From assembly GCA_902551985.1 (NCBI GenBank), contig CACDFI010000004.1, forward strand, positions 1 through 64,000: a stretch of DNA of 64,000 nucleotides. The letters are read 5' to 3'. Positions 1 through 64,000 of the stretch are shown here, piece by piece. The notes under the pieces were generated by a model. That model was not told where the DNA came from and did not search any database. It saw nothing but the letters and a program-made list of their open reading frames with translations. Every line of letters starts with the position of its first letter. Positions within the stretch are counted from its first letter, which is position 1. Position numbers and translations under genes: made by a program. This DNA comes from an uncultured Pelagibacteraceae bacterium. GTDB lineage: Bacteria; Pseudomonadota; Alphaproteobacteria; Pelagibacterales; Pelagibacteraceae.

Positions 1-697
1 AATAAGCTGGTAAAATTTCTACTTCTAAATTATCAGAATAAATTGTGATATTCATTGCAATTTGCTCTGAACCCCAAATCTTTCCAGATGATAATGCTTT
101 TCTTAAGTTTTTTTGCCAAACCTCCCAATGTGGAGCATCAGCTTCTAAACTAAACAAACCAATATTCAAATGAGGTTTTAGGGCTACTTCTCTTGAAATT
201 TTTTCAGAAAATCCAGAAGACTTGGCATGTTTATAGTTTTGAGATTTTATTCTAGCCAGACCTCCAAATATCCAATCAGCTCTTAAAACTCTTCCATATG
301 ATCTATCAGCTGATGTTGCTATTGCTAACTTTTTATTTTCACATCCTTTAAAATATAAATCAATAGACTCCCATGAATTGACCCAGGCATCTGCATCTAT
401 CCATAAATACTTTTTATATCCAGGGAAATATTTTGGAATAAAAGCTCTTGATACTTGGCTTTTTAACCATTCTTTCCCTTTAACTTTAGAGTCTGGTACA
501 TCTATATCCCAATTAGCTTTTTTAATAGTTAATACTTTTTTTTCTAATATTTTTATTTGATCATCTGTTAATCCTGCATCCATTATGCATATGTCTAATT
601 TTTTACTTTGCTCAAATCTATTAATTGAATCAACTAACTCATTTAATAACTCAAAGTAATTTGCATCTGCAAGGGAAATAATTGTGTTTTCCTTCAT
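1..697 (-). CDS. Glycosyltransferase (GT8-like), C-terminus beyond the left edge
   Basis: An open frame starts with ATG at 697 and runs off the window without a stop, so only about the first 232 residues are seen. It reads MKENTIISLADANYFELLNE and carries an acidic motif, WIDADAW, around residues 99-105. That motif matches the DxD sugar-nucleotide and metal site of GT-A fold transferases that act on donor sugars such as UDP-glucose (GT8-like). No signal peptide or membrane segment is visible. The pssA stop codon (698-700) lies directly before its start, so it is probably the last gene of a psd-pssA-transferase run. The donor and acceptor cannot be told from the sequence. Confidence 0.6.
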   Translation of the reverse strand, partial: MKENTIISLADANYFELLNELVDSINRFEQSKKLDICIMDAGLTDDQIKILEKKVLTIKKANWDIDVPDSKVKGKEWLKSQVSRAFIPKYFPGYKKYLWIDADAWVNSWESIDLYFKGCENKKLAIATSADRSYGRVLRADWIFGGLARIKSQNYKHAKSSGFSEKISREVALKPHLNIGLFSLEADAPHWEVWQKNLRKALSSGKIWGSEQIAMNITIYSDNLEVEILPAY

Positions 698-1495
698 TTA
701 TAATACATCTTCATGATGATCAGTATAGTCCGTCAAATTTTTTTCACTTTTTTTAATCATCATAAAATGGATAGAACTAATAGGTATCATCAACAAATAG
801 ACTGCTCCTGAAATAATTATTGCATTAAACGTATAAACAAGAATTAAACCAAAATATAAAATAATACCAAATAATAAAAATATTGATGCGCTTCTAGGTA
901 CAGCTATTCTTTTAAAAGAATAAGTCGGTATTTTACTTATTAGTAATATTGAAACAATTATAGACATAATAGGAACAATAATTTGATAATTTAAATTTAA
1001 AAATTGAAATTCACTAATACTTAAAATTAGAGGCATTAAAACTAAAACACCACCAGCCGGTGAAGGTATTCCCTCAAAAAAATTATCCTTCCATGAACTG
1101 TCTTCATTTGATGAAACATTAAATCTTGCGAGTCTTAATGCTACACAAACAACATAAATTAAAGAAATTAACCAACCAATTCTGCCTGTTTCAGATAATG
1201 CCCAAAAATACATTATAAAAGCTGGAGCAACACCAAAACTAATTACATCGGTAAGCGAGTCAAGCTCTTTACCTACTTTAGAAGTTCCTTTAATTAATCT
1301 TGCAATTCTACCATCCAGCCCATCAATAATCGCAGCAATTATTACTGCAATAATTGATAATTCAAATTTTCCGTCGAATGCAAATTTGATTGATGTTAAT
1401 CCAATGCAAACTCCAAAAAGAGTCAAAATATTTGGTAGAATAACTCTAGTCTTTTTATTTGAAACCAATTTAATATCTTTATTCTGAGACTGCAT
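698..1495 (-). CDS. pssA: CDP-diacylglycerol--serine O-phosphatidyltransferase
   Basis: Makes phosphatidylserine from CDP-diacylglycerol and L-serine at the inner membrane, the step before Psd. The CDP-alcohol phosphatidyltransferase signature DGxxAR...GxxxDxxxD is complete (DGRIARLIKG then GKELDSLTD), and several hydrophobic helices follow. The frame can open at 1525 (275 aa), but that overlaps psd by 26 bases. The internal ATG at 1495 (265 aa, MQSQNKD) lies 4 bases after the psd stop and is preferred. No Shine-Dalgarno site decides between them. psd lies directly upstream on the same strand, giving a two-gene phosphatidylethanolamine pathway. Confidence 0.9.
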   Translation of the reverse strand: MQSQNKDIKLVSNKKTRVILPNILTLFGVCIGLTSIKFAFDGKFELSIIAVIIAAIIDGLDGRIARLIKGTSKVGKELDSLTDVISFGVAPAFIMYFWALSETGRIGWLISLIYVVCVALRLARFNVSSNEDSSWKDNFFEGIPSPAGGVLVLMPLILSISEFQFLNLNYQIIVPIMSIIVSILLISKIPTYSFKRIAVPRSASIFLLFGIILYFGLILVYTFNAIIISGAVYLLMIPISSIHFMMIKKSEKNLTDYTDHHEDVL

Positions 1496-1499
1496 AAAA

Positions 1500-2144
1500 T
1501 TATTTTTTTGCAATAAGAGTTTCACCCGCTATTGTTTTTTGGTCAACTTTTACTAAAGGTGTATAGTCTTCAAAATACATATCTGCCCTACTTCCAAATC
1601 TGATCATCCCAATTCTCGATCCTTGATCTACGAGCTCATCTTTGGAGACCTCAGTCACAATTCTTCTTGCAACAAGTCCTGCTATTTGTACAACAATTAT
1701 ATCTTTTCCATCGGAGTTTCTTATTCTGTAGTAGTTTCTTTCATTATCCTCACTTGCTTTATCTAATGAGGCATTAAAAAATTTTCCTGGTTTGTAAAGT
1801 ATTTCAGAGATAGCTCCAGAACATGGTGATCTATTAACATGGCAATCAAATACATCCATAAAAATACTTACTTTTTTCATTTGTTTATTTTCTAAACCAA
1901 GTTCTTTTGGGCCATTGGTGTCTTTTACTTGCAGAACAACACCATCAGCTGGACTAGTTAGATAGTTATCATCTCCAATCGATGTTCTTTCAGGATCACG
2001 AAAAAAATAGTAACACCAAATTGTAAGTAGCAAACCGATAAAGCCAAGAAAACCATTTATGAAATAAAGAATTATAGTTGCGATTGCAAAAATAATAATA
2101 AATTTGTATCCTTCATTGTGTAATTTTGGAAAAATTTTATTCAT
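1500..2144 (-). CDS. psd: Phosphatidylserine decarboxylase, short form
   Basis: Decarboxylates phosphatidylserine to phosphatidylethanolamine. At 214 aa it belongs to the short PSD form found in many alphaproteobacteria. The self-cleavage site that forms the pyruvoyl group is visible as FGSRADMY, with Gly184-Ser185. Two N-terminal membrane segments (about residues 14-46) anchor it. Other family marks are the SPADGVV motif near residue 64 and the HVNRSP motif near 102. It is followed immediately by pssA. The start is the first ATG after the icd-psd divergent gap of 78 bases. Confidence 0.93.
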   Translation of the reverse strand: MNKIFPKLHNEGYKFIIIFAIATIILYFINGFLGFIGLLLTIWCYYFFRDPERTSIGDDNYLTSPADGVVLQVKDTNGPKELGLENKQMKKVSIFMDVFDCHVNRSPCSGAISEILYKPGKFFNASLDKASEDNERNYYRIRNSDGKDIIVVQIAGLVARRIVTEVSKDELVDQGSRIGMIRFGSRADMYFEDYTPLVKVDQKTIAGETLIAKK

Positions 2145-2222
2145 TACAATCCTATAATTGATAATTTTGAATTAATATGTATACAAAAAAGATAAATTCA
2201 ACTATTAAGATACATCAAATAA

Positions 2223-3437
2223 ATGAGTAAAATAAAGGTTAAAAATCCCATTGTTGAGCTTGATGGTGATGAAATGACTAGAGTCATATGGGACTTCATA
2301 AAAAATAAGTTAATCCTAACTTACCTTGATCTAAAAATTGAATACTACGATTTAGGAATGGAAAGTAGAGATAAGACTGAAGATAAAATCACGATAGAAT
2401 GTGCTAATGCAATCAAAAAAAATGGTGTTGGCATCAAATGCGCAACCATCACTCCAGATGAAGCTAGAGTAAAAGAATTTAATCTAAAAAAAATGTGGAG
2501 ATCACCAAATGGAACAATTAGAAACATTATTGGAGGAACTGTTTTTAGAGAGCCTATCATTTGTAAAAATATACCAAAACTTGTGCCGTCTTGGACTGAT
2601 CCGTTAATTATTGGAAGACATGCTTTTGGCGATCAATACAGAGCAACAGATTTCACAGTTCCAGGTAAAGGCAAATTAGAAATTAAATGGACTGCTGAGG
2701 ATGGAACAGATGAAAGAAAGTATGAAGTATTCAATTTTCCTGGTCCAGGGATTGCTTTATCTATGTATAACTTAGATAAATCAATAGAAGATTTTGCAAG
2801 ATCTTGTTTCAACTATGGTTTAATAAAAAAATGGCCAGTGTATCTATCTACGAAGAATACGATTTTAAAAAGATATGATGGAAGATTTAAAGATATTTTC
2901 CAAGAAGTTTTTGAGAAAGAATTTAAAGATAAATTTGAAAAAAGTAAAATTATTTATGAACATAGATTAATTGATGATATGGTCGCCTGTGCCATGAAAT
3001 GGCATGGAAAATATATTTGGGCTTGTAAAAATTATGATGGGGATGTTCAATCAGATACTGTTGCTCAAGGGTATGGGTCCTTAGGTTTAATGACAAGTGT
3101 TCTTCTTGCTCCAGATGGAAAAACTATGGAAGCAGAGGCTGCTCATGGTACAGTAACAAGACATTTTAGAATGCATCAACAAGGAAAAGAAACATCCACA
3201 AATCCTATTGCTTCTATTTTTGCCTGGACAAGAGGTTTGGCTCATAGAGGAAAACTAGATGGAAACGAAGAATTGATAAAATTTGCAGAAACTCTTGAAA
3301 GAGTTTGTGTTGATTGCGTTGAAGAGGGTTCGATGACAAAAGACTTGGCTATTTTAATAGGTCCTTCAACCAAGTATCTTACTACTAATCAATTCTTAGA
3401 TACAATTGATGGTAAGTTGAGACAAAAATTAAATTAG
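2223..3437 (+). CDS. icd: NADP-dependent isocitrate dehydrogenase (eukaryote-like, homodimeric type)
   Basis: Oxidatively decarboxylates isocitrate to 2-oxoglutarate in the TCA cycle. Its 404 residues align in style with the IDH1/2-like family common in alphaproteobacteria, not with the E. coli type. Visible marks are [14 protein letters not shown] near residue 93, [11 protein letters not shown] near 133, and the NADP-binding [16 protein letters not shown] near 307 followed by [15 protein letters not shown]. It is divergent from psd. Its stop overlaps the stop end of alaS by 9 bases, so the two genes converge tail to tail with no terminator between them. Confidence 0.96.
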
Positions 3438-6092
3438 AGTAATCATTTTTTCAAAAGCTTCATCAATTTTGTCATTAAACTGTCCACCAGCTTGTGCAAA
3501 ATCTTTTCTTCCACCACCACCTTTACCACCTATTACTTCAGAACCTGTTTTAGCAAATTTAACAGCATCATATTTATCAACCAATTCCTCTGTTACACCA
3601 ACTGCAAGGCCCACTTTTCCATCAAGACTGGCAAATACAACAATTATTCCATTTTTTAATTCTTTTTTTCCTATATCAACTAATTTTCGAAGTTCTTTTG
3701 GTGGAAGACCTTCAACTTTTTGAAATCTAATATCTATATCTTTAATTTTCTTATTTTGAATTTTATTTAAAGAATTATCATTTAAAATTGAGCTAAATTG
3801 TAATTGCTCTAATTGCTTTGATAAATCCTTAATTAAGCTTTTATTATCCTCATTCTCTAAATTTGGTTTACCACCTAAGTTAATAATTTGTCTTGATAGG
3901 TCGTTAATTAATTCCTCATCTTTTTGTGCAGATAGATCAGATAATTTTTCTTTATTTTGAAGAAAGTTATTTAGTTGATTATCTCTAAGGGCTTCAACTC
4001 TTCTAACACCAGCAGCTATAGATGACTGGCTTATAATTTTGAATTTTCCGATGTCACCGGTATTTCTCACATGAGTCCCTCCGCATAATTCTGTAGAAAA
4101 ATATTTTTCATTTTCATCGCCCATTGACAAAACTCTTACCTCTTCTCCGTATTTTTCTCCAAAAAGTGCAAGTGCTCCATTATCAACTGCTTCTTTAGGG
4201 GTCATGATTCTAGTTTTGACTTCTGATTTTTTGTCTACCATAGAATTTACATGACTTTCAATTTTTTCAATCTCTTGTTCAGAAATTGGTTTCATGTGAC
4301 TAAAATCAAATCTTAGTCTATCCGGTGCAACCAATGATCCCTTTTGAGTAACGTGTGTTCCTAATACTCTTCTAAGGGACTCATGAAGAAGGTGGGTTGC
4401 TGAATGATATGCTCTTATATTATTTCGTCTCTCAACGTCAATTTTCATTTCAACATTATCTTTAATCTTTATGCTTCCAGATTTTACTTTTCCGTAGTGA
4501 ACAAATAAATCTCCTAATTTCTTTTGCACATCAGATATTTCAAATTTGAAATCACCAGAAATTATTTCTCCAGTGTCCCCAACTTGTCCACCAGACTCAC
4601 CGTAAAAAGGGGTTTGGTTGACAATAATAATCCCCTCATCATTTTCTTTAAGCTCGTCTACCTCTTTATTATCTTTTAATAATGAAAGTATAATTCCCTC
4701 GGCCTGATCTGTCTCATATCCCAAGAACTCTGAGGGTCCTAGTCTATCTTTTATTGAAAACCATATATCATCAACAGCACTATCTCCTGATCCTTTCCAA
4801 TTTTTCTTGGCTAGCTCTTTACTTTCTTTCATTAAACTCTGAAATTTTTCTATATCTATTTTTAAAGATTTATTTTTTAGGATGTCTTGAGTTAGGTCTA
4901 GCGGAAAACCATAAGTGTCATATAATTTAAAGGCTACCTCCCCAGGCAATATTTTATCAATTTTTTCTATTTCATCATTTAAAATTTTAATACCTCTGTC
5001 TAATAATACTAAAAATTTCTCTTCCTCCATCTTTAATGTTTCTTTAATTAAAGACTCTGCTCTTTCTATTTCAGAATAATTTCCCTTCATCTCATCTTTG
5101 AGAGTTTTAAATATGTTATAAAAAATCGGTTCATTTGAACCTAGTAAATGAGAATGTCTCATTCCTCTTCTCATTATTCTTCTTAAAACATAACCTCTGC
5201 CTTCATTTGATGGCAAAACTCCCTCAGCAATTAAAAAAGAGCTTGCTCGTAAATGATCAGCAATTACTCTGAAGCTTGCTAAATTGTCATCATTTGGTTT
5301 TACTTTTAAAATTTCTGCTGTTGAATTTATTATTTTTTTGAAATGATCAGTTTCGTAATTATCATGAGTTCCTTGAAGTAGTGCAGCAATCCTTTCAAGA
5401 CCCATGCCAGTATCGACCGAAGGTTTTGGTAGATTTATTCTTTTATCTTTTGAAATCTGTTCGAATTGCATAAAGACCAAATTCCAAATTTCTATGTATC
5501 TATCACCATCCTCATTTTTTGTTCCAGGCAAACCACCTTCAAGGTGATCTCCATGATCATAAAAAATTTCAGAGCATGGTCCACATGGCCCTGTTTCACC
5601 CATAGACCAAAAATTGTCTGAAGTTGCTATTCTAATAATTCTATCTTCACTTAAACCAGCAATTTTTTTCCAATAATTAAATGCTTCATCATCTTCATGG
5701 AACACAGTTACATACAGTCTATTTTTGTCTAAACCAAAGTCCTTAGTTATTAAATTCCAGGCAAGCTCAATAGCTCTTTCTTTGAAGTAATCTCCAAAAG
5801 AAAAGTTGCCAAGCATTTCAAAAAAAGTATGGTGCCTTGGGGTATAGCCTACATTTTCTAAGTCATTATGTTTCCCACCTGCTCTTACACATTTTTGTGA
5901 AGTTGTAGCTCTAAGATAATCTCTCTTTTCTAACCCAGTAAAAACATTTTTAAATTGAACCATCCCTGAATTCGCAAACATCAATGTTGGATCGTTATTT
6001 GGAACCAGATTACTTGACTCAACTATTTCATGATCGTTTTTCTCAAAGTAACCTAAGAATGCTGATCTAATTTCATTTAGTGTTTTGGCCAT
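3429..6092 (-). CDS. alaS: Alanine--tRNA ligase
   Basis: Charges tRNA-Ala. At 887 aa it has the usual length and order: an N-terminal class II catalytic core (motif 2-like region [15 protein letters not shown] near 87), a long middle region, the editing domain with zinc ligands HSATHLLH near 567 and the CGGTHV motif near 676, and the C-terminal C-Ala domain ending in the [16 protein letters not shown] glycine-rich segment. It lies downstream of recA on the same strand but is separated from it by a strong terminator, so it probably has its own promoter within 6093-6141. Confidence 0.97.
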
Positions 6093-6141
6093 ATATTGCC
6101 AAAATACAGCATTTTTATATGATGTCTACACTTCTGAAGGG

Positions 6142-6169
6142 AAAAAAGGCGCCCAATTGAGCGCCTTTT
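6142..6169 (-). terminator. Rho-independent terminator of recA
   Basis: A perfect 9-bp inverted repeat (AAAAGGCGC at 6144-6152 and GCGCCTTTT at 6161-6169) has an 8-base loop. On the minus strand the GC-rich stem runs into a T tract ending near 6142. It lies 23 bases after the recA stop and ahead of alaS, so it ends recA transcription. Confidence 0.9.
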
Positions 6170-6191
6170 CTTAATAACTAAAAGTTATCTG

Positions 6192-7316
6192 CTAATTTTT
6201 TTTAGTTGGAACTTCTTCCTCTTTTTTCTGAGCCTCAACCTTCTCTTCGCTTAAAGGGTTTCCCTCAATCTTTTTTGAAATAACGCCTGCTTTTTCTCTA
6301 ATAGCCATTTCAATCTCAGCTGCAGCTTTTGGGTTTTGTTCAAGGTAAAGTTTAGCATTCTCTCTACCTTGACCAATTTTTTCTCCTTTATAAGCGTACC
6401 AAGCTCCTGATTTTTCTACAATCTCAGCTTTGGCACCAAGGTCGATTAGTTCCCCTACTTTACTAATTCCTTTTCCATACATTAAGTCAAATTCAACTAC
6501 TTTAAATGGTGGAGCAACTTTATTTTTAACAACTTTAACTCTTGTTGTATTTCCAATTATTTGCTCTTTATCTTTAATCGCACCAATTCTTCTAATATCC
6601 ATTCTGACTGAAGAATAGAATTTCAAAGAATTACCGCCAGATGTTGTTTCTGGGCTTCCAAACATGACACCAATTTTCATTCTAATTTGGTTAATAAATA
6701 TAACCATTGTATTAGTTCTTGATATTGAACCTGTTAATTTTCTTAGTGCTTGTGACATTAATCTTGCCTGAAGACCAACATGATGATCTCCCATGTCTCC
6801 TTCAATTTCAGCTCTTGGGGTTAATGCAGCAACTGAATCAACAACAAGTACTGACATTGAGCCAGACTTAATTAAAGTATCCGTAATTTCTAAAGCTTGC
6901 TCACCTGTATCTGGTTGTGAAATAAGCAGCTCTTCAGTATTAACACCTAATTTTTTTGCATAAACTGGATCTAATGCATGCTCTGCATCAACAAATCCAC
7001 AAATTCCGCCAGCTTTTTGTGCTTCAGCAACTACTTGTAATGCTAATGTAGTTTTTCCAGATGACTCTGGTCCATAAATTTCAATAATTCTACCTTTTGG
7101 TAGTCCTCCTATACCAAGTGCTAGATCAAGACTTAAAGATCCAGTTGAAACAGACTCAACGTCCATAGCCTTTTGTTCTCCAAGTTTCATTACAGAGCCT
7201 TTTCCAAAGCTATCTGTAATTTGGCTAATTGCTGCGTCTAATGCTTTATTTTTTTCCTTATTTTCCAATTCTTTATCTTTAGCGGTTTTAACCACTTTTA
7301 AGTTATTTTTAGTCAT
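6192..7316 (-). CDS. recA: Recombinase RecA
   Basis: DNA strand-exchange ATPase for homologous recombination and co-protease for LexA and UmuD. The 374 residues include Walker [10 protein letters not shown] near residue 80, the Walker B region [17 protein letters not shown] and the L1/L2 DNA-binding loops ([22 protein letters not shown]). The charged C-terminal tail ([18 protein letters not shown]) is typical. A LexA-box-like site lies 50-65 bases upstream (7367-7381) and a strong terminator follows the gene, so it looks monocistronic and SOS-controlled. Confidence 0.98.
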
Positions 7317-7366
7317 TTTTTGCCTCTTTTTTTACGTTTTTTAACAATCGAATCATGAGAATAAAT

Positions 7367-7381
7367 GTACACATTTTGTTC
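7367..7381 (-). promoter_or_regulatory. Probable LexA (SOS) box of recA
   Basis: On the minus strand the site reads GAAC-N7-GTAC, one base from the alphaproteobacterial LexA consensus GAAC-N7-GAAC (the reverse complement of GTTC-N7-GTTC). The surrounding bases match the umuD box closely: AGAACAAAAT at the left arm and ACATTTAT at the right arm occur in both. That similarity makes this more convincing than the core match alone. LexA itself is not in this window. Confidence 0.6.
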
Positions 7382-7424
7382 TCATTAGCAATATCTTTTT
7401 AGAATTAAGCGAAAAAGTCTATAT

Positions 7425-8723
7425 TTATCTAAGTTTTAGGTAATCACTGTTTAACAAACCAGCTGACTTTAATAATCTATATTGAGCTAATAAATAGTTT
7501 CTCTCAGCCTCTGCAAGATTTATTTTTGCGTTAATTAAATTTGATCTTGATTGAAGCACATCGAAGGTTGATCTGTTTAAACCACTCTCATATTCAAAAC
7601 TAATTCCCTCATTTGCGATTTCAGCAGCCTTAACTTGGGATTGAACAGCTCTTAAAAGGCTTTTAGATGACTCTAAAGTGGACCAAGCTGCTGTAACACC
7701 CTGGGTATTATTTCTAAAAGCATTTTCAAGTAATAATTTTTTCATTCCTTTTACCTGGAGATTTTTGTTTATATTAGACTTATTCTTTCCACCAAATTGA
7801 AAAGGCCAACTAACTGTTGCCTGAAGGACATCTTTTTCTCTTTCATCATAGGTAGCACTTAAATCATCAGTATATGATCTCTCAAGAGAAAGTTTTGCAG
7901 TCGGTGATAAATCTGATCTTGCTATTTTCACATCTAATTCAGACTGTCCATACTCTATTTCTGCGATTATAAGATCTGGACTTTTTTGTTCGGATATTTT
8001 TTTTGCTTCAACCAAACTTGATGGAATTGGAACTTCTGAATTATATATTTTTTTTAATTTTTCGTTTGTATTGATTGGTCCAATTATGTTTTCATAATTT
8101 AGCTTACTTGTTACAATATTGTTTTGTGCACCAATGTAGCCTGCTTGTGCTCCTGATAAAGAAGATTGAGATTGTGCTAGGTCAGTTGCAGTAATTTGAG
8201 CTCTCGCTAATCTAGCATTATCTATTTCAAACTGTCTTTGAAGCAAATTTACATTTTCTTGATTTATACTTAATTTTTCATAAGCAAGTATCAGACCTGT
8301 ATAGGCTTCAATTGCTTTCATAAAAACATCTTGTTCTTTTTTAATGAGCTTTGCCTCTGAAAGATTGAGACCTAACTTGCTTTTTTCATACTTATTACTT
8401 CTAGCACTACCATCCATTAAAGTTTGCTCTAACTTTACTGATGAAGTCATAGTATCCGTATCTGTGATCGATGCATCAGATCCATCTTGATTTTTAAGTT
8501 CATTTGTATTTTCAAAATTTTTAGTACCAGACAAAGTCAATGTCGGAAAAAAATCGCTTTTTGAAATATTTAAAACTTCTTTTTGAACTTCCAGGTTTTT
8601 TCTCTCAGCTTGTAACTCTAAATTGTTTTGAAAAGTAATTTTTAATGCATCACTTAAAGTTGCTGCGCTAGCAGTTAGCGTAAAAGATATTAAACAAAAA
8701 GCTACTAAAGATATTTTTTTCAT
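7425..8723 (-). CDS. tolC: TolC-family outer-membrane efflux/secretion channel
   Basis: Probable trimeric outer-membrane channel for type I secretion or RND efflux. The 432-residue protein starts with a Sec signal peptide (MKKISLVAFCLISFTLTASA, cleavage after ASA near residue 20). Two repeats rich in long amphipathic helices follow, typical of the outer-membrane efflux protein domain (LQAERKNLEVQKEVLNISKS, then a second copy near 245-275). The partner inner-membrane pump is not in this window. Its start overlaps the upstream kinase stop by 4 bases (8720-8723), suggesting translational coupling. Confidence 0.88.
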   Translation of the reverse strand: MKKISLVAFCLISFTLTASAATLSDALKITFQNNLELQAERKNLEVQKEVLNISKSDFFPTLTLSGTKNFENTNELKNQDGSDASITDTDTMTSSVKLEQTLMDGSARSNKYEKSKLGLNLSEAKLIKKEQDVFMKAIEAYTGLILAYEKLSINQENVNLLQRQFEIDNARLARAQITATDLAQSQSSLSGAQAGYIGAQNNIVTSKLNYENIIGPINTNEKLKKIYNSEVPIPSSLVEAKKISEQKSPDLIIAEIEYGQSELDVKIARSDLSPTAKLSLERSYTDDLSATYDEREKDVLQATVSWPFQFGGKNKSNINKNLQVKGMKKLLLENAFRNNTQGVTAAWSTLESSKSLLRAVQSQVKAAEIANEGISFEYESGLNRSTFDVLQSRSNLINAKINLAEAERNYLLAQYRLLKSAGLLNSDYLKLR

Positions 8724-9646
8724 TTATTATATTTTATTGATTTAATTTGATGATTTCTATTTAAATTTAGTACGATAGAAGAATATTTTGGGGCAAATTT
8801 AAACATATTTTGAGTAACTCTTTGATATGTCTGCATAAATTTTAATACTTCATTTTTATCCATTACTTTGCTGTTTGCCTTATTTTTTGAGTTTAATTTT
8901 AGTAGTGCTTCCTGTTTAAGTCTCCAAGTTTGCAATAATTTAAAATTTCCAGCTTTTAAAAATAACAAGCAGTCTAATTTTGAAAATAGTTTTTTATATT
9001 TTTTTTCTAATTGATAATTTACAAATTTTCTCCATTTTAAATTTTTATCTTCTTGTCTCTCAAGAGAATTTATAGATTTTTTTAAAGTTGTTTGTTTTTC
9101 AGCCCTAGCTCCTACACACCAACCCTCGAAAATTATGACATCTGGTACTCTTTTTACTAAATACCAAGACTTTTTTTTTAGTCTGTCGTCAATAGCCTTA
9201 TTGAATTTAGGAATTCTATACTTATTAAATCTTTTACTCTTTGTTTTTTTTAAAAGATTAAACATAAAGTTTAAATCATGAGTTCCTGGAACGCCTCTTG
9301 TCTTTAACAATGAATGAGTTGTTTTTGCTAACTTGTTTCTATCTTTTCTGGTTTTGTATAAATCATCAATAGAAATTTTAAAAACATTCATTTTAAAATA
9401 TTTTGTTAGAATGATTTTTAAAATTGAACTAATAGTTGTTTTTCCAGTTCCTTGCCCTCCTGCCAAACCAATTAAATAAGGTTTAGATTTTTTTGCTCTA
9501 TTTGAAATCCAGAAACTAATTGGAATTAAAAATGATTTAATCATCTTTTCTTTATTTTTAAATTTTTCTTTGGATGTTTCTTGAGATTTAATAAATTTAA
9601 AACAATCTTTACTTACTTTTTTGTAACAATCTAAAACTTGTTGCAT
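8720..9646 (-). CDS. P-loop kinase of the D-glycerate 3-kinase / uridine-kinase-like family
   Basis: Probably phosphorylates glycerate, linking C2 (glycolate/glyoxylate) metabolism to 3-phosphoglycerate. The 308-residue protein has Walker A GGQGTGKT at 63-70, a kinase-type segment ISIDDLYKTRKDR near 98-110, the RGVPGTHD motif near 129 and the FEGWCVG motif near 187. The RG(V)PGTHD and EGWCVG motifs are what I recognise from the plant-type glycerate kinase (GLYK)/YGR205W group. The substrate is an inference from family. The frame is lysine-rich, like the rest of the genome. Confidence 0.7.
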   Translation of the reverse strand: MQQVLDCYKKVSKDCFKFIKSQETSKEKFKNKEKMIKSFLIPISFWISNRAKKSKPYLIGLAGGQGTGKTTISSILKIILTKYFKMNVFKISIDDLYKTRKDRNKLAKTTHSLLKTRGVPGTHDLNFMFNLLKKTKSKRFNKYRIPKFNKAIDDRLKKKSWYLVKRVPDVIIFEGWCVGARAEKQTTLKKSINSLERQEDKNLKWRKFVNYQLEKKYKKLFSKLDCLLFLKAGNFKLLQTWRLKQEALLKLNSKNKANSKVMDKNEVLKFMQTYQRVTQNMFKFAPKYSSIVLNLNRNHQIKSIKYNK

Positions 9647-9654
9647 AAAAAGAT

Positions 9655-10023
9655 TTATTGTTTTTGATCAAGAGGATGGTTTTTACCATCATTTACTGGC
9701 ACATCGTCAATTTCGAATGGCTCCACACCTTCTATGCAAGCAATATTTACACCATATATTTTTGGATTGCTTCTAGGTCTATTATGAGTATGAATTCCAC
9801 AGATAGAGCAAAAATAATGCTTAGCTGTATTAGTATAAAACTGATAAAGTATTAACTTATCCTCTCCTTTTGTAAGTTTAAAATCATCAGGACCAAGCAC
9901 TCCAATAATGTAACCTTTTTTTTTACAAATCGAACAATTACAACGCATGATTTTTTCAACACCACCTATTGGAATTTTAACTTCAGCTTCAATTGCTCCG
10001 CAGTGACAAGTTAACTTTTTCAT
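9655..10023 (-). CDS. GFA-fold (CENP-V/GFA) zinc-binding protein, short
   Basis: A 122-residue single-domain protein with the cysteine pattern of the GFA family: CHCG near residues 5-8, CNCSICKKKG near 28-37, and FCSICGIHTHNRP near 71-83, which supply two zinc sites. Named members include glutathione-dependent formaldehyde-activating enzyme, but most relatives have no proven reaction, so no substrate is claimed. It lies 20 bases downstream of a longer GFA paralogue and 8 bases upstream of the kinase gene, on the same strand. Confidence 0.82.
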   Translation of the reverse strand: MKKLTCHCGAIEAEVKIPIGGVEKIMRCNCSICKKKGYIIGVLGPDDFKLTKGEDKLILYQFYTNTAKHYFCSICGIHTHNRPRSNPKIYGVNIACIEGVEPFEIDDVPVNDGKNHPLDQKQ

Positions 10024-10043
10024 ATTTTAATCTCCTAATAAAA

Positions 10044-10526
10044 TTATTTATTAATAACTTTTAAATATTCTCCGTATCTTTTTAAACTTTCCTCTGGCCA
10101 TGTTTTTTTAGGATCATACATCTTTTCAAAACAAATTACATCCTCTGCAAGGTTCAGCCATGGATCTTTATCTTTTGTAAAAATATGGACTTGTGGTGGA
10201 AAACTTTCTGAATTATCTAAAGTTTTAGTTCTGACTGTTAATCTACCAACAGCTGAGGCATAATCAGTATAAATATAAGTTCCACACTTGGTACAAAAAT
10301 ATGCACTAGAAGTGGCACCGCTTCCTGCTTTGAGTTCTGTTGATGCTACTTCTCCTTCTATAATTAAAGTGTTGTCTAAAACGCTTGTATTAATTACATA
10401 GGAAGACCCAGTTATAATTTTGCAATCTTTACAATGACAAGCTTGTGTGAATAAAGGTTTCTCAGTAATTCTATATTTAACCTGACCACAAATACATCTT
10501 CCAGTTAAGCTTTCTTTTTTTTCCAT
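10044..10526 (-). CDS. GFA-fold zinc-binding protein, long
   Basis: A 160-residue member of the same family as its downstream neighbour, with GRCICGQVKYRI near residue 9, CHCKDCKIITGSSY near 30 and the YFCTKCGTYIY zinc knuckle near 76. The C-terminal half (residues 100-160) has the WLNLAEDV and PEESLKRYG elements common in long GFA proteins. It is the first gene of a minus-strand run (GFA, GFA, kinase, tolC) and is divergent from umuD. The biochemical role is unknown. A role in handling small aldehydes would be inference only. Confidence 0.85.
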   Translation of the reverse strand: MEKKESLTGRCICGQVKYRITEKPLFTQACHCKDCKIITGSSYVINTSVLDNTLIIEGEVASTELKAGSGATSSAYFCTKCGTYIYTDYASAVGRLTVRTKTLDNSESFPPQVHIFTKDKDPWLNLAEDVICFEKMYDPKKTWPEESLKRYGEYLKVINK

Positions 10527-10560
10527 TTATTATATTCAAACTATTTATGGTTAAAGTTAT

Positions 10561-10581
10561 CCACATGTATACAACATGTGG
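10561..10581. repeat. Perfect 8-bp inverted repeat with 5-base spacer
   Basis: CCACATGT (10561-10568), spacer ATACA, then ACATGTGG (10574-10581). It lies in the gap between the divergent GFA and umuD genes, 35 bases from the GFA start and upstream of the umuD -35. It could be an operator for a dimeric regulator. It has no T tract, so it is not a terminator. Confidence 0.7.
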
Positions 10582-10595
10582 TTTCGATGTTCACG

Positions 10596-10616
10596 TTTTG
10601 ATTCACTTTTGATTCA
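10596..10616. repeat. 10-bp tandem direct repeat (TTTTGATTCA) with one-base spacer
   Basis: Two copies of TTTTGATTCA at 10596-10605 and 10607-10616 have a period of 11 bp, close to one helical turn. They lie just upstream of the umuD promoter (-35 at 10642). This could be an activator site or chance in AT-rich DNA. Confidence 0.4.
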
Positions 10617-10641
10617 GTTACAGACTCAAAATACAACCTGA

Positions 10642-10670
10642 TTGACACTATTGAATAACTTAGATATTAA
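10642..10670 (+). promoter_or_regulatory. sigma70 promoter of umuDC
   Basis: A perfect -35 TTGACA (10642-10647), a 17-base spacer and a -10 TATTAA (10665-10670). The predicted start, near 10677, falls inside the LexA box that follows, a good arrangement for repression. Confidence 0.75.
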
Positions 10671-10673
10671 TTA

Positions 10674-10688
10674 GAACAAAATAAGAAC
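10674..10688 (+). promoter_or_regulatory. LexA (SOS) box of umuDC
   Basis: GAAC (10674-10677), seven bases, then GAAC (10685-10688). This is an exact match to the alphaproteobacterial LexA consensus read on the opposite strand (GTTC-N7-GTTC). It covers the predicted transcription start and ends 4 bases before the umuD ATG. Confidence 0.82.
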
Positions 10689-10692
10689 ATTT

Positions 10693-11088
10693 ATGAAGCT
10701 AACTATACCTTACTATTTACACAAAGCTGGTGCGGGTTTTCCGTCCCCTGCCACAGACTATATTGAGGAAGATATCGATTTAAATGTTCACTTAATCAAA
10801 AATGTTCCAGCAACCTTCATCATAAGAGTTCAGGGAAAATCGATGGTGGATGTGGGAATTAATGATGGCGATCTATTAGTTGTTGATAAGAGTTTAACAC
10901 CAAAAAATTTCTCAACAGTTATTGCAAATGTTCATGACGAGCTAGTTGTTAAAAGTTTAGTTCAAGAAAGAGATAAAAAATTTTTAACATCAGGTTCTAA
11001 AGAATTTACAGATCGAATTTTAATTAATGAAGATGAAGATATATTTATTTGGGGAGTTGTAACTTATGTCATCCATTCAGTATACTAA
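10693..11088 (+). CDS. umuD: UmuD, autoproteolytic subunit of DNA polymerase V
   Basis: A 131-residue S24/LexA-family serine protease that cleaves itself when RecA filaments form; the shortened form activates UmuC for translesion synthesis. The cleavage pair is Ala14-Gly15 in KAGAGFPSP, the nucleophile Ser50 lies in GKSM, and the general base Lys87 in VVKS. All sit ten residues earlier than in E. coli UmuD. There is no DNA-binding domain, which excludes LexA. umuC overlaps its end by 23 bases. The promoter and LexA box upstream indicate SOS induction. Confidence 0.93.
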
Positions 11089-12346
11089 AAAAATAGCACT
11101 TATTGATTGTAACTCTTTTTATGTTTCTTGTGAAAGATTATTTAATCCTAAGATAAGAAAAAAACCTGTTGTCGTTTTATCTAACAATGATGGTTGTATA
11201 ATTTCAAGATCAACAGAAGCAAAAGCTTTAGGTATTAAAATGGGAGAGCCCTACTTCAAGGCAAAAGATATTATTATTAAAAATAGAGTTGAGGTTTTTT
11301 CATCTAATTATTCTTTATATGGAGATTTATCTAGAAGAGTGATGAGAACTCTAAAAAGATTTAACTCTGCTATTGAAGTTTACTCTATTGATGAGGCTTT
11401 TTTAGATTTATCGAATTTTTCAGATGATGAAGTTGAAAAGGTCGGAAGAGAAATCAGAGAGACAGTTTTAAAGTGGACAGGTATTCCAACTAGTATTGGT
11501 ATTGCTAAGACAAAAACTTTAAGCAAAGTCGCAAATCATATTGCAAAGAAAAAAAAATCAGGTGTAACAAGTTTGATAGGAATTGAAAATATTGATCCAA
11601 TATTAGAAAAAGTTGAAATTAACGATGTATGGGGTGTGGGAAGACAGTTAACAAAATTTTACCATAAAAACGGAATTTATAATGCAAAACAACTAAAAAA
11701 CAAATCAAATACCTGGATAAAGAAAAACTCTAATGTTTTGGGTTCAAGAACTGCAATGGAGTTAAGAGGAGTTCCTTGTATTGATTTAGAGACAACACAA
11801 ACAAAAAGAAAAAGCTGTGTTGTATCTCGTTCTTTTGGCCAAAGAATTGAAAAATATCAAGAATTAAAAGAAGCAGTTGCAAATTATTGTTTGAATGCGT
11901 CTGAAAAAATCAGATCTGAGTCTTTAATTGCAAAGTCAATTACAGTTTTTGTTAGAACAAGTCCTTTTCAAAGTAGATTTGGATATTATTCAAACTCAAA
12001 AACCATAGATTTTGCGATTTCAACGAATAATAGTATTGAAATAGTTAAAACTGCTTTGGTTGCTTTAGACTCTATCTTTAAAAACGGTTATCGTTATCAA
12101 AAAGCAGGTGTAATGCTTACTGGTTTATCTAATGAAGATGGTAGCAAGAACCTATTTTCTTCTGAAAAAGATGAGAAAATAAAGGGTTTAATGAAGTCTA
12201 TTGATAATACCAACTATCGATACGGAAGATCTACGCTAAGTCTTGCTAGTGCTGGTGTTCAAAAAAGATGGAATATGAGAAGAGAGCATTCTTCTAAAAT
12301 AGATACAGCTGACTTCTATTTGCTACCAACAATTAGAGCTAATTGA
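11066..12346 (+). CDS. umuC: UmuC, Y-family DNA polymerase V catalytic subunit
   Basis: Error-prone translesion polymerase. The 426-residue frame has the first catalytic aspartate in [16 protein letters not shown] (Asp14), the second acidic motif in [11 protein letters not shown] near 105, the helix-hairpin-helix region [10 protein letters not shown] near 190, and a little-finger domain followed by a UmuC-type C-terminal segment with [11 protein letters not shown] near 395. The start overlaps umuD by 23 bases, as is usual for this operon. Its stop overlaps the convergent lyase-like gene by 8 bases. Confidence 0.95.
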
Positions 12347-13298
12347 TTTTGATTTCAGGTAATGGCTTAGTCCATTTAATTGATTTAGTAATTTTTTTTC
12401 CGTAAGTAGGCATTCTATAACTGCTTTTTCTATATCTAACATATGAAATAGACTCTTTATTTTCTGATAAGTATGAGCATTTATCCTGATCTAAAATTTC
12501 CTCACATTTATCGCTGAAACCAAATTCTTTTACTGTTAAAGATTGTGTTGGAGTTTCATTTAAAAATGCATCTTTAAGCCATCGATAAAAACCCCATTTA
12601 AATGTATAACCATTACCTATGGTAAAGTTTGGACCATATACTTCAAAAACTTTCTTATTATCAACCCATGCTATTATCTCTCCGTTATCCTCTTTTGAAG
12701 CTAATATTTTGAAACTTACAGTTATGTAATTTTTAAATTGATCAACAGTTCCCAAGGGAAATTTATATGAAATTTTATCAAAATTAGAATTTTCAGGATC
12801 GCCTTTTAAATAAAAAACTTCTTTAGTAAAGTTTAACTGATGAACAACAGAATTTCCTCTATATTCTAATTTCATCCAAGGCAAAAGTCTCGAATTTCCT
12901 TTATTAGCAATAACTTGAAAAAAACTTCCTCCTACTGCTGGATGTATTGGAAAATCATTTAGCTTAAATGTATATTTTACATAAACGGGCTTTTTAAATT
13001 TTCTTGGCTTTTTTTTATTTGCCATTTCCCATCTTTGATTTCTTGCACCTGTTCTTTCCCAATCTTTTTTATTTCCTTTAAATTTAGTATCTAAAGTAAT
13101 TTTTATTGCCTTACCATCTGTGTCTTCAAAAATAGAAAGTGCTTTTTTTTTTGAAATAGATCTTGTATCATTTTTCAACTCTGAACTAGCTTTTCCTAAT
13201 AAAACTTCCTTTTTTAAAAATTTGTAAGGGTTTTCAGATGCATTAGCAAAATGTGATAATAAGAAAAAAAATATTACAAACAAAAATTTTTTTAACAT
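12339..13298 (-). CDS. Secreted heparin-lyase-I-like / PL20-like protein (copy A)
   Basis: Last gene of the nine-gene operon. The 319-residue protein starts with a Sec signal peptide ([20 protein letters not shown]) and then shows the beta-jelly-roll pattern of the polysaccharide lyase family around PF14099. Visible elements are [20 protein letters not shown] near 48, the [20 protein letters not shown] core near 111, [12 protein letters not shown] near 190 and an [11 protein letters not shown] strand near 208. It is a diverged paralogue of copies B and C. The substrate is not known, and lyase activity is inferred from the fold only. It overlaps the stop of copy B by one base and overlaps umuC tail to tail. 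Confidence 0.55.
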
Positions 13299-14302
13299 TA
13301 AAAAGGTCTTGGGTTATTTGGGTAGCCTAAATTTTTGCAAGTACTAGATTGTGGAGCAGTTTTACATAATACAACAACCCTAACTCCTTTAAGTTGTGAT
13401 TGATCTGATAGTTGACTTATAATTTCATTACATCCACTCCATAAATCTTCACATTTGTCAGCTTTACCAACGTTAGAGTATCTAATTTTAAGATCTGGAA
13501 CTTCTAAACCTTCATTGGTTGCCTGATGCATATGGTGTCTGTATGGTCCAAATTTAAATCTAACACTTGAGGCTCCTGCTAAAGTATCTCCGAAGTAACT
13601 GGATCTTAAAGTACCATCAATCCATAAATGCATAAAACCTTTTTCAGCCCACTTTATATTTAATAAAATATTTACCCACTTACCTTTTAATGGAGAAAAG
13701 TTAGGATCAAGATTAACAACATAATGTTCTGGATAAAAGTATTCAGCGCCCACCACTTCATTTTCATACGCTGTATAATTTGGAGAGTTAAAGTTCCATG
13801 TAAATCTATTATTTACAATGGCAAACGATCCATCATGGGTTTTTTCGCCTTTTCCGTAAAGTTTTTTAAAATCAAATAAAGATATCGTATGTTTATCAGT
13901 CCTAATATCCTCTGGAACAAAATAACCAACTCTATACCATTTTGTTTTATTTTTTTTTGTAGTTTCTTTGTAAGGTTCCATGATTTGAAATCTTTGAGCA
14001 TGACCTTCAATGCCAAATCTTTTCCAATCAAGTTTATGCCCTTCATATGAATACTTTAAATCGAATTCTATTCCTTTTTCGGCAACGCCCATTCTATCCT
14101 CAAGCTTGTCAAAAAATTTATAAATATTCGGATTTTTAATATTTCTTGTATTAAAAACCATTTTGTTATCTGATTGAGCTTTTAGTACATAATTAGCAAA
14201 ATCTTTCCTTTCTTGCTTTTTCATATTTGTATGCCATTTACCAGCGTACGAATATGATGGAATTAACAAGAGAGATAGAAGAATGATTAAAATTTTTTTC
14301 AT
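13298..14302 (-). CDS. Secreted heparin-lyase-I-like / PL20-like protein (copy B)
   Basis: A 334-residue paralogue with a Sec signal peptide (MKKILIILLSLLLIPSYSYAG). Family-like strands include GKWVNILLNIKWAEKGFMHLWIDG near 206-230 and SSVRFKFGPYRHHMHQ near 244-260, the latter corresponding to the FRFGIY strand of copy C. The His-rich YRHHMH loop could be part of the active cleft, but no catalytic residue can be assigned by eye. It lies 3 bases after copy C and overlaps copy A by one base, so the three copies are co-translated. Substrate unknown. Confidence 0.6.
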   Translation of the reverse strand: MKKILIILLSLLLIPSYSYAGKWHTNMKKQERKDFANYVLKAQSDNKMVFNTRNIKNPNIYKFFDKLEDRMGVAEKGIEFDLKYSYEGHKLDWKRFGIEGHAQRFQIMEPYKETTKKNKTKWYRVGYFVPEDIRTDKHTISLFDFKKLYGKGEKTHDGSFAIVNNRFTWNFNSPNYTAYENEVVGAEYFYPEHYVVNLDPNFSPLKGKWVNILLNIKWAEKGFMHLWIDGTLRSSYFGDTLAGASSVRFKFGPYRHHMHQATNEGLEVPDLKIRYSNVGKADKCEDLWSGCNEIISQLSDQSQLKGVRVVVLCKTAPQSSTCKNLGYPNNPRPF

Positions 14303-14305
14303 AAA

Positions 14306-15217
14306 TTATTTTGGTAAATTATTACAATCATGAAATAAGGCTGTTTTCTTACATTTTTTTCCACTTCTAAAAGAATCATAATAAGCAACTTGTGTTTTTA
14401 CAGGAATTTTTCTTTTTCCATTGTAAATTCCAAAACGAAAACTAGGTCCCATTTTTTTTCCATCTTTTTTTCTTTTGAGCAACTTACCAAATGTTTTGCC
14501 TTTTGATTGATAAACTAATTTATCATTAATCCATAAATCAATGAAACCATCCTCTTTATCAGTCCAATTTACGTTCATTAAAAAATCATGCCATTTGTTG
14601 TGCAAAGCCTTTGTAGGTATAATTAATTCTCTTCCATACCCTTCGCATTGGAGCACTCCATCTTTTTCAATTGTAACTCCTTCTCTTTCTAATTTGAACA
14701 CTATTGGTATTTCGGGACAATCTTCATCAAAACCAGAAGAATTAACTCTATTCAATTGCTTAGTATAGTCACTTGGCATTTTAAATTGTCCTAAGATTGT
14801 ATAGGCAGGTCTAATATGATTTGTACCTTCGGGGATATACATAGACCATGCATACCAAACATTTCCTATATGCCCTTTTGCACTAGATGGATAATTTCCT
14901 TCAAAAATAACTTCACTCCGTCCAGCTTTATTAGATCTATCACAATCTCGTCGATGGCAATCACCATCTCTCATTTCAAAACGTAATGAATATTTTCCAT
15001 CTCTAACAATTTTTGTCTCATATCTTAAATTCCAAGTATTTGGCGCGATACGTCCATGTGTTTCAATTTTACCCCATGATCCTGTTTTCTCTGGCCATTT
15101 TATAAATTTCGAGTGTTTAAAAACATAATTTTCATCTAAATATTTTTTAGGCGGATCTTTTGCTTGAGCAAAAGATGATAAAATTAAAATAAAAAAGATA
15201 ATTAAAAGTTTTTTCAT
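14306..15217 (-). CDS. Secreted heparin-lyase-I family polysaccharide lyase-like protein (copy C)
   Basis: The most typical of the three paralogues. After a signal peptide (MKKLLIIFFILILSSFAQA) come KYSLRFEMRDGDC with a Cys-rich insertion, GRSEVIFEG, the WYAWSMYIPEG strand, WHDFLMNVNWTDKEDGFIDL near 210, FRFGIYNG, and QVAYYDSFRSG. This is the pattern of the heparin lyase I/PF14099 family of secreted enzymes cleaving uronic-acid polysaccharides. The ATG at 15217 is preferred over 15226 because it forms an ATGA overlap with the preceding stop. Extra cysteines (CHRRDC, CPE, LQC) suggest disulfides in the exported protein. Confidence 0.72.
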   Translation of the reverse strand: MKKLLIIFFILILSSFAQAKDPPKKYLDENYVFKHSKFIKWPEKTGSWGKIETHGRIAPNTWNLRYETKIVRDGKYSLRFEMRDGDCHRRDCDRSNKAGRSEVIFEGNYPSSAKGHIGNVWYAWSMYIPEGTNHIRPAYTILGQFKMPSDYTKQLNRVNSSGFDEDCPEIPIVFKLEREGVTIEKDGVLQCEGYGRELIIPTKALHNKWHDFLMNVNWTDKEDGFIDLWINDKLVYQSKGKTFGKLLKRKKDGKKMGPSFRFGIYNGKRKIPVKTQVAYYDSFRSGKKCKKTALFHDCNNLPK

Positions 15218-16347
15218 TTTATACAATTAGCATTAAATCCAATTAGATTGTCTATGCCATACTTTGATCTTTTGGCTAAATAAGTAATATCTTTTTCATG
15301 TTTTATTCCAGTTACCATTTCCATTAAGGTATCAATAGCTATAGCCTCTTGATGTGTGTGCTTTCTAGCATTATGTTTTTTATATTGATTATTTTTTTGC
15401 TTACCATCGTATTTTCTTGAGGAGAAACTTTCATAATCAGTGATCCCTAAATTTAATACTTCTGCTGCTTTAGTAATTCTATTCATAACTGAGTCTGGAA
15501 CTTTAGCCCCCCAATTTTTAGCTAAATAGATGTAACCTAAAGCTGAATTTAAACCATAAGAGTGATACCATAAGGCTCGAAACCCTCTAAAAGAATTGTT
15601 ATTGATATAGCCATCATCATAAAACACTTCCTCTATATTTTTAAATCTAAAATTGAATTCTTTTGCTGCTAGTTTTTTATTGTTTGTCCAATGAGCATAA
15701 GCTAAGTTTGGAATTCCTCCGTTTCCCATTGCATAAAATCCTTTTTCTTTCTCTAAAAATTCTTCAGGCTTAATAAATTTTTTATGCATTTTTTTAATAT
15801 ACTTGTTAACAATTTTAATTTCTTTATCACTTAAGTAATCTTTAAGATAAATTGCTATCAGCAAATAATTTGTAAAAGCATCCCTTGCAAATTCATATGC
15901 ATGATACCAGCAAGGTGCCTCGGGATTTCCATCTTTCCAACATTTTGGTTTCTTTTTTAACTCTTCTTTACCGATTGTATCTAGTAAAACATTTGCTTTA
16001 GCTATTTTAATCAATATTCCTTTAGCGGCATCAATGTCAGTTTTATCATTATTACCAATTGCATTATGGGTAGCAACAGCATATGAGCTCATTGGACCAG
16101 TTAGATTTAGGTGATTTACACTTCTAGAATTACCCAGCGCCCATTCACTCATCCAATCTAAACGTATTAAGCTTTCAATTCTAGCTTTTTTATATTTAGA
16201 TTTAAAAGTCTCACCACCCACATATGAGCATGATTTAATCTTATCTATATAAAAATGTTTAGGAAAAGATATATCTTTAGATTTAACTTTTGCTTCAGCA
16301 GATAAACATAAAAATATACTTAATAAAATTAAGAAAATTTTTTTCAT
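15214..16347 (-). CDS. Secreted alginate-lyase-like (PL5-type toroid) protein
   Basis: A 377-residue exported protein with signal peptide MKKIFLILLSIFLCLSAEA. The helical body resembles the (alpha/alpha) toroid of the alginate lyase family PF05426. The best marker is RGFRALWYHSYGLN near 257, which parallels the RAL-x-YH segment holding the catalytic Arg and Tyr in AlgL. The Asn-His pair of AlgL is less clear: the matching area reads GIPNLAYAHW, so catalysis may be altered. In Pseudomonas AlgL clears stray polymer in the periplasm during alginate export; a similar house-keeping role is possible here. It is coupled to DUF1501 (stop and start share a base). Confidence 0.6.
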   Translation of the reverse strand: MKKIFLILLSIFLCLSAEAKVKSKDISFPKHFYIDKIKSCSYVGGETFKSKYKKARIESLIRLDWMSEWALGNSRSVNHLNLTGPMSSYAVATHNAIGNNDKTDIDAAKGILIKIAKANVLLDTIGKEELKKKPKCWKDGNPEAPCWYHAYEFARDAFTNYLLIAIYLKDYLSDKEIKIVNKYIKKMHKKFIKPEEFLEKEKGFYAMGNGGIPNLAYAHWTNNKKLAAKEFNFRFKNIEEVFYDDGYINNNSFRGFRALWYHSYGLNSALGYIYLAKNWGAKVPDSVMNRITKAAEVLNLGITDYESFSSRKYDGKQKNNQYKKHNARKHTHQEAIAIDTLMEMVTGIKHEKDITYLAKRSKYGIDNLIGFNANCIK

Positions 16348-17504
16348 TAAATTTTAAATAATTTGTCAGATAAATCTTGGAGTTTATCTCCCCAGAAAAC
16401 TTCTTTTTGAATTCTTTTAAAGTCTATATCAAAAACGGTAGACATTGCTGAAGCGTATACAGATCTAGCATCAATTGTTGAATTTAAATCTCTTCCTTCA
16501 AATAATTCCTTTCGCTTAAGTCCTGGCCAGTCTGTATAAACTTGAGATTTTTTTAAAAGACCACCTGCCATAAAAATTGCAGATCCATAACCATGCTCTG
16601 TTCCACGACCTCCATTTTGTTTAATTGTTCTTCCAAATTCTGTTAAAGTTAAAACTAGAGTATTTTCTATCTCTGATCCTAGACCTTTCTCTAAACTTTT
16701 AAAAATTGAATCCATTTCAATCAGACTATCTGAATGTGAACCATTCACACCGCCTTGTGCGGCATGTGTATCAAATCCATCAACTTCAAAAACTGCAACC
16801 CTTGGACCATTGATTTTTTTAAGTTCTAAACCTGCCTTATGGGCTAATGATGAATTCTTTCTAGACATAGAGTTGCCTCCATTATTCATCATAGATCTGT
16901 TAGCAATTATCTCCATCATATTTGCTAAGTCATGTTCGGATTTATCTGCATAAACTGATTTCAAAAGTTGCAAAAGTTCTGTTCTTGGAAGTCTTTTTTT
17001 TGAAGGATAAAAATTATCATTACTAGGAATTCCTCTAAGAAGTAGAGGCATTGGTAATGCCAATGCAAGACCATCACCTTTCAATTCTGCTAATTTCATT
17101 CCTCTTCCTAACCAACCAGTTTTTATGGAGTAAGGGATATGACCTCCAGTCTCCATTAAGTTTTGCCCATCAAAATGAGATCTTTTAGTATATGGAATAT
17201 TTGTTGCATGAACAATTGCTCCCAGATTATTTTGCCACAAATTATGAAAATTTTTTAGTTTAGGATGAAGTGCGAAATCAGAATTTAACTTTAGTGTTTC
17301 ATCTAAAATCAAATCTTTTCTTCTTTTCTCAAAATTCTTATCTCCAATTATTGGAACAGCACACAAACCATCCATTCCACCTCTTAACATTATAACAACG
17401 AGATTTTTTTTCTTGTCCGTATTTGCTAAAACTGGAAAATTAAAGCCAGCTAAAAATAATGTAGTAGCTGAACCTTTTAAAAAATTTCTTCTTGATATCT
17501 TCAT
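16347..17504 (-). CDS. DUF1501 protein with Tat signal
   Basis: A 385-residue member of the DUF1501 family, related in fold to alkaline-phosphatase/sulfatase-like proteins. The twin-arginine signal MKISRRNFLKGSATTLFL is clear, so it is exported folded. Family marks are MLRGGMDGLCAVP near 39, VDGFDTHAAQGG near 246 and LTEFGRTIKQNGGRGTEHGYG near 287. The function of the family is not established. It is regularly paired with DUF1800, as here, where the two genes overlap by 4 bases (17501-17504). Its neighbours suggest a role in making or modifying an extracellular polymer. Confidence 0.88.
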   Translation of the reverse strand: MKISRRNFLKGSATTLFLAGFNFPVLANTDKKKNLVVIMLRGGMDGLCAVPIIGDKNFEKRRKDLILDETLKLNSDFALHPKLKNFHNLWQNNLGAIVHATNIPYTKRSHFDGQNLMETGGHIPYSIKTGWLGRGMKLAELKGDGLALALPMPLLLRGIPSNDNFYPSKKRLPRTELLQLLKSVYADKSEHDLANMMEIIANRSMMNNGGNSMSRKNSSLAHKAGLELKKINGPRVAVFEVDGFDTHAAQGGVNGSHSDSLIEMDSIFKSLEKGLGSEIENTLVLTLTEFGRTIKQNGGRGTEHGYGSAIFMAGGLLKKSQVYTDWPGLKRKELFEGRDLNSTIDARSVYASAMSTVFDIDFKRIQKEVFWGDKLQDLSDKLFKI

Positions 17505-18928
17505 GATTTAAGCGTCTCCGGTAAATTAAATAATATTACATGTTTATGAACAAGCTCTTTATGCTGATTTATAATTTGTAAAATTTCCCTTGGATTATCA
17601 TAATTTTTTTCAATCATTTCTTCATAAAATTCATTTGTCTGTGACTTGCCTGACTTTTTGTAATAAGCCTCTCTTGCATAAACCAGCCTTCTAATTAGTA
17701 ACTCTGGTGACATCCAATCCTCTGAAATATCTGACCACCCATTCGGTTGTTTTGCTAAATAAGGATGTTGTCCAAGCTCATCCATCAACCTTTCTAAAGC
17801 TCTTTGATCCTTAATCGGTTTATTTCCAAGTTGATAAAGATCCATAAATGAAGGAGAAGGGATTAAATCAACATCAGCCATTTTGCTCATTTGCAATAAC
17901 CAGTTTTCTGGATTCTGGAATTTATTGTATTTATCAGAATAATTAAAAGCAACTTCTACAGCGGCTTTGTGAACCTCTGGTAAAAAACCATCTGATTTTT
18001 CCCAAGCTTTTATAATTGGTTCTATCATTTCTTCAGTTGGGTTATCTGTGATCAAATATCTACAAAGTTTCATTGCAATAAACTTTCTACAGGAAGGGTG
18101 GTTAACAAGATCTGTAATTGCAACTGATAAACTTTTTCTACCTCTTTTATATTTTTTACCTAAAACTATTTTAGTACCAGGCTCATGAGCATCAGGGTTA
18201 AAATGAACATCTCCTGTCTCTAATCTTTTCTTTCCCCACTTAGGTCTCCATCCACTCATTATATATGCCATTTGAATTATATCTTCTTGTGTATATCCAC
18301 ATTCTGGGGAAACAGTGTGAAGTTCTAGAAGTTCTCTTGCATGATTTTCATTTACACCTTTTGTCTTTCCTTTCTCTCTTGCCCACCTTGCTTCTTGACT
18401 CTTAGGTCCTACGTTCTGGTCATTATCTAGATGATGTATCATTGACCAACCGATGGTTGCCTCTTGGGCCATTTTTTCAAAGTTTTGATTCATGTTAGCT
18501 CTAATGATCTCTCTTTGGTAAGCACCAGTTGTATATTGTGCTAAAAAATCCTTTTCACTGATTGCGAAATGATTTCCCCAGAAGTACCAAAGTTTTGCTA
18601 AAACTGGTGTTTCACTTTTTAATGCTTCTGAATACCTTATACAAAGTTCAAGGTTCCACCAAAATTTTTGACCAGTTGCATGCCTTAACTTATTTTTTTC
18701 CCTTTTGTAGCCTTCTTTGTCATTTTTAAATTTTTTTCTTAGAACTTTTCTATCTCCATAAACGTAATCTCGATAATAATTTCTAAGTTCTTTCTCGGGT
18801 AAAATTTTCCCCCTCCAAGAAAATTCAGGAATATCGTTTAATTGATTTGTTGCCCATATTAATGGGTCAGAGGGTGTTTTATCGTCTGGTCCGAGTCCAA
18901 ATGCTACTTTACGATAAAAATTTTTCAT
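17501..18928 (-). CDS. DUF1800 protein
   Basis: A 475-residue DUF1800 protein of unknown function. Recognisable segments are KLWYFWGNHFAIS near 142, the strongly conserved NENHARELLELHTVS near 196, YTQEDIIQMAYIMSGWRP near 212, FNPDAHEPG near 243 and LVNHPSCRKFIAMKLCRYLI near 276. No signal peptide is visible, in contrast to its DUF1501 partner, so either it stays inside or the start is misjudged. It is 18 bases after the GT2 gene and overlaps DUF1501 by 4 bases. This pair is more familiar from Planctomycetes, Bacteroidota and large-genome proteobacteria than from streamlined marine bacteria. Confidence 0.88.
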   Translation of the reverse strand: MKNFYRKVAFGLGPDDKTPSDPLIWATNQLNDIPEFSWRGKILPEKELRNYYRDYVYGDRKVLRKKFKNDKEGYKREKNKLRHATGQKFWWNLELCIRYSEALKSETPVLAKLWYFWGNHFAISEKDFLAQYTTGAYQREIIRANMNQNFEKMAQEATIGWSMIHHLDNDQNVGPKSQEARWAREKGKTKGVNENHARELLELHTVSPECGYTQEDIIQMAYIMSGWRPKWGKKRLETGDVHFNPDAHEPGTKIVLGKKYKRGRKSLSVAITDLVNHPSCRKFIAMKLCRYLITDNPTEEMIEPIIKAWEKSDGFLPEVHKAAVEVAFNYSDKYNKFQNPENWLLQMSKMADVDLIPSPSFMDLYQLGNKPIKDQRALERLMDELGQHPYLAKQPNGWSDISEDWMSPELLIRRLVYAREAYYKKSGKSQTNEFYEEMIEKNYDNPREILQIINQHKELVHKHVILFNLPETLKS

Positions 18929-18946
18929 AAATAATTTTAAAATATA

Positions 18947-19816
18947 CTATTTTAAAATGTCAATATCTGAAATATTTGTTAAACAATTATTAAATTCTGT
19001 CATATTTTCTCGTCCTGAGATTTTTAGAATAACTAGACCAAAAATAATGATTAAAGCCAAAGGTATTGCTGTAATTACACTTATATAATCAGCAATTATT
19101 ATTAGATATATCGCATAAAATGCTATTGATCTAAAGATCACTGAAGATTTAAATACTGCAATAATTGCTAGGGAATGTTTTATTAAGTTTAAAAAACTCA
19201 TCTTTGAAGGGCCAAAGTATCTTGAGCCTCTTATTGACGGAGAATTAATTAAATTACTTTCAGTTTTTGCTAATGAACCAGTAAAACTACTCCAAGTTGC
19301 TTTCTCATCAATTAATTTCTTAACTGTTTCCTTTGTAAGACAAGTGAAATTTCCAAATTTTATAAATTTTCCCGTAAATGTATAAGTAATTATTTTGTGC
19401 AAAAAATAACAAATTTTAAAAATTAAACCTTCTGATCTTTTTACTCTTTCTCCAACAATACTTTTATTAGGATTATCTTTAATTTTTTCAACAAAGTTTT
19501 TTATCTCTTCTGGCCTATCTTCTCCATCACCATCCATAGGTATCACATAATCAAAATCTTCATTTTCTGAAATATGTTTTAGTCCAACAGCTATACATCT
19601 TGCATGGCCACTATTATTTCTCATATTTATTAATTTTATTGATTTTATATTTATTAAATTTTTATTTTCTAAATTTTTTTCTTCTGTTGATGCATCATTA
19701 ATTACAATTACTGAAAATGAAGCATTTAAATCAGAAATATTTCTATCAATTTCTTCAAGTAATATTGATGTAGATCTAAAGTCATTAAATACTGGAATTA
19801 ATATTATAATGTTCAT
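18947..19816 (-). CDS. Family 2 glycosyltransferase with C-terminal membrane helices
   Basis: A GT-A fold transferase like the polyprenyl-phosphate sugar transferases (GtrB/Dpm1 type). It starts MNIIILIPVFNDFRSTSILL, has the nucleotide aspartate in VIVINDAST, the DxD motif MDGDGEDRP near 94, and two hydrophobic helices near 215-270 that would place it in the inner membrane. The ATG at 19816 overlaps the stop of a 41-codon gene (TGATG) and is preferred to the TTG at 19819. With the GT39 gene upstream it probably forms a lipid-linked sugar donor system: GT2 loads the carrier, GT39 uses it outside. Confidence 0.83.
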   Translation of the reverse strand: MNIIILIPVFNDFRSTSILLEEIDRNISDLNASFSVIVINDASTEEKNLENKNLINIKSIKLINMRNNSGHARCIAVGLKHISENEDFDYVIPMDGDGEDRPEEIKNFVEKIKDNPNKSIVGERVKRSEGLIFKICYFLHKIITYTFTGKFIKFGNFTCLTKETVKKLIDEKATWSSFTGSLAKTESNLINSPSIRGSRYFGPSKMSFLNLIKHSLAIIAVFKSSVIFRSIAFYAIYLIIIADYISVITAIPLALIIIFGLVILKISGRENMTEFNNCLTNISDIDILK

Positions 19817-19941
19817 CAACTCACTGAGCCTATTAATCTAAACAAAGAGGCAAAAAAACCATAACCTGAAAGTTCTATTAAAGCAATTATTCCAATAATG
19901 AATAAAAGTTTTTTATTTTTTTGGTTTAATTGAAATTTCAT
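19816..19941 (-). CDS. Small single-pass membrane protein (41 aa)
   Basis: A short gene wedged between the GT39 and GT2 genes. ATG at 19941 overlaps the GT39 stop (ATGA), and its own TGA overlaps the GT2 ATG. The product has a basic start (MKFQLNQKNKK) and one hydrophobic helix (LLFIIGIIALIEL), ending GYGFFASLFRLIGSVS. Coupled start and stop codons argue strongly that it is translated. I do not recognise a family. By position it could be a small partner of either transferase, as Dpm2/Dpm3-like peptides are for Dpm1, but that is only an analogy. Confidence 0.6.
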   Translation of the reverse strand: MKFQLNQKNKKLLFIIGIIALIELSGYGFFASLFRLIGSVS

Positions 19942-21233
19942 TTATATTTTATACACTCCATATCTCTATTACACATGTAAAGATCCTTTGAACTATAAAT
20001 CCACTTTGGTCTTTCTGGAAGATGATAAGATATATTTCCTGCAATCCACTCATTACCCTTAACATATTCCATTTTTCCAAGATCATTTGCTTCTGTTTCA
20101 TAAAAATTTTTAGCCTGTATAGCTAAATTTTTTCCATTAAAATCAGTTCTTTTGTCAGTTTTTGAAATAGAAACATATGCATATAAAATTGGGGAAATTA
20201 AAAATAAGACTAAAAAGAGAGAAGAAAAAGCTTTCATTTTTTCAAAATTGATTTCAGATTTGAAAATATAAACAAATAGCAAACCAAAATTTATATAAAA
20301 CGGTGTCATCCACATAGTTCTTATTTTAACACCCATAGTAAAAGATGTTAAAAAAATAAATAAAAGAGGGATTAAGTTTATTGATAACAAAAATAATAGT
20401 TTATCGTCATTCAAATTAATATTTATTTTAAATTTGTTTATTAATACTAAAATCATAAGTAAAAATGGTATCAATATTACAATTTGTTTTAGTAAAAATA
20501 TAAATGGGTGCATTAAATGACTGAAAATATTTACCTCATCTGATCCAGTTCTCATTAGTCCATAAGTTATAGTTACATAATCATTCTCGGATAACCAAAT
20601 AACATGAGGAGATAAAATTAAAAAGAATGGAATTAAAGATATCAAACACTTAAAATTTGTTTTTTTGTTAATGATTAAATAAATTAAAAGAACAGCTATT
20701 GCTAAACCTAAATAGACAAATAAATATTTAGAAAGAAACCCGAGACCAGAAAAAAGACCGAGGAATATCCAATCTAATATTTTATTACTTTTAATTCCTT
20801 TCCATAAATAAAAGATAGAAAGTGACCAAAAGGGGATGAGACATACGTTTACGTTAAACTCAGGTGTGGTGAAGTTATAGAAATAAATACCCTCTAACAA
20901 TAAAACAGACAGAAAACTATAAATCCTATTTTCAAAAAAATCCTCTGCTAATTTAAAAATAACAAAGAACGAAATTAGAATACAAATTTGACTTAATAAA
21001 TAATACGCCCAATCTTGCGGTCCAAAAATAAAATAAATTATTTCCGGTAAAAAAGCGCTCACTGGAGGATGTTTATTAAATCCCCAATCTAAGTTGCTTC
21101 CCCACGCTAAGGCTTCGATTGTATCTAATGGCAAATTGTGATTTGTAAAAGTTGGAGTCAATGTCCAGATCAATAAGTGTGATGTGATAAAAATATAAAA
21201 TAAATTGTTTATATTTTTTTTATAAATGGCCAT
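19938..21233 (-). CDS. GT39/ArnT-like integral membrane glycosyltransferase
   Basis: A multi-spanning protein (about 431 aa from the internal ATG at 21233; 437 aa if from 21251) of the PMT/ArnT superfamily, which transfers a sugar from a polyprenyl-phosphate carrier on the outer face of the inner membrane. The first periplasmic loop carries the acidic pair DTIEALAWG and the GFNKHPPVSAF segment typical of the family, followed by about ten hydrophobic helices and a soluble C-terminus with Cys residues. It is the first gene of the polymer operon and is divergent from dksA. The acceptor (lipid A, a protein or a polymer) is unknown. Confidence 0.75.
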   Translation of the reverse strand: MAIYKKNINNLFYIFITSHLLIWTLTPTFTNHNLPLDTIEALAWGSNLDWGFNKHPPVSAFLPEIIYFIFGPQDWAYYLLSQICILISFFVIFKLAEDFFENRIYSFLSVLLLEGIYFYNFTTPEFNVNVCLIPFWSLSIFYLWKGIKSNKILDWIFLGLFSGLGFLSKYLFVYLGLAIAVLLIYLIINKKTNFKCLISLIPFFLILSPHVIWLSENDYVTITYGLMRTGSDEVNIFSHLMHPFIFLLKQIVILIPFLLMILVLINKFKININLNDDKLLFLLSINLIPLLFIFLTSFTMGVKIRTMWMTPFYINFGLLFVYIFKSEINFEKMKAFSSLFLVLFLISPILYAYVSISKTDKRTDFNGKNLAIQAKNFYETEANDLGKMEYVKGNEWIAGNISYHLPERPKWIYSSKDLYMCNRDMECIKYK

Positions 21234-21262
21234 TTTTATTAATTTATACAATTAATGCATTC

Positions 21263-21290
21263 TTGACACTTAATAAATGATGAATATATT
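21263..21290 (+). promoter_or_regulatory. sigma70 promoter of dksA
   Basis: A perfect -35 TTGACA (21263-21268), a 16-base spacer and -10 TATATT (21285-21290). Transcription would start near 21297. That rules out the earliest ATG (21277), which lies inside the promoter, and supports the ATG at 21313. Confidence 0.7.
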
Positions 21291-21312
21291 CACCGAACTT
21301 ACAAAATTGAGT

Positions 21313-21729
21313 ATGGTAAAGATCTCTAAAAAATATATTCCAAAAGAAACTGAAAAATACATGTGTGCAAAACATCTCGCATATTTTAAACAAAAATTAA
21401 TGGACTGGAAAAAAGATCTAAAGAGAACAAATAATGAAGCAATATTCAATGCTTCAATGGATGACAACAGTGCTTCAGCAGACATTGTTGATCAAGCAAG
21501 TTCATACACAGAAAAAAATGTTGAAATGAGAGCAATCAACAGACAAATTAAATTAATTTCAAAAATTGATGGGGCTTTGAAAAAAATTCAAGACGGAACA
21601 TATGGCTTTTGTGAAGAAACTGCTGAACCAATTGGTCTTAAAAGATTAATGGCAAGGCCAGTTGCAACTTTATGCATATCAGCTCAAGAAAAACACGAAA
21701 AAGAAGAAAAAGTTTACGCTGATATTTAA
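21313..21729 (+). CDS. dksA: DksA-type RNA polymerase-binding regulator (two-cysteine variant)
   Basis: Binds the RNA polymerase secondary channel and works with ppGpp in the stringent response. The chosen start gives 138 aa (MVKISKKYIPKETEKYM), which matches the DksA N-terminus. The coiled-coil with its tip acidic residues (MDDNSASADIVDQAS) is followed by the C4-finger region. Only the first and third Cys remain (FCEETAEPIG and TLCISAQ); the second and fourth are Thr and Ala, as in redox-insensitive DksA2-like forms. The stop shares TTAA with the convergent GST gene. Confidence 0.9.
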   Translation: MVKISKKYIPKETEKYMCAKHLAYFKQKLMDWKKDLKRTNNEAIFNASMDDNSASADIVDQASSYTEKNVEMRAINRQIKLISKIDGALKKIQDGTYGFCEETAEPIGLKRLMARPVATLCISAQEKHEKEEKVYADI

Positions 21730-22352
21730 GGGTAATCTATTTCAGCATCTTTATTTAATGCTTTAAATCCTTTGATAACTGCTGGACGTTTTGCAATATC
21801 TACAAACCATCTAGATAACCCCTTAAAGTTTTCTAATCCAATATCATGTCTTTTGTGACGTGCTATCCAAGACCATGTCGCAATATCAGCAATAGAATAT
21901 TCTTTACCTGCCAAGAAATTACTCGTTGATAGTCTTGCTTCTAAATCTTCGTATAACTTTCTAGTTATTTTAAAATATCTTTCCTCTCCCCATTCACTTT
22001 TTCCCTGATGATAATAATGAAACTGATGATGTTGACCTATCATTGGACCAATCAAACCCATCTGGGCCATCAACCACTGATTTATCTCTAATCTATTATT
22101 TTCTGGATAAAACATTTTACTTTTTTCACCTAAGTACATCAATATTGCTCCTGACTCGAATATTGACTTTTTATTTTCGTGATCAGTGATCACTGGTATC
22201 TTATTAAACGGACTAATTTGTTTAAATTTAGGTTTATGTTGTTCACCTTCATTTAGATTTACTTTGGTAATTTTGTAGTCAAAGCTTATCTCTTCTAACA
22301 TTATGCTAATTTTCCAACCATTAGGGGTATCGGCAGTAAATAGCTCGATCAT
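21726..22352 (-). CDS. Glutathione S-transferase family protein (YfcG/YghU-like)
   Basis: A 208-residue cytosolic GST with an N-terminal thioredoxin-like domain (MIELFTADTPNGWKISIMLE; the segment NGWK supplies the likely active-site Asn/Thr of the nu-class) and KIPVITD then ESGAILMYLGE, followed by an all-helical domain (YSIADIATWSWIARH near 155). Nu-class relatives reduce disulfides using glutathione. It overlaps the upstream reductase by one base and converges on dksA. It forms a redox operon with the reductase and ferredoxin. Confidence 0.87.
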   Translation of the reverse strand: MIELFTADTPNGWKISIMLEEISFDYKITKVNLNEGEQHKPKFKQISPFNKIPVITDHENKKSIFESGAILMYLGEKSKMFYPENNRLEINQWLMAQMGLIGPMIGQHHQFHYYHQGKSEWGEERYFKITRKLYEDLEARLSTSNFLAGKEYSIADIATWSWIARHKRHDIGLENFKGLSRWFVDIAKRPAVIKGFKALNKDAEIDYP

Positions 22353-23364
22353 TATTTAACACCTAATCTGTCTTTTATAGTGTTTGATGCAGTAGTAAAT
22401 TCAAACCTATATTTCTCATTAGGTCTTGCATATTTAAAACATCCTCTAGCGGCTAAAGCTCCCTCATGAAAACCGGATAATATTAATTTTAGTTTTCCTG
22501 GATAATTACAAATATCGCCGATAGCAAAAATGCCCTTTTTATTAGTTTCAAAATTTTCTGTATTAACTGGTATTGTCTTTTTATCTAAATTAAGCCCCCA
22601 TTCCGCAATTGGCCCAAGTTGCATTATTAAACCAAAGAAACCTAAAACATAGTCAGCCTTTAGAGTTTTGCTTTCACCTTCTTCGCTTTTGATCTCGACT
22701 TCCTCTAAAGAGCCATTACCTTTAACATCTTTAATTGAGTACTTTGTAAATAAATTAATTTTATTATTATCACTAAGTTCTTTTATTTTTTGAACGCTTG
22801 CAGGTGCTCCTCTAAACTCATCTCTTCTATGTATAAGAGAAACTTTTGAAGTACTTGACAATTCAATTGCCCAGTCAAGTGCGCTGTCTCCACCTCCAAA
22901 AATTACTACTGATTTATCTTTAAAAATACTTTTGTCTTTAATTGAGTATAAAACTGTTTTACCATCAAACTTTTCTGCACTCTTTGTTGGAAATTTTCGT
23001 GGTTCAAAAGATCCAACTCCCCCAGCAATTACTACATTTGGTGTGTTAAACTCTTTGCCATTAGTTGTTTTTACTGTCCAGCTTTTATTTTCTTGTCTTA
23101 GTTCTTGAACTCTATCATTTAAATGAAAGTTAAAGTTAAAGGGTTTTATTTGTTTAATTAAATTGTTAGTAAGCTCTTCACCAGTGCATTCTGGAACCGC
23201 GGGAATATCATAAATTGGTTTATCTGGATAGAGTTCTATACATTGACCACCGATTTTATCTAAGTTATCAACTATTTCACATTTCAATCCAATGATTCCT
23301 AATTGATGTGCACAAAATAACCCTGTTGGTCCTGCACCAATTATCACAACATCAGTTTTAATCA

Positions 23365-23365
<1 letters not shown>
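22352..23365 (-). CDS. Ferredoxin--NADP(+) reductase-like FAD enzyme (YumC type)
   Basis: A 337-residue thioredoxin-reductase-fold flavoprotein. FAD motif IIGAGPTGLFCAHQLG lies at the N-terminus, the NADP motif FGGGDSALDWA near 154, and the closing FAD motif GIFAIGDICNYPG near 283. The CxxC of true thioredoxin reductases is absent, which points to the ferredoxin/flavodoxin reductase group. The ferredoxin gene directly upstream (shared boundary at 23365) fits: electrons could pass between NADPH and this ferredoxin. Confidence 0.88.
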
Positions 23366-23685
<320 letters not shown>

Positions 23686-23702
23686 TCAGTTTATATAAGC
23701 AC

Positions 23703-23740
23703 AAAAAAAAATAGGGCAAGTAATTAAACTTGCCCTATTT
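23703..23740 (-). terminator. Rho-independent terminator of proteorhodopsin
   Basis: A perfect 13-bp inverted repeat (23709-23721 with 23728-23740) has a 6-base loop, with core GGGCAAGT/ACTTGCCC. On the minus strand it is followed by a run of T residues (23711-23703). It sits 20 bases after the proteorhodopsin stop and separates this highly expressed gene from the ferredoxin operon. Confidence 0.93.
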
Positions 23741-23760
23741 TATATCGTAACTAACTGTTA

Positions 23761-24525
23761 CTATGCTCTTCTTGTAGAGTTAGAAACTGCACAAGACCAG
23801 ATAATTAAACCAAATGCGATTTTATTAACAAAGTCTGCTAAGTTATAGATAACGTTTAATGCGTTAGCATCAATTCCACCTGTTAGGTAACCAAAAATAT
23901 AACCTAATGGGTAAATTGCCCAACCTACAGTAACAATCATTCTTAAAGCTCCAAATGCAGTTACTAAAGCTTTATTTCCAGATTTAGCAGCAACTTTACC
24001 TGCTTCTCCTGAAAAGATTTCATAAAGAATGTAAATCCATCCAGCCATACCGATTATGAAACCTAGTGTAGCGTTAATGAATCCAGCTTCTCCAAGATAT
24101 CCACCTATTAACATAACTAGTGAACCAATTAAGATTCTCCAGAATATGTTTGTGTCAACTTTTCTTACTGCTGAAAGAATTAAGTAAAATTCTACTAGCT
24201 GTAGCGGTACAGTAATTAACCAGTCAATGTATCTGTAAACAGTTGGAGTATCACCTGTTTCAACCCATACTGCTCTCATATACATATAGTGAATAAATGC
24301 TATACCAGTTACTAATCCAGCTACGTTTACTGATTTTCTCCATTGAGAACCGACATTAGCCTGTTCCATAAAGAAAAACGCTGTAGCTGCTAACATACCC
24401 ATTGAAATTAACCAAAACGAAATACCTACGAAATCGTCTGTAGCTAAAAAGGCTGTTGCTGCGTTAGCTGCCGTAGTTGCTCCGAAAAGCACTGCCGCTA
24501 AAGCTAACATTTTCATTGTCTTCAT
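23761..24525 (-). CDS. Proteorhodopsin, blue-absorbing type
   Basis: Light-driven proton pump of the inner membrane, 254 aa from the ATG at 24525. That start is fixed by an AGGGAG Shine-Dalgarno site (24532-24537); the upstream ATG at 24540 lies before it. After a signal sequence (KMLALAAVLFGATTAANA) come seven helices. Key residues by the usual numbering plus 4: His79 (H75), Arg98, proton acceptor Asp101 (D97), donor Glu112 (E108), Asp231 and the retinal Schiff-base Lys235 (K231). The tuning position (105) is Gln109 in TVPLQLVEFY, which gives blue absorption. Retinal synthesis genes are not in the window. Confidence 0.97.
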   Translation of the reverse strand: MKTMKMLALAAVLFGATTAANAATAFLATDDFVGISFWLISMGMLAATAFFFMEQANVGSQWRKSVNVAGLVTGIAFIHYMYMRAVWVETGDTPTVYRYIDWLITVPLQLVEFYLILSAVRKVDTNIFWRILIGSLVMLIGGYLGEAGFINATLGFIIGMAGWIYILYEIFSGEAGKVAAKSGNKALVTAFGALRMIVTVGWAIYPLGYIFGYLTGGIDANALNVIYNLADFVNKIAFGLIIWSCAVSNSTRRA

Positions 24526-24531
24526 AAAAAA

Positions 24532-24537
24532 CTCCCT
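24532..24537 (-). promoter_or_regulatory. Ribosome binding site of proteorhodopsin
   Basis: AGGGAG on the minus strand lies 6 bases before the ATG at 24525. It is one of few clear Shine-Dalgarno sites in the window and decides the start of this highly expressed gene. Confidence 0.85.
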
Positions 24538-24556
24538 CATAGTTAGTTTTTTTTAT

Positions 24557-24574
24557 TAGTTTAAATTTAAACTA
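24557..24574. repeat. 18-bp perfect palindrome upstream of proteorhodopsin
   Basis: TAGTTTAAATTTAAACTA lies 32-49 bases before the proteorhodopsin ATG. It is AT-rich, so chance is possible, but its length and its place in the leader or operator region make a regulatory role plausible. Confidence 0.55.
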
Positions 24575-24578
24575 CAGA

Positions 24579-24611
24579 CTAACCTAATGATTAGCCTAAA
24601 GTTAGGGTTAG
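24579..24611. repeat. Inverted repeat CTAACC...GGTTAG upstream of proteorhodopsin
   Basis: CTAACCTAA (24579-24587) pairs with TTAGGGTTAG (24602-24611) with one bulged base. A weak minus-strand promoter (TTGCTA, 17 bases, GCTAAT) would overlap this repeat, so it could be an operator. The remainder of 24612-24740, the divergent gap to prpE, shows nothing else I can name. Confidence 0.4.
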
Positions 24612-24740
24612 ATAGCAAAAAAAATTGGTTTATTGAAGAGTTTTTGACCTCTAAAAAGTATTGATTTTACTTACTTTGTGAAATTAAATACAACCTGTTA
24701 CATAAAATCATTATAAAAGTGAATCAAAAAACAAATCACT

Positions 24741-26639
24741 ATGGCAGACAAGTTTAACAAAATTTATCAAGAATCAATCCAAGATCCCGAGAAGTTTTGG
24801 CAAAATGTGTCTGAGGATATCTTTTGGTTTAAAAAACCAACTAAAATTTTAAACAAATCCAAACCTCCATTTTATAAATGGTTTGAAGATGGAGTAACGA
24901 ACACCTGTTATAACGCAATTGATACTCATATTGATCAGGGCAATGGTGACAGGACAGCCTTAATATATGACAGCCCTATTACAAACAATAAAGCAAAGTT
25001 CACATACAATGAATTAAGAAATAGAATTTCAAAATTTGCTGGTGCACTTGATAATCAAGGTATCAAAAAGGGTGACAGAGTAATCATTTACATGCCAATG
25101 ATACCAGAGGCCGTAATAGCGATGCTCGCATGTGGAAGAATTGGGGCAATACACTCCGTTGTCTTTGGCGGTTTTGCATCAAATGAACTAGCAAGTAGAA
25201 TTGATGATAGCAAAGCAAAGATTTTGATTACCGCTTCTTGTGGATTTGAACCAGGTAGAACAGTTGAGTATAGACCTTTAGTTGACGGAGCACTTAAACT
25301 TGCAAAACATAAAGTTGAAAAAGTAATTTTCTTTCAAAGAAAAGACTATGAGGTAAAACTAAACTCTCCACTTGAGATAAGTTGGGAAGAATCTTTAGTA
25401 AATGCAAAAGATAAAGATTGTGTTGAAATAGGAGCTAATGAATTTGCTTACATTTTATACACATCAGGAACTACTGGAATACCCAAAGGTATAGTAAGAG
25501 ATGTTGGTGGTCACATTGTTGCTCTCAAGTGGACAATGAAAAATATTTACAATGTAGATAAAAATGATGTTTGGTGGTCTGCAAGTGATATTGGATGGAT
25601 AGTAGGACACTCATATATTGTTTATGCCCCTTTGTTCAAAGGATGTACAACAGTATTGTTTGAAGGAAAACCAGTTGGAACTCCTGATGCAGGAGTTTTT
25701 TGGAGAATAATTTCTGAATACAATATAAAATCTTTGTTCACAGCTCCTACAGCTTTCAGAGCAATTAAAAAAGAAGATCCAGATGGAAAATTTTTTTCTA
25801 AATATGACTTAAGTTCATTTGAGTCGTTGTTCTTAGCTGGAGAGAGAGCTGATCCTGACACTTTGAAGTGGGCAGAAAATCTTTTAAATGTTCCAGTCAT
25901 TGATCACTGGTGGCAAACTGAAACTAGTTGGGCAATAAGTTCAAACTGTACTGGTATAGAAATGCAAAAAACTAAATACGGTTCAGCATGCAAAGCGGTA
26001 CCTGGTTATGATGTAAAAATAATTAAACCAGACCATTCAATTGCAAAACCAAATGAGATGGGAGATATAGTTGTTAAGTTACCCTTGCCCCCAGGAACTT
26101 TTCCTACACTTTGGAATGCAGATAAAAGGTATGAAGAAAATTATATGTCTAATTATAAAGGTTACTATCAAACGTATGATGCAGGACATATTGATGAAGA
26201 TGGTTACATATGGATTATGTCAAGAACTGACGATATTATTAATGTTGCTGGGCATAGATTATCTACAGGAGCAATAGAAGAAGTTTTATCTGAGCATCAG
26301 TCAGTTGCAGAGTGCGCGGTTCTTGGAATTGCAGATAAATTAAAGGGACAATTACCTATAGGCTTAGTTGTTTTAAAATCCGGTGTTGAAAAAGAAAATG
26401 ATACTATCTCCCAAGAGTGTATCAAGATGGTTAGAGATAAAATTGGACCAGTCGCAGCATTTAAAGTTGTGATAGTAATTAAAAGATTACCCAAAACAAG
26501 ATCTGGAAAAATTTTGAGAGGAACTATAAGGAAAATAGCCGATGGTGAGGATTATAAAATGCCAGCAACAATTGATGATCCTGCAATTCTAGATGAAATT
26601 ACTCAAAGTTTAATAGAAAATAAAATTCTCAAAAACTAA
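24741..26639 (+). CDS. prpE: Propionyl-CoA synthetase (acyl-CoA synthetase, ACSS3/PrpE type)
   Basis: Activates propionate (possibly acetate) to the CoA ester through an acyl-adenylate. The 632 residues include the N-terminal ACAS domain, the A3 motif YTSGTTGIPKG near 240, A5-like HWWQTETSW near 390, A8 GHRLSTGAIEE near 507 and the A10 lysine in LPKTRSGKILRGTIRKIADG near 590. The last ends in DYKMPATIDDP, characteristic of PrpE rather than Acs. It is divergent from proteorhodopsin and convergent with the dihydroorotase gene (6-base gap). The methylcitrate genes are not nearby. Confidence 0.88.
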   Translation: MADKFNKIYQESIQDPEKFWQNVSEDIFWFKKPTKILNKSKPPFYKWFEDGVTNTCYNAIDTHIDQGNGDRTALIYDSPITNNKAKFTYNELRNRISKFAGALDNQGIKKGDRVIIYMPMIPEAVIAMLACGRIGAIHSVVFGGFASNELASRIDDSKAKILITASCGFEPGRTVEYRPLVDGALKLAKHKVEKVIFFQRKDYEVKLNSPLEISWEESLVNAKDKDCVEIGANEFAYILYTSGTTGIPKGIVRDVGGHIVALKWTMKNIYNVDKNDVWWSASDIGWIVGHSYIVYAPLFKGCTTVLFEGKPVGTPDAGVFWRIISEYNIKSLFTAPTAFRAIKKEDPDGKFFSKYDLSSFESLFLAGERADPDTLKWAENLLNVPVIDHWWQTETSWAISSNCTGIEMQKTKYGSACKAVPGYDVKIIKPDHSIAKPNEMGDIVVKLPLPPGTFPTLWNADKRYEENYMSNYKGYYQTYDAGHIDEDGYIWIMSRTDDIINVAGHRLSTGAIEEVLSEHQSVAECAVLGIADKLKGQLPIGLVVLKSGVEKENDTISQECIKMVRDKIGPVAAFKVVIVIKRLPKTRSGKILRGTIRKIADGEDYKMPATIDDPAILDEITQSLIENKILKN

Positions 26640-26645
26640 ATTTAT

Positions 26646-27956
26646 CTAATCTTCAAATTTAATTGGTTTTCCAGATGGTTCTCCTATAATTTTTCCATCT
26701 TTCATTTTAATGTCTCCATTTATGATTGTATAAACTGGAGTTCCCTTAAACTTGTATCCGTCAAATGGCGACCAACCACACTTGCTCTCTATTTTATCAT
26801 TTTTTATCTCAATAACTTTATTCATATCTACAATTGTAAAGTCTGCATCATACTTTTCTTTTATAAAACCTTTGCCTATAATTCCAAATATTTTAGCTGG
26901 ATTCTCACAGACAAGATTCATTAATTGTTCTAGAGATAATTTACCATCATTTACATGATTCAGCATCACAGGCATCAGGGTTTGAACTCCTGGCATTCCA
27001 GATGGCGTATCAGGATACTCTTTGTCTTTATTCACTTTTAGATGTGGAGCATGATCAGAGCCAATTGTATCATTGTAATTATTTCTTACCGCATACCACA
27101 AACGATCATAATGACTTTTATCTCTTAATGGCGGATTCATTTGAGCGTAAGTTCCAAGTTTATCATAGCAGTCAGGTGCAAATATGGTTAAATGCTGAGG
27201 AGTTATCTCAAAAGTAATATTTCCTTTGTTCTGAGATAAAAAATCTATTTCCTGTTTAGTGGTAATATGTAAAATATGTGCTTTCTTACCTAGTCTTTTT
27301 GCAATTTTAACAATTTTTCTTGTCGATGAAATCGCGCATTCTTCATCCCTCCATATTGGATGAGAATGTACATTTCCTTTTTCTCTTAATTTTTTTCTTA
27401 AATTTAAAATATCTTCATCTTCTGAATGAACCGCAACAATTTTTGATGTGCTCTCAAAGACTTTTTCTATATCTTCCTCTTTATGTACTAACAAAGTTCC
27501 TGTTGATGAGCCTGCAAATAATTTAACACCACAACACCCCTCTAAGCCTTTAAGACTTGCTAATTCATTTTGATTAGTAGGAGTGGCTCCAAAATAAAAA
27601 GCATGATTACAAAACATTCGATTTTTTGCTAAATCTATTTTTCTCTGAAATTCTTTTTGATTAGTGGTTGCTGGATTAGTATTAGGCATTTCAAAAACGG
27701 ATGTTATACCTCCAACTATTGCTGCTCTACTCCCAGTATGTAAATCCTCAGTATCTGTTGATCCTGGTTCTCTAAAATGTGTTTGTGTGTCAATACAACC
27801 AGGCAGAACTGTAAGTCCGCTTGCATCGATTATCTTACTTGCTTCTTCTTCTATTTTTCCAATCTTACTAATCTTGCTGTTTTGAATACCTATATCAACA
27901 TCTTTTAAATCTTTATCAATATAGCATTTTCCATTTTTAATTATAAGATCTAACAT
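26646..27956 (-). CDS. pyrC: Dihydroorotase, type I-like amidohydrolase
   Basis: Catalyses ring closure of carbamoyl-aspartate to dihydroorotate in pyrimidine synthesis. The 436-residue metal-dependent hydrolase keeps the carboxylated lysine (GVKLFAG), HSEDE, HILHIT and the catalytic GSDHAPH. The usual HxH metal pair reads QxH here (CIDTQTHFREPG). I recall this substitution in a group of alphaproteobacterial homologues, so it is probably normal for the subgroup, but it leaves some doubt about substrate (allantoinase and hydantoinase are relatives). MPNTNPATT supports dihydroorotase. Single gene, convergent with prpE. Confidence 0.82.
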   Translation of the reverse strand: MLDLIIKNGKCYIDKDLKDVDIGIQNSKISKIGKIEEEASKIIDASGLTVLPGCIDTQTHFREPGSTDTEDLHTGSRAAIVGGITSVFEMPNTNPATTNQKEFQRKIDLAKNRMFCNHAFYFGATPTNQNELASLKGLEGCCGVKLFAGSSTGTLLVHKEEDIEKVFESTSKIVAVHSEDEDILNLRKKLREKGNVHSHPIWRDEECAISSTRKIVKIAKRLGKKAHILHITTKQEIDFLSQNKGNITFEITPQHLTIFAPDCYDKLGTYAQMNPPLRDKSHYDRLWYAVRNNYNDTIGSDHAPHLKVNKDKEYPDTPSGMPGVQTLMPVMLNHVNDGKLSLEQLMNLVCENPAKIFGIIGKGFIKEKYDADFTIVDMNKVIEIKNDKIESKCGWSPFDGYKFKGTPVYTIINGDIKMKDGKIIGEPSGKPIKFED

Positions 27957-27998
27957 ATTTAAAAAAAGTAATTATATCATTTGTTATAGTATTACAAT

Positions 27999-28880
27999 AT
28001 GAATAGGAGTAGTGTTTACATTTTAGAGGATAGAGGTCTTCTTTACATAAATGGAGAGGAAACAAAAAAATTTTTACAAAATATAATTACAAATAATATT
28101 GAAAACGTATCAGAAAGTAGAAGTTGTTTTTCAGCTCTTTTAACTCCCCAAGGAAAATATCTTTACGATTTTATAATTATTAAACATAAATCAGGCTTTT
28201 TTTTAGATTGTGAAAAGGAAATTATCGATGATTTATATAAACAATTAAATTTATATAAACTAAGGTCAAAAGTTGAGATATTAAATCTTAGTAATGAGTT
28301 TGTTGTGGCAAGTCTAAATAAAGAAAAATTTTTAGAAATAGAAAGTTCTAAAAATGAAGAAGGTTTTACAATAAAATTTAGAGAAGATCCTATACTTCTA
28401 GATCCGAGATCTAAAGAATTAGGAGCTAGATTAATTATTAATTTAGAAAAACTATATTTATCATTAAAAAAATTAGGATTAGAAGTTTCAGATGTTAATG
28501 AATATTATAATCTTAGTCATGAGTTGGGTATACCTCAAATTAATACCAGAAATCTTCAGGATAAAATTTTTGGAATTGAATGTAACTTTGAAGAACTTAA
28601 CGGAATTGATTTTAGAAAAGGTTGTTATGTTGGACAAGAGAACACAGCAAGAATTAAACTAAAAGACAAACTAAATAAAAGATTATTTGCAATTAAAGTT
28701 GTAGATGGTGAACTCAATAGTGAAGAAATAACTTTTGAGGATAAAAATGTTGGAAAGTTATTAATCAACAGCAAAAATCCATTTGCTTTATTAAAATTAG
28801 AGAATAAAAAATTTAATTTTGATGCAGATTTAAAATGTGGAGATGCAAATATCAAGGCTATTAAACCAATTTGGGTATAA
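27999..28880 (+). CDS. ygfZ: YgfZ/GcvT-like folate-binding Fe-S cluster assembly protein
   Basis: A 293-residue member of the YgfZ (IBA57) family, which helps to maintain Fe-S enzymes such as MiaB, probably in a folate-dependent way. The signature KGCYVGQE is present near 206-213. The N-terminal region GEETKKFLQNIITNNIENV corresponds to the family opening LLxGxDAxxFLQGxxTxD. It is divergent from the dihydroorotase and convergent with the MazG-like gene (1-base gap). Confidence 0.9.
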   Translation: MNRSSVYILEDRGLLYINGEETKKFLQNIITNNIENVSESRSCFSALLTPQGKYLYDFIIIKHKSGFFLDCEKEIIDDLYKQLNLYKLRSKVEILNLSNEFVVASLNKEKFLEIESSKNEEGFTIKFREDPILLDPRSKELGARLIINLEKLYLSLKKLGLEVSDVNEYYNLSHELGIPQINTRNLQDKIFGIECNFEELNGIDFRKGCYVGQENTARIKLKDKLNKRLFAIKVVDGELNSEEITFEDKNVGKLLINSKNPFALLKLENKKFNFDADLKCGDANIKAIKPIWV

Positions 28881-28881
28881 A

Positions 28882-29253
28882 TTATTTAATAAATTTTGCC
28901 AAATCTGGTTTAAAATAATTAGGACCCTTCATTACCTTTCCAAATTCATTAAATATGGGTTTGCCATCTTTTCCTAACTTACTCATATTTGAATTTTGAA
29001 CCTCATCAAAACACTTATCTAAATTAATACCAAATGCATGGCCTGCTCCATAAGTAACATACAATATATCTGTTAAAGCATCAGCAACTTCTATTAAATT
29101 TTTTTCAGATATAGCTTTTTTAAGCTCCTCAAGTTCTTCACTTATAAGTGATATTCTTAGAGAATTAATCTTTTCAGTGCTCAGGCTTGAAGAAACTTTA
29201 ACATCTTGATTATAAGTTTTCATAAACAATCCAACCTTTTCAAAATTTGTCAT
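28882..29253 (-). CDS. MazG/PRA-PH-fold nucleotide pyrophosphohydrolase
   Basis: A 123-residue all-alpha NTP pyrophosphatase of the phosphoribosyl-ATP pyrophosphohydrolase superfamily. Metal-binding acidic motifs are ISEELEELKKA near 37 and EVADALTDILYVTYG near 55. The C-terminal part (NMSKLGKDGKPIF..GKVMKGPNYFKP) is typical of a subgroup found in phages and bacteria. It may be a house-cleaning enzyme or act on phosphoribosyl-ATP; the his genes are not nearby, so the first is more likely. Monocistronic. Confidence 0.8.
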   Translation of the reverse strand: MTNFEKVGLFMKTYNQDVKVSSSLSTEKINSLRISLISEELEELKKAISEKNLIEVADALTDILYVTYGAGHAFGINLDKCFDEVQNSNMSKLGKDGKPIFNEFGKVMKGPNYFKPDLAKFIK

Positions 29254-29319
29254 TTTACTCCTATATGATTTTATTATTTTTTAATGTATAAGTGTTCAAT
29301 ATACTCTCTTTAATAAATT

Positions 29320-30708
29320 ATGAAATTCAGAAAAGAATACGACAGCATTGGCAGCATTAATGTACCTGTGGATAAGTATTGGGGGGCCTCCACTCAAAGG
29401 TCCAAAAAATACTTCAATATAGGGGATGTATTGGTTGGACCTAAATTAATAAAATCAATTGCTATAATAAAAAAAGCTGCAGCTATTACAAATTATAGAA
29501 ACAAGGACATTAGTTCAAAAATTTGTAAATCAATTGTCAGAGCTGCGAATGAAATAATCAATGGAAAATTAGATAATCATTTTCCTTTAAAAGTTTGGCA
29601 AACTGGATCTGGTACTCAAACTAATATGAATGTTAATGAGGTAATATCAAATAGAGCTATTGAGATATTAAAAGGAAAAAAGGGTACAAAAAAACCTGTA
29701 CATCCAAACGATCATGTAAATAAATCTCAATCTACTAATGACGTATTTCCAACTGCGATGCACATTGCTATAGCTATGGAAACTAAAGATAGGCTATTGC
29801 CAAGTTTAGTTCTATTAAATAGAGAGTTGAAAAAGAAGGTAAGAGAATTTAATAAAATTGTTAAAATAGGAAGAACACATCTACAAGATGCAACGCCTTT
29901 ATCATTAGGACAAGAATTTTCTGGATATCAATCACAATTAGAAGAGTGTATAAAAAGAATTCAAATTTCTCTAAATGAAATTTACTACCTAGCACAAGGT
30001 GGAACAGCTGTTGGTACTGGTATAAACACTAAAAAAAATTTTGATAAGAAAATTGTTTATGAAATAAAAAAAATAACAAAGTTACCATTTAAACCAGCTA
30101 AAAATAAATTTGCTGCTTTAGCTGCTCATGACGCAATTGTAAATTATTCAGGTACACTGAACACAACCGCAGTAAGTTTAATGAAAATTGCAAACGATAT
30201 TAGATTTTTAGGGTCAGGTCCAAGAGCTGGATATGGAGAATTAATACTTCCAGAAAATGAACCAGGATCGTCAATAATGCCTGGCAAAGTAAATCCGACC
30301 CAATGTGAGGCTGTAACAATGGTTTGTGTTAAAGTAATTGGAAATCACAATGGAATTACTATGGCCGGATCGCATGGACATTTTGAACTTAATGTTTTTA
30401 AACCTTTAATAATTCATAATGTTCTTCAATCAATTAAAATATTATCTGATAGCACAAAAAGTTTTGCAAAATATTGTATATCTGGATTAAAAGCAGACAA
30501 AAAAAGAATTAAAGATTTGGTTGATAATTCTTTAATGTTAGTAACTGCCCTATCCCCTAAAATTGGATATGACAATGCATCTAGGATCGCAAAAAATGCT
30601 TTAAAAAATAAAACGACACTTAAAATTGAGACTATGAAAACAGGTCTTATTTCTGAGAAGGATTATGATCAAATTGTTAATCCTTATAAAATGATTAAAC
30701 CTATTTAA
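29320..30708 (+). CDS. fumC: Fumarate hydratase class II
   Basis: TCA-cycle enzyme hydrating fumarate to malate. At 462 aa it has the usual length and needs no Fe-S cluster. Signature sequences are [12 protein letters not shown] near 96, [17 protein letters not shown] near 131 and the fumarase/lyase loop [14 protein letters not shown] near 314. The start is the ATG at 29320 ([16 protein letters not shown]). Its stop shares TTAA with the convergent AsmA-like gene. Confidence 0.97.
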
Positions 30709-32078
30709 TTATTTATAATTTTTTTAATGAGTGATTTAAGTTCCTGTGAATTTCTAATATTATATAAATGTTCTTTTTTATATTTATTTGTTTCATCTAT
30801 TTGATTTATATTAATATCAAATATAAAAATTGAACCAGTATTTATATTTTTTTTCACTTTAAAAAAAATTTTATTTAAGTCATTAACTTTACTTTGATTT
30901 ATTTGAAATTTTTTTGCAAAATTCTTTTTGTTATTGATTTTTAAAACATTTGATGATTTGAAAATTAATTCTCCCATTTCTTCTTCATAATTAATTTTTG
31001 ACTCAATTACACCTATATCACTTAAATTAAATATGATTTTATTCAATTTGATAAATTTATCTTCAATATTAAAAATGATATAGCCATCTTTTATAAGCTC
31101 ATGTTCAACGTTAATTAAGGATAGTTTTAAGACTCCATTTAAATTTCCAATCATATTAGAACTCAAATTTAATATTGAAAAAACTAATTCATCGATTAAA
31201 AAATTTAGATTATTTCTATTTAATGTAATATTTGAGTTCAAATAAAAGGGTTTTAATTCAATCGTTGTATTAATTTTTATATCATTATTATTTTCAGGAG
31301 ATTTTAGATAAACAATATTATTTTTCAATTTGTACTCAATTTCAATATTCTTATTTAAAAAATTAATTAATGTAGAACCCTGAAGATTATTATTAGCCTT
31401 ATAATTTAATTCATTTTTTATCAAAATATTTGGACGTTTAAAATTTATATCAACTTGTGAAATCATTTCAGAATTATATTTTTTTTTCCATAATGATTTG
31501 AAATTTAAGTCAAATAGATTTCCATCTATAATTAATTTTTTAAAATTATCCTGCTCCGATGTAATATAGCTAATTTTTTTAATTGGAGATATAATTAAAG
31601 TTTCATCTTTCTCATCCAGAACAAATATTTTACTTTTTTTGATATTAATTTGTTTGCTTTCACTAGTATTAAAATAATTTTTTAAAGCTTTATATTCCTT
31701 TTTTTTTATTAAAAAATTTGTATTTTGTATTTCAAATTTTTCAAAATTAAGTTTAGATTTTGGATATAAGCTATTAGAATTTACAAAAACTTTTAAATTC
31801 TTTATATCAAATGAAATATCTTCATTATTATTTTCATTTATTACTAATGATGAATCACTAATAAGTAAATGAGGCTTGGGAAGTAGTTGATACTTTATGT
31901 CACCTTTTATATTTAAATTAATATTAAAAGAAGAATAAAATTTACTTTCAATTATGTTTTCTATACTTTTATAATTGAATAAAACTGGTATTGATAAATA
32001 AATGCCAAATAAAAAACACAACGTAATAAAAAAAAAAATGAACTTAGCAAATATTGTTACTTTCAATTTTTTAATCAT
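30705..32078 (-). CDS. AsmA-like inner-membrane-anchored protein
   Basis: A 457-residue protein with one N-terminal membrane helix ([21 protein letters not shown]) followed by a long beta-rich periplasmic region. The opening pattern, helix then [18 protein letters not shown], is like the N-terminus of AsmA proteins (the classic LxxFPxLxLxDVxL pattern), which are thought to move phospholipids between the membranes. Similarity is at pattern level and the rest is very diverged, rich in Asn, Lys and Ile. Monocistronic, divergent from the uvrD-like helicase gene. Confidence 0.6.
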
Positions 32079-32114
32079 AAATCCAATATCGCTTAAATTT
32101 ACAAAAAATAAACG

Positions 32115-34142
32115 ATGAATTTAGATTATTTAACAAATCTTAATAAAAGTCAGGAAGAAGCAGTCTTATATTTAAATGGACCTCTTTTAATTGTTGCTGG
32201 AGCTGGGTCTGGAAAAACAAGAGTTCTTACCGCAAGAATTGCACATATTGTCAAACAACATAAGGCATTTCCTAATCAAGTCTTGGCGGTAACATTTACT
32301 AATAAAGCTGCAAAAGAAATGCAATTAAGAGTATCTAAATTTTTAAAAAAGGAAGCAACAGGTCTTCCCTGGCTGGGTACTTTTCACTCAATAAGTGCAA
32401 AAATACTTAGAAAACATGCAGGAGCTGTTGGATTAAAATCAAATTTTTCTATTATTGATCAAGATGACCAAGCAAGATTAATAAAAAATATTTGTAAATC
32501 TGAAAACATAGATACGAAAAAAATATCACCAAGATTTATCTTGGCAGTTATTGATAAATGGAAGAATAAAGGATTTTACCCTGACGAAGTTGTACTTAAA
32601 CGTAAAGACATATTAGAAAAAAGTTTTCTTGGAGTCTATAAGATATATCAACAAAAATTAATAGATTTAAATGCTGCAGATTTTAGTGACTTGATACTTC
32701 ATACGGTTAAAATATTTGAAAAACATAATGATATATCAAAAATGTATTCAAAGAAGTTTAAATATATTTTAGTTGATGAATATCAAGATACAAACTTTAT
32801 TCAAAGTGAATGGCTTAAAAATTTAGCAGAAGAAAACAAAAATATTTGTTGTGTAGGAGATGATGACCAATCAATATATAGTTGGAGAGGCGCAGAAGTA
32901 AAAAATTTTCTTCAATTTGAAAATGTTTATGAAAATACAAAAATTATAAGATTAGAAAAAAATTATAGATCAACTCAAAATATTTTAAATGTGGCATCAA
33001 AAATCATTGAAAATAATCAAAATAGAGTCGGAAAAAAACTTTTTACAGATCAAGATGACGGGGAACTTGTTACTTTAAACTGTTTTAGAAACGTAAAAGA
33101 TGAAGCAACTGAAATTGGCTCCAATATTGAGAATTTTAAAAATCAATTCTCATTAAATGAAGTTGCAATTCTTGTAAGAGCTATTTTTCAAACAAGAGAA
33201 TTTGAAGAAAGATTTTTAAAAATTGGTATTCCATATAGGATTATTGGAGGTATTAAATTTTATGAGAGAGCAGAAGTTAAAGATTGTATTGCATACCTAA
33301 GAACTGTTTATCAACCTCAAGATGATTTGTCGTTCGAAAGAATTTTAAATGTTCCAAAAAGGTCGATTGGTGATACAAGTGTTAAAGCTATAAATAATTT
33401 TGCAAAATTAAATAAATGTTCGTTAGAAGTTGCCTCAAAAAATTTAATTGAACAGAACAAGATCAAGCCTAAAACAAAATTAGGTTTAAATTCTCTTCTT
33501 AATCTTTTGTCTAAATGGAGAAATGACTTAAAGAATAAGATGAACCACAATAAGCTTTTGCAAACAATTTTGGATGAATCTGGATATAGTGAAATGCTAA
33601 AAAACAAAAAAGATTTAGAAAATGAAAATAGATTAGAAAATATAAAAGAATTACTAAAGGCAATGAAAGAATTTGACAATTTAGAAAGCTTTTTGGAACA
33701 TGTAGCTCTTGCAACATCGCTCGATCAAGACTGGCAAAGCGAAAAAGTTAATTTAATGACTATTCATGCCTCTAAAGGTCTTGAGTTTGAGGTTGTATTT
33801 CTTCCTGGATGGGAAGAAGGTTTATTTCCACATCAAAAAAGCATTGAAGAGAAGGGTGAAAATGGTCTAGAGGAGGAGAGAAGATTGGCATATGTTGCTA
33901 TTACTAGGGCTAAAAAGCAAGCAAAAATATCATTTTCCATGAATAGATTTTATCAGGGAGACTGGATAGACAGTATGGCATCAAGATTTGTTGATGAACT
34001 TCCAGATGAGTATATCAAAAAAAATAATAATTTTATAGATGAGAAAGAGGAGGATTTTGAATTTAATCAAGATATAGATTTTGATAGCGATAATGAAATT
34101 AGAAGTCCTGGTTGGATACGTTATCAGAAAAAATTAAAATGA
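32115..34142 (+). CDS. uvrD: UvrD/PcrA-type DNA helicase
   Basis: Superfamily 1A 3'-5' helicase for nucleotide excision and mismatch repair. The 675-residue frame has the Q motif LNKSQEEAV, Walker A AGAGSGKTRVLTARI near 27-41, motif Ia TFTNKAAKEM, motif II VDEYQDTN, motif III GDDDQSIYSWRGA, motif IV RLEKNYRS, motif V LMTIHASKGLEF and motif VI YVAITRAKK. The gene is followed by the M24 aminopeptidase with an ATGA overlap (34139-34142), so both are co-translated. Confidence 0.94.
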   Translation: MNLDYLTNLNKSQEEAVLYLNGPLLIVAGAGSGKTRVLTARIAHIVKQHKAFPNQVLAVTFTNKAAKEMQLRVSKFLKKEATGLPWLGTFHSISAKILRKHAGAVGLKSNFSIIDQDDQARLIKNICKSENIDTKKISPRFILAVIDKWKNKGFYPDEVVLKRKDILEKSFLGVYKIYQQKLIDLNAADFSDLILHTVKIFEKHNDISKMYSKKFKYILVDEYQDTNFIQSEWLKNLAEENKNICCVGDDDQSIYSWRGAEVKNFLQFENVYENTKIIRLEKNYRSTQNILNVASKIIENNQNRVGKKLFTDQDDGELVTLNCFRNVKDEATEIGSNIENFKNQFSLNEVAILVRAIFQTREFEERFLKIGIPYRIIGGIKFYERAEVKDCIAYLRTVYQPQDDLSFERILNVPKRSIGDTSVKAINNFAKLNKCSLEVASKNLIEQNKIKPKTKLGLNSLLNLLSKWRNDLKNKMNHNKLLQTILDESGYSEMLKNKKDLENENRLENIKELLKAMKEFDNLESFLEHVALATSLDQDWQSEKVNLMTIHASKGLEFEVVFLPGWEEGLFPHQKSIEEKGENGLEEERRLAYVAITRAKKQAKISFSMNRFYQGDWIDSMASRFVDELPDEYIKKNNNFIDEKEEDFEFNQDIDFDSDNEIRSPGWIRYQKKLK

Positions 34143-35818
34143 TAAAAGAAATTGAAAATTTAATTCTAGCAAATGATTTAGATGGATATATTCTTCCTAA
34201 AAATGACAAATATTTTACTGAATATTCAAAAGAAAATAATCTTAAGTCTATCACAAAATTTTCAGGATCTGCAGGGTTTGCAATCTTTTTAAAAAAAAAA
34301 CAATATATATTTGTTGACGGTAGATATACGATACAAGCAGAAAAAGAAGTTGGAAATAAATTTATTATTTGTGAAATTCCTTACGTATGGCCAAAAAATA
34401 TTTTAAAAAAAAAAATTAAAATTGGGTTTGATCCAAATCTTTTTACGAGTGAAACTTTATACAAATATTTTGGAGACGAATACAATTTAAATCCTTTGAG
34501 TTTTAAATTTAAAAAAAAAAAAAAATCTAACAATAGAAATTTATTCTACAGCCTTAAAACTTCTGTTACAGGCAAAAGTGCATCCCAAAAAATAAATCAA
34601 TTGGTCAAAACTATGAAAAATAAAAAAATTGATTATTCTTTTATTAGTTCAGGTGAAAATATTTGCTGGCTTCTTAATATAAGGGGAGACGATCTTCCTA
34701 ATTCTCCAGTGGCCAATTGTAAGATGATTTTAACAAAAAAAAAAAAAATTTATTTTTTTTCAGATCAAAATAAAATTAAAAATATTAAATTAAGCTTAAA
34801 AAAATTAAAAATATACTTTTTAAAAGAAGACAAATTTTTAAATTGTTTAATAAAGTTCAAAAGTGGAAATTTTAGTATTGATAGTAAAACATGCTCAGTA
34901 TTTGAAGAAAGTTTAATTAATCATAGATTTAAAATAATTAGTAAAAAAGACCCTATTTACAATTTTAAATCCTTAAAGAATAAAACCGAAATTAGTAATA
35001 TGATTAAAGCACACATTGAAGATGGGGTTGCTTTAACTAAATTTTTATATTGGATTAAAAATCACAAAGTCACAAATCTTAACGAAATGAAGATTGAAAA
35101 AAAGTTGGCAAATTTTAGGAAAAAAAATAAAAACTATCTATATCCAAGCTTTGATACAATCGCTGGATCTGGACCCAATGGAGCGGTTATTCATTATAGA
35201 TCTAATAAAATTTCCAACAGAGATTTAAGAATAAATGATTTATTATTAATTGACTCTGGTGGGCAATATAAGTGGGGAACAACAGATGTAACAAGAACAA
35301 TTTGTTTTTCAAGCGTGTCAGATAAAATTAAAGATATTTTTACAAGAGTTTTAAAAGGTCATATTGCTGTTGCCTTAACAAATATTAATAAAGAAAAACA
35401 TGGTCATAATATAGACAAAAAAGCAAGAGAAAGCCTAAATTCTGCCGGTCTTGATTACCGTCATGGCACTGGCCATGGAGTTGGGGCATTTCTAAATGTT
35501 CATGAGGGGCCTCAAGGAATATCAAAAAATAATTATGTGAAATTAAAAGAGGGAATGATCTTAAGCAATGAACCTGGATTTTATAAAAAAAATCATTTTG
35601 GTATAAGAATTGAGAATTTAGTTTTTGTTAAAAAATTTAAATCCAATCTTATATTTCAAAATCTTACAATGGCACCAATTGATTTAGACCTTATTAATTT
35701 TAAAATGCTTGATAAAGAGGAAGAAAGTTATTTATTTAAATATCACTTTGATGTTTATAAAAATATTTCTCCATTTTTAAATAAGAATGAAAAAAAATGG
35801 TTAGCTAACCTAATCTAA
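34139..35818 (+). CDS. pepP: Xaa-Pro aminopeptidase, M24 family
   Basis: Removes N-terminal residues next to proline. About 559 aa from the ATG at 34139, which overlaps the helicase stop (ATGA); the ATG at 34112 lies inside uvrD and is less likely. Two creatinase-like N-terminal domains precede the pita-bread domain with metal ligands DSGG near 375, GTTDVTRT, the GTGHGVG His and HEGPQGI, then EPGFY and RIEN. The length and two N-terminal domains fit the eukaryotic-like APP1 group. Two A runs of 15 and 14 bases (34511-34525, 34735-34748) lie in the N-terminal half and may be slippery. Confidence 0.87.
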   Translation: MIKEIENLILANDLDGYILPKNDKYFTEYSKENNLKSITKFSGSAGFAIFLKKKQYIFVDGRYTIQAEKEVGNKFIICEIPYVWPKNILKKKIKIGFDPNLFTSETLYKYFGDEYNLNPLSFKFKKKKKSNNRNLFYSLKTSVTGKSASQKINQLVKTMKNKKIDYSFISSGENICWLLNIRGDDLPNSPVANCKMILTKKKKIYFFSDQNKIKNIKLSLKKLKIYFLKEDKFLNCLIKFKSGNFSIDSKTCSVFEESLINHRFKIISKKDPIYNFKSLKNKTEISNMIKAHIEDGVALTKFLYWIKNHKVTNLNEMKIEKKLANFRKKNKNYLYPSFDTIAGSGPNGAVIHYRSNKISNRDLRINDLLLIDSGGQYKWGTTDVTRTICFSSVSDKIKDIFTRVLKGHIAVALTNINKEKHGHNIDKKARESLNSAGLDYRHGTGHGVGAFLNVHEGPQGISKNNYVKLKEGMILSNEPGFYKKNHFGIRIENLVFVKKFKSNLIFQNLTMAPIDLDLINFKMLDKEEESYLFKYHFDVYKNISPFLNKNEKKWLANLI

Positions 35819-37822
35819 TAACTTTAGCCATTCTTTTTGAGTTAATATTTTTATTCCTAAATCTTTAGCTTGCGCAACTTTTCGAGTCGTGGGTTTTTCA
35901 CCAGTTATTAAGTAACTTAGTTTTTTATTCACTGAACTTACAACTGACCCTGAATTTTTCTCAATTAATGATTTGGCTTCAGCTCTACTCATATCTGATA
36001 GTTTTCCAGTAAACATAAATGTATAATTTAAAAGTTTTCCATCCTTATATATTTTAAGATCAGAAATATTTAATATTGATGACAACTTTTTGATTACACT
36101 GTAATTTAATTTGTTATTAAAAAATTTTTTTAAAGAATTAATCTGAGTTTCTCCTATTCCATCAATATTCAAAAATTCGTTTAATTTACCTTTATTTACA
36201 AAATTTATAAAATTTTGAACCGACTTTGTATATTCAGCCAAGAGTTTGGCATTTTCTATACCAATATGTCTAATCCCGATAGCATACAAAAATTTATCTA
36301 ATGAAACTTTTTTTGATTGATCAATTGAATATTTTAAATTTGATACAGAGAGATCTCCCCAGCCATCTAAATTTGAAATTTTATCATAATCTAAATTATA
36401 TATATCTTGAGGAAGTCTTATTAAATTTAAATCCCAAAAATTTTCGATAACTTTTTTTCCAAGTCCATCTATATTCATAGCTTCTTTTGATATGAAATGC
36501 TTAATTTTTTCTATTGCAATTTTTTCACAATCAAACCCTTCATTTGTACATCTTCTAACTGCATCAAATTTTTTAGTTGTTTTATTAAACTCCTTGATAG
36601 TATCAGATCCACAAGATGGACAGATATTTGGGAAAATAAATTTTTTCGATTTTCTATCTCTTTTTTTAACATCCACAAGTATCACATGCGGAATTACATC
36701 GCCTGCTCTTTCAATCTTTACAGTGTCTCCAACTCTTATATCTTTTCTAATAATTTCATCCTCATTGTGTAAAGTTGCATTAGAGACTACTACACCTCCA
36801 ATATTTACTGGTTTAATTCTTGCAACTGGAGTTAATGCTCCTGTTCTGCCAACCTGAATATCAATGTCAGTTATTTGAGAATAAGCATTATCTGCTGAGA
36901 ATTTATGTGCAATAGCCCATCTTGGAGAATTTGATGTAAAGCCTAATCTATTTTGAAGTCTGAAATCATTCACTTTATAAACTAAACCATCTACATCATA
37001 TTCTAATTTATACCTATCATTTTCAATCTGTTTATGAAAAATTCTTAACTCTTTGACTGAACTGAGAACTGTATTTTGGTCGTTAGTTTTAAATCCCCAC
37101 TTTTTTAAAGATTTTAAAAAATCTGATTGCTTTTTTATTTTACTACTTTTTAGATAACCATAAGTATATGCAATAAAATTTAATGGAATTTTTTTTGTTT
37201 CGTTCGGATTTTTTTGTCTTAATGAGCCAGATGCTGCATTTCGCGGATTAGCAAAATCATTTTTTAAATTATTAAAATCCGACTTTTTAATAAAAACTTC
37301 TCCTCTAATATCTATTTCATCAGGAAAATCTTTATCTATAATTTTTTTGGGAATGTCTTTAATAGTTTTTAAATTTTCGGTTATAACTTCTCCTTCACTT
37401 CCATCACCTCGAGATGTTCCTAATATTAATAAACCATCTTTATAAGTTAAGGATGCAGATATCCCATCTATTTTTGGCTCAACGCTATACTCAATTTTAA
37501 TTTTTTCATTTAAAAAATTAAATATTTTTTTTTCAAAATTTACTAGATCATTTTCGTCAAAGGCATTTGATAAAGATAACATTTTAACTCTATGCTTTGA
37601 TTTAATAAAATTTTTTGAGGGTTTGTATCCTAAAGAGTTTGATGGTGAATTTGGACTTTTTAAAAAAGAATTTTTATTTTCTAGATTAATAATTTCTTTT
37701 TTTAAGTCATCATATTCTTTATCTGAAATTTTTGGGGCATTCCGATCAAAATAGAACTTATTATGTTTATTTAATTCATCAATTTTTTTTTTATATGTTT
37801 TTTTTATATCATCTAATTTCAT
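35810..37822 (-). CDS. ligA: NAD-dependent DNA ligase
   Basis: Seals nicks in replication and repair. The 670 residues show the Ia domain, the adenylation Lys in EPKIDGISASL near 118, SRGDGSEGEVITENL, the OB fold, a zinc finger (CPSCGSD...CTNEGFDC near 405-435), helix-hairpin-helix repeats and a C-terminal BRCT domain (MFTGKLSDMSRAEAKSLIE near 597). It is the last gene after bamD (7-base gap) and overlaps pepP tail to tail by 9 bases. Confidence 0.96.
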   Translation of the reverse strand: MKLDDIKKTYKKKIDELNKHNKFYFDRNAPKISDKEYDDLKKEIINLENKNSFLKSPNSPSNSLGYKPSKNFIKSKHRVKMLSLSNAFDENDLVNFEKKIFNFLNEKIKIEYSVEPKIDGISASLTYKDGLLILGTSRGDGSEGEVITENLKTIKDIPKKIIDKDFPDEIDIRGEVFIKKSDFNNLKNDFANPRNAASGSLRQKNPNETKKIPLNFIAYTYGYLKSSKIKKQSDFLKSLKKWGFKTNDQNTVLSSVKELRIFHKQIENDRYKLEYDVDGLVYKVNDFRLQNRLGFTSNSPRWAIAHKFSADNAYSQITDIDIQVGRTGALTPVARIKPVNIGGVVVSNATLHNEDEIIRKDIRVGDTVKIERAGDVIPHVILVDVKKRDRKSKKFIFPNICPSCGSDTIKEFNKTTKKFDAVRRCTNEGFDCEKIAIEKIKHFISKEAMNIDGLGKKVIENFWDLNLIRLPQDIYNLDYDKISNLDGWGDLSVSNLKYSIDQSKKVSLDKFLYAIGIRHIGIENAKLLAEYTKSVQNFINFVNKGKLNEFLNIDGIGETQINSLKKFFNNKLNYSVIKKLSSILNISDLKIYKDGKLLNYTFMFTGKLSDMSRAEAKSLIEKNSGSVVSSVNKKLSYLITGEKPTTRKVAQAKDLGIKILTQKEWLKLLD

Positions 37823-37829
37823 TTATTTA

Positions 37830-38669
37830 TTAATCAAATAATTTTTTGAATCTTTTTAGCAAATTTTCTTTTTCATTAAGATCTTTATTAAATTCTTTTT
37901 TTTTATAATTTTTATTTAGGATTTTATAAGACCTTTCATACCACTCACTTGATTGATAGTTATATCCAAGTAAAGAAGCATATTTTTTTGCCTCATGCTC
38001 AAGACCAATTTTAAAATTTAATTCAACAAGTCTAAATAGCGCTTCCTCAATAAAAATAGTGGTTTCATATTGATTTACAATTCTTTTATACCTGTTCATT
38101 GCTGGTATCCATTTTTCTCTACTTAAATAATAATTTGCTAAATATAACTCTTTATAAGCAAGTATTTCGTCAATTAATTCAAGTTTAAATCGAGCATCTT
38201 CTGCAAAGTCGGTATCTGGATATTTTTCTATTAACAAATTAAAATAATTTTTAGCCTTTATTATTTCTCCTAAATCTTTTTTCTCATCTACTATTTGATT
38301 ATAATGACATATTGCTAATAAATAGTAAGCATAATCAGTATTTGGATGATTTTTATATTTTTCTAAAAACCTTTCCAATTCATAAATTGCATCGTTGAAA
38401 TATAAACTTGAGTAAAATGCGTAGGCTGCCATCAAATTTGATCTTGGTGCCCATATTGATTGAGGATATAAAAGTTCAACCTCATTAAATTTTTTGACAG
38501 CAAAAAAAATATCACCTTTGTTAAATTCTTCTAAACCCTCATTGTAAGCCTCGATCATTTGATTTTCTAGATTATCTTCTTTTATTATTGAAATTTTCTC
38601 CTGTTTTTCAGAACAAGATATAAGGGTGAATAAAATTAGAAGGCTTAATAAAAATTTTTGAAATTTCAT
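37830..38669 (-). CDS. bamD: Outer-membrane assembly lipoprotein BamD
   Basis: Essential lipoprotein of the Bam complex that folds beta-barrel proteins. The signal ends in the lipobox LISC (Cys19). Five TPR-like helical repeats follow; typical segments are EGLEEFNKGDIFFAVKKFNEVELLYPQS near 50 and YPDTDFAEDARFKLELIDE near 154. At 279 aa it has the family length. It follows lpxC with a 38-base gap, as in other alphaproteobacteria where bamD ends the dcw region, and precedes ligA. Confidence 0.92.
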   Translation of the reverse strand: MKFQKFLLSLLILFTLISCSEKQEKISIIKEDNLENQMIEAYNEGLEEFNKGDIFFAVKKFNEVELLYPQSIWAPRSNLMAAYAFYSSLYFNDAIYELERFLEKYKNHPNTDYAYYLLAICHYNQIVDEKKDLGEIIKAKNYFNLLIEKYPDTDFAEDARFKLELIDEILAYKELYLANYYLSREKWIPAMNRYKRIVNQYETTIFIEEALFRLVELNFKIGLEHEAKKYASLLGYNYQSSEWYERSYKILNKNYKKKEFNKDLNEKENLLKRFKKLFD

Positions 38670-38707
38670 TTTAGAATTTTAGCAGAATATTTTTAAAATT
38701 CTAATTT

Positions 38708-39631
38708 TTAAGCAATAGATTTTAGATTATGCCGGTTATTTACTAACGAATGTGGTAAGCTTTTTCCTTTAATTTCAATTAGAGAGTAATTTCTTGTATC
38801 ACTAAAAACTTTCCTTAATAATTTATTCGTTAAATTGTGGCCGCCGTGTTTACATTTAATAGATCCAATTAATCTATACCCTGTTAAATATAAATCTCCT
38901 ATACAATCAAGAATTTTATGATTTACAAACTCATTAACATTTCTTAAACCATTTTTATTTAATATTTTGTCGTTCTTTACTACAATCGCATTTTCTAGCG
39001 ATCCACCTTTTCCAAGACCTAATTTTTTTAATTTTTCTATGTCTTCATAAAGACAAAATGTTCTAGAATTAAGAACCTCATCTAATTTATCTTCATACAC
39101 ATTTATTTTATTTTTTTGAGTTTTGATAATTTCATTATCGTAACTTATTTCAAATTCTATTTCTAATTTAGTATTAGATTTATCAATCGATATAAATTTA
39201 TTCTGCTCAACTATCTCTACATAATTATCAATTTTAATTAACTTTATTGGAACATCGCTTTTTTTTAATCCTGCATCTTTTAACAATTCTATAAAATTTT
39301 TTGCAGATCCATCAAGAATTGGAATTTCTTGTGAGTCTGTTTCAACTAATGCATTGTCAATTCCTAAGCTTAAAAAAGCAGCCATTAAATGTTCTATTGT
39401 AGAAACTTTAACTCCAAATTGATTACATATTGTTGTACAGAGTGTTGCTTCACTTACATTTTCGAAGTTAGGCACTACAACATTATTTTTCTTAAGATCT
39501 ACTCTTTTAAAAATGATCCCTGAGTTTGGTTCTGCAGGAAAAATATTAATATTCGATAATTTTCCTGTATGAATTCCTATACCAGAAAATGATATTTTAT
39601 TTGTAATAGTTGATTGTGATAAAACAGACAT
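38708..39631 (-). CDS. lpxC: UDP-3-O-acyl-N-acetylglucosamine deacetylase
   Basis: Committed step of lipid A synthesis. From the internal ATG at 39631 it has 307 aa (MSVLSQSTITNKISFSGIGIHTG), which fits the LpxC N-terminus; the longer frame to 39670 adds 13 residues not typical of the family. Zinc ligands are in STIEHLMAA (His) and NHKILDCIGDL (His, Asp), and the catalytic His is in KHGGHNLTNKLLRK. It follows ftsA in the dcw cluster, where ftsZ would normally stand in between. Confidence 0.94.
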   Translation of the reverse strand: MSVLSQSTITNKISFSGIGIHTGKLSNINIFPAEPNSGIIFKRVDLKKNNVVVPNFENVSEATLCTTICNQFGVKVSTIEHLMAAFLSLGIDNALVETDSQEIPILDGSAKNFIELLKDAGLKKSDVPIKLIKIDNYVEIVEQNKFISIDKSNTKLEIEFEISYDNEIIKTQKNKINVYEDKLDEVLNSRTFCLYEDIEKLKKLGLGKGGSLENAIVVKNDKILNKNGLRNVNEFVNHKILDCIGDLYLTGYRLIGSIKCKHGGHNLTNKLLRKVFSDTRNYSLIEIKGKSLPHSLVNNRHNLKSIA

Positions 39632-39692
39632 ATTTAAAATATATAAAATAGAGGAAAATTTAATATTCAAGTTATATTACAAGAAAATACAA

Positions 39693-40823
39693 TTATTTAG
39701 AGAAAAAGTTAAAAAAAGTCTCAAAAAACCCTGTTTTTTTTGGTTTATCTTTAACTATTATTAATCTGCTTTCTTCTGTTTTATAATATTCAAAACCAGC
39801 TTGACATATCATGGAATCAGTTTCTTCAAAAAAAATTAATTTTTTAAAATTATTTCTTGAGTTATGATCGAGAATACTGGGTAGCAATTTAGATCCACTA
39901 CCAATAAATACAATAATTGAATTTTCTAAAAAATTTATTTCTTTTGTCTTATTACTATTTAAAGCCAATTGAATGATTTCGTCTATTCTTGCCTTGATAA
40001 TTTGTTTTAATAAATCAACAGGAATATTTTTTTCATTAATTTCTTTATTAATATTTCTATTATAAAAGGACTCATTTTCATCTAAATTGAATTTTGTTTT
40101 CAAATCTTCTGAATATTCTTTATTTAGTTTTAATATCTTAGAGATATCTTTTGTAATGTGATTTCCTCCAATAGATACAGAATAAAAAAAATATAGTTTT
40201 TTATACTTAAAAAACCAAGCGCTAGTTCTTTCGAAACCAATGTCCAAAAATATATAATTATTTTCAGTGCTTAAACTTTTTTTGTAAAAAATTGATTTTA
40301 CATAACTTGTACAGAATATATTTGAAATATTAAGATTATTTTTTTTGAATAATTCTGATATATTTTTAACGATTAATTTACTAAGACATATAAATTTAAT
40401 TTCTAATATTAAAGATTTAATCTTTATTTCGTCAGTTATTATTTCTATCTCTTTAAATTCATCAATTATAATATTATTTACAATTAAATGAATAACATGA
40501 TCCTTAAAATAATTTTCTTTAATAATAAAATTAGCTTCCTCAACCAAGTTTTTATACTGTTTAGAAATTAAAGTGGGTTTATCAAATGATTTTTTAATTG
40601 AAAGATCTATAGATTTAAATTTTGTTGAGTCATATAAAACGTTTACGTAATCTATATGCATAGATAATTTTTTTTCAGCACTTCTTATCAATCTACTCAA
40701 AGATGTTTCTGAATTATTGTTATTTTTAATTTGGGATAAAAAAATGCTTTGAGCGGAATTATTAAAAACATTGATTCTAATATTGTCAGTTCCAAGATCG
40801 ATTACAGTATTAAAATCACTCAT
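39693..40823 (-). CDS. ftsA: Cell division protein FtsA (diverged)
   Basis: Actin-like membrane tether for FtsZ. From the ATG at 40823 it has 376 aa (MSDFNTVIDLGTDNIRINVF); the longer frame to 40865 runs further into ftsQ. It is much diverged, but the phosphate-1 loop (VIDLGTDNIRI), the phosphate-2 region (NYIFLDIGFERTSAWFF) and the GGNHITKDIS segment are in order. The end GFFETFFNFFSK is a good amphipathic membrane-targeting helix. It lies between ftsQ and lpxC, without ftsZ next to it. Confidence 0.85.
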   Translation of the reverse strand: MSDFNTVIDLGTDNIRINVFNNSAQSIFLSQIKNNNNSETSLSRLIRSAEKKLSMHIDYVNVLYDSTKFKSIDLSIKKSFDKPTLISKQYKNLVEEANFIIKENYFKDHVIHLIVNNIIIDEFKEIEIITDEIKIKSLILEIKFICLSKLIVKNISELFKKNNLNISNIFCTSYVKSIFYKKSLSTENNYIFLDIGFERTSAWFFKYKKLYFFYSVSIGGNHITKDISKILKLNKEYSEDLKTKFNLDENESFYNRNINKEINEKNIPVDLLKQIIKARIDEIIQLALNSNKTKEINFLENSIIVFIGSGSKLLPSILDHNSRNNFKKLIFFEETDSMICQAGFEYYKTEESRLIIVKDKPKKTGFFETFFNFFSK

Positions 40824-40824
40824 T

Positions 40825-41511
40825 TTAATTTGATAGTATAATTTGATTACTAACTCGTAGGTCAATAATTCTATTATTCATAAAGTTATTATTTTTAACT
40901 AATTTGTTGTAAATTTTAATAGATTTTTCTATATTTTTAGAAGGAAGCATTAATAATGTACCATTTGAAAATTTTAAGTCCCATCTTTTATTTTTATAAT
41001 AAAAATATTTATTAATATTTTTTAAATCTATTTTTTGATGTTTTAAAATTTTTTGTAAATCAATAAATTCATTTATTTTAAAATCTCCAAAAATAATTGG
41101 TGGGTCATCTGTTATAATTATTTGGTTAGCATTAATATATTTTCCATTTTGACCGATATAAAAAATTTCACTATCTTTTTGGGTTTTGGCTATTATAAAA
41201 GTTTTGGTTAAATTAATATTTATAGTTGATGGCATTACCTTATTAATATATATTTGGCTTAAGTAATTAAATTTACTTAACTTTTTTAATAATTCTTTTT
41301 TTTTCAATTTAAATATATTTGTATTTTGAAAGTAGCTGAGTTCATCCTGCACCATTTTCGCCTCTTTAACAGATAAACCATAAATATTAATATTCTTTAA
41401 GGTAAATTTATCTTCATATTTTTCTAATAACGCAAAATTAAATATTGAGGATAAAAAAATAAACAAAAACAAATAAAAGTATAATTTATATTTATTTGTT
41501 AATTGAAGCAT
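40825..41511 (-). CDS. ftsQ: Cell division protein FtsQ
   Basis: Bitopic division protein linking FtsA/FtsZ and the septal synthase. The 228 residues have one N-terminal membrane helix (KLYFYLFLFIFLSSIFNFALL) and then a POTRA domain (TLKNINIYGLSVKEAKMVQDEL) with the RVSNQIIL strand at the end. Sequence identity to model FtsQ is low; position between ddl and ftsA supports the call. The start overlaps ddl by 20 bases. Confidence 0.85.
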   Translation of the reverse strand: MLQLTNKYKLYFYLFLFIFLSSIFNFALLEKYEDKFTLKNINIYGLSVKEAKMVQDELSYFQNTNIFKLKKKELLKKLSKFNYLSQIYINKVMPSTININLTKTFIIAKTQKDSEIFYIGQNGKYINANQIIITDDPPIIFGDFKINEFIDLQKILKHQKIDLKNINKYFYYKNKRWDLKFSNGTLLMLPSKNIEKSIKIYNKLVKNNNFMNNRIIDLRVSNQIILSN

Positions 41512-42412
41512 CTTTAATTATTTCCTCTATAAGTTTAATAAAATTGATATTTCTGTATTTTGCAATCTCAGGTACTAAAGATAAAGAAGTCATACCTGGT
41601 TGGGTATTTAGCTCCAATAAATAAAATTTATTATTATAAAATCTAAAATCAGACCTTGATACACCTCTACATTTTAATAATTTGTGAGCTTTCATAGCTA
41701 TAGCATTAACTTTATTGAAATTTTTTTGACTTATTTTTACTGGTATAATATGTTTTGTTTTTGCACTTGCACTATACTTTGCTTTATAATCATAAAATTT
41801 TCTCTTTGGCTTTAATTCTATTATGCCTAATTTCTTTTTACCTAAAATTGCAGCTTGAATTTCCCTTCCAGGTATGTATTTTTCAATTAAGATTTCTTTA
41901 AATTTTTCTAGTTTCAGTAAATTTTTTCTAAAATTCTTTTTGTTTGAAATATGTACTCCTACACTTGATCCTTCATTAATTGGCTTCAAAACTACTGGAA
42001 ATTTCAATTTTTGATCAACTATTTTTGTTATATTTTTAAAATTGATATTATTTTTAAAAATAAATTTTATATATGGGGGTGTCAGAATTTTATTTTTAAC
42101 AAATATTTTTTTAGATATTTCTTTATCAATTGCAAGCGATGAAGAAAGTACACCTGAATGAGTATATTTTATTCTTTCAGACTCAAGTATCGTTTGAATA
42201 TAGCCGTCTTCTCCATATCTGCCATGTAAAAGATTTAAAACCAAATCTGGTCTGAATTTTCTTAATTTTTTTACAAAATTTCCATCAGGCTCAATTAATA
42301 AAATATTATATTTTCTATCTTTTTTTAATTCCTTAATAACGCTTTTTGCTGTTATTAAACTAATCTCTCTTTCATTTGAATATCCGCCGGCTAAAGTTAA
42401 TATTTTTTTCAC
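41492..42412 (-). CDS. ddl: D-alanine--D-alanine ligase
   Basis: ATP-grasp enzyme joining two D-Ala for the pentapeptide. The 306 residues include GGYSNEREISL at the start, LHGRYGEDGYIQ near 64, PVVLKPINEGSSVGVH near 136, the ELNTQPGMTSLSLVPE closing motif near 274. Length fits DdlB. It overlaps murB by one base and ftsQ by 20. Confidence 0.95.
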   Translation of the reverse strand: MKKILTLAGGYSNEREISLITAKSVIKELKKDRKYNILLIEPDGNFVKKLRKFRPDLVLNLLHGRYGEDGYIQTILESERIKYTHSGVLSSSLAIDKEISKKIFVKNKILTPPYIKFIFKNNINFKNITKIVDQKLKFPVVLKPINEGSSVGVHISNKKNFRKNLLKLEKFKEILIEKYIPGREIQAAILGKKKLGIIELKPKRKFYDYKAKYSASAKTKHIIPVKISQKNFNKVNAIAMKAHKLLKCRGVSRSDFRFYNNKFYLLELNTQPGMTSLSLVPEIAKYRNINFIKLIEEIIKDASINK

Positions 42413-43320
42413 TATTCAACTACAACAATTTCTAATTCTAATTTTACACCCGTATTTTTCTCAACTTTTTCTTTTACAAAATTAATTAATGATTTCATAT
42501 CTTTAGATTTTGCGTTTTTTTTATTAACAAAAAAATTTGCATGTTTTTCAGAAATAAATGCATCACCATAACTTTTCTCGACAGAGACGCTTGATCTAAT
42601 CAATTCCCATACTTTTTTATTAGTTTGATTGATTGGATTTTTAAAAGTACTTCCGCTAGTCTTAATTTTGGTTGGTTGAGCCATTTCCTTTTTTTTTATT
42701 AATTCATTCATATATTTATTTATTTCTAAACTATCCTTTTCCTTTCCTTTAAAAGTAGCGCTTAAAAAAATTAAGTCTTTGGATAACTCAATTGACCTAT
42801 AGTTAAAATTGATTTTATTTGCAGGTATACTTTTTACAACTCCCTGAAAATCTACTAACTGGATTGAAATAAGAACATCTTTAAATTCTTTTTTAAAGCA
42901 GCCAGAATTCATTCTTATACCACCACCAATAGACCCTGGTATACATGACATAAATTCTAACCCAGAAATATTATTGTTCCTAGCAAATTCTGAAACTTTT
43001 TTTTGAGAAACAGCAGTTCCAGCAATAATTGTAGTTTTGTCTAACAAAGAAATCTTGGAAAAATTTTTTCCTAACTTAATGATAGTTCCTTGATAGGTTT
43101 CATCATCAAATAAAACATTAGAACCATTTCCTAAAATAAATATTTTCCCACGTAAATTATATAATTTAAGATATTCTATTAAACCTTTTAAAGAATTTGG
43201 TTTAAACAAAATTCTTGTTCTTCCACCTATATTAAACCAATTTAGATTTTTAATACTTTGATCGAAAAAGATATTTCCATCTATAAATAATGCAGATTTT
43301 TTTATATCTCCAATTTCCAT
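42412..43320 (-). CDS. murB: UDP-N-acetylmuramate dehydrogenase
   Basis: NADPH- and FAD-dependent reduction of enolpyruvyl-UDP-GlcNAc to UDP-MurNAc. The 302-residue protein has the FAD segment NWFNIGGRTRILFKP, ILGNGSNVLF near 63, the MSCIPGSIGGGIRMNSGC loop near 128 and the catalytic Ser in SGSTFKNP near 224. The spacing is of the short type (MurB type II). It abuts murC and ddl with one-base overlaps, so it is translated as part of a chain. Confidence 0.95.
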   Translation of the reverse strand: MEIGDIKKSALFIDGNIFFDQSIKNLNWFNIGGRTRILFKPNSLKGLIEYLKLYNLRGKIFILGNGSNVLFDDETYQGTIIKLGKNFSKISLLDKTTIIAGTAVSQKKVSEFARNNNISGLEFMSCIPGSIGGGIRMNSGCFKKEFKDVLISIQLVDFQGVVKSIPANKINFNYRSIELSKDLIFLSATFKGKEKDSLEINKYMNELIKKKEMAQPTKIKTSGSTFKNPINQTNKKVWELIRSSVSVEKSYGDAFISEKHANFFVNKKNAKSKDMKSLINFVKEKVEKNTGVKLELEIVVVE

Positions 43321-44711
43321 TAAAAAATATTTTTTAAATTTCTCATCCAGTTAGATATTGATCCTGCTCCCATCCCTATAAAAATTTTTTCGCCAAATGC
43401 ATTCTGCTTAACAAACCTTTTTAACTGAAGTTCATCATCAATTTGTATTAATCTTACTTTGGAGTTTTTTATTATTAGTTTTGCAAAATAGTTATAAGTA
43501 AAATTTAGTTTTATTTTTTCATTAGCACTATAAATTGGGCACAATAAAACAGTATCTGCCATTTTAAAGCACTTGGAAAACTCATATTTTAAATTTTTTA
43601 CTCGTGAAATTCTGTGAGGTTGAAAAACACATACAATTTCTTTATTTTTGTAGACACTCTTTACTCCACTTAACACTGAACTTATTTCAGTTGGATGATG
43701 TGCATAATCATCATAAAAACTTACTTTAAAGTAGTCAAATAAATGAGTAAATCTCCTTTGAACACCTTTGAAACTAAAAAGACCCAATTTTATATATTTT
43801 TCAGGTAGGCCAATTGTAAAGGTCAATGCTGCTGCTGCTGCTGCATTTCTTATATTGTGAATTCCAATCATTGGGAGTTTAATGTTTTTAATAATTTTTT
43901 TTTTACTTGGGATATTTATTTTCATATCAAAGCTAGAAAGTTTAAAGTTTTGTTTAATATTTATGATTTGAAAATTTGATGTCTTATCTTTACCATAAGT
44001 ATAAAAATTTTTATTTTTTGATTTATTCAGAACGTCTTTTAGATTTCTATCATCATTACAAATGAAACCTTTACCAACAGAGGGTATTTTTTCTATAAAT
44101 TCTAAAAAACTTTTTTTTAGATTTGATATATTTTTATAATAATCTAAATGCTCATAATCTAAGTTTGTTACAATAGAATAAACAAAAGGTATTTTTAAAA
44201 AACTACCATCTGATTCATCAGACTCCGCCACACACCAATTACTTTTTCCTAATTTTGCAGAATTGCCAAAAGAATTTAAAACACCGCCATTAATAATAGT
44301 TGGATCTAATTTACTAGTCGAAAATATATTTGATACTAAAGATGTTGTTGTAGTTTTTCCATGTGAGCCAGTAACAACGATATTTCTCATGAAAGAAACT
44401 ATATGACCCAACATATCTCCTCTTGTATAAATTGGTAATTTTTTTTTTATCGCTTCCTGAATTTCAGGATTACTTTTTTTGATTGCAGATGAAATTACCA
44501 GAACAGTAGTTTTTTTTATATTTTCTCTTTTATGATTTAAAAATATTTTGACTTTTTTATCATTTAGTCTTTCAATATTTTTATTATTAGCAATATCGCT
44601 GCCTTGAACTTTATAACCTAAACCATTCATAATCAATGCTAAACCACTCATGCCTATACCGCCAATACCGACAAAGTGAATAAGTTCGTTTTTTCCTAAA
44701 TCAATTTTCAT
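43320..44711 (-). CDS. murC: UDP-N-acetylmuramate--L-alanine ligase
   Basis: Adds L-Ala to UDP-MurNAc. The 463 residues include HFVGIGGIGMSGLALIM near 12, the ATP loop VVTGSHGKTTTTSLVS near 109, AESDESDGSFLK near 164, NLDYEHLDYY near 185 and DYAHHPTEISSVL near 337. All Mur-ligase motifs are in order. It overlaps murG by 11 bases. Confidence 0.96.
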   Translation of the reverse strand: MKIDLGKNELIHFVGIGGIGMSGLALIMNGLGYKVQGSDIANNKNIERLNDKKVKIFLNHKRENIKKTTVLVISSAIKKSNPEIQEAIKKKLPIYTRGDMLGHIVSFMRNIVVTGSHGKTTTTSLVSNIFSTSKLDPTIINGGVLNSFGNSAKLGKSNWCVAESDESDGSFLKIPFVYSIVTNLDYEHLDYYKNISNLKKSFLEFIEKIPSVGKGFICNDDRNLKDVLNKSKNKNFYTYGKDKTSNFQIINIKQNFKLSSFDMKINIPSKKKIIKNIKLPMIGIHNIRNAAAAAALTFTIGLPEKYIKLGLFSFKGVQRRFTHLFDYFKVSFYDDYAHHPTEISSVLSGVKSVYKNKEIVCVFQPHRISRVKNLKYEFSKCFKMADTVLLCPIYSANEKIKLNFTYNYFAKLIIKNSKVRLIQIDDELQLKRFVKQNAFGEKIFIGMGAGSISNWMRNLKNIF

Positions 44712-45774
44712 TTATTAGTTTAGTTATATTAACTTTATTTTTTTCCCAAGTATCTTGTTTAGTTAATTGAATTAAATTATTTTTTTTTGAAAAGTATTCA
44801 TTTTGATTTTCAAATATATTAGTTAGCAAGTTTACAAAATTATTTTCATTAATATCTTTTTGCATAATTAACCAACAACAATTTTTTTTTTTATAAAATT
44901 CTGCATTATAGTATTGATGATTATCTTTAGCATACGGAAATGGAATTGCCACAAATGGAATATTCAAATAACTTAATTCTGAAATTACTGACGCGCCAGA
45001 ACGAGTAATAGCTAAATCATAATTTACAGCTTTTATTAGTAATTTATGATCAAAATCAAATAATTCGTGATCTATTTGATTTTTTATATATAAATTTTTC
45101 AGATTTTCTCTCGATTTTTGGTCGGTTATCTGCTGTAAAACTTTTATATTTTGAGATTTAGATAGTTTTATTATCATCTTTGAAATAAAATCATCAAAAA
45201 ATTTTGCACCTTGGCTTCCTCCTATAATTAAAATTTTTTTTTGATCCCCAAGAGTTTTTTTTATATTTTTTTGATATTCATAAATTTCTTTCCTAAGCAA
45301 TGGCTTGATTAAATATATTTTTTTTAGATGTTTTTCAGGAATTTTTTTTAAATTTTTATCGTAACAAATAATTTTTTTTGCAAAACTTAAGGTTAATTTA
45401 TTTGCTCTTCCTAAAATAGAGTTGGGTTCAAAAACAAAAATTTTGATTTTCATAAAATATGATGCCAATGACCAAGGTATAGACATATATCCACCTGTAC
45501 TAATTAAAATATTAAAATTATTTAATTTGAGATATCTATACGATTTAAATATTGAAAAAAAAAATTTTGTAAAATTGTATGGAATTAAAAATAAATTTGA
45601 TAGTATATTTGGCACATCAATTAATGAAAAATTATAACTACTATTAATATACTTAGATCCTCTTACATCCGTTACAATATGTACTTCAAAATCATCTTTT
45701 AGAGAGTCATATAAACTCAATGCAGGAATTACATGGCCACCTGATCCACCAGTAATAATAAGTATTTTTTTCAT
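44701..45774 (-). CDS. murG: UDP-GlcNAc transferase MurG (lipid I to lipid II)
   Basis: Membrane-associated GT28 transferase. The 357-residue protein opens with the glycine-rich loop ITGGSGGHVIPALSLYDSL, has STGGYMSIPWSLA near 90, the nucleotide-site loop IIGGSQGAKFFD near 184 and the ITRSGASVISELSYLNIPFVAIPFPYAKDNHQYYNA motif near 255. It is unusually Lys/Ile/Asn-rich compared with model MurG. The position after ftsW is standard. Confidence 0.95.
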   Translation of the reverse strand: MKKILIITGGSGGHVIPALSLYDSLKDDFEVHIVTDVRGSKYINSSYNFSLIDVPNILSNLFLIPYNFTKFFFSIFKSYRYLKLNNFNILISTGGYMSIPWSLASYFMKIKIFVFEPNSILGRANKLTLSFAKKIICYDKNLKKIPEKHLKKIYLIKPLLRKEIYEYQKNIKKTLGDQKKILIIGGSQGAKFFDDFISKMIIKLSKSQNIKVLQQITDQKSRENLKNLYIKNQIDHELFDFDHKLLIKAVNYDLAITRSGASVISELSYLNIPFVAIPFPYAKDNHQYYNAEFYKKKNCCWLIMQKDINENNFVNLLTNIFENQNEYFSKKNNLIQLTKQDTWEKNKVNITKLINEN

Positions 45775-45778
45775 TAAA

Positions 45779-46888
45779 TTAATTTAATTTTCTTTTTGTT
45801 AAATTTAAAATTATACCAGAGACAATTGCTGTACTTACAATTGATGACCCACCATAACTCAAGAACGGAAGTGTCATGCCTGTTGTTGGAAGTATTCTTA
45901 TGTTAACACCCACATGTATAAAAGTTTGTAACAATATTAAAGAAATACAACCAATCAAAATTAATTTATAAGTATCTTCATTTAATAAATTTATTTTTTG
46001 AATAACCTTATAAGAAAAAATTAGATACAAAAATAGAATACCAATGACAATAATTGCTCCAAACTCTTCTGATATAACAGAGACTATATAATCTGTATGA
46101 GCTTCTGGGACTCTCGAATTCAAAGTGCCTTCGCCAATACCTTTTCCAAAAAAACCTCCGTTTATAATTGCGTCACTCGCTTTTTCTGCTTGATAATTAT
46201 TGCCAGAATTTGAGTCTAAAAAAGCTAAAAGTCTTATTTTTATATATTCGAATTTAGGAACAAAAATTACAAGATAACTAACAATTGAACCTGCCAATAG
46301 AAAAAATACAAAAAATATAAAGATATTAATGCCAGATACAAAAATTAAAGCTAGCCAGACCATTGTCATTAATAGTGTTTGTCCAATGTCAGGTTGATAA
46401 ACTAGCAATAGTAAAATAGGAAGAATAAATAAAGTACTTAAAAAATATTTTAAATATAGTCTTCTACTCTGCATAGTTAGCATTAAAGATAATGTCACTA
46501 TAAAAAATGGCTTTATAATTTCAACAGGTTGAAACCTTGGTAAAAAAAACAAATCTAACCATCTTTTTGATCCTTTAACCTCAACTCCAATAAAAGGAAC
46601 TAAAAATAAACTTAAAAACGTAACCAAAAATAAAATAAACGAAAATTTTGTTAAGATTTTTTGATTCAAGAATGAGAAAAGTATCAAAATTAAAATAGCC
46701 AGAGTTATATAAACGGAATGTTTAAAAAAAAAATAATATGATTTTGTATCTAATTTATCTGAAGCTATTAGAGAAGTAGAGACTAATGAAAAAAAAAGAC
46801 CTAATAAAAATAATCCTAAAATTAAAAATAACAGAAATTTATCTATATTTTTCCACCAATGATAAAAGCTATCTAAATAATTACTCAT
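45779..46888 (-). CDS. ftsW: Peptidoglycan polymerase FtsW (SEDS family)
   Basis: Septal glycosyltransferase that works with FtsI. The 369-residue protein has about ten membrane helices, the KGSKRWLDLFFLPRFQPVEIIKPF loop near 112, VYQPDIGQT near 162 and, near the end, the SEDS motif LPTTGMTLPFLSYGGSS. It overlaps murD by 4 bases and precedes murG. Confidence 0.95.
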   Translation of the reverse strand: MSNYLDSFYHWWKNIDKFLLFLILGLFLLGLFFSLVSTSLIASDKLDTKSYYFFFKHSVYITLAILILILFSFLNQKILTKFSFILFLVTFLSLFLVPFIGVEVKGSKRWLDLFFLPRFQPVEIIKPFFIVTLSLMLTMQSRRLYLKYFLSTLFILPILLLLVYQPDIGQTLLMTMVWLALIFVSGINIFIFFVFFLLAGSIVSYLVIFVPKFEYIKIRLLAFLDSNSGNNYQAEKASDAIINGGFFGKGIGEGTLNSRVPEAHTDYIVSVISEEFGAIIVIGILFLYLIFSYKVIQKINLLNEDTYKLILIGCISLILLQTFIHVGVNIRILPTTGMTLPFLSYGGSSIVSTAIVSGIILNLTKRKLN

Positions 46889-48189
46889 GTTCTTACTTCT
46901 CTAATTATATATTTAATATTTTTATTAAAAAATTTTCCTCTTTCCTCAAAGTTTTTAAATTGATCAAAAGAAGCAGCGGAAGGACTAAAAAGGATTACTT
47001 TTTTGCTATCATCATTTTTAATATTATTTTTTAAATTTTTTAAAATTTTTTTAAGTGTTAGAGAACTTTGACAAAAAATTTTACTTGGTAAACAATTGAT
47101 CAAAAGATTTCTATCTTTGCCATAAACAAAAGCTTTAATATTTGAGTAATACTTTTTATTTAATTTAAATTTATCGCCTTTTTTTGTAAGTCCTCCCAAA
47201 ATCCAATAAATATTTTTATAACTTTCCAGCAATGGTACTGAAGAAGAAAAACTTGTAGATTTTGAGTCGTTAATGATTAATAATTTTCTCGATTGATATA
47301 TTATTTGTTGTCTAAAATCTAATCCTTTAAATTTATTAGCCGTATTTATTACTGTTTTAAAATTTATCTTAAAGACCTTAGCAATATTGAAAATGAAACT
47401 AAGATTTTTTCTATTACTAGAATTTTTAAAACAAATATTGTCTATTAGTCTAAAATATTTTTTATATTTAAAATAATCTATTTTTATAATTTTAGATTTT
47501 ATTTTTTGTTTTTTTACTAATTCATTAAGAATTTTATTTTCGCTGTCTATAAAAGTGTAGTCATTTTTGGTTTGTAATTTTACGATTTTAAATTTAGCAT
47601 TTACATAATTTTTGAAGGTTCCATGTCTTTCTAGATGATCTGGATTTAGGTTAAGTATAACAGAATATTTTGACTTAAAATACTGACTATAATCAAGTTG
47701 ATATGAAGACGCCTCAATTACAAATATTGTATTTTTTTTTATTTTTTTTTCCATTAAAATTGGATAGCCAATATTGCCGGTTAATCTTACATCCATTTTA
47801 TTATTTTTTAGAAGATCATATAAAAGTTTTGAAGTGGTCGATTTACCATTTGTTCCAGTGATTGTTATTTTATTTATTTTTGGATAACTGATTTCAAATA
47901 TATCAAGTTCTGTGATAATTTTAGACCTATTTCTGATCAAATAACCAGAAATTCTACATTTATTGATATCTATTCCTGGACTTAAAACAATGAAATCAAA
48001 GCATATATTAAATAAATTCTTAATATTAATTAATTTTTTTTTGAACTTAGTTGGAATATTTTTTGTGTTGTCGTCATATATTGCACAGTTATTATTACCT
48101 TTTAAAAAATTAAAACAAGAAATTCCAGATTTTCCAAAACCATAAATTAAAATTTTTTTGTTTTTAAAATTAATCTTTCTTTCATTCAT
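46885..48189 (-). CDS. murD: UDP-N-acetylmuramoyl-L-alanine--D-glutamate ligase
   Basis: Adds D-Glu. With the ATG at 48189 it has 434 aa (MNERKINFKNKKILIYGFGK). That ATG overlaps the mraY stop (TAATG); the frame can reach 48246 but then lies inside mraY. The NAD-like loop IYGFGKSGISCF, ITGTNGKSTTSKLL near 110-125, NLNPDHLERHG near 180 and INDSKSTSF near 300 are clear. It is a very AT-rich, diverged member with many Lys and Asn. Confidence 0.93.
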   Translation of the reverse strand: MNERKINFKNKKILIYGFGKSGISCFNFLKGNNNCAIYDDNTKNIPTKFKKKLINIKNLFNICFDFIVLSPGIDINKCRISGYLIRNRSKIITELDIFEISYPKINKITITGTNGKSTTSKLLYDLLKNNKMDVRLTGNIGYPILMEKKIKKNTIFVIEASSYQLDYSQYFKSKYSVILNLNPDHLERHGTFKNYVNAKFKIVKLQTKNDYTFIDSENKILNELVKKQKIKSKIIKIDYFKYKKYFRLIDNICFKNSSNRKNLSFIFNIAKVFKINFKTVINTANKFKGLDFRQQIIYQSRKLLIINDSKSTSFSSSVPLLESYKNIYWILGGLTKKGDKFKLNKKYYSNIKAFVYGKDRNLLINCLPSKIFCQSSLTLKKILKNLKNNIKNDDSKKVILFSPSAASFDQFKNFEERGKFFNKNIKYIIREVRT

Positions 48190-49274
48190 TATCTTAATTT
48201 TAAAGTTGCAAGTCCTATCATCGCCAGAATAATTGAAATGATCCAAAATCTAATTACTACAGTTGACTCAGGCCAACCTTTTTTTTCAAAATGATGGTGA
48301 ATTGGTGCCATTTTAAATATTCTTCTACCGGTTAGTTTAAATGATATCACTTGTGCAATTACCGAAACTGCCTCTAAGACAAATAGACCACCCGTAATTG
48401 CAAGAACAATTTCATGTTTAGTAATAATTCCAACTGCTCCCAGTGAACCTCCTAAGGCTAAAGAGCCTGTGTCACCCATAAAAATCTTTGCTGGTGGTGC
48501 ATTAAACCATAAGAAACCGAGACAAGATCCTATTATTGCTCCACAGAAAATAGATGCTTCTCCTACACCATCAATATAAACAATTTTTAAATATTCTGAG
48601 AAAACAATATTTCCTGTAACATAACTAATAAAAGCAAAACATGCTGCAACTAATATAACTGGAACTGTAGCTAAACCATCTAGGCCATCAGTCAAGTTAA
48701 CAGCATTAGATGAACCTACAATAACAAATAAATAAAATGGAATAAAAAACCAGCCCAGATTAATTACTAAATTTTTAAAAAATGGAAAATATAGGTTTTC
48801 AAGTTCATTTGATCCACCAAAAAAATAAAGAAGATAAATTCCACCTAATGCTAAAACTAACTGAATTACAATTTTTAATTTTGATGAAATACCATTTGAA
48901 TTATTTTTTTTTATTTTTTGAAAGTCATCATATGCCCCAAGTAATCCAAAAGATCCTGCTATATATATTAAGAACCAATTGTAAGGATTTAACAAATCAC
49001 CCCACAATAATACTCCTGAGAAAATACCAAGCAATATCATTAAACCTCCCATAGTGGGAGTTCCTATTTTTTTGACTATATGCTCGCTCGGTCCATCTTC
49101 TCTAATTGGATCATGAATTTGATGAGAAGAAAAATAATTGATTAATGGTCCCCCAACTAGAAAAACTACTGTCATCGAAGTAAACATTGAGAGCCCTGTT
49201 CGTACAGTCAAATATTTAAAAACATTTAGAAAGCTAAAAATTTCGACTAAGTTCGAAAAAAGACTAAAAAGCAT
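48189..49274 (-). CDS. mraY: Phospho-MurNAc-pentapeptide translocase
   Basis: Integral enzyme joining UDP-MurNAc-pentapeptide to undecaprenyl phosphate to form lipid I. The 361-residue protein has about ten helices, KKIGTPTMGGLMIL near 68, GAYDDFQKI near 112, the NAVNLTDGLDGLA motif near 189, FMGDTGSLALGG near 264 and the closing MAPIHHHFEKKGWPE. It overlaps the murEF stop end by 11 bases. Confidence 0.97.
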   Translation of the reverse strand: MLFSLFSNLVEIFSFLNVFKYLTVRTGLSMFTSMTVVFLVGGPLINYFSSHQIHDPIREDGPSEHIVKKIGTPTMGGLMILLGIFSGVLLWGDLLNPYNWFLIYIAGSFGLLGAYDDFQKIKKNNSNGISSKLKIVIQLVLALGGIYLLYFFGGSNELENLYFPFFKNLVINLGWFFIPFYLFVIVGSSNAVNLTDGLDGLATVPVILVAACFAFISYVTGNIVFSEYLKIVYIDGVGEASIFCGAIIGSCLGFLWFNAPPAKIFMGDTGSLALGGSLGAVGIITKHEIVLAITGGLFVLEAVSVIAQVISFKLTGRRIFKMAPIHHHFEKKGWPESTVVIRFWIISIILAMIGLATLKLR

Positions 49275-52110
49275 TTAGTTTACCTTTTTTCAAGTTTTGA
49301 CTTATTCTATTTAATCCAGTTGAATTTGAACCTTTGATCATTAGATATTCGCCATTCTTAATATCTTTTATCATAAAATTTAATATATCCTCTTTTGTAT
49401 TTAATATTTTTCCTCTTTTTTGTGGTCTAATTTTGTTAAATGTTTCGATTACATCTTTGCCATAAACATAAACTTTATCAATTTCAGTATGATTAATAAT
49501 TTCAGCAGCTTTCCTATGAAATTTTTTAGAATGTTTACCAAGTTCTAACATATCTCCTAATAAAATTAATTTTCTTTTTGAATTAGCATTTAAATTATTT
49601 AGTTTATTTAAAGCGAATTTTAGAGATAAGGGATTAGAATTATAACTCTCATCAATTAAATTGATTTTTTTTCCTTTTAAATTAATTAATTTTGTATCTC
49701 CTCTTCCCTCTGGAAATTTATAGTTATTAAAAAAAAATTTATTTAATTCATGCAAATCGAAGAAAACTGAAATTACAGCTAAAGTTGATAAAATATTATA
49801 AATATAATTTTCTAAATTTTTTTTAATTGAAAATATTAATTTTGAATTATTGTAATTTATGAAAAGAATGCAATTATTTTTTTTGTTTTTTATTTTAATT
49901 AAACGTAAATTCGAATTATTTTTTATTCCAAAAGAAATTATTCTTAACTTTTTTTTTTCAGCTTTTGATTTAAAAAAATTAAAAAATTGATCATCAGCAT
50001 TCAATATGATTGTTCCATTTTCTACTATATTATCTATAATTTCTGATTTTGCTTGGGCTATACTCTTTAAATTTTTAAAATTTTCAATGTGAGCATAAGA
50101 TATATTTGTAATCACTCCAATGTTAGGTAATATGTTTTTAGTTAGAAGATCAATTTCCCCTTTTTTATTCATCCCTACTTCGAAGATACCTATTTTATCT
50201 CCCTCATTTATATTAAATAAAGAAATTGGGACCCCATATTTATTATTAAAAGATCTTTTTGAATAAGATGTTTGACATAATTTACTTATCATTTGACCCA
50301 GCATCTCTTTTAAGGAAGTTTTACCCGCAGATCCTGTGATTGCTACAGAAGAAATACTGGATGATATTCTTACTAATTTAGCACTTTCAGAAAATATTTT
50401 TAAAGGGTTTTTAACATATATTTTATTTTTGTTTTTATTCTTTAATTTACCGTCAATGATTGAGATTGATGCCCCGTTTCGTAAAGCTTTATCAGCAAAT
50501 TTATTACCATCAAAATTTTTTCCTTTTATGCCAAAGAAAATATTATTCTTTTTTATTTTTCTTGAGTCAATTGAGGCTTCATTAATCTTAATATTTTTTC
50601 CAATTTTTTTTTTTGTAACGTCTGAAATAATATTAGACTTCCAATTCTTATTTAAGGTTTTATTTCTCTCTTTAATATATTTTTGGATAAAATTCTTATC
50701 TGAAAAGTATTTTTTTAAAGCATATTCTTGGTAGATCTCATGCCCTTTTCCAGCAATAATAACTACCTCGTTTGACTTAATATTCATAATCGCCGATTTT
50801 ATTGCTTTTTCTCTTGAGGGGATCTCTAATAATTTATTTTTTAAAATATTTGATTTTACATCTCTTCTTATTATTTTTGGATCTTCATTTCTTGGATTAT
50901 CATCTGTTAAATATATTTTGTTACAATATTTATTGGCAATTCTACCCATTATTTTTCTTTTGGGTTTGTCTCTATCACCTCCACATCCGAATACTAAATT
51001 AATTTTTCTTAATTTAAATTGTTCCTTAATATCTTTTATGCAGGTTTCTAAAGCATCAGGTGTATGTGCATAATCAAGAATGACAATTCCATTATTGTTA
51101 AGTCTTCCAATTTTTTCTAATCTGCCATTTACTGGTTTAATTTTTTTAGTGATTTTTAAAATTTTTTCTAAAGATATTTTACTATTTATTGCCGCCATAA
51201 TAGCCATTAGTAAATTTTTAATTTGTACTCTTCCAATTAATTTTGTTGAAAAAGAATATTTCTTATTATTAAATTTAAATATTACTTTCTGTTCATCTTT
51301 TAAAAATTGATGATTTAAGATTACAAAACTTGATGCAGAGTTTCCTATTGTTAATTTTTTGATTTTATTTGATTTTGTAATTCTATTTAAATTTGAGGCA
51401 ATTTTTAACTTATCATCGTAAATAGCACATGAATTTTTTTTCATCAATTTCCTGAATAATATTAACTTTGAGTTCAAATAATTTTGAAATGTTTTATGGT
51501 AATCTAAATGATCTCTTGATAAATTTGTAAATATTCCAACATCAAATTTTAATCCATACAATCTATTCTGATTTAATCCATGGCTTGATGCTTCCAAAAT
51601 AACATTATCAATTTTTTTTTGTTTTAATTTTTGTAAAATATTATTTATTTCAATTGGATCAAAAGTAGTATTTGAAAATTTTTTTTTTATTTTCAACCCA
51701 TTAATTCCTAATGTTCCTATTGAAGCTGACTTTACTTTATTTAAACTTGCAATTTGGAAATAAAAATTTGCTACTGAAGATTTTCCATTTGTTCCAGTAA
51801 CTGCTATCAAGTTATTTGGTTTTTTATAAAAAATTCTTGAACTAAAATGAGCTAGTAGTTTTCTAGGGTCTTTAAAATTCAAAAATAAAACATTATTTTT
51901 CCATCCATTTTCTTTTAATTTGTCAGAAATTATTATTTTTGATCCATTTTTAATTGCATTTTTTATAAATAAATTTCCATCTGTATTATTTCCTTTAAAT
52001 GCAAAAAAAATATATCCTTTTTTAATTTTCCTAGAATTAAACGCTATCCCTTTAAAACTAACTTTTTGATATTTTTTATTTAAATTTGGAAAGTAGTCTT
52101 TCAACAACAT
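49264..52110 (-). CDS. murE-murF: Fused MurE-MurF peptidoglycan ligase
   Basis: A single 948-residue frame containing two Mur ligases. Residues 1-480 are MurE (adds meso-diaminopimelate): ATP loop VTGTNGKSS at 104-112, EASSHGLNQNRLYG near 173 and the DAP-selecting DNPR motif at 404-407. From about 490 follows MurF (adds D-Ala-D-Ala): ITGSAGKTSLKEM near 591, NNKYGVPISLFN and DESYNSNPLSLKFAL. No stop or internal restart is needed between them. The fusion lies where murE and murF are usually adjacent. Both active sites look intact, so the fused enzyme should catalyse both successive additions. Confidence 0.95.
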   Translation of the reverse strand: MLLKDYFPNLNKKYQKVSFKGIAFNSRKIKKGYIFFAFKGNNTDGNLFIKNAIKNGSKIIISDKLKENGWKNNVLFLNFKDPRKLLAHFSSRIFYKKPNNLIAVTGTNGKSSVANFYFQIASLNKVKSASIGTLGINGLKIKKKFSNTTFDPIEINNILQKLKQKKIDNVILEASSHGLNQNRLYGLKFDVGIFTNLSRDHLDYHKTFQNYLNSKLILFRKLMKKNSCAIYDDKLKIASNLNRITKSNKIKKLTIGNSASSFVILNHQFLKDEQKVIFKFNNKKYSFSTKLIGRVQIKNLLMAIMAAINSKISLEKILKITKKIKPVNGRLEKIGRLNNNGIVILDYAHTPDALETCIKDIKEQFKLRKINLVFGCGGDRDKPKRKIMGRIANKYCNKIYLTDDNPRNEDPKIIRRDVKSNILKNKLLEIPSREKAIKSAIMNIKSNEVVIIAGKGHEIYQEYALKKYFSDKNFIQKYIKERNKTLNKNWKSNIISDVTKKKIGKNIKINEASIDSRKIKKNNIFFGIKGKNFDGNKFADKALRNGASISIIDGKLKNKNKNKIYVKNPLKIFSESAKLVRISSSISSVAITGSAGKTSLKEMLGQMISKLCQTSYSKRSFNNKYGVPISLFNINEGDKIGIFEVGMNKKGEIDLLTKNILPNIGVITNISYAHIENFKNLKSIAQAKSEIIDNIVENGTIILNADDQFFNFFKSKAEKKKLRIISFGIKNNSNLRLIKIKNKKNNCILFINYNNSKLIFSIKKNLENYIYNILSTLAVISVFFDLHELNKFFFNNYKFPEGRGDTKLINLKGKKINLIDESYNSNPLSLKFALNKLNNLNANSKRKLILLGDMLELGKHSKKFHRKAAEIINHTEIDKVYVYGKDVIETFNKIRPQKRGKILNTKEDILNFMIKDIKNGEYLMIKGSNSTGLNRISQNLKKGKLNAF

Positions 52111-52121
52111 GTTTTACGCTC

Positions 52122-53777
52122 TTAATATTTTGTGGCTAAAATTGGCCCAATTTTATCAATTATCTGACCTGTTACCCAAACAGTAGTCCAACCTGCTGTA
52201 TTCCTCCAGTTACCTTTGTAAGGATATCTATCATCTCTATAATTATAGACAAATTCTCTGTTTGCTTTTGGCTCATCTAACATTACGGCTAATACAAATT
52301 TTGGATCCGATGTAGGAAAAATTGAAGTAAAAGTATTAATTTTTTTTTTAGAATAGCCACCCTCAGAAGGTTGATCCGCAGTACCAGTTTTTCCTCCTAC
52401 TTCATAACCTTTTACATTTGCAAAACCTGCTGTTCCTTCTTTTGTTGATACAATTTTTCTGAGAATAGGGTTAATAGTTTCTGATAAATTGTCATTGAGT
52501 ATTCTTTGTCTTTTTAATCTGTCTTTCTTTATTAATGTAGGAGTTATATCGTATCCTCCATTACTAATAATGGAATAAGCTTTAGAAAGTTGTAATAAAG
52601 TTGTAGCTATCCCATGACCAAACGAAACTGTCGCAAGTTTACATTTACCCCATCTTCCTATTTGGGTTGATCCCACCTCCTGAATATCAAATTCTAAATT
52701 AGATATAATTCCAATTTTTTTTAAAAACTCATTATAATTTTCTATGCCAACTTTTTCAGCTATTCTCACAGAGCCAATATTTCCTGATCTTATTAAAATC
52801 TCCTCAGCAGTTAAATCTGATGGTATTTTGTCATCATATTCAGATATAGAATTTCCTGCACATGTTATCCTTTTTTTAAGATCCCTAAACTCTGTATCCG
52901 GTTCTATAACATTGTATTGTAAGCCTGCAGCTAATGTAAAAGTTTTAAAAACAGATCCAAATTCATAGACACCTTTTGTTGCTCTATTAATATATTTTTT
53001 ATCACTAATTTTTTCTCTTTTATTAAGATCAAAGTCGGGAAGAGAAATCATTGATAAAATATTGCCATTGTTAATATCCATTAAAACCGCAGCACTCCCA
53101 ATATTTTGAAATATATCTCTAGATTTTAACAATTCCTCTTTAATTAAATATTGTAAATCTTTATCAAGTGTTAATTTTAAAGGCTCTTTAGAAGTTGTTA
53201 GTTCATAATCAAAAGTTTTTTCAATTCCTGATATGCCATTATTATCATTATCAATTTGTCCAATTACGTGGCTGAACAAGTTTCCATTTGGATAAACTCT
53301 TGCTATACTCTCTTCTTGAATAAATGATTTATCTCCTAAAAGTAGTACTTGTTCAAGTTTTTTTGGACTTACTTTTTTTTTAACATAAAAGAATTTTTTT
53401 CCATACATCTCGTCTTCAAAATTTTTATTTGGAAATATTAATTTAAGAGAAATTAATAATTTTTCTTTATTTATTACCAAATTAGGATTTATACCCAAAT
53501 TAATAATTGGAACACTTTTTGCTAAAATATTTCCATCTTTATCTAAAATACTAGATCTAAAATTTTCTTTTTTTGTTACTTTTTGGATTTCTGGAATTTT
53601 TTTAATACTAAGTAGTATTACTTTTGACGAAAAAATAACTGCCAAAATAAAAAATACAAAAAAAATAAATGCGACTCTCTCAAAGGATATTTTCAAATAT
53701 GACTTATTTTCTTTAAATGAAAAACTCTCGTTATATTTATCTGAATATTGAGTATTTTGGCTTGATTCATTCATCAA
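52122..53777 (-). CDS. ftsI: Septal peptidoglycan transpeptidase FtsI (PBP3)
   Basis: Class B penicillin-binding protein. The 551 residues have one N-terminal membrane helix (VAFIFFVFFILAVIFSSKVI), a pedestal domain and the transpeptidase domain with Ser275-Lys278 (FGSVFKTF), SGN at 330-332 and KTGT near 456. It lies between ftsL (11-base overlap) and murEF. Confidence 0.95.
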   Translation of the reverse strand: MMNESSQNTQYSDKYNESFSFKENKSYLKISFERVAFIFFVFFILAVIFSSKVILLSIKKIPEIQKVTKKENFRSSILDKDGNILAKSVPIINLGINPNLVINKEKLLISLKLIFPNKNFEDEMYGKKFFYVKKKVSPKKLEQVLLLGDKSFIQEESIARVYPNGNLFSHVIGQIDNDNNGISGIEKTFDYELTTSKEPLKLTLDKDLQYLIKEELLKSRDIFQNIGSAAVLMDINNGNILSMISLPDFDLNKREKISDKKYINRATKGVYEFGSVFKTFTLAAGLQYNVIEPDTEFRDLKKRITCAGNSISEYDDKIPSDLTAEEILIRSGNIGSVRIAEKVGIENYNEFLKKIGIISNLEFDIQEVGSTQIGRWGKCKLATVSFGHGIATTLLQLSKAYSIISNGGYDITPTLIKKDRLKRQRILNDNLSETINPILRKIVSTKEGTAGFANVKGYEVGGKTGTADQPSEGGYSKKKINTFTSIFPTSDPKFVLAVMLDEPKANREFVYNYRDDRYPYKGNWRNTAGWTTVWVTGQIIDKIGPILATKY

Positions 53778-54072
53778 TACTAACCATTTTCTCTATTTTT
53801 AATTTATCATTTACAATTGTAATTGTACTCAAATTTTCTATTTTTTTTTGTATGAATTTTTCCTCAAAATAAAATTGCTGATACTCGATTAATTTTTTTG
53901 GTGAGGTGTGGATATTATAATCAAGTAAAGTTAGCTCATAACGATCCTCCAAAATTCTTATATTTTCGTTAATTTCAAAAATTTGTTTATCAAGTTTTTT
54001 TGTTGAGTTTTTTGTTAATGTTGTAGCAAAGATGAGAATTATTATTGGTGTAAGAAAAAATATTTTTTTCAT
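53767..54072 (-). CDS. ftsL: FtsL-like division protein
   Basis: A 101-residue bitopic protein: one N-terminal helix (KIFFLTPIIILIFATTL) and then a coiled-coil region (LDKQIFEINENIRILEDRYEL), followed by TSPKKLIEYQQFYF. The sequence is short and poorly conserved. The assignment rests on topology and on its place between rsmH and ftsI, the standard position for ftsL. FtsL forms a complex with FtsB and FtsQ; ftsB is not in this window. Confidence 0.72.
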   Translation of the reverse strand: MKKIFFLTPIIILIFATTLTKNSTKKLDKQIFEINENIRILEDRYELTLLDYNIHTSPKKLIEYQQFYFEEKFIQKKIENLSTITIVNDKLKIEKMVSIDE

Positions 54073-54076
54073 TAAA

Positions 54077-55072
54077 TTATTTTAACTCCTCAACATCAGT
54101 CAGATATTTGAATTTTTCCCTTAAATCGTTAAAATTACATTTATAGTTTATTTTTATTCCATACCTAAGTTTAGCAGATCTTGATGGTGGATTTTGGTTT
54201 ATCTCTTTTGGGTTAGGTAAAATTGGTTTTTTATTAATTATTTTAAAACATTTTTCTGATGTTTCTTCGTTAGGCATATATCTAGAAGAATTTCTTTCCT
54301 CCGAATAGTGTTTAAAGAAAAATTTGACAATTTTATCCTCTATTGAATGAAAAGTGACTACAGCAATTACACCACCAACAGGAATAAGGTGAAACGAATT
54401 TATTAAACCATTAATTAATTCGCTAATTTCTTTATTAACTAAAATTCTTAATGCTTGAAAAATTTTAGTTGAATTATGAATTTTTGTATTTTGATATTTT
54501 TTTACACTATCTATAATTTGGACCAAATCTTCAGTTTTAATTGTTTTAAATTCTCTTATTCTAACAATTTCTCTAGCAATTTTTTTTGAATATCTTTCAT
54601 CACCAAATATTTTAAAAACTCTTGAAAGATTATTTTCATCCATATTGGATATAAAATCGTTTGCTGAAAAATCATTTATTCCCATTCTCATATTTAGTTT
54701 ACCTTTATCGTTAAATGATAATCCTTTTTTAGAGTTTTTTATTTGGTTAAAAGAGTATCCTAAGTCAAAAATTATACCTTTTAGATCATTATTTTTAATT
54801 TTTATTTTTTTTAATTGAGAAAATTTAATATTATAAAATTTGAATCTTCTTCTATATTTTTTTTCGAATTTTGATGCACTCATCAAAACATCTTTGTCTC
54901 GATCTATTGCGATTATATTATTTTCTTTATTTTCTAGAATTTTTTTTGAGTATCCACCTTGTCCAAAAGTACAGTCGATAAATGTGCCACCATAAAGAGG
55001 GGAAATAATGCTAATTAATTCATTTAGCAGAACTGGAAAATGTTTGTTTTCCAGATTTATGGTGGCATTCAT
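54077..55072 (-). CDS. rsmH: 16S rRNA (cytosine-1402-N4)-methyltransferase
   Basis: SAM-dependent enzyme (MraW) modifying the ribosomal P site. The 331 residues show HFPVLLNELISII, the SAM loop GGTFIDCTFGQGGYSKKIL near 29, GIIFDLGYSFNQIK near 99, KIFQALRILVNKE near 204 and the FHSIEDKIVKFFFK motif near 242. In model dcw clusters it follows mraZ directly; here ftsZ stands between. Confidence 0.95.
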   Translation of the reverse strand: MNATINLENKHFPVLLNELISIISPLYGGTFIDCTFGQGGYSKKILENKENNIIAIDRDKDVLMSASKFEKKYRRRFKFYNIKFSQLKKIKIKNNDLKGIIFDLGYSFNQIKNSKKGLSFNDKGKLNMRMGINDFSANDFISNMDENNLSRVFKIFGDERYSKKIAREIVRIREFKTIKTEDLVQIIDSVKKYQNTKIHNSTKIFQALRILVNKEISELINGLINSFHLIPVGGVIAVVTFHSIEDKIVKFFFKHYSEERNSSRYMPNEETSEKCFKIINKKPILPNPKEINQNPPSRSAKLRYGIKINYKCNFNDLREKFKYLTDVEELK

Positions 55073-55090
55073 TTATTTTTTTGAAGACCA

Positions 55091-56545
55091 TTAATTTTTT
55101 TGTCTTCTCAAAAATGCTGGAATTTCTAAATCATCTTCTTCTTCTTTTGTTTCACTTATTTCTGGTGTTAAAGAAGTTTGATCCTCAGTTTCTCCATCAG
55201 TATTAAATAGTTCGGGTGTTTCTTCATCAAAATTAAAGTTTTCCAGTCCATTTGATGGAGAAGATTCAGTTTCTTGTGTTTCAATAGGTTGTTCAGATAC
55301 ATTAGATGTTTCATCTTTAACTGAATGTATTTCCTCTTCAACAATTGCTGAACTTGTAATTTCCTCAGAAGAATTTGTCGTGGATGCCTCTTGACTTTCA
55401 GTTTCAGTTTTTACATCTTCATCAATTTTAAGTGCATTTGCACCATTGGTCATTATTGAGCTACTTTGATTAGAAAAACTGAATGATTGACTAGAAACCT
55501 GATTAGAAAAATCTGAATAACCAGGGTTTCTATTTTGTATTCTGTGAACCATATTAATAACTGATTTTGGCTCTGGTTGCTGACCATCTAGAGATGTAGC
55601 AACAATCGAAACTCTCATTAATCCATCTAAACTCTCATCAGTTATTGCGCCAATTATAAGTTCTGCCTCTGGATCTACTTCTGCTCTTACTTTATTGACG
55701 GCTTCATCAACCTCAAAAAGCTTTAGATCCTTTCCACCAGTAATATTTACAAGCAATCCTTTTGCTCCTTTTAATGTATAATCATCTATTAATGGATTAT
55801 TTATAGCCATCTCAGCTGCTTTAACTGCTCTTCCCTCACCTTCAGCTTGGCCAGTTCCCATCATAGCTTTACCCATTGAACTCATTACAGTTTCAACATC
55901 AGCAAAATCTAAATTTATTAGTCCAGGTCTTACCATTAAATCTGTGATGCTCTGAACTCCGTGTAGTAAAACATCATTTGAAAGCTCAAAAGATTCCTCA
56001 AATGTGGTTTGTTCGCTAGCAATTTTGAACAAGTTTTGATTTGGAACTACTATGATAGTATCAACATGTTTTCTTAATTCTTCTAGACCTTGATTTGCTT
56101 TTCTCATTCTAGAAGGACCCTCATATAAGAAAGGTAAAGTCACTACTCCAATTGTAAGTATATTTAATTCCTTAGCAGCTCGGGCGATAACATGTGCAGC
56201 ACCAGTTCCAGTTCCTCCACCCATTCCTGCGGTTATGAAAACCATATTTGCACCTTGAAGGACATTTACTATCTCATTCAGTGATTCATCCGCAGCAGCT
56301 TCACCAATATCTAATTTTGCACCAGCGCCTAAACCTTTTGTCAAATTTAAACCCATTTGAATTTTTGTTTGCGCATGACTTAATCTCAAATCTTGTGCAT
56401 CTGTGTTTACAGCTATAAACTCGACTCCTTGTAATCCAGCCTCTATCATTCCATTTATGGCATTTCCTCCAGCTCCTCCGATCCCTAAAACTAGTATTCT
56501 AGGTTTCAACTCTTTTATATCTGGTGCTTTAAAATTAATTGTCAT
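55091..56545 (-). CDS. ftsZ: Cell division GTPase FtsZ
   Basis: Tubulin-like ring protein. The 484 residues comprise the GTPase domain with [13 protein letters not shown] near 21, the tubulin signature [11 protein letters not shown] near 109, [10 protein letters not shown], and the T7 loop [11 protein letters not shown] near 208. A long acidic, Ser/Thr/Glu-rich linker (about 350-465) leads to the conserved tail peptide [13 protein letters not shown], which binds FtsA. It is 11 bases after mraZ and 18 before rsmH, an unusual position that puts it under the mraZ promoter. Confidence 0.97.
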
Positions 56546-56556
56546 TTATCCCCCAT

Positions 56557-57012
56557 TTAGTTATTAAGTTTTTGCTCCCATTTAAGGTTAGCTCTGTTAA
56601 TGTTAGATTTTTTTCTAGCAGTGACCCTAAATTTCTCAAAACTTATTGGTTCCCATATTTGGAAAGTTTTTCCCTGACCAACAAACAGCATGCTATTTTT
56701 TATTTTTGCATGCTTTAATAATTTTTCTGTAATAAGAATTCTACCCTCGCTATCAAATTGTAAATTAATACTTTCTGATAGTATTGAGGTTGCAAAATAG
56801 TCTTTCTTATCCTCAAATGGATTTAAAGAGTCAATTGCATTTGAAATTTTTTCAATTCTGTCTTGAGGCCAAGCCTCAATGGATTGATTGTTAAATGATG
56901 GAAAACATACAACACCGTTATATCCCATATTTGAGAGATAGCTTCTAAAGCTAGCTGGCACTGACACCCTCCCTTTTTTGTCCAATTTGTTTTCGTAAGT
57001 TGATAAAAACAT
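56557..57012 (-). CDS. mraZ: Transcriptional regulator MraZ
   Basis: AbrB/SpoVT-like DNA-binding protein that controls the dcw cluster. At 151 aa it has two swapped-hairpin repeats: YENKLDKKGRVSVPASFR near 5-22 and LQFDSEGRILITEKLLKHA near 78. It is the first gene of the long minus-strand cluster. Three TGGG repeats at the promoter just upstream fit its known binding pattern, suggesting autoregulation. Confidence 0.95.
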   Translation of the reverse strand: MFLSTYENKLDKKGRVSVPASFRSYLSNMGYNGVVCFPSFNNQSIEAWPQDRIEKISNAIDSLNPFEDKKDYFATSILSESINLQFDSEGRILITEKLLKHAKIKNSMLFVGQGKTFQIWEPISFEKFRVTARKKSNINRANLKWEQKLNN

Positions 57013-57031
57013 AAACCATAAATTCCATATT

Positions 57032-57055
57032 TGGGATTTTATGGGATATTATGGG
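57032..57055 (+). promoter_or_regulatory. MraZ binding boxes (three TGGG repeats, 10-bp period)
   Basis: TGGG occurs at 57032-57035, 57042-57045 and 57052-57055, exactly one helical turn apart, as in MraZ operators (TGGGN repeats with 5-base spacers). The repeats read on the strand opposite to mraZ, and I am not sure of the orientation in other species. They flank and overlap the -10 of the mraZ promoter, a repression geometry. Confidence 0.72.
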
Positions 57056-57074
57056 TTTTAGATATAATCGTCAA
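57046..57074 (-). promoter_or_regulatory. sigma70 promoter of mraZ and the dcw cluster
   Basis: On the minus strand: -35 TTGACG (57074-57069), a 17-base spacer and -10 TAATAT (57051-57046). Transcription would begin near 57039, about 27 bases before the mraZ ATG. The spacer and -10 carry MraZ boxes. Confidence 0.6.
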
Positions 57075-57183
57075 CACCTAATATTTAAAATAAATATTCT
57101 TGATTTGTTCCAAATTTTTAGAATAAGAAAATAAATAAGTGGTATAAAATTAAATGATTTACGAACTACAAAATTAAAAATTT

Positions 57184-57540
57184 GCCAGATAAAATATAAG
57201 CCGGGTTCTGTCATTTAAACTTATCATTTCTCTAGGCCTTAAATCACTTTAAGGCTCAAGCAACTAACCCAGATGACTAGCCAAAGACTGCTTTTTGTTA
57301 TTTCTAACTTTGTCATCTCTACTCAGTCTTGCTCTCAGTGGGGTTTTCCATGCGCTAGTTGTTACCAACTTAGCCGGTGTGCTCTTACCACACCTTTTCA
57401 CCCTTGCCTTGATAAGGCGGTTTGTTTTCTGTGGCACTATCCCTAGGGTCGCCCCCGCCAGCCATTAACTGGCACTGTGTCTTTGTAGAGCCCGGACTTT
57501 CCTCTTTAATAAATTAAAGCGATAAGTCTTTTATCTGGCA
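57184..57540 (-). ncRNA. rnpB: RNase P RNA, bacterial type A
   Basis: Catalytic RNA that trims the 5' ends of tRNA precursors. The ends pair as P1 (GCCAGATAAAA at 57184 with its complement near 57529-57539). On the minus strand, the conserved blocks GAGGAAAGTCCGGGCTC, GGCGGGGGCGACC, the AGGGTGAAAAGGTGTGGTAAGAG region, GCACACCGGC and the closing GACAGAACCCGGCTTA are all present. It fills most of the gap 57013-57580 between mraZ and the amidase; 57075-57183 holds nothing else I recognise. The exact 5' end is estimated. Confidence 0.95.
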
Positions 57541-57580
57541 AAGGGACATTAAGAATTTTTTTGTAAAATTCAATTATTAA

Positions 57581-58294
57581 TTATTTAAGATTTTTAAGGG
57601 ATTTTGCTATTTCGTAACATTCTAAATCGCATTTTCCATTAATCAGTTCTGGTCTAAATCTCATTTGAAAAATTTGAATTAGTTTTTTTAATTGTCTTTT
57701 ATCTCCATATTCAATTCTATATCCAATTCTTTTCAAAAATTTTATAAAATTATCTAGACTCAAATCTGACATTTTACTTCTTAATTTTTTAATTTTTTTT
57801 GAATTTAAATCATGCCAAATTCCAATTTTATTTTTGTAAAGAAATTTCCAAGGGAATTTTTCACCTGGATCTTTTTTTCTTAAAGGGGCAATATCTGAAT
57901 GACCTAAAATATTTTTTTTGTTAATTTTATATTTTTTAATTATTTTTTTTGAAATCTTAATTAAAGTTTGTATCTGATTTTCATTAAATTTTTTATAATC
58001 ATGTTCATGACCTGGATTTGAGATCTCTATACCTATTGAATACTTATTTAAAGAAACATGTTTTCCCCAACTTGATATACCAGCATGCCAAGCTATATAT
58101 AAATCTGGAACCATTTGAATAATTTTGCCTGACCTTGTTATATAGTAATGACAACTTACATTAGAATTAAGACTTGTTAGTTTTTTAATAGCTAATCTGT
58201 CATTTGTCATTCCTGTATAATGAAAAATTAAGTATTTTATTTTATTTTTATCTCTTTTTTTAAGATCAAAATTTGGAGAATAATTTATAGTCAT
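57581..58294 (-). CDS. AmpD/AmiD-like N-acetylmuramoyl-L-alanine amidase
   Basis: Zinc amidase that cuts the bond between MurNAc and L-Ala in muropeptides. From the ATG at 58294 it has 237 aa; the frame to 58315 is possible. Zinc ligands are in FHYTGM near residue 28, HAGIS near 78 and the closing GHSDIAPLRKKDPGEKF near 139, in Amidase_2 order. The tail (170-237) looks like a peptidoglycan-binding-like helical domain, as in AmiD. No signal peptide or lipobox is visible, so it probably acts in the cytoplasm in cell-wall recycling. Divergent from mlaA. Confidence 0.87.
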   Translation of the reverse strand: MTINYSPNFDLKKRDKNKIKYLIFHYTGMTNDRLAIKKLTSLNSNVSCHYYITRSGKIIQMVPDLYIAWHAGISSWGKHVSLNKYSIGIEISNPGHEHDYKKFNENQIQTLIKISKKIIKKYKINKKNILGHSDIAPLRKKDPGEKFPWKFLYKNKIGIWHDLNSKKIKKLRSKMSDLSLDNFIKFLKRIGYRIEYGDKRQLKKLIQIFQMRFRPELINGKCDLECYEIAKSLKNLK

Positions 58295-58370
58295 TTTTTG
58301 AACATTTTTCTGCATTATTTAAAACATTTAAATCTTTAAATAAGTAAAAGATATAATATAAACGTCATTA

Positions 58371-59174
58371 ATGAAAAAGATTTTAAAACTATTTATCATT
58401 TCAGTAATTTTTAATGTATTAACATTAAATGTTTTTGCTGGTTCAGATGGTACTATAGAAATAAATAGCAAATCTAATAATCAGAGCACAGAGGTGAAAG
58501 ATTGCTTTGAAACTATAAATAGAGCTGTCTTTGCTTTTAACAAAGGATTAGACAAAATTTTTTTTAAACCAGCGGCTAAAGGGTATAGATATTTACCAAA
58601 ACCAATCAGATCAGGCACAAGTAATGCTCTAAATAATTTGAGTAATGTCGTCACTATCCCAAATAATATTTTGCAAGGTCAATTTAAAGAGGCTGGAATT
58701 AATACTTTAAGATTTTCAATTAATTCGACACTCGGTATTGCTGGAATTTTTGATGTTGCCTCTTACTATGGACTAAATAAATTAGATAAAGAGGATTATG
58801 GCCAAACCCTTGGAACTTGGGGAGTGAAAGAAGGCTGTTATTTCGTTTTACCAGTGCTTGGACCAACAACTGTTAGGGACACTTTGGGTTCTTTAGTTAA
58901 TTTTGGTGGTGGCGATGCGTGGTATAACGTGACTATAGCAAATGATACAAAATATTTTCAGAATTCTGATTATTATTATTCTAGATTGGCAGCAGGTGTT
59001 GATTTTAGAGCAAAAAATTTAGAAGCATTTGACAGTCTTGAGAAAAGTTCCATGGATTTATACGCATCTGTGAGAAGTTTATACTTACAGGACAGAAATA
59101 GAAAAATATTAAATTCAAGTGAAACTACTGAGACTATGAATGATGATGATTGGGAAGAAATAGACTCTCAATAA
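58371..59174 (+). CDS. mlaA: MlaA (VacJ) family protein
   Basis: Outer-membrane channel that removes misplaced phospholipids from the outer leaflet and hands them to MlaC. The 267 residues start with a signal peptide ending NVFAG without a lipobox cysteine, unlike the E. coli lipoprotein. Family segments are CFETINRAVFAFNKGLDKIFFKPAAKGYRYLPKPIRSG split near 42-80, LRFSINSTLGIAGIFDVA near 114, DYGQTLGTWGV and PVLGPTTVRDTLGSLV. It is followed by mlaC after 7 bases. mlaD, E and F are not in the window. Confidence 0.93.
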   Translation: MKKILKLFIISVIFNVLTLNVFAGSDGTIEINSKSNNQSTEVKDCFETINRAVFAFNKGLDKIFFKPAAKGYRYLPKPIRSGTSNALNNLSNVVTIPNNILQGQFKEAGINTLRFSINSTLGIAGIFDVASYYGLNKLDKEDYGQTLGTWGVKEGCYFVLPVLGPTTVRDTLGSLVNFGGGDAWYNVTIANDTKYFQNSDYYYSRLAAGVDFRAKNLEAFDSLEKSSMDLYASVRSLYLQDRNRKILNSSETTETMNDDDWEEIDSQ

Positions 59175-59181
59175 TTATTGG

Positions 59182-59772
59182 ATGATCAATTTAAAATTTT
59201 TTTATATTTTTTTTTTTATTATATTCATATTCAAACCTTTAGAGGCAAAAGAACCTAGCAAACTAATAAATGAACTGGTGAATGAAGCATCAATTATTTT
59301 ATCTAGTTCAGATCCGGTAGAATCAAAAATTATAAGGTTAAATAATATTGCAGAATTAAATGTAGATATTGATGGTATTGGTATGTACACTTTAGGAAAC
59401 TATCGTAAAACTCTTACAGATGATCAAAAAATAAAATATAGAAAATTATTTAAAAGTTATTTTCTTAAAAGTTTTTCCAGTAGACTAGTTGATTATTCAG
59501 ATCCAAAAATAAGCGTTGTGTCAGAAAAAAAAATTAATGAAAAGTATTCTATTGTTAGTACTATTTTAGAAGAAACTTCAAAAAATCCAGAAGTTAAAAT
59601 TGATTGGAGAATTTATACAAAAAATCCTGAAAGACCTTTAATTAGAGATCTTATTGTGGAGGGATTAAGTTTAGCAAGAACACAAAAAGAAGAATTTAAA
59701 TCTATTATGCAAAATAATGACGGAGATATTAATTATCTGTTCAAATCTTTGGAAGAATTTATTATTAAATAA
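59182..59772 (+). CDS. mlaC: MlaC-type periplasmic phospholipid carrier
   Basis: Shuttle between MlaA and the inner-membrane MlaFEDB complex. The 196-residue protein has a hydrophobic signal (FFYIFFFIIFIFKPLEA) and the MlaC/Ttg2D pattern: IDGIGMYTLGNYRKTLTDDQKIKY near 53, LKSFSSRLVDYSD near 93 and the DWRIYTKNPERPLIRDLIVEGLS segment near 140. It is co-oriented and close to mlaA. Its stop is immediately followed by the duplicated tRNA fragment, the end of the mini-island. Confidence 0.9.
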   Translation: MINLKFFYIFFFIIFIFKPLEAKEPSKLINELVNEASIILSSSDPVESKIIRLNNIAELNVDIDGIGMYTLGNYRKTLTDDQKIKYRKLFKSYFLKSFSSRLVDYSDPKISVVSEKKINEKYSIVSTILEETSKNPEVKIDWRIYTKNPERPLIRDLIVEGLSLARTQKEEFKSIMQNNDGDINYLFKSLEEFIIK

Positions 59773-59818
59773 TTGGTGGGCCCGCCAGGACTCGAACCTG
59801 GGACCAATACATTATGAG
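59773..59818 (-). repeat. Truncated tRNA-Ile2 copy (putative att site)
   Basis: 46 bases identical to 61071-61116, comprising the tRNA 3' part from the anticodon loop through the T arm, acceptor and CCA. The 5' half is absent (the flanking sequence differs at once), so it cannot encode a tRNA. It is the expected scar of a tyrosine integrase that crosses over at a tRNA anticodon loop. Confidence 0.85.
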
Positions 59819-59935
59819 AGTCCTGAGAAAAACTAAATTAACATGGCAATACTTTGCTTATTTCAATTTGAGTTTAATTCTTACACAATTCCGTACACAA
59901 CGAAGAAATGAAATTAAAGAAATAAAAGTGTACGT

Positions 59936-60505
59936 TTAATCAAATTCATCCTCTTTAGTCATCACTGGTAAATCAAACATAATATCTCTTAATTTTTTTT
60001 TATATTTTTCTAGGTCTATAAATTCGTAATATTTTATAAAATTTGATGTTTCTGTAACGTTATATATTTCTAATCTTTTAAAAAAATATTCCATAAAGTT
60101 AATTCTTCGCTCTATGTATAATAATTTTGCTTCCTCCATTTCACTATATGCCATAGCGTGCATTTCTAAGGATGCGGGAAACCAATGAGCTTTATGATAA
60201 TCATCTAAATTAAATAAATCAGATGGTTTCCAGATAATTTTTCTATTACCAAATCCAAGATCTTTAACAACATTTTGAAGCATCCCACCCCTATCTTCAG
60301 TAGCAAATGGAACTCTAGGATGAGCTTGGGTTCTATCAGTAATATCTAAAAATATACCTTCAAGATGTTGCAGCTGACCGTATTTTGTATTTCCTTTTTC
60401 TATTAGTTCTTCCATTCCTTTATGAAGTTCTTTTGCAAACTCATAATCTTGATTTTCAAGAAAAATATTAGTCCTTTTTTGAAAATAATTACGAATGAAG
60501 TTCAT
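59936..60505 (-). CDS. Hypothetical protein inside the tRNA-bounded mini-island
   Basis: A 189-residue soluble, mostly helical, acidic and aromatic-rich protein that I do not recognise. It starts MNFIRNYFQKRTNIFLENQD, has a central region THAT reads HPRVPFATEDRGGMLQNVVK near 62-82 and WKPSDLFNLDDYHKAHWFP near 92-110, and ends in an acidic tail (MTKEDEFD). There is no signal peptide, membrane helix or phage-related domain visible. It lies 4 bases after the lipoprotein gene, so the two are probably co-expressed. Confidence 0.6.
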   Translation of the reverse strand: MNFIRNYFQKRTNIFLENQDYEFAKELHKGMEELIEKGNTKYGQLQHLEGIFLDITDRTQAHPRVPFATEDRGGMLQNVVKDLGFGNRKIIWKPSDLFNLDDYHKAHWFPASLEMHAMAYSEMEEAKLLYIERRINFMEYFFKRLEIYNVTETSNFIKYYEFIDLEKYKKKLRDIMFDLPVMTKEDEFD

Positions 60506-60509
60506 TCAA

Positions 60510-60899
60510 TTATTTCTTTTTATTTTCTAAATATCCAGCCACTAAGGCTCCTACACCAAATAATATGCCAATAATAAATACGATGTTACTAAAAAATGAA
60601 ATTATTAAAAAACCAGAAATAAACATTCCTAATAAACATATAAATGTAATTAAGCCTGGTCCCGCTAAAAAAGATAGACCACCTAAGAAAGTAGTCAAAT
60701 CATCCTCTCCATAATTATTATTTTCCTTATTTGCTTTATTAAACCAAATAAGAAACAATCCTACAACTACAGCACAAATAACAAATATAATAGCCAATGG
60801 TTTTATCCATGAAGTGTCTTGACCAATTATATTTTTTGGATCTGGGGTGCACCCACTCAACAACAAACTAAGAACCAAGATCCCTAAAAGTTTTTTCAT
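60510..60899 (-). CDS. Small putative lipoprotein with membrane helices
   Basis: A 129-residue protein with a lipoprotein signal (MKKLLGILVLSLLLSGC, lipobox LSGC, Cys17), followed by a helix near 34-53 (PLAIIFVICAVVVGLFLIW) and two more hydrophobic stretches near 70-122. A lipoprotein with three further helices is unusual; alternatively the Cys is incidental. No family is recognised. First gene of the mini-island's two-gene unit; the 172 bases upstream to the tRNA hold nothing else I can identify. Confidence 0.6.
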   Translation of the reverse strand: MKKLLGILVLSLLLSGCTPDPKNIIGQDTSWIKPLAIIFVICAVVVGLFLIWFNKANKENNNYGEDDLTTFLGGLSFLAGPGLITFICLLGMFISGFLIISFFSNIVFIIGILFGVGALVAGYLENKKK

Positions 60900-61071
60900 T
60901 TATATTCTTTTGCTTTTTTTCATACCCTAGATTAACAAACCTATTAGAAACTGACCAGTACATTGCTAAAAATGATTGGACTCAATTTGGTATACAATGA
61001 AAAAATTTTTAAATGGTTTTTTGCTAAATTTTCAATAAACTTTAATTTCTAAACGTTGATTTTGCTAGTTT

Positions 61072-61148
61072 TGGTGGGCCCGCCAGGACTCGAACCTGGG
61101 ACCAATACATTATGAGTGTACTGCTCTAACCAACTGAGCTACAGGCCC
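61072..61148 (-). tRNA. tRNA-Ile2 (CAU, lysidine-modified)
   Basis: 77 nt with encoded CCA; the anticodon loop reads CTCATAA, anticodon CAU. All four arms fold, with GGGCCTG against CGGGCCC at the acceptor, D arm GCTC/GAGC and T loop TTCGAGT. The C4-G69 and C5-G68 pairs are those recognised by TilS, which favours Ile2 over elongator Met. Its 3' part is duplicated at 59773. Confidence 0.88.
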
Positions 61149-61208
61149 AAAATATAAGATTAAATATATCATTTTTTCATACTTATCAATTATAGATATT
61201 TTTGTAAT

Positions 61209-61283
61209 TGGTGGGCCGTGTTGGTTACGCTCCAACTACCCCTGCAATGTCAATGCAGTACTCTACTATTGAGCTAACGGCCC
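61209..61283 (-). tRNA. tRNA-Val (GAC) with non-canonical elbow
   Basis: 75 nt including encoded CCA. Acceptor GGGCCGT/ACGGCCC and anticodon stem CTGCA/TGCAG are perfect, with loop TTGACAT (anticodon GAC). The T stem GTTGG/CCAAC is perfect too, but its loop is AGCGTAA, not the standard TTCRANN. The D loop AATAGTA lacks G18, and position 48 is A, not C. It starts 2 bases after the rpoD stop, so it is probably cut from the rpoD transcript. It may be functional but unusual, or a decaying gene. Confidence 0.7.
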
Positions 61284-61285
61284 TA

Positions 61286-63124
61286 TTAACTTTCTAAGAA
61301 ACTTTTTAGCTGTTTTGATCTACTAGGATGTTTTAATTTTCTTAATGCTTTAGCTTCAATTTGACGAATTCTCTCTCTAGTTACAGAAAACTGTAATCCA
61401 ACTTCTTCTAGAGTATGATCCGTATTCATGCCAACTCCAAATCTCATTCTTAGTACTCTCTCTTCTCTTGGTGTTAAAGTAGATAATATTTTTGTAGTAG
61501 CTTCGCTCAAATTAGATTTGATGGCTTGTTCTAGAGGGGCAAGCGCTTTCGTATCTTCTATAAAATCTCCTAAACTACTGTCTTCTTCATCTCCTACCGG
61601 TTTTTCAAGAGAAACGGGTTCTTTTGATATTTTCAATACTTTTCTTACTTTCTCTAATGGCATTCTCAACTTTTTAGCTAACTCTTCTGGAGTAGCTTCT
61701 CTACCGAATTCACTCAATATTAATCTTTGAGTTCTTACAATTTTATTTATTGTTTCAATCATATGTACAGGAATTCTTATAGTCCTTGCCTGATCAGCAA
61801 TTGATCTCGTTATTGCTTGCCTTATCCACCATGTTGCATATGTGGAAAATTTATATCCACGTCTATACTCAAATTTATCAACTGCTTTCATTAATCCAAT
61901 GTTTCCCTCCTGAATTAAATCTAAAAATTGCAAACCTCTATTAGTATATTTTTTTGCAATGGAAATAACTAATCTAAGATTGGCCTCGACCATTTCTTTT
62001 TTAGCAATTCTAGACTCTTTTTCACCTTTCTGAATTCTACTTACCATCAGTTTATAATCTGTAACAGAAATTCCTAGTCTATTACTAATTTCAATTAATC
62101 TATCCCTAATGTCTTTAAATTGGATTTTGTATTTTTGAAAAAATTTTTTCCAAACTTCATTTGTATCTAAGAAGTTTTTTAAATTTGGATTAATTTCATT
62201 ACCAATATAAAATTTTATAAATTCTTCTCTAGAAATTTTTTCATTTAAAGCAAGTCTCAATAAGTTTCCTTCTAATGATATAATTTTACGATTTTCTACA
62301 TAGTGTTTTTGAACTAATTCCTCTAAAACAGAGGGAGACAATTGTAAAGTTTTAATATTTTCTAAAATATCATCTACAATTTTTTTATAATTTTTTTCTT
62401 TTGAGGATGAAAATTGTTTTGAATTTAGTACACAATCTAATTTTTCTTTTTGATACTTTATTAATTTATTATACTCTTTTGTTAAATTATATACAGTTTG
62501 TAAAACCTTAGGTTTAATTTCTGTTTCCATGGCAGCAAGAGTTGGATTAAATTCATCATCATCTGAATTATTGCTACTATCATCATTATTTTGGTTATCA
62601 CTTCCATCATCTGATTTTTTTTGTTTTGCGCTTTGTCCAGTATCCTCATCTTCCATATAATTTGTATCTATATCAATGATCTCTCTTACTAAAATTTCAT
62701 CATTTTGAAGCTTAGTGTTCCATTCAAAAAACTGTTGCGCTGTAATTGGACTTTGAGAAAGTGCATTAAGCATAACATCTTTTCCTGCTTCTATTCTTTT
62801 AGCAATAGCAATCTCTCCTTCTCTTGAAAGAAGCTCTACACCCCCCATTTCTCTGAGATACATTCTGATAGGATCATCACTTTTTTCAATGGACTTACCC
62901 TCTTCTTTTGAGCCATTATCTTTTTTTCTTAAAACTTTAAAATCAGCTTTTTTTTCAACCAATATTATTTTTTCATTAAGAATATGTATGAAAGCCTGTT
63001 CCAAGTTTTCATGAGACAAGTTTCTTTTTCCTAAGGATTTATTCAGTTCTTCGTAAGTGATAAAGCCCCTATGGACACCTCTGCCCATCAGTCTTGCAAA
63101 TGATTTTGTAATTATTCGTTCCAC
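61286..63124 (-). CDS. rpoD: Primary sigma factor RpoD (sigma70)
   Basis: Directs RNA polymerase to house-keeping promoters. The 612 residues include an N-terminal region 1.1-like part ([12 protein letters not shown]), region 1.2 ([17 protein letters not shown] near 84), a long acidic non-conserved stretch near 155-195, region 2 ([20 protein letters not shown], then [20 protein letters not shown]), region 3 and region 4 with the HTH ([20 protein letters not shown]). It is 66 bases downstream of dnaG, the classical macromolecular-synthesis order. Confidence 0.97.
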
Positions 63125-63189
63125 AATATAAAAGTCCAGAATGTATATAATGCTAAAATAGAAAAAATCTATGGGATTCTGATTATAAT

Positions 63190-64000
63190 TTAATTGATTT
63201 TTTGCAGTTTTTTAAGCTCTTTTAGTTCATTAAATGTTACTTCGCTCAAATCTTTAGAAAATCTTGATTCTAACTCCTCAATTCTTATTTCAAGCTCATA
63301 ATTTTTTAAATCCCTCACAAGCTCAGATAATATTTCAAGTATTTTTTCATCATCATTTAAGTTTTTAACTATTATATGTTTAATGGAGGCATACTTTAAG
63401 ACTCTTTCAATTAAAGTTTTATCAACATTTATATTTTCAATCTCCGTAATTTCAAAGTTGTTTGATTGAGATAAAATTTCACTTAAAAGTAGTTTATTTT
63501 CACTACTAAATAATTTAACATTTTCGATTAAATTAAAATTATCTTTAATTAATTTAGGTTTTTTTAATAAAATATATAAAAATGAAAACTCTTTAAGATC
63601 AATAGCTTTTAAAGACTTAGTTTCATTATAATAATTTTGAGTGGATTTAAGGGATTTGGTATTTTTTTGGTAATTTTTTGTGTATTTTAAGTTTACATTT
63701 GGAGTTAATTCTGAAATTTTCTCTAAAAAAAATTCAAGCACATATTTTCTAATAAATTCATCTTTAATGGTTGAAGAAATAGATCTTAATTTTTTCTCAA
63801 AAATAGCTCTTGAGGATGGACTATTATCCATATTTTCAAAATAATGATTAAAAATAAACTTATAAATAGAAACTGAATTACTTTTGGAAAATTCTAAAAA
63901 AAAGTCTTTTCCTTTCTCATTTACAAAACTATCTGGGTCGTGATTATCTGGTAAAAATAAAAACGAAATATTTTTCTCTGGTTTTAATTCAATTATAGAA
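63190..64000 (-). CDS. dnaG: DNA primase DnaG, C-terminal part (N-terminus beyond the right edge)
   Basis: Synthesises replication primers. The reading frame is open to the window's end and continues through the ATG at 63831, which is internal. The part beyond it reads [15 protein letters not shown], the standard end of the Toprim region. Then comes the C-terminal helicase-binding region ([29 protein letters not shown] near the internal Met). The tail is rich in Lys, Asn and Ser. Directly upstream of rpoD, so the two form the dnaG-rpoD unit. Confidence 0.9.

Follow-up and report, generated by a model that had tools for sequence, protein, structure and literature searches.

Results

Gene content of the locus

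The window, by which we mean the whole 64,000-nucleotide stretch of Pelagibacteraceae DNA that was analysed, contains nine open reading frames, all on the minus strand, which span positions 12339–21233. They encode, in order, a GT39/PMT_2 membrane glycosyltransferase (19938–21233; PF13231, 1.1e-31), a lineage-specific 41-aa peptide with a single transmembrane segment and no Pfam match (19816–19941), a GT2 glycosyltransferase resembling ArnC and polyprenyl-phosphate-sugar synthases (18947–19819; PF00535, 3.8e-13), a DUF1800 protein (17501–18928; PF08811, 4.1e-73), a DUF1501 protein (16347–17504; PF07394, 4.3e-23), a PL5-like protein with a predicted lyase fold (15214–16347), and three members of the PF14099 polysaccharide-lyase family, here called a (14306–15226), b, which is divergent (13298–14302), and c (12339–13298). 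The eight junctions from GT39 to PF14099 (c) measure −4, −4, +18, −4, −1, −13, +3 and −1 bases. The GT39 gene starts with ATG at 21233; the mechanically called frame begins farther out, with TTG at 21251. The number, positions and order of the genes given in a preliminary description of this DNA were thus confirmed by the reading frames, the Pfam matches and the junctions of −13 to +18 bases. A scan for promoters and terminators returned sites no more numerous than in shuffled sequences.

Two plus-strand genes border the segment. The near border is a dksA-like gene (21277–21729), assigned by its synteny with gst, trxR, ferredoxin and proteorhodopsin genes, an arrangement shared by those relatives for which flanking sequence was retrieved. 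On its far side the variable segment has a constant border, a umuC-like gene (11066–12346), a match to which is common in the genus.

Four products, the PL5-like and the three PF14099 proteins, have Sec-like N-termini. The DUF1501 protein has a twin-arginine N-terminus by motif and alignment, its TAT_signal profile match (0.0012) being below the cut-off of that profile. The five export signals described earlier are therefore retained, as predictions from motif and hydropathy only. By the same two measures, the DUF1800 protein has no hydrophobic N-terminus.

Lyase-like proteins

All three PF14099 proteins exceed the curated cut-off of 29.9 bits, at 105.7 (a), 31.6 (b, barely) and 42.8 (c). Every one of the 58 aligned PF14099-cluster proteins from the site retains an Arg and a Gly-x-Tyr. 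We take these lyases to be PL20/heparin-lyase-like. A sequence search for a solved structure, tried for protein (a) alone, found none.

The PL5-like protein scored 18.4 bits against PF05426, whose curated cut-off is 22.2, and 21.4 against the NCBIfam AlgL model, whose cut-off is 429. Its predicted structure (mean pLDDT 70.5) superimposed on 1qaz with a Z score of 18.6 and an rmsd of 4.1 over 312 aligned residues; 22 PL5 structures headed the fold list (Z 17.4 to 18.6), followed by PL38, PL17 and others at Z 14 to 17. In the predicted model, then, the protein has the alpha/alpha toroid fold of PL5. The lyase assignments of the preliminary description hold by profile for the three PF14099 proteins; for the PL5-like protein the PF05426 profile failed and the assignment stands through the predicted fold. 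Residues R254, R257, Y261 and H262 are invariant in 14 sequences, and in alignments to 4ozv/4ozw and 7fhz/7fi2 the spacing of R254 and Y261 equals that of R249 and Y256, the catalytic Arg and Tyr of AlgL (PMC8829089), so that the protein carries the catalytic Arg-Tyr pair. The Asn-His dyad (NNH of true PL5) is not visible in the sequence alignment, in a region that aligns ambiguously. A phage origin of the lyases was considered and rejected, because a tblastn search of 50,697 phage records with the PL5-like protein and PF14099 (a), the two tried, gave no match.

Variation of the locus in Pelagibacter

A GT39 match was found in 160 of 201 genus genomes, and in 28 of the 30 with completeness of 90% or more and contamination of 5% or less. 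For umuC, 158 of the 201 had a match, in 119 cases on the same contig as GT39; we read 118 of these 119 sites, leaving out G231. GT2 is present along with GT39 in 117 of the 118. At the sole exception the GT39 match contains three stop codons and has the opposite orientation (G217, L112). The GT39-GT2 pair is the constant anchor of the dksA-umuC site, although other genes intervene between the two in 11 of the 118 genomes. With those 11 loci set aside, a peptide like the 41-aa one is encoded wherever the GT39-GT2 gap measures 96–156 bases (31 loci in 30 genomes), and a gap below 20 bases, seen in 52 loci, leaves no room for it. Besides PF00535, the GT2 protein matched Pfam families at chance level only, with no chitin synthase family among them, and its nearest NCBIfam model, PRK10714 (ArnC), gave 53.6 bits against a cut-off of 529, which places it outside the ArnC equivalog.

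The segment from GT2 to umuC is exchangeable cargo. It is empty at 29 of the 118 sites, and some lyase-type cargo is present at 62. The DUF1800 and DUF1501 genes occur at 27 sites, the PL5-like gene at seven, each also with DUF1800, and the PF14099 cluster at 39, including 23 of the 91 sites without DUF1800; three further clusters that also match PF14099 (c22, c61 and, below the cut-off, c62) are left out of the 39. Some sites carry a standard PL5 lyase, urease, PEP carboxylase, sulfatase, ammonium transporter or TauD-type genes, the first four occurring with or without DUF1800/DUF1501, PL5-like or PF14099 genes. Since clusters were formed by single-linkage BLAST grouping, cluster labels cover some divergent members; in cluster c1, for example, one member lacks a Pfam match and another matches PF05426 at 8e-32. 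On a rapidly computed maximum-likelihood tree built from the DNA of umuC, a gene that may itself recombine, the minimum number of changes was 7 for DUF1800 with DUF1501, 5 for the PL5-like gene and 24 for the PF14099 cluster. Plain Fisher tests, which ignore kinship, associated DUF1800 with the PL5-like gene (2e-5) and with PF14099 (0.002); after correction for kinship at most five independent pairs on supported branches remained, for which 0.05 is unreachable, and no association was significant. The exact nine-gene order was found in none of the other sampled genomes (1/118, the window itself), and of the loci of the 80 best-matching DUF1501 relatives, out of 364 confirmed, two have it completely and one has it in part.

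The DUF1800-DUF1501 pair

DUF1800 and DUF1501 were found together in all 27 sites carrying either, and they form an all-or-none two-gene module. In the window the genes are adjacent, PF08811 next to a Tat-type PF07394, and overlap by 4 bases. The pair also occurs without the other genes of the lyase locus in other Alphaproteobacteria, being adjacent in 14 of 20 alphaproteobacterial stretches fetched and in all 3 plasmid stretches; for the 6 remaining alphaproteobacterial stretches the ORF caller or the models failed to pick up at least one of the two genes, and L317 matched nothing. PDB profile searches with either protein gave nothing at E values up to 10. The predicted DUF1800 model is weak (mean pLDDT 64.5, best PDB fold match at E 0.82), so fold novelty cannot be claimed for it. 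A profile comparison of DUF1501 with three cargo sulfatases gave a probability of 0.1, which is no disproof of kinship because both profiles are shallow.

Sugar transfer and lyases at one site

All 30 PF05426 matches listed for the 119 genomes with a resolved site lie at the dksA-umuC site, as do 70 of the 103 PF14099 matches listed for them, the other 33 lying elsewhere; the PF14099 search gave at least 150 matches. The mean span of the site is 7.66 kb, roughly 1% of the genome. Two unrelated lyase families thus gather beside one sugar-transferase pair, as expected if sugar transfer is linked to uronate cleavage. In a second genus of the family, a GalU-type gene and a UDP-glucose dehydrogenase gene, identified by Pfam, precede the PL5-like gene (L025); at L027 a PF14099 gene lies immediately before the PL5-like gene and UDP-glucuronate synthesis genes are recognised by size and order; and at L032, one of eight loci of that genus, the neighbours of the PL5-like gene differ. 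Elsewhere the gene lies within the his operon (L022) and near valS (L023). The window's genome encodes a UDP-glucose dehydrogenase (62% identity) outside the locus. It has no PF00593 match, which upholds the earlier remark on the lack of a TonB receptor, and such a match occurs in 16 of the 201 genus genomes. Pfam searches of the nine genes revealed no polymerase, flippase or export family, and no transporter or uronate catabolic family, so that by themselves they probably cannot make a polymer. The proposed mix of assembly and cleavage functions is borne out in part, by the concentration of lyases beside GT39-GT2; the missing polymerase, flippase and exporter argue against it.

Discussion

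With a probability of about one half, we interpret the nine genes as one state of a modular, uronate-glycan-editing surface locus that lies between dksA and umuC in Pelagibacter. Many cargo genes probably encode exported enzymes that cut acidic sugar chains. GT2 would load a sugar onto polyprenyl phosphate at the inner membrane face, and GT39 would attach that sugar to a glycan or lipid at the opposite, outer face. The predicted lyases, exported by Sec, may cleave uronate-containing chains by beta-elimination, either within the periplasm or on the surface, and, by analogy with AlgL, which clears alginate in Pseudomonas, might shorten, remove or remodel glycan made by the cell itself, the lyase set being swapped among strains as the glycan changes. 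Because the DUF1800 protein has no signal and its gene overlaps that of the Tat-type DUF1501, joint folding and joint passage of the two proteins across the membrane are probable. For glycan editing speak the constancy of GT2, the concentration of lyases, the PL5-like fold, the conserved residues, the L025 and L027 neighbours and the lack of PF00593; we also count the constant DUF1800-DUF1501 pairing (27/27) and the UDP-glucose dehydrogenase of the window's genome. Against it stand the use of the same site by urease, PEP carboxylase, ammonium transporter and TauD-type genes, the 33 of 103 listed PF14099 matches and the L022 and L023 PL5-like genes found elsewhere, the different neighbours in L032, the Asn-His dyad that is not visible, the lack of a significant kinship-corrected association and of a linked polymerase or exporter. 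A more specific version is tentative: in a dedicated glycan-editing locus with a constant pair of lipid-linked sugar transferases, strains would swap exported uronate lyases with two unrelated folds and so reshape their own acidic surface glycan, for instance to alter recognition by phages or grazers.

Secreted or periplasmic lyases could instead degrade dissolved algal uronate polymers, the variable site holding niche genes. Urease, ammonium transporter and sulfatase genes at the same site, lyase sets that often differ among close relatives and the TonB-receptor matches in the genus agree with such feeding, but it appears doubtful for this genome, which has no PF00593 match, and for these nine genes, which include no transporter or uronate catabolic family and whose lyases adjoin sugar-transfer genes, or UDP-glucuronate synthesis in L025 and L027. 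It seems unlikely that the interval between GT39 and umuC merely tolerates insertion and recombination of genes without a common function, with lyases accumulating there because homologous genes recombine: the highly mixed cargo, its rapid turnover and the 29 sites empty beyond GT2 would fit, yet a neutral site would hardly be expected to gather 30/30 PF05426 and 70/103 listed PF14099 matches in about 1% of the genome. The single coupled system first proposed, nine conserved genes making and trimming one uronate polymer, had the single strand, tight junctions and plausible functions in its favour and is rejected as very improbable by the counts across relatives, since its exact set is the window's only among the 118 sampled sites and recurs in just two complete loci and one partial locus of the 80 examined through DUF1501, its parts occur freely without each other and only GT39-GT2 is constant.

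Few marine cells are as abundant as those of SAR11, which, to our knowledge, are not regarded as polysaccharide users; a lyase locus in them matters for this reason. Anchored on sugar-transfer genes and containing all the listed PL5-type and most of the listed PF14099 lyases of the sampled genomes, the site suggests either an acidic surface glycan that is still uncharacterised or an overlooked capacity to cut uronate polymers, and it offers a natural strain series from the anchor only to full lyase sets. Among the titles and abstract openings searched, mainly of open-access papers, no description of a GT39-GT2 lyase locus was found.

Comparison with known systems

With the PL5 enzymes AlgL, A1-III and Smlt1473 the PL5-like protein shares, in its predicted model, the toroid fold, as well as the Arg-Tyr pair; it differs in falling below the PF05426 cut-off, in showing no visible Asn-His and in having no alginate synthase operon around it. 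The three PF14099 proteins resemble the lyases of that family in exceeding the cut-off and in the conserved Arg and Gly-x-Tyr, an assignment made from sequence. In the Pseudomonas alginate operon the exported lyase AlgL lies among glycan-assembly genes (PMC8829089). Exported lyase genes likewise appear to adjoin glycan-assembly genes here, whereas the nine genes include no synthase or export genes and the lyase set varies among strains. In bacterial chs-DUF1800-DUF1501 operons a DUF1800 gene adjoins one for a Tat-type DUF1501 protein, with a GT2 gene close by (PMC5122149); the window matches this adjacency and has GT2 nearby, but its GT2 is ArnC-like with no chitin synthase family among its matches, so the locus does not fit a chitin synthase operon. 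The hypervariable regions HVR1-4 of SAR11 cover genes 42–54, 524–568, 1162–1173 and 1214–1221, and genes 629 and 631 are placed just downstream of proteorhodopsin, according to that study (PMC2217521). In a comparison made through published gene numbers only, none of the four ranges covers genes 629 and 631. Like these regions, the dksA-umuC site has a fixed position and a gene content that differs among strains.

Constant anchor and exchangeable cargo between dksA and umuC

The preliminary description treated the nine minus-strand genes at 12339-21233 as one coupled operon. In relatives fetched with their flanks, the place from dksA (beside gst, trxR, ferredoxin and proteorhodopsin) to umuC and the GT39-GT2 pair are kept, while the genes after the pair vary. 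GT39 was found in 160 and umuC in 158 of the 201 genomes of the genus sample; both lie on one contig in 119, separated by 912 to 31,980 bases, and 118 of these sites were read. GT2 is present in 117/118 sites, adjoining GT39 in 106 and separated from it by one to four genes in 11, and the pair stands alone in 29.

DUF1800 and DUF1501 occur in 27/118 sites, never one without the other, and directly follow GT2 in 24. The PL5-like gene is found in seven sites, all with DUF1800, and the PF14099 cluster in 39 (16 with DUF1800, 23 without); the cargo cluster of a standard PF05426 lyase (c1) is represented in 25/118 genomes, and 62/118 sites hold a lyase-type gene of some kind. A GH10-like protein (c3), with a Pfam score under the cut-off, is cargo in 15 genomes and a sulfatase island (c25) in 8; an ammonium transporter, TauD and others are also found. 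On the umuC tree, DUF1800 needs at least 7 changes, the PL5-like gene 5, PF14099 24, c1 14 and c3 10. The site shows a constant anchor, exchangeable cargo, a concentration of lyases and an all-or-none DUF pair.

Several other cargo genes were observed. PEP carboxylase (c2; e.g., L155:2198-4888 in a fetched relative) is carried by 19/118 genomes, never with DUF1800. Urease genes form clusters c4-c10, c4 occurring in 10/118 genomes, 8 of them with DUF1800; in the urease gene clusters at L080:11705-16540 and L177 (around 7295-9001), UreB and UreC were assigned by Pfam and the remaining genes by position. A 716-aa protein (L129:2348-4498) fuses an ammonium transporter domain (PF00909) to a SpoIIE phosphatase domain (PF07228). 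Several loci place an 820-aa protein with no Pfam match (c30; L168:5644-8106) beside the GH10-like protein and a partner of 158-181 aa. In genome G164, an insert separating the PL5-like gene from DUF1501 (L020:11032-15735) encodes an amidohydrolase, a FeeM-like N-acyltransferase, an acyltransferase and a choice-of-anchor I protein, the acyltransferase pair being similar to lipid synthesis genes. DUF1800 is split into two ORFs in genome G194 (L085:41-1487); either the gene is disrupted or the sequence contains an error. A 333-355 aa gene (c13) lies between proteorhodopsin and ferredoxin in eight fetched relatives (e.g., L076:3504-4505) and is missing from the window.

A GTDB genome scan for DUF1501 confirmed 364 loci, of which the best 80, all recorded as SAR11, were kept. 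DUF1800 immediately precedes DUF1501 in 78; in the remaining two (L200, L230) DUF1501 starts within about 210 bases of a contig end. Among the 52 of these 80 loci complete from GT39 to umuC, 22 hold the PL5-like gene, 31 PF14099, and 8 only the DUF pair beyond the anchor. The window's exact cargo order recurs within the best 80 in L187 and L205, and in L186, which lacks the GT39 end.

Concentration of lyases at the site

Across the 119 genomes whose site was resolved, 30/30 listed PF05426 matches and 70/103 PF14099 matches among those listed (at least 150 in all) fall inside the site. It spans 7.66 kb on average, against assembly sizes of about 0.5 to 1.4 Mb. A further 12 PF05426 and 47 PF14099 matches, from genomes without a resolved site, stand outside these counts. 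This concentration, beyond the reach of the earlier sequence-only reading, is the strongest argument for a connection between the lyases and the GT pair. It could partly be a product of recombination between homologous cargo.

Families and export signals of the nine genes

All nine ORFs were recovered where the preliminary description put them; their junctions range from -13 to +18 bases, and profile searches matched GT39 (PF13231), GT2 (PF00535), DUF1800, DUF1501 and three PF14099 proteins. Of the lyase-like proteins, these three matched their profile but the PL5-like one did not reach the PF05426 cut-off. The five proposed export signals were recovered by hydropathy and motifs without a trained predictor: Sec-like N-termini on the four lyase-type proteins and a twin-arginine N-terminus on DUF1501. 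By the same approach, no N-terminal export signal was found on DUF1800. The 41-aa peptide is real: a similar peptide is encoded in 31/31 loci whose GT39-GT2 gap measures 96-156 bases; they come from 30 genomes, one of which was read twice. In 52 loci the gap is <20 bases, too short to encode it, and the 11 loci in which further genes separate GT39 from GT2 are outside this count.

The PL5-like protein scored 18.4 bits against PF05426 (cut-off 22.2). Its AlphaFold2 model (mean pLDDT 70.5) matched the PL5 alginate lyase 1qaz with Z 18.6 and rmsd 4.1 over 312 aligned residues, PL38 and PL17 lyases ranking further down. R254, R257, Y261 and H262 are unchanged across 14 sequences, and in sequence searches this motif paired with PL5 lyases 7fhz/7fi2 (E 2e-4) and, weakly, 4ozv/4ozw (E 0.18). 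R254 and Y261 have the same spacing as R249 and Y256, key residues of AlgL according to the abstract of PMC8829089. The alignment, ambiguous in that part, shows no Asn-His dyad such as true PL5 enzymes have. The protein is therefore PL5-like by modelled fold, with PL5 membership not assigned by profile.

Distribution outside the genus

Among 197 family genomes, DUF1800 occurs in 12, all from the window's genus Pelagibacter, PL5-like matches in 16 (two weak) and PF14099 in 68. Eight genomes of another genus, g4, carry the PL5-like gene. In L025 it follows a GalU-type NTP transferase and a UDP-glucose dehydrogenase; L026, L027, L029, L030 and L033 agree with L025 when compared by gene size and order, and in L027 a PF14099 gene lies between these genes and the PL5-like gene. 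L028 ends at a contig end, and the neighbours in L032 differ in size. This order in L025 and the like-sized loci links the two types of lyase with UDP-glucuronate in the majority of the g4 loci, though not in every one. The window's genome encodes UDP-glucose dehydrogenase on another contig.

In another Pelagibacter genome the PL5-like gene is inserted between the glutamine-amidotransferase (hisH-type) and hisA-type genes of the histidine operon (L022:9203-12434), and in L023 it sits before the valyl-tRNA synthetase gene; therefore, it moves independently. DUF1800 was found in 54/190 genomes sampled from the class, adjacent to DUF1501 in 14/20 fetched class neighbourhoods and 3/3 plasmid regions. 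In these 20 neighbourhoods and 3 regions, models of eleven site families matched DUF1800 and DUF1501 only; the two therefore form a self-contained module.

Possible function and comparison with known systems

The locus had been proposed to make or trim a uronate polymer rather than to serve feeding. GT2 would load a sugar on polyprenyl phosphate, GT39 would transfer it outside, the lyases would trim or clear a uronate-containing glycan, and DUF1800 would cross via Tat together with DUF1501. AlgL, in the abstract of PMC8829089, offers a precedent for polymer clearance from the periplasm. Alternatively, the lyases may serve feeding on monomers or through other transporters. Oligomer feeding via a PF00593 receptor, found in 16/201 genus genomes, is spoken against by the absence of a PF00593 match from the window's genome, in line with the reported lack of a TonB receptor.

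No published account of this lyase locus was found in a literature search of titles and abstract starts. In the partial texts consulted, islands with mostly hypothetical proteins are mentioned (PMC7318151) and DUF1800 appears only as a table entry (PMC3597751). Excerpts of PMC5122149 describe other bacteria in which a chitin synthase gene shares an operon with DUF1800 and Tat-type DUF1501, but the GT2 of the window is not a chitin synthase. Four hypervariable regions were reported for SAR11, none of which, in the excerpted text, covers the genes that the paper places just downstream of proteorhodopsin (PMC2217521). In our assessment, the window's locus is a hypervariable, putative glycan locus of SAR11 whose main cargo is predicted exported lyases.
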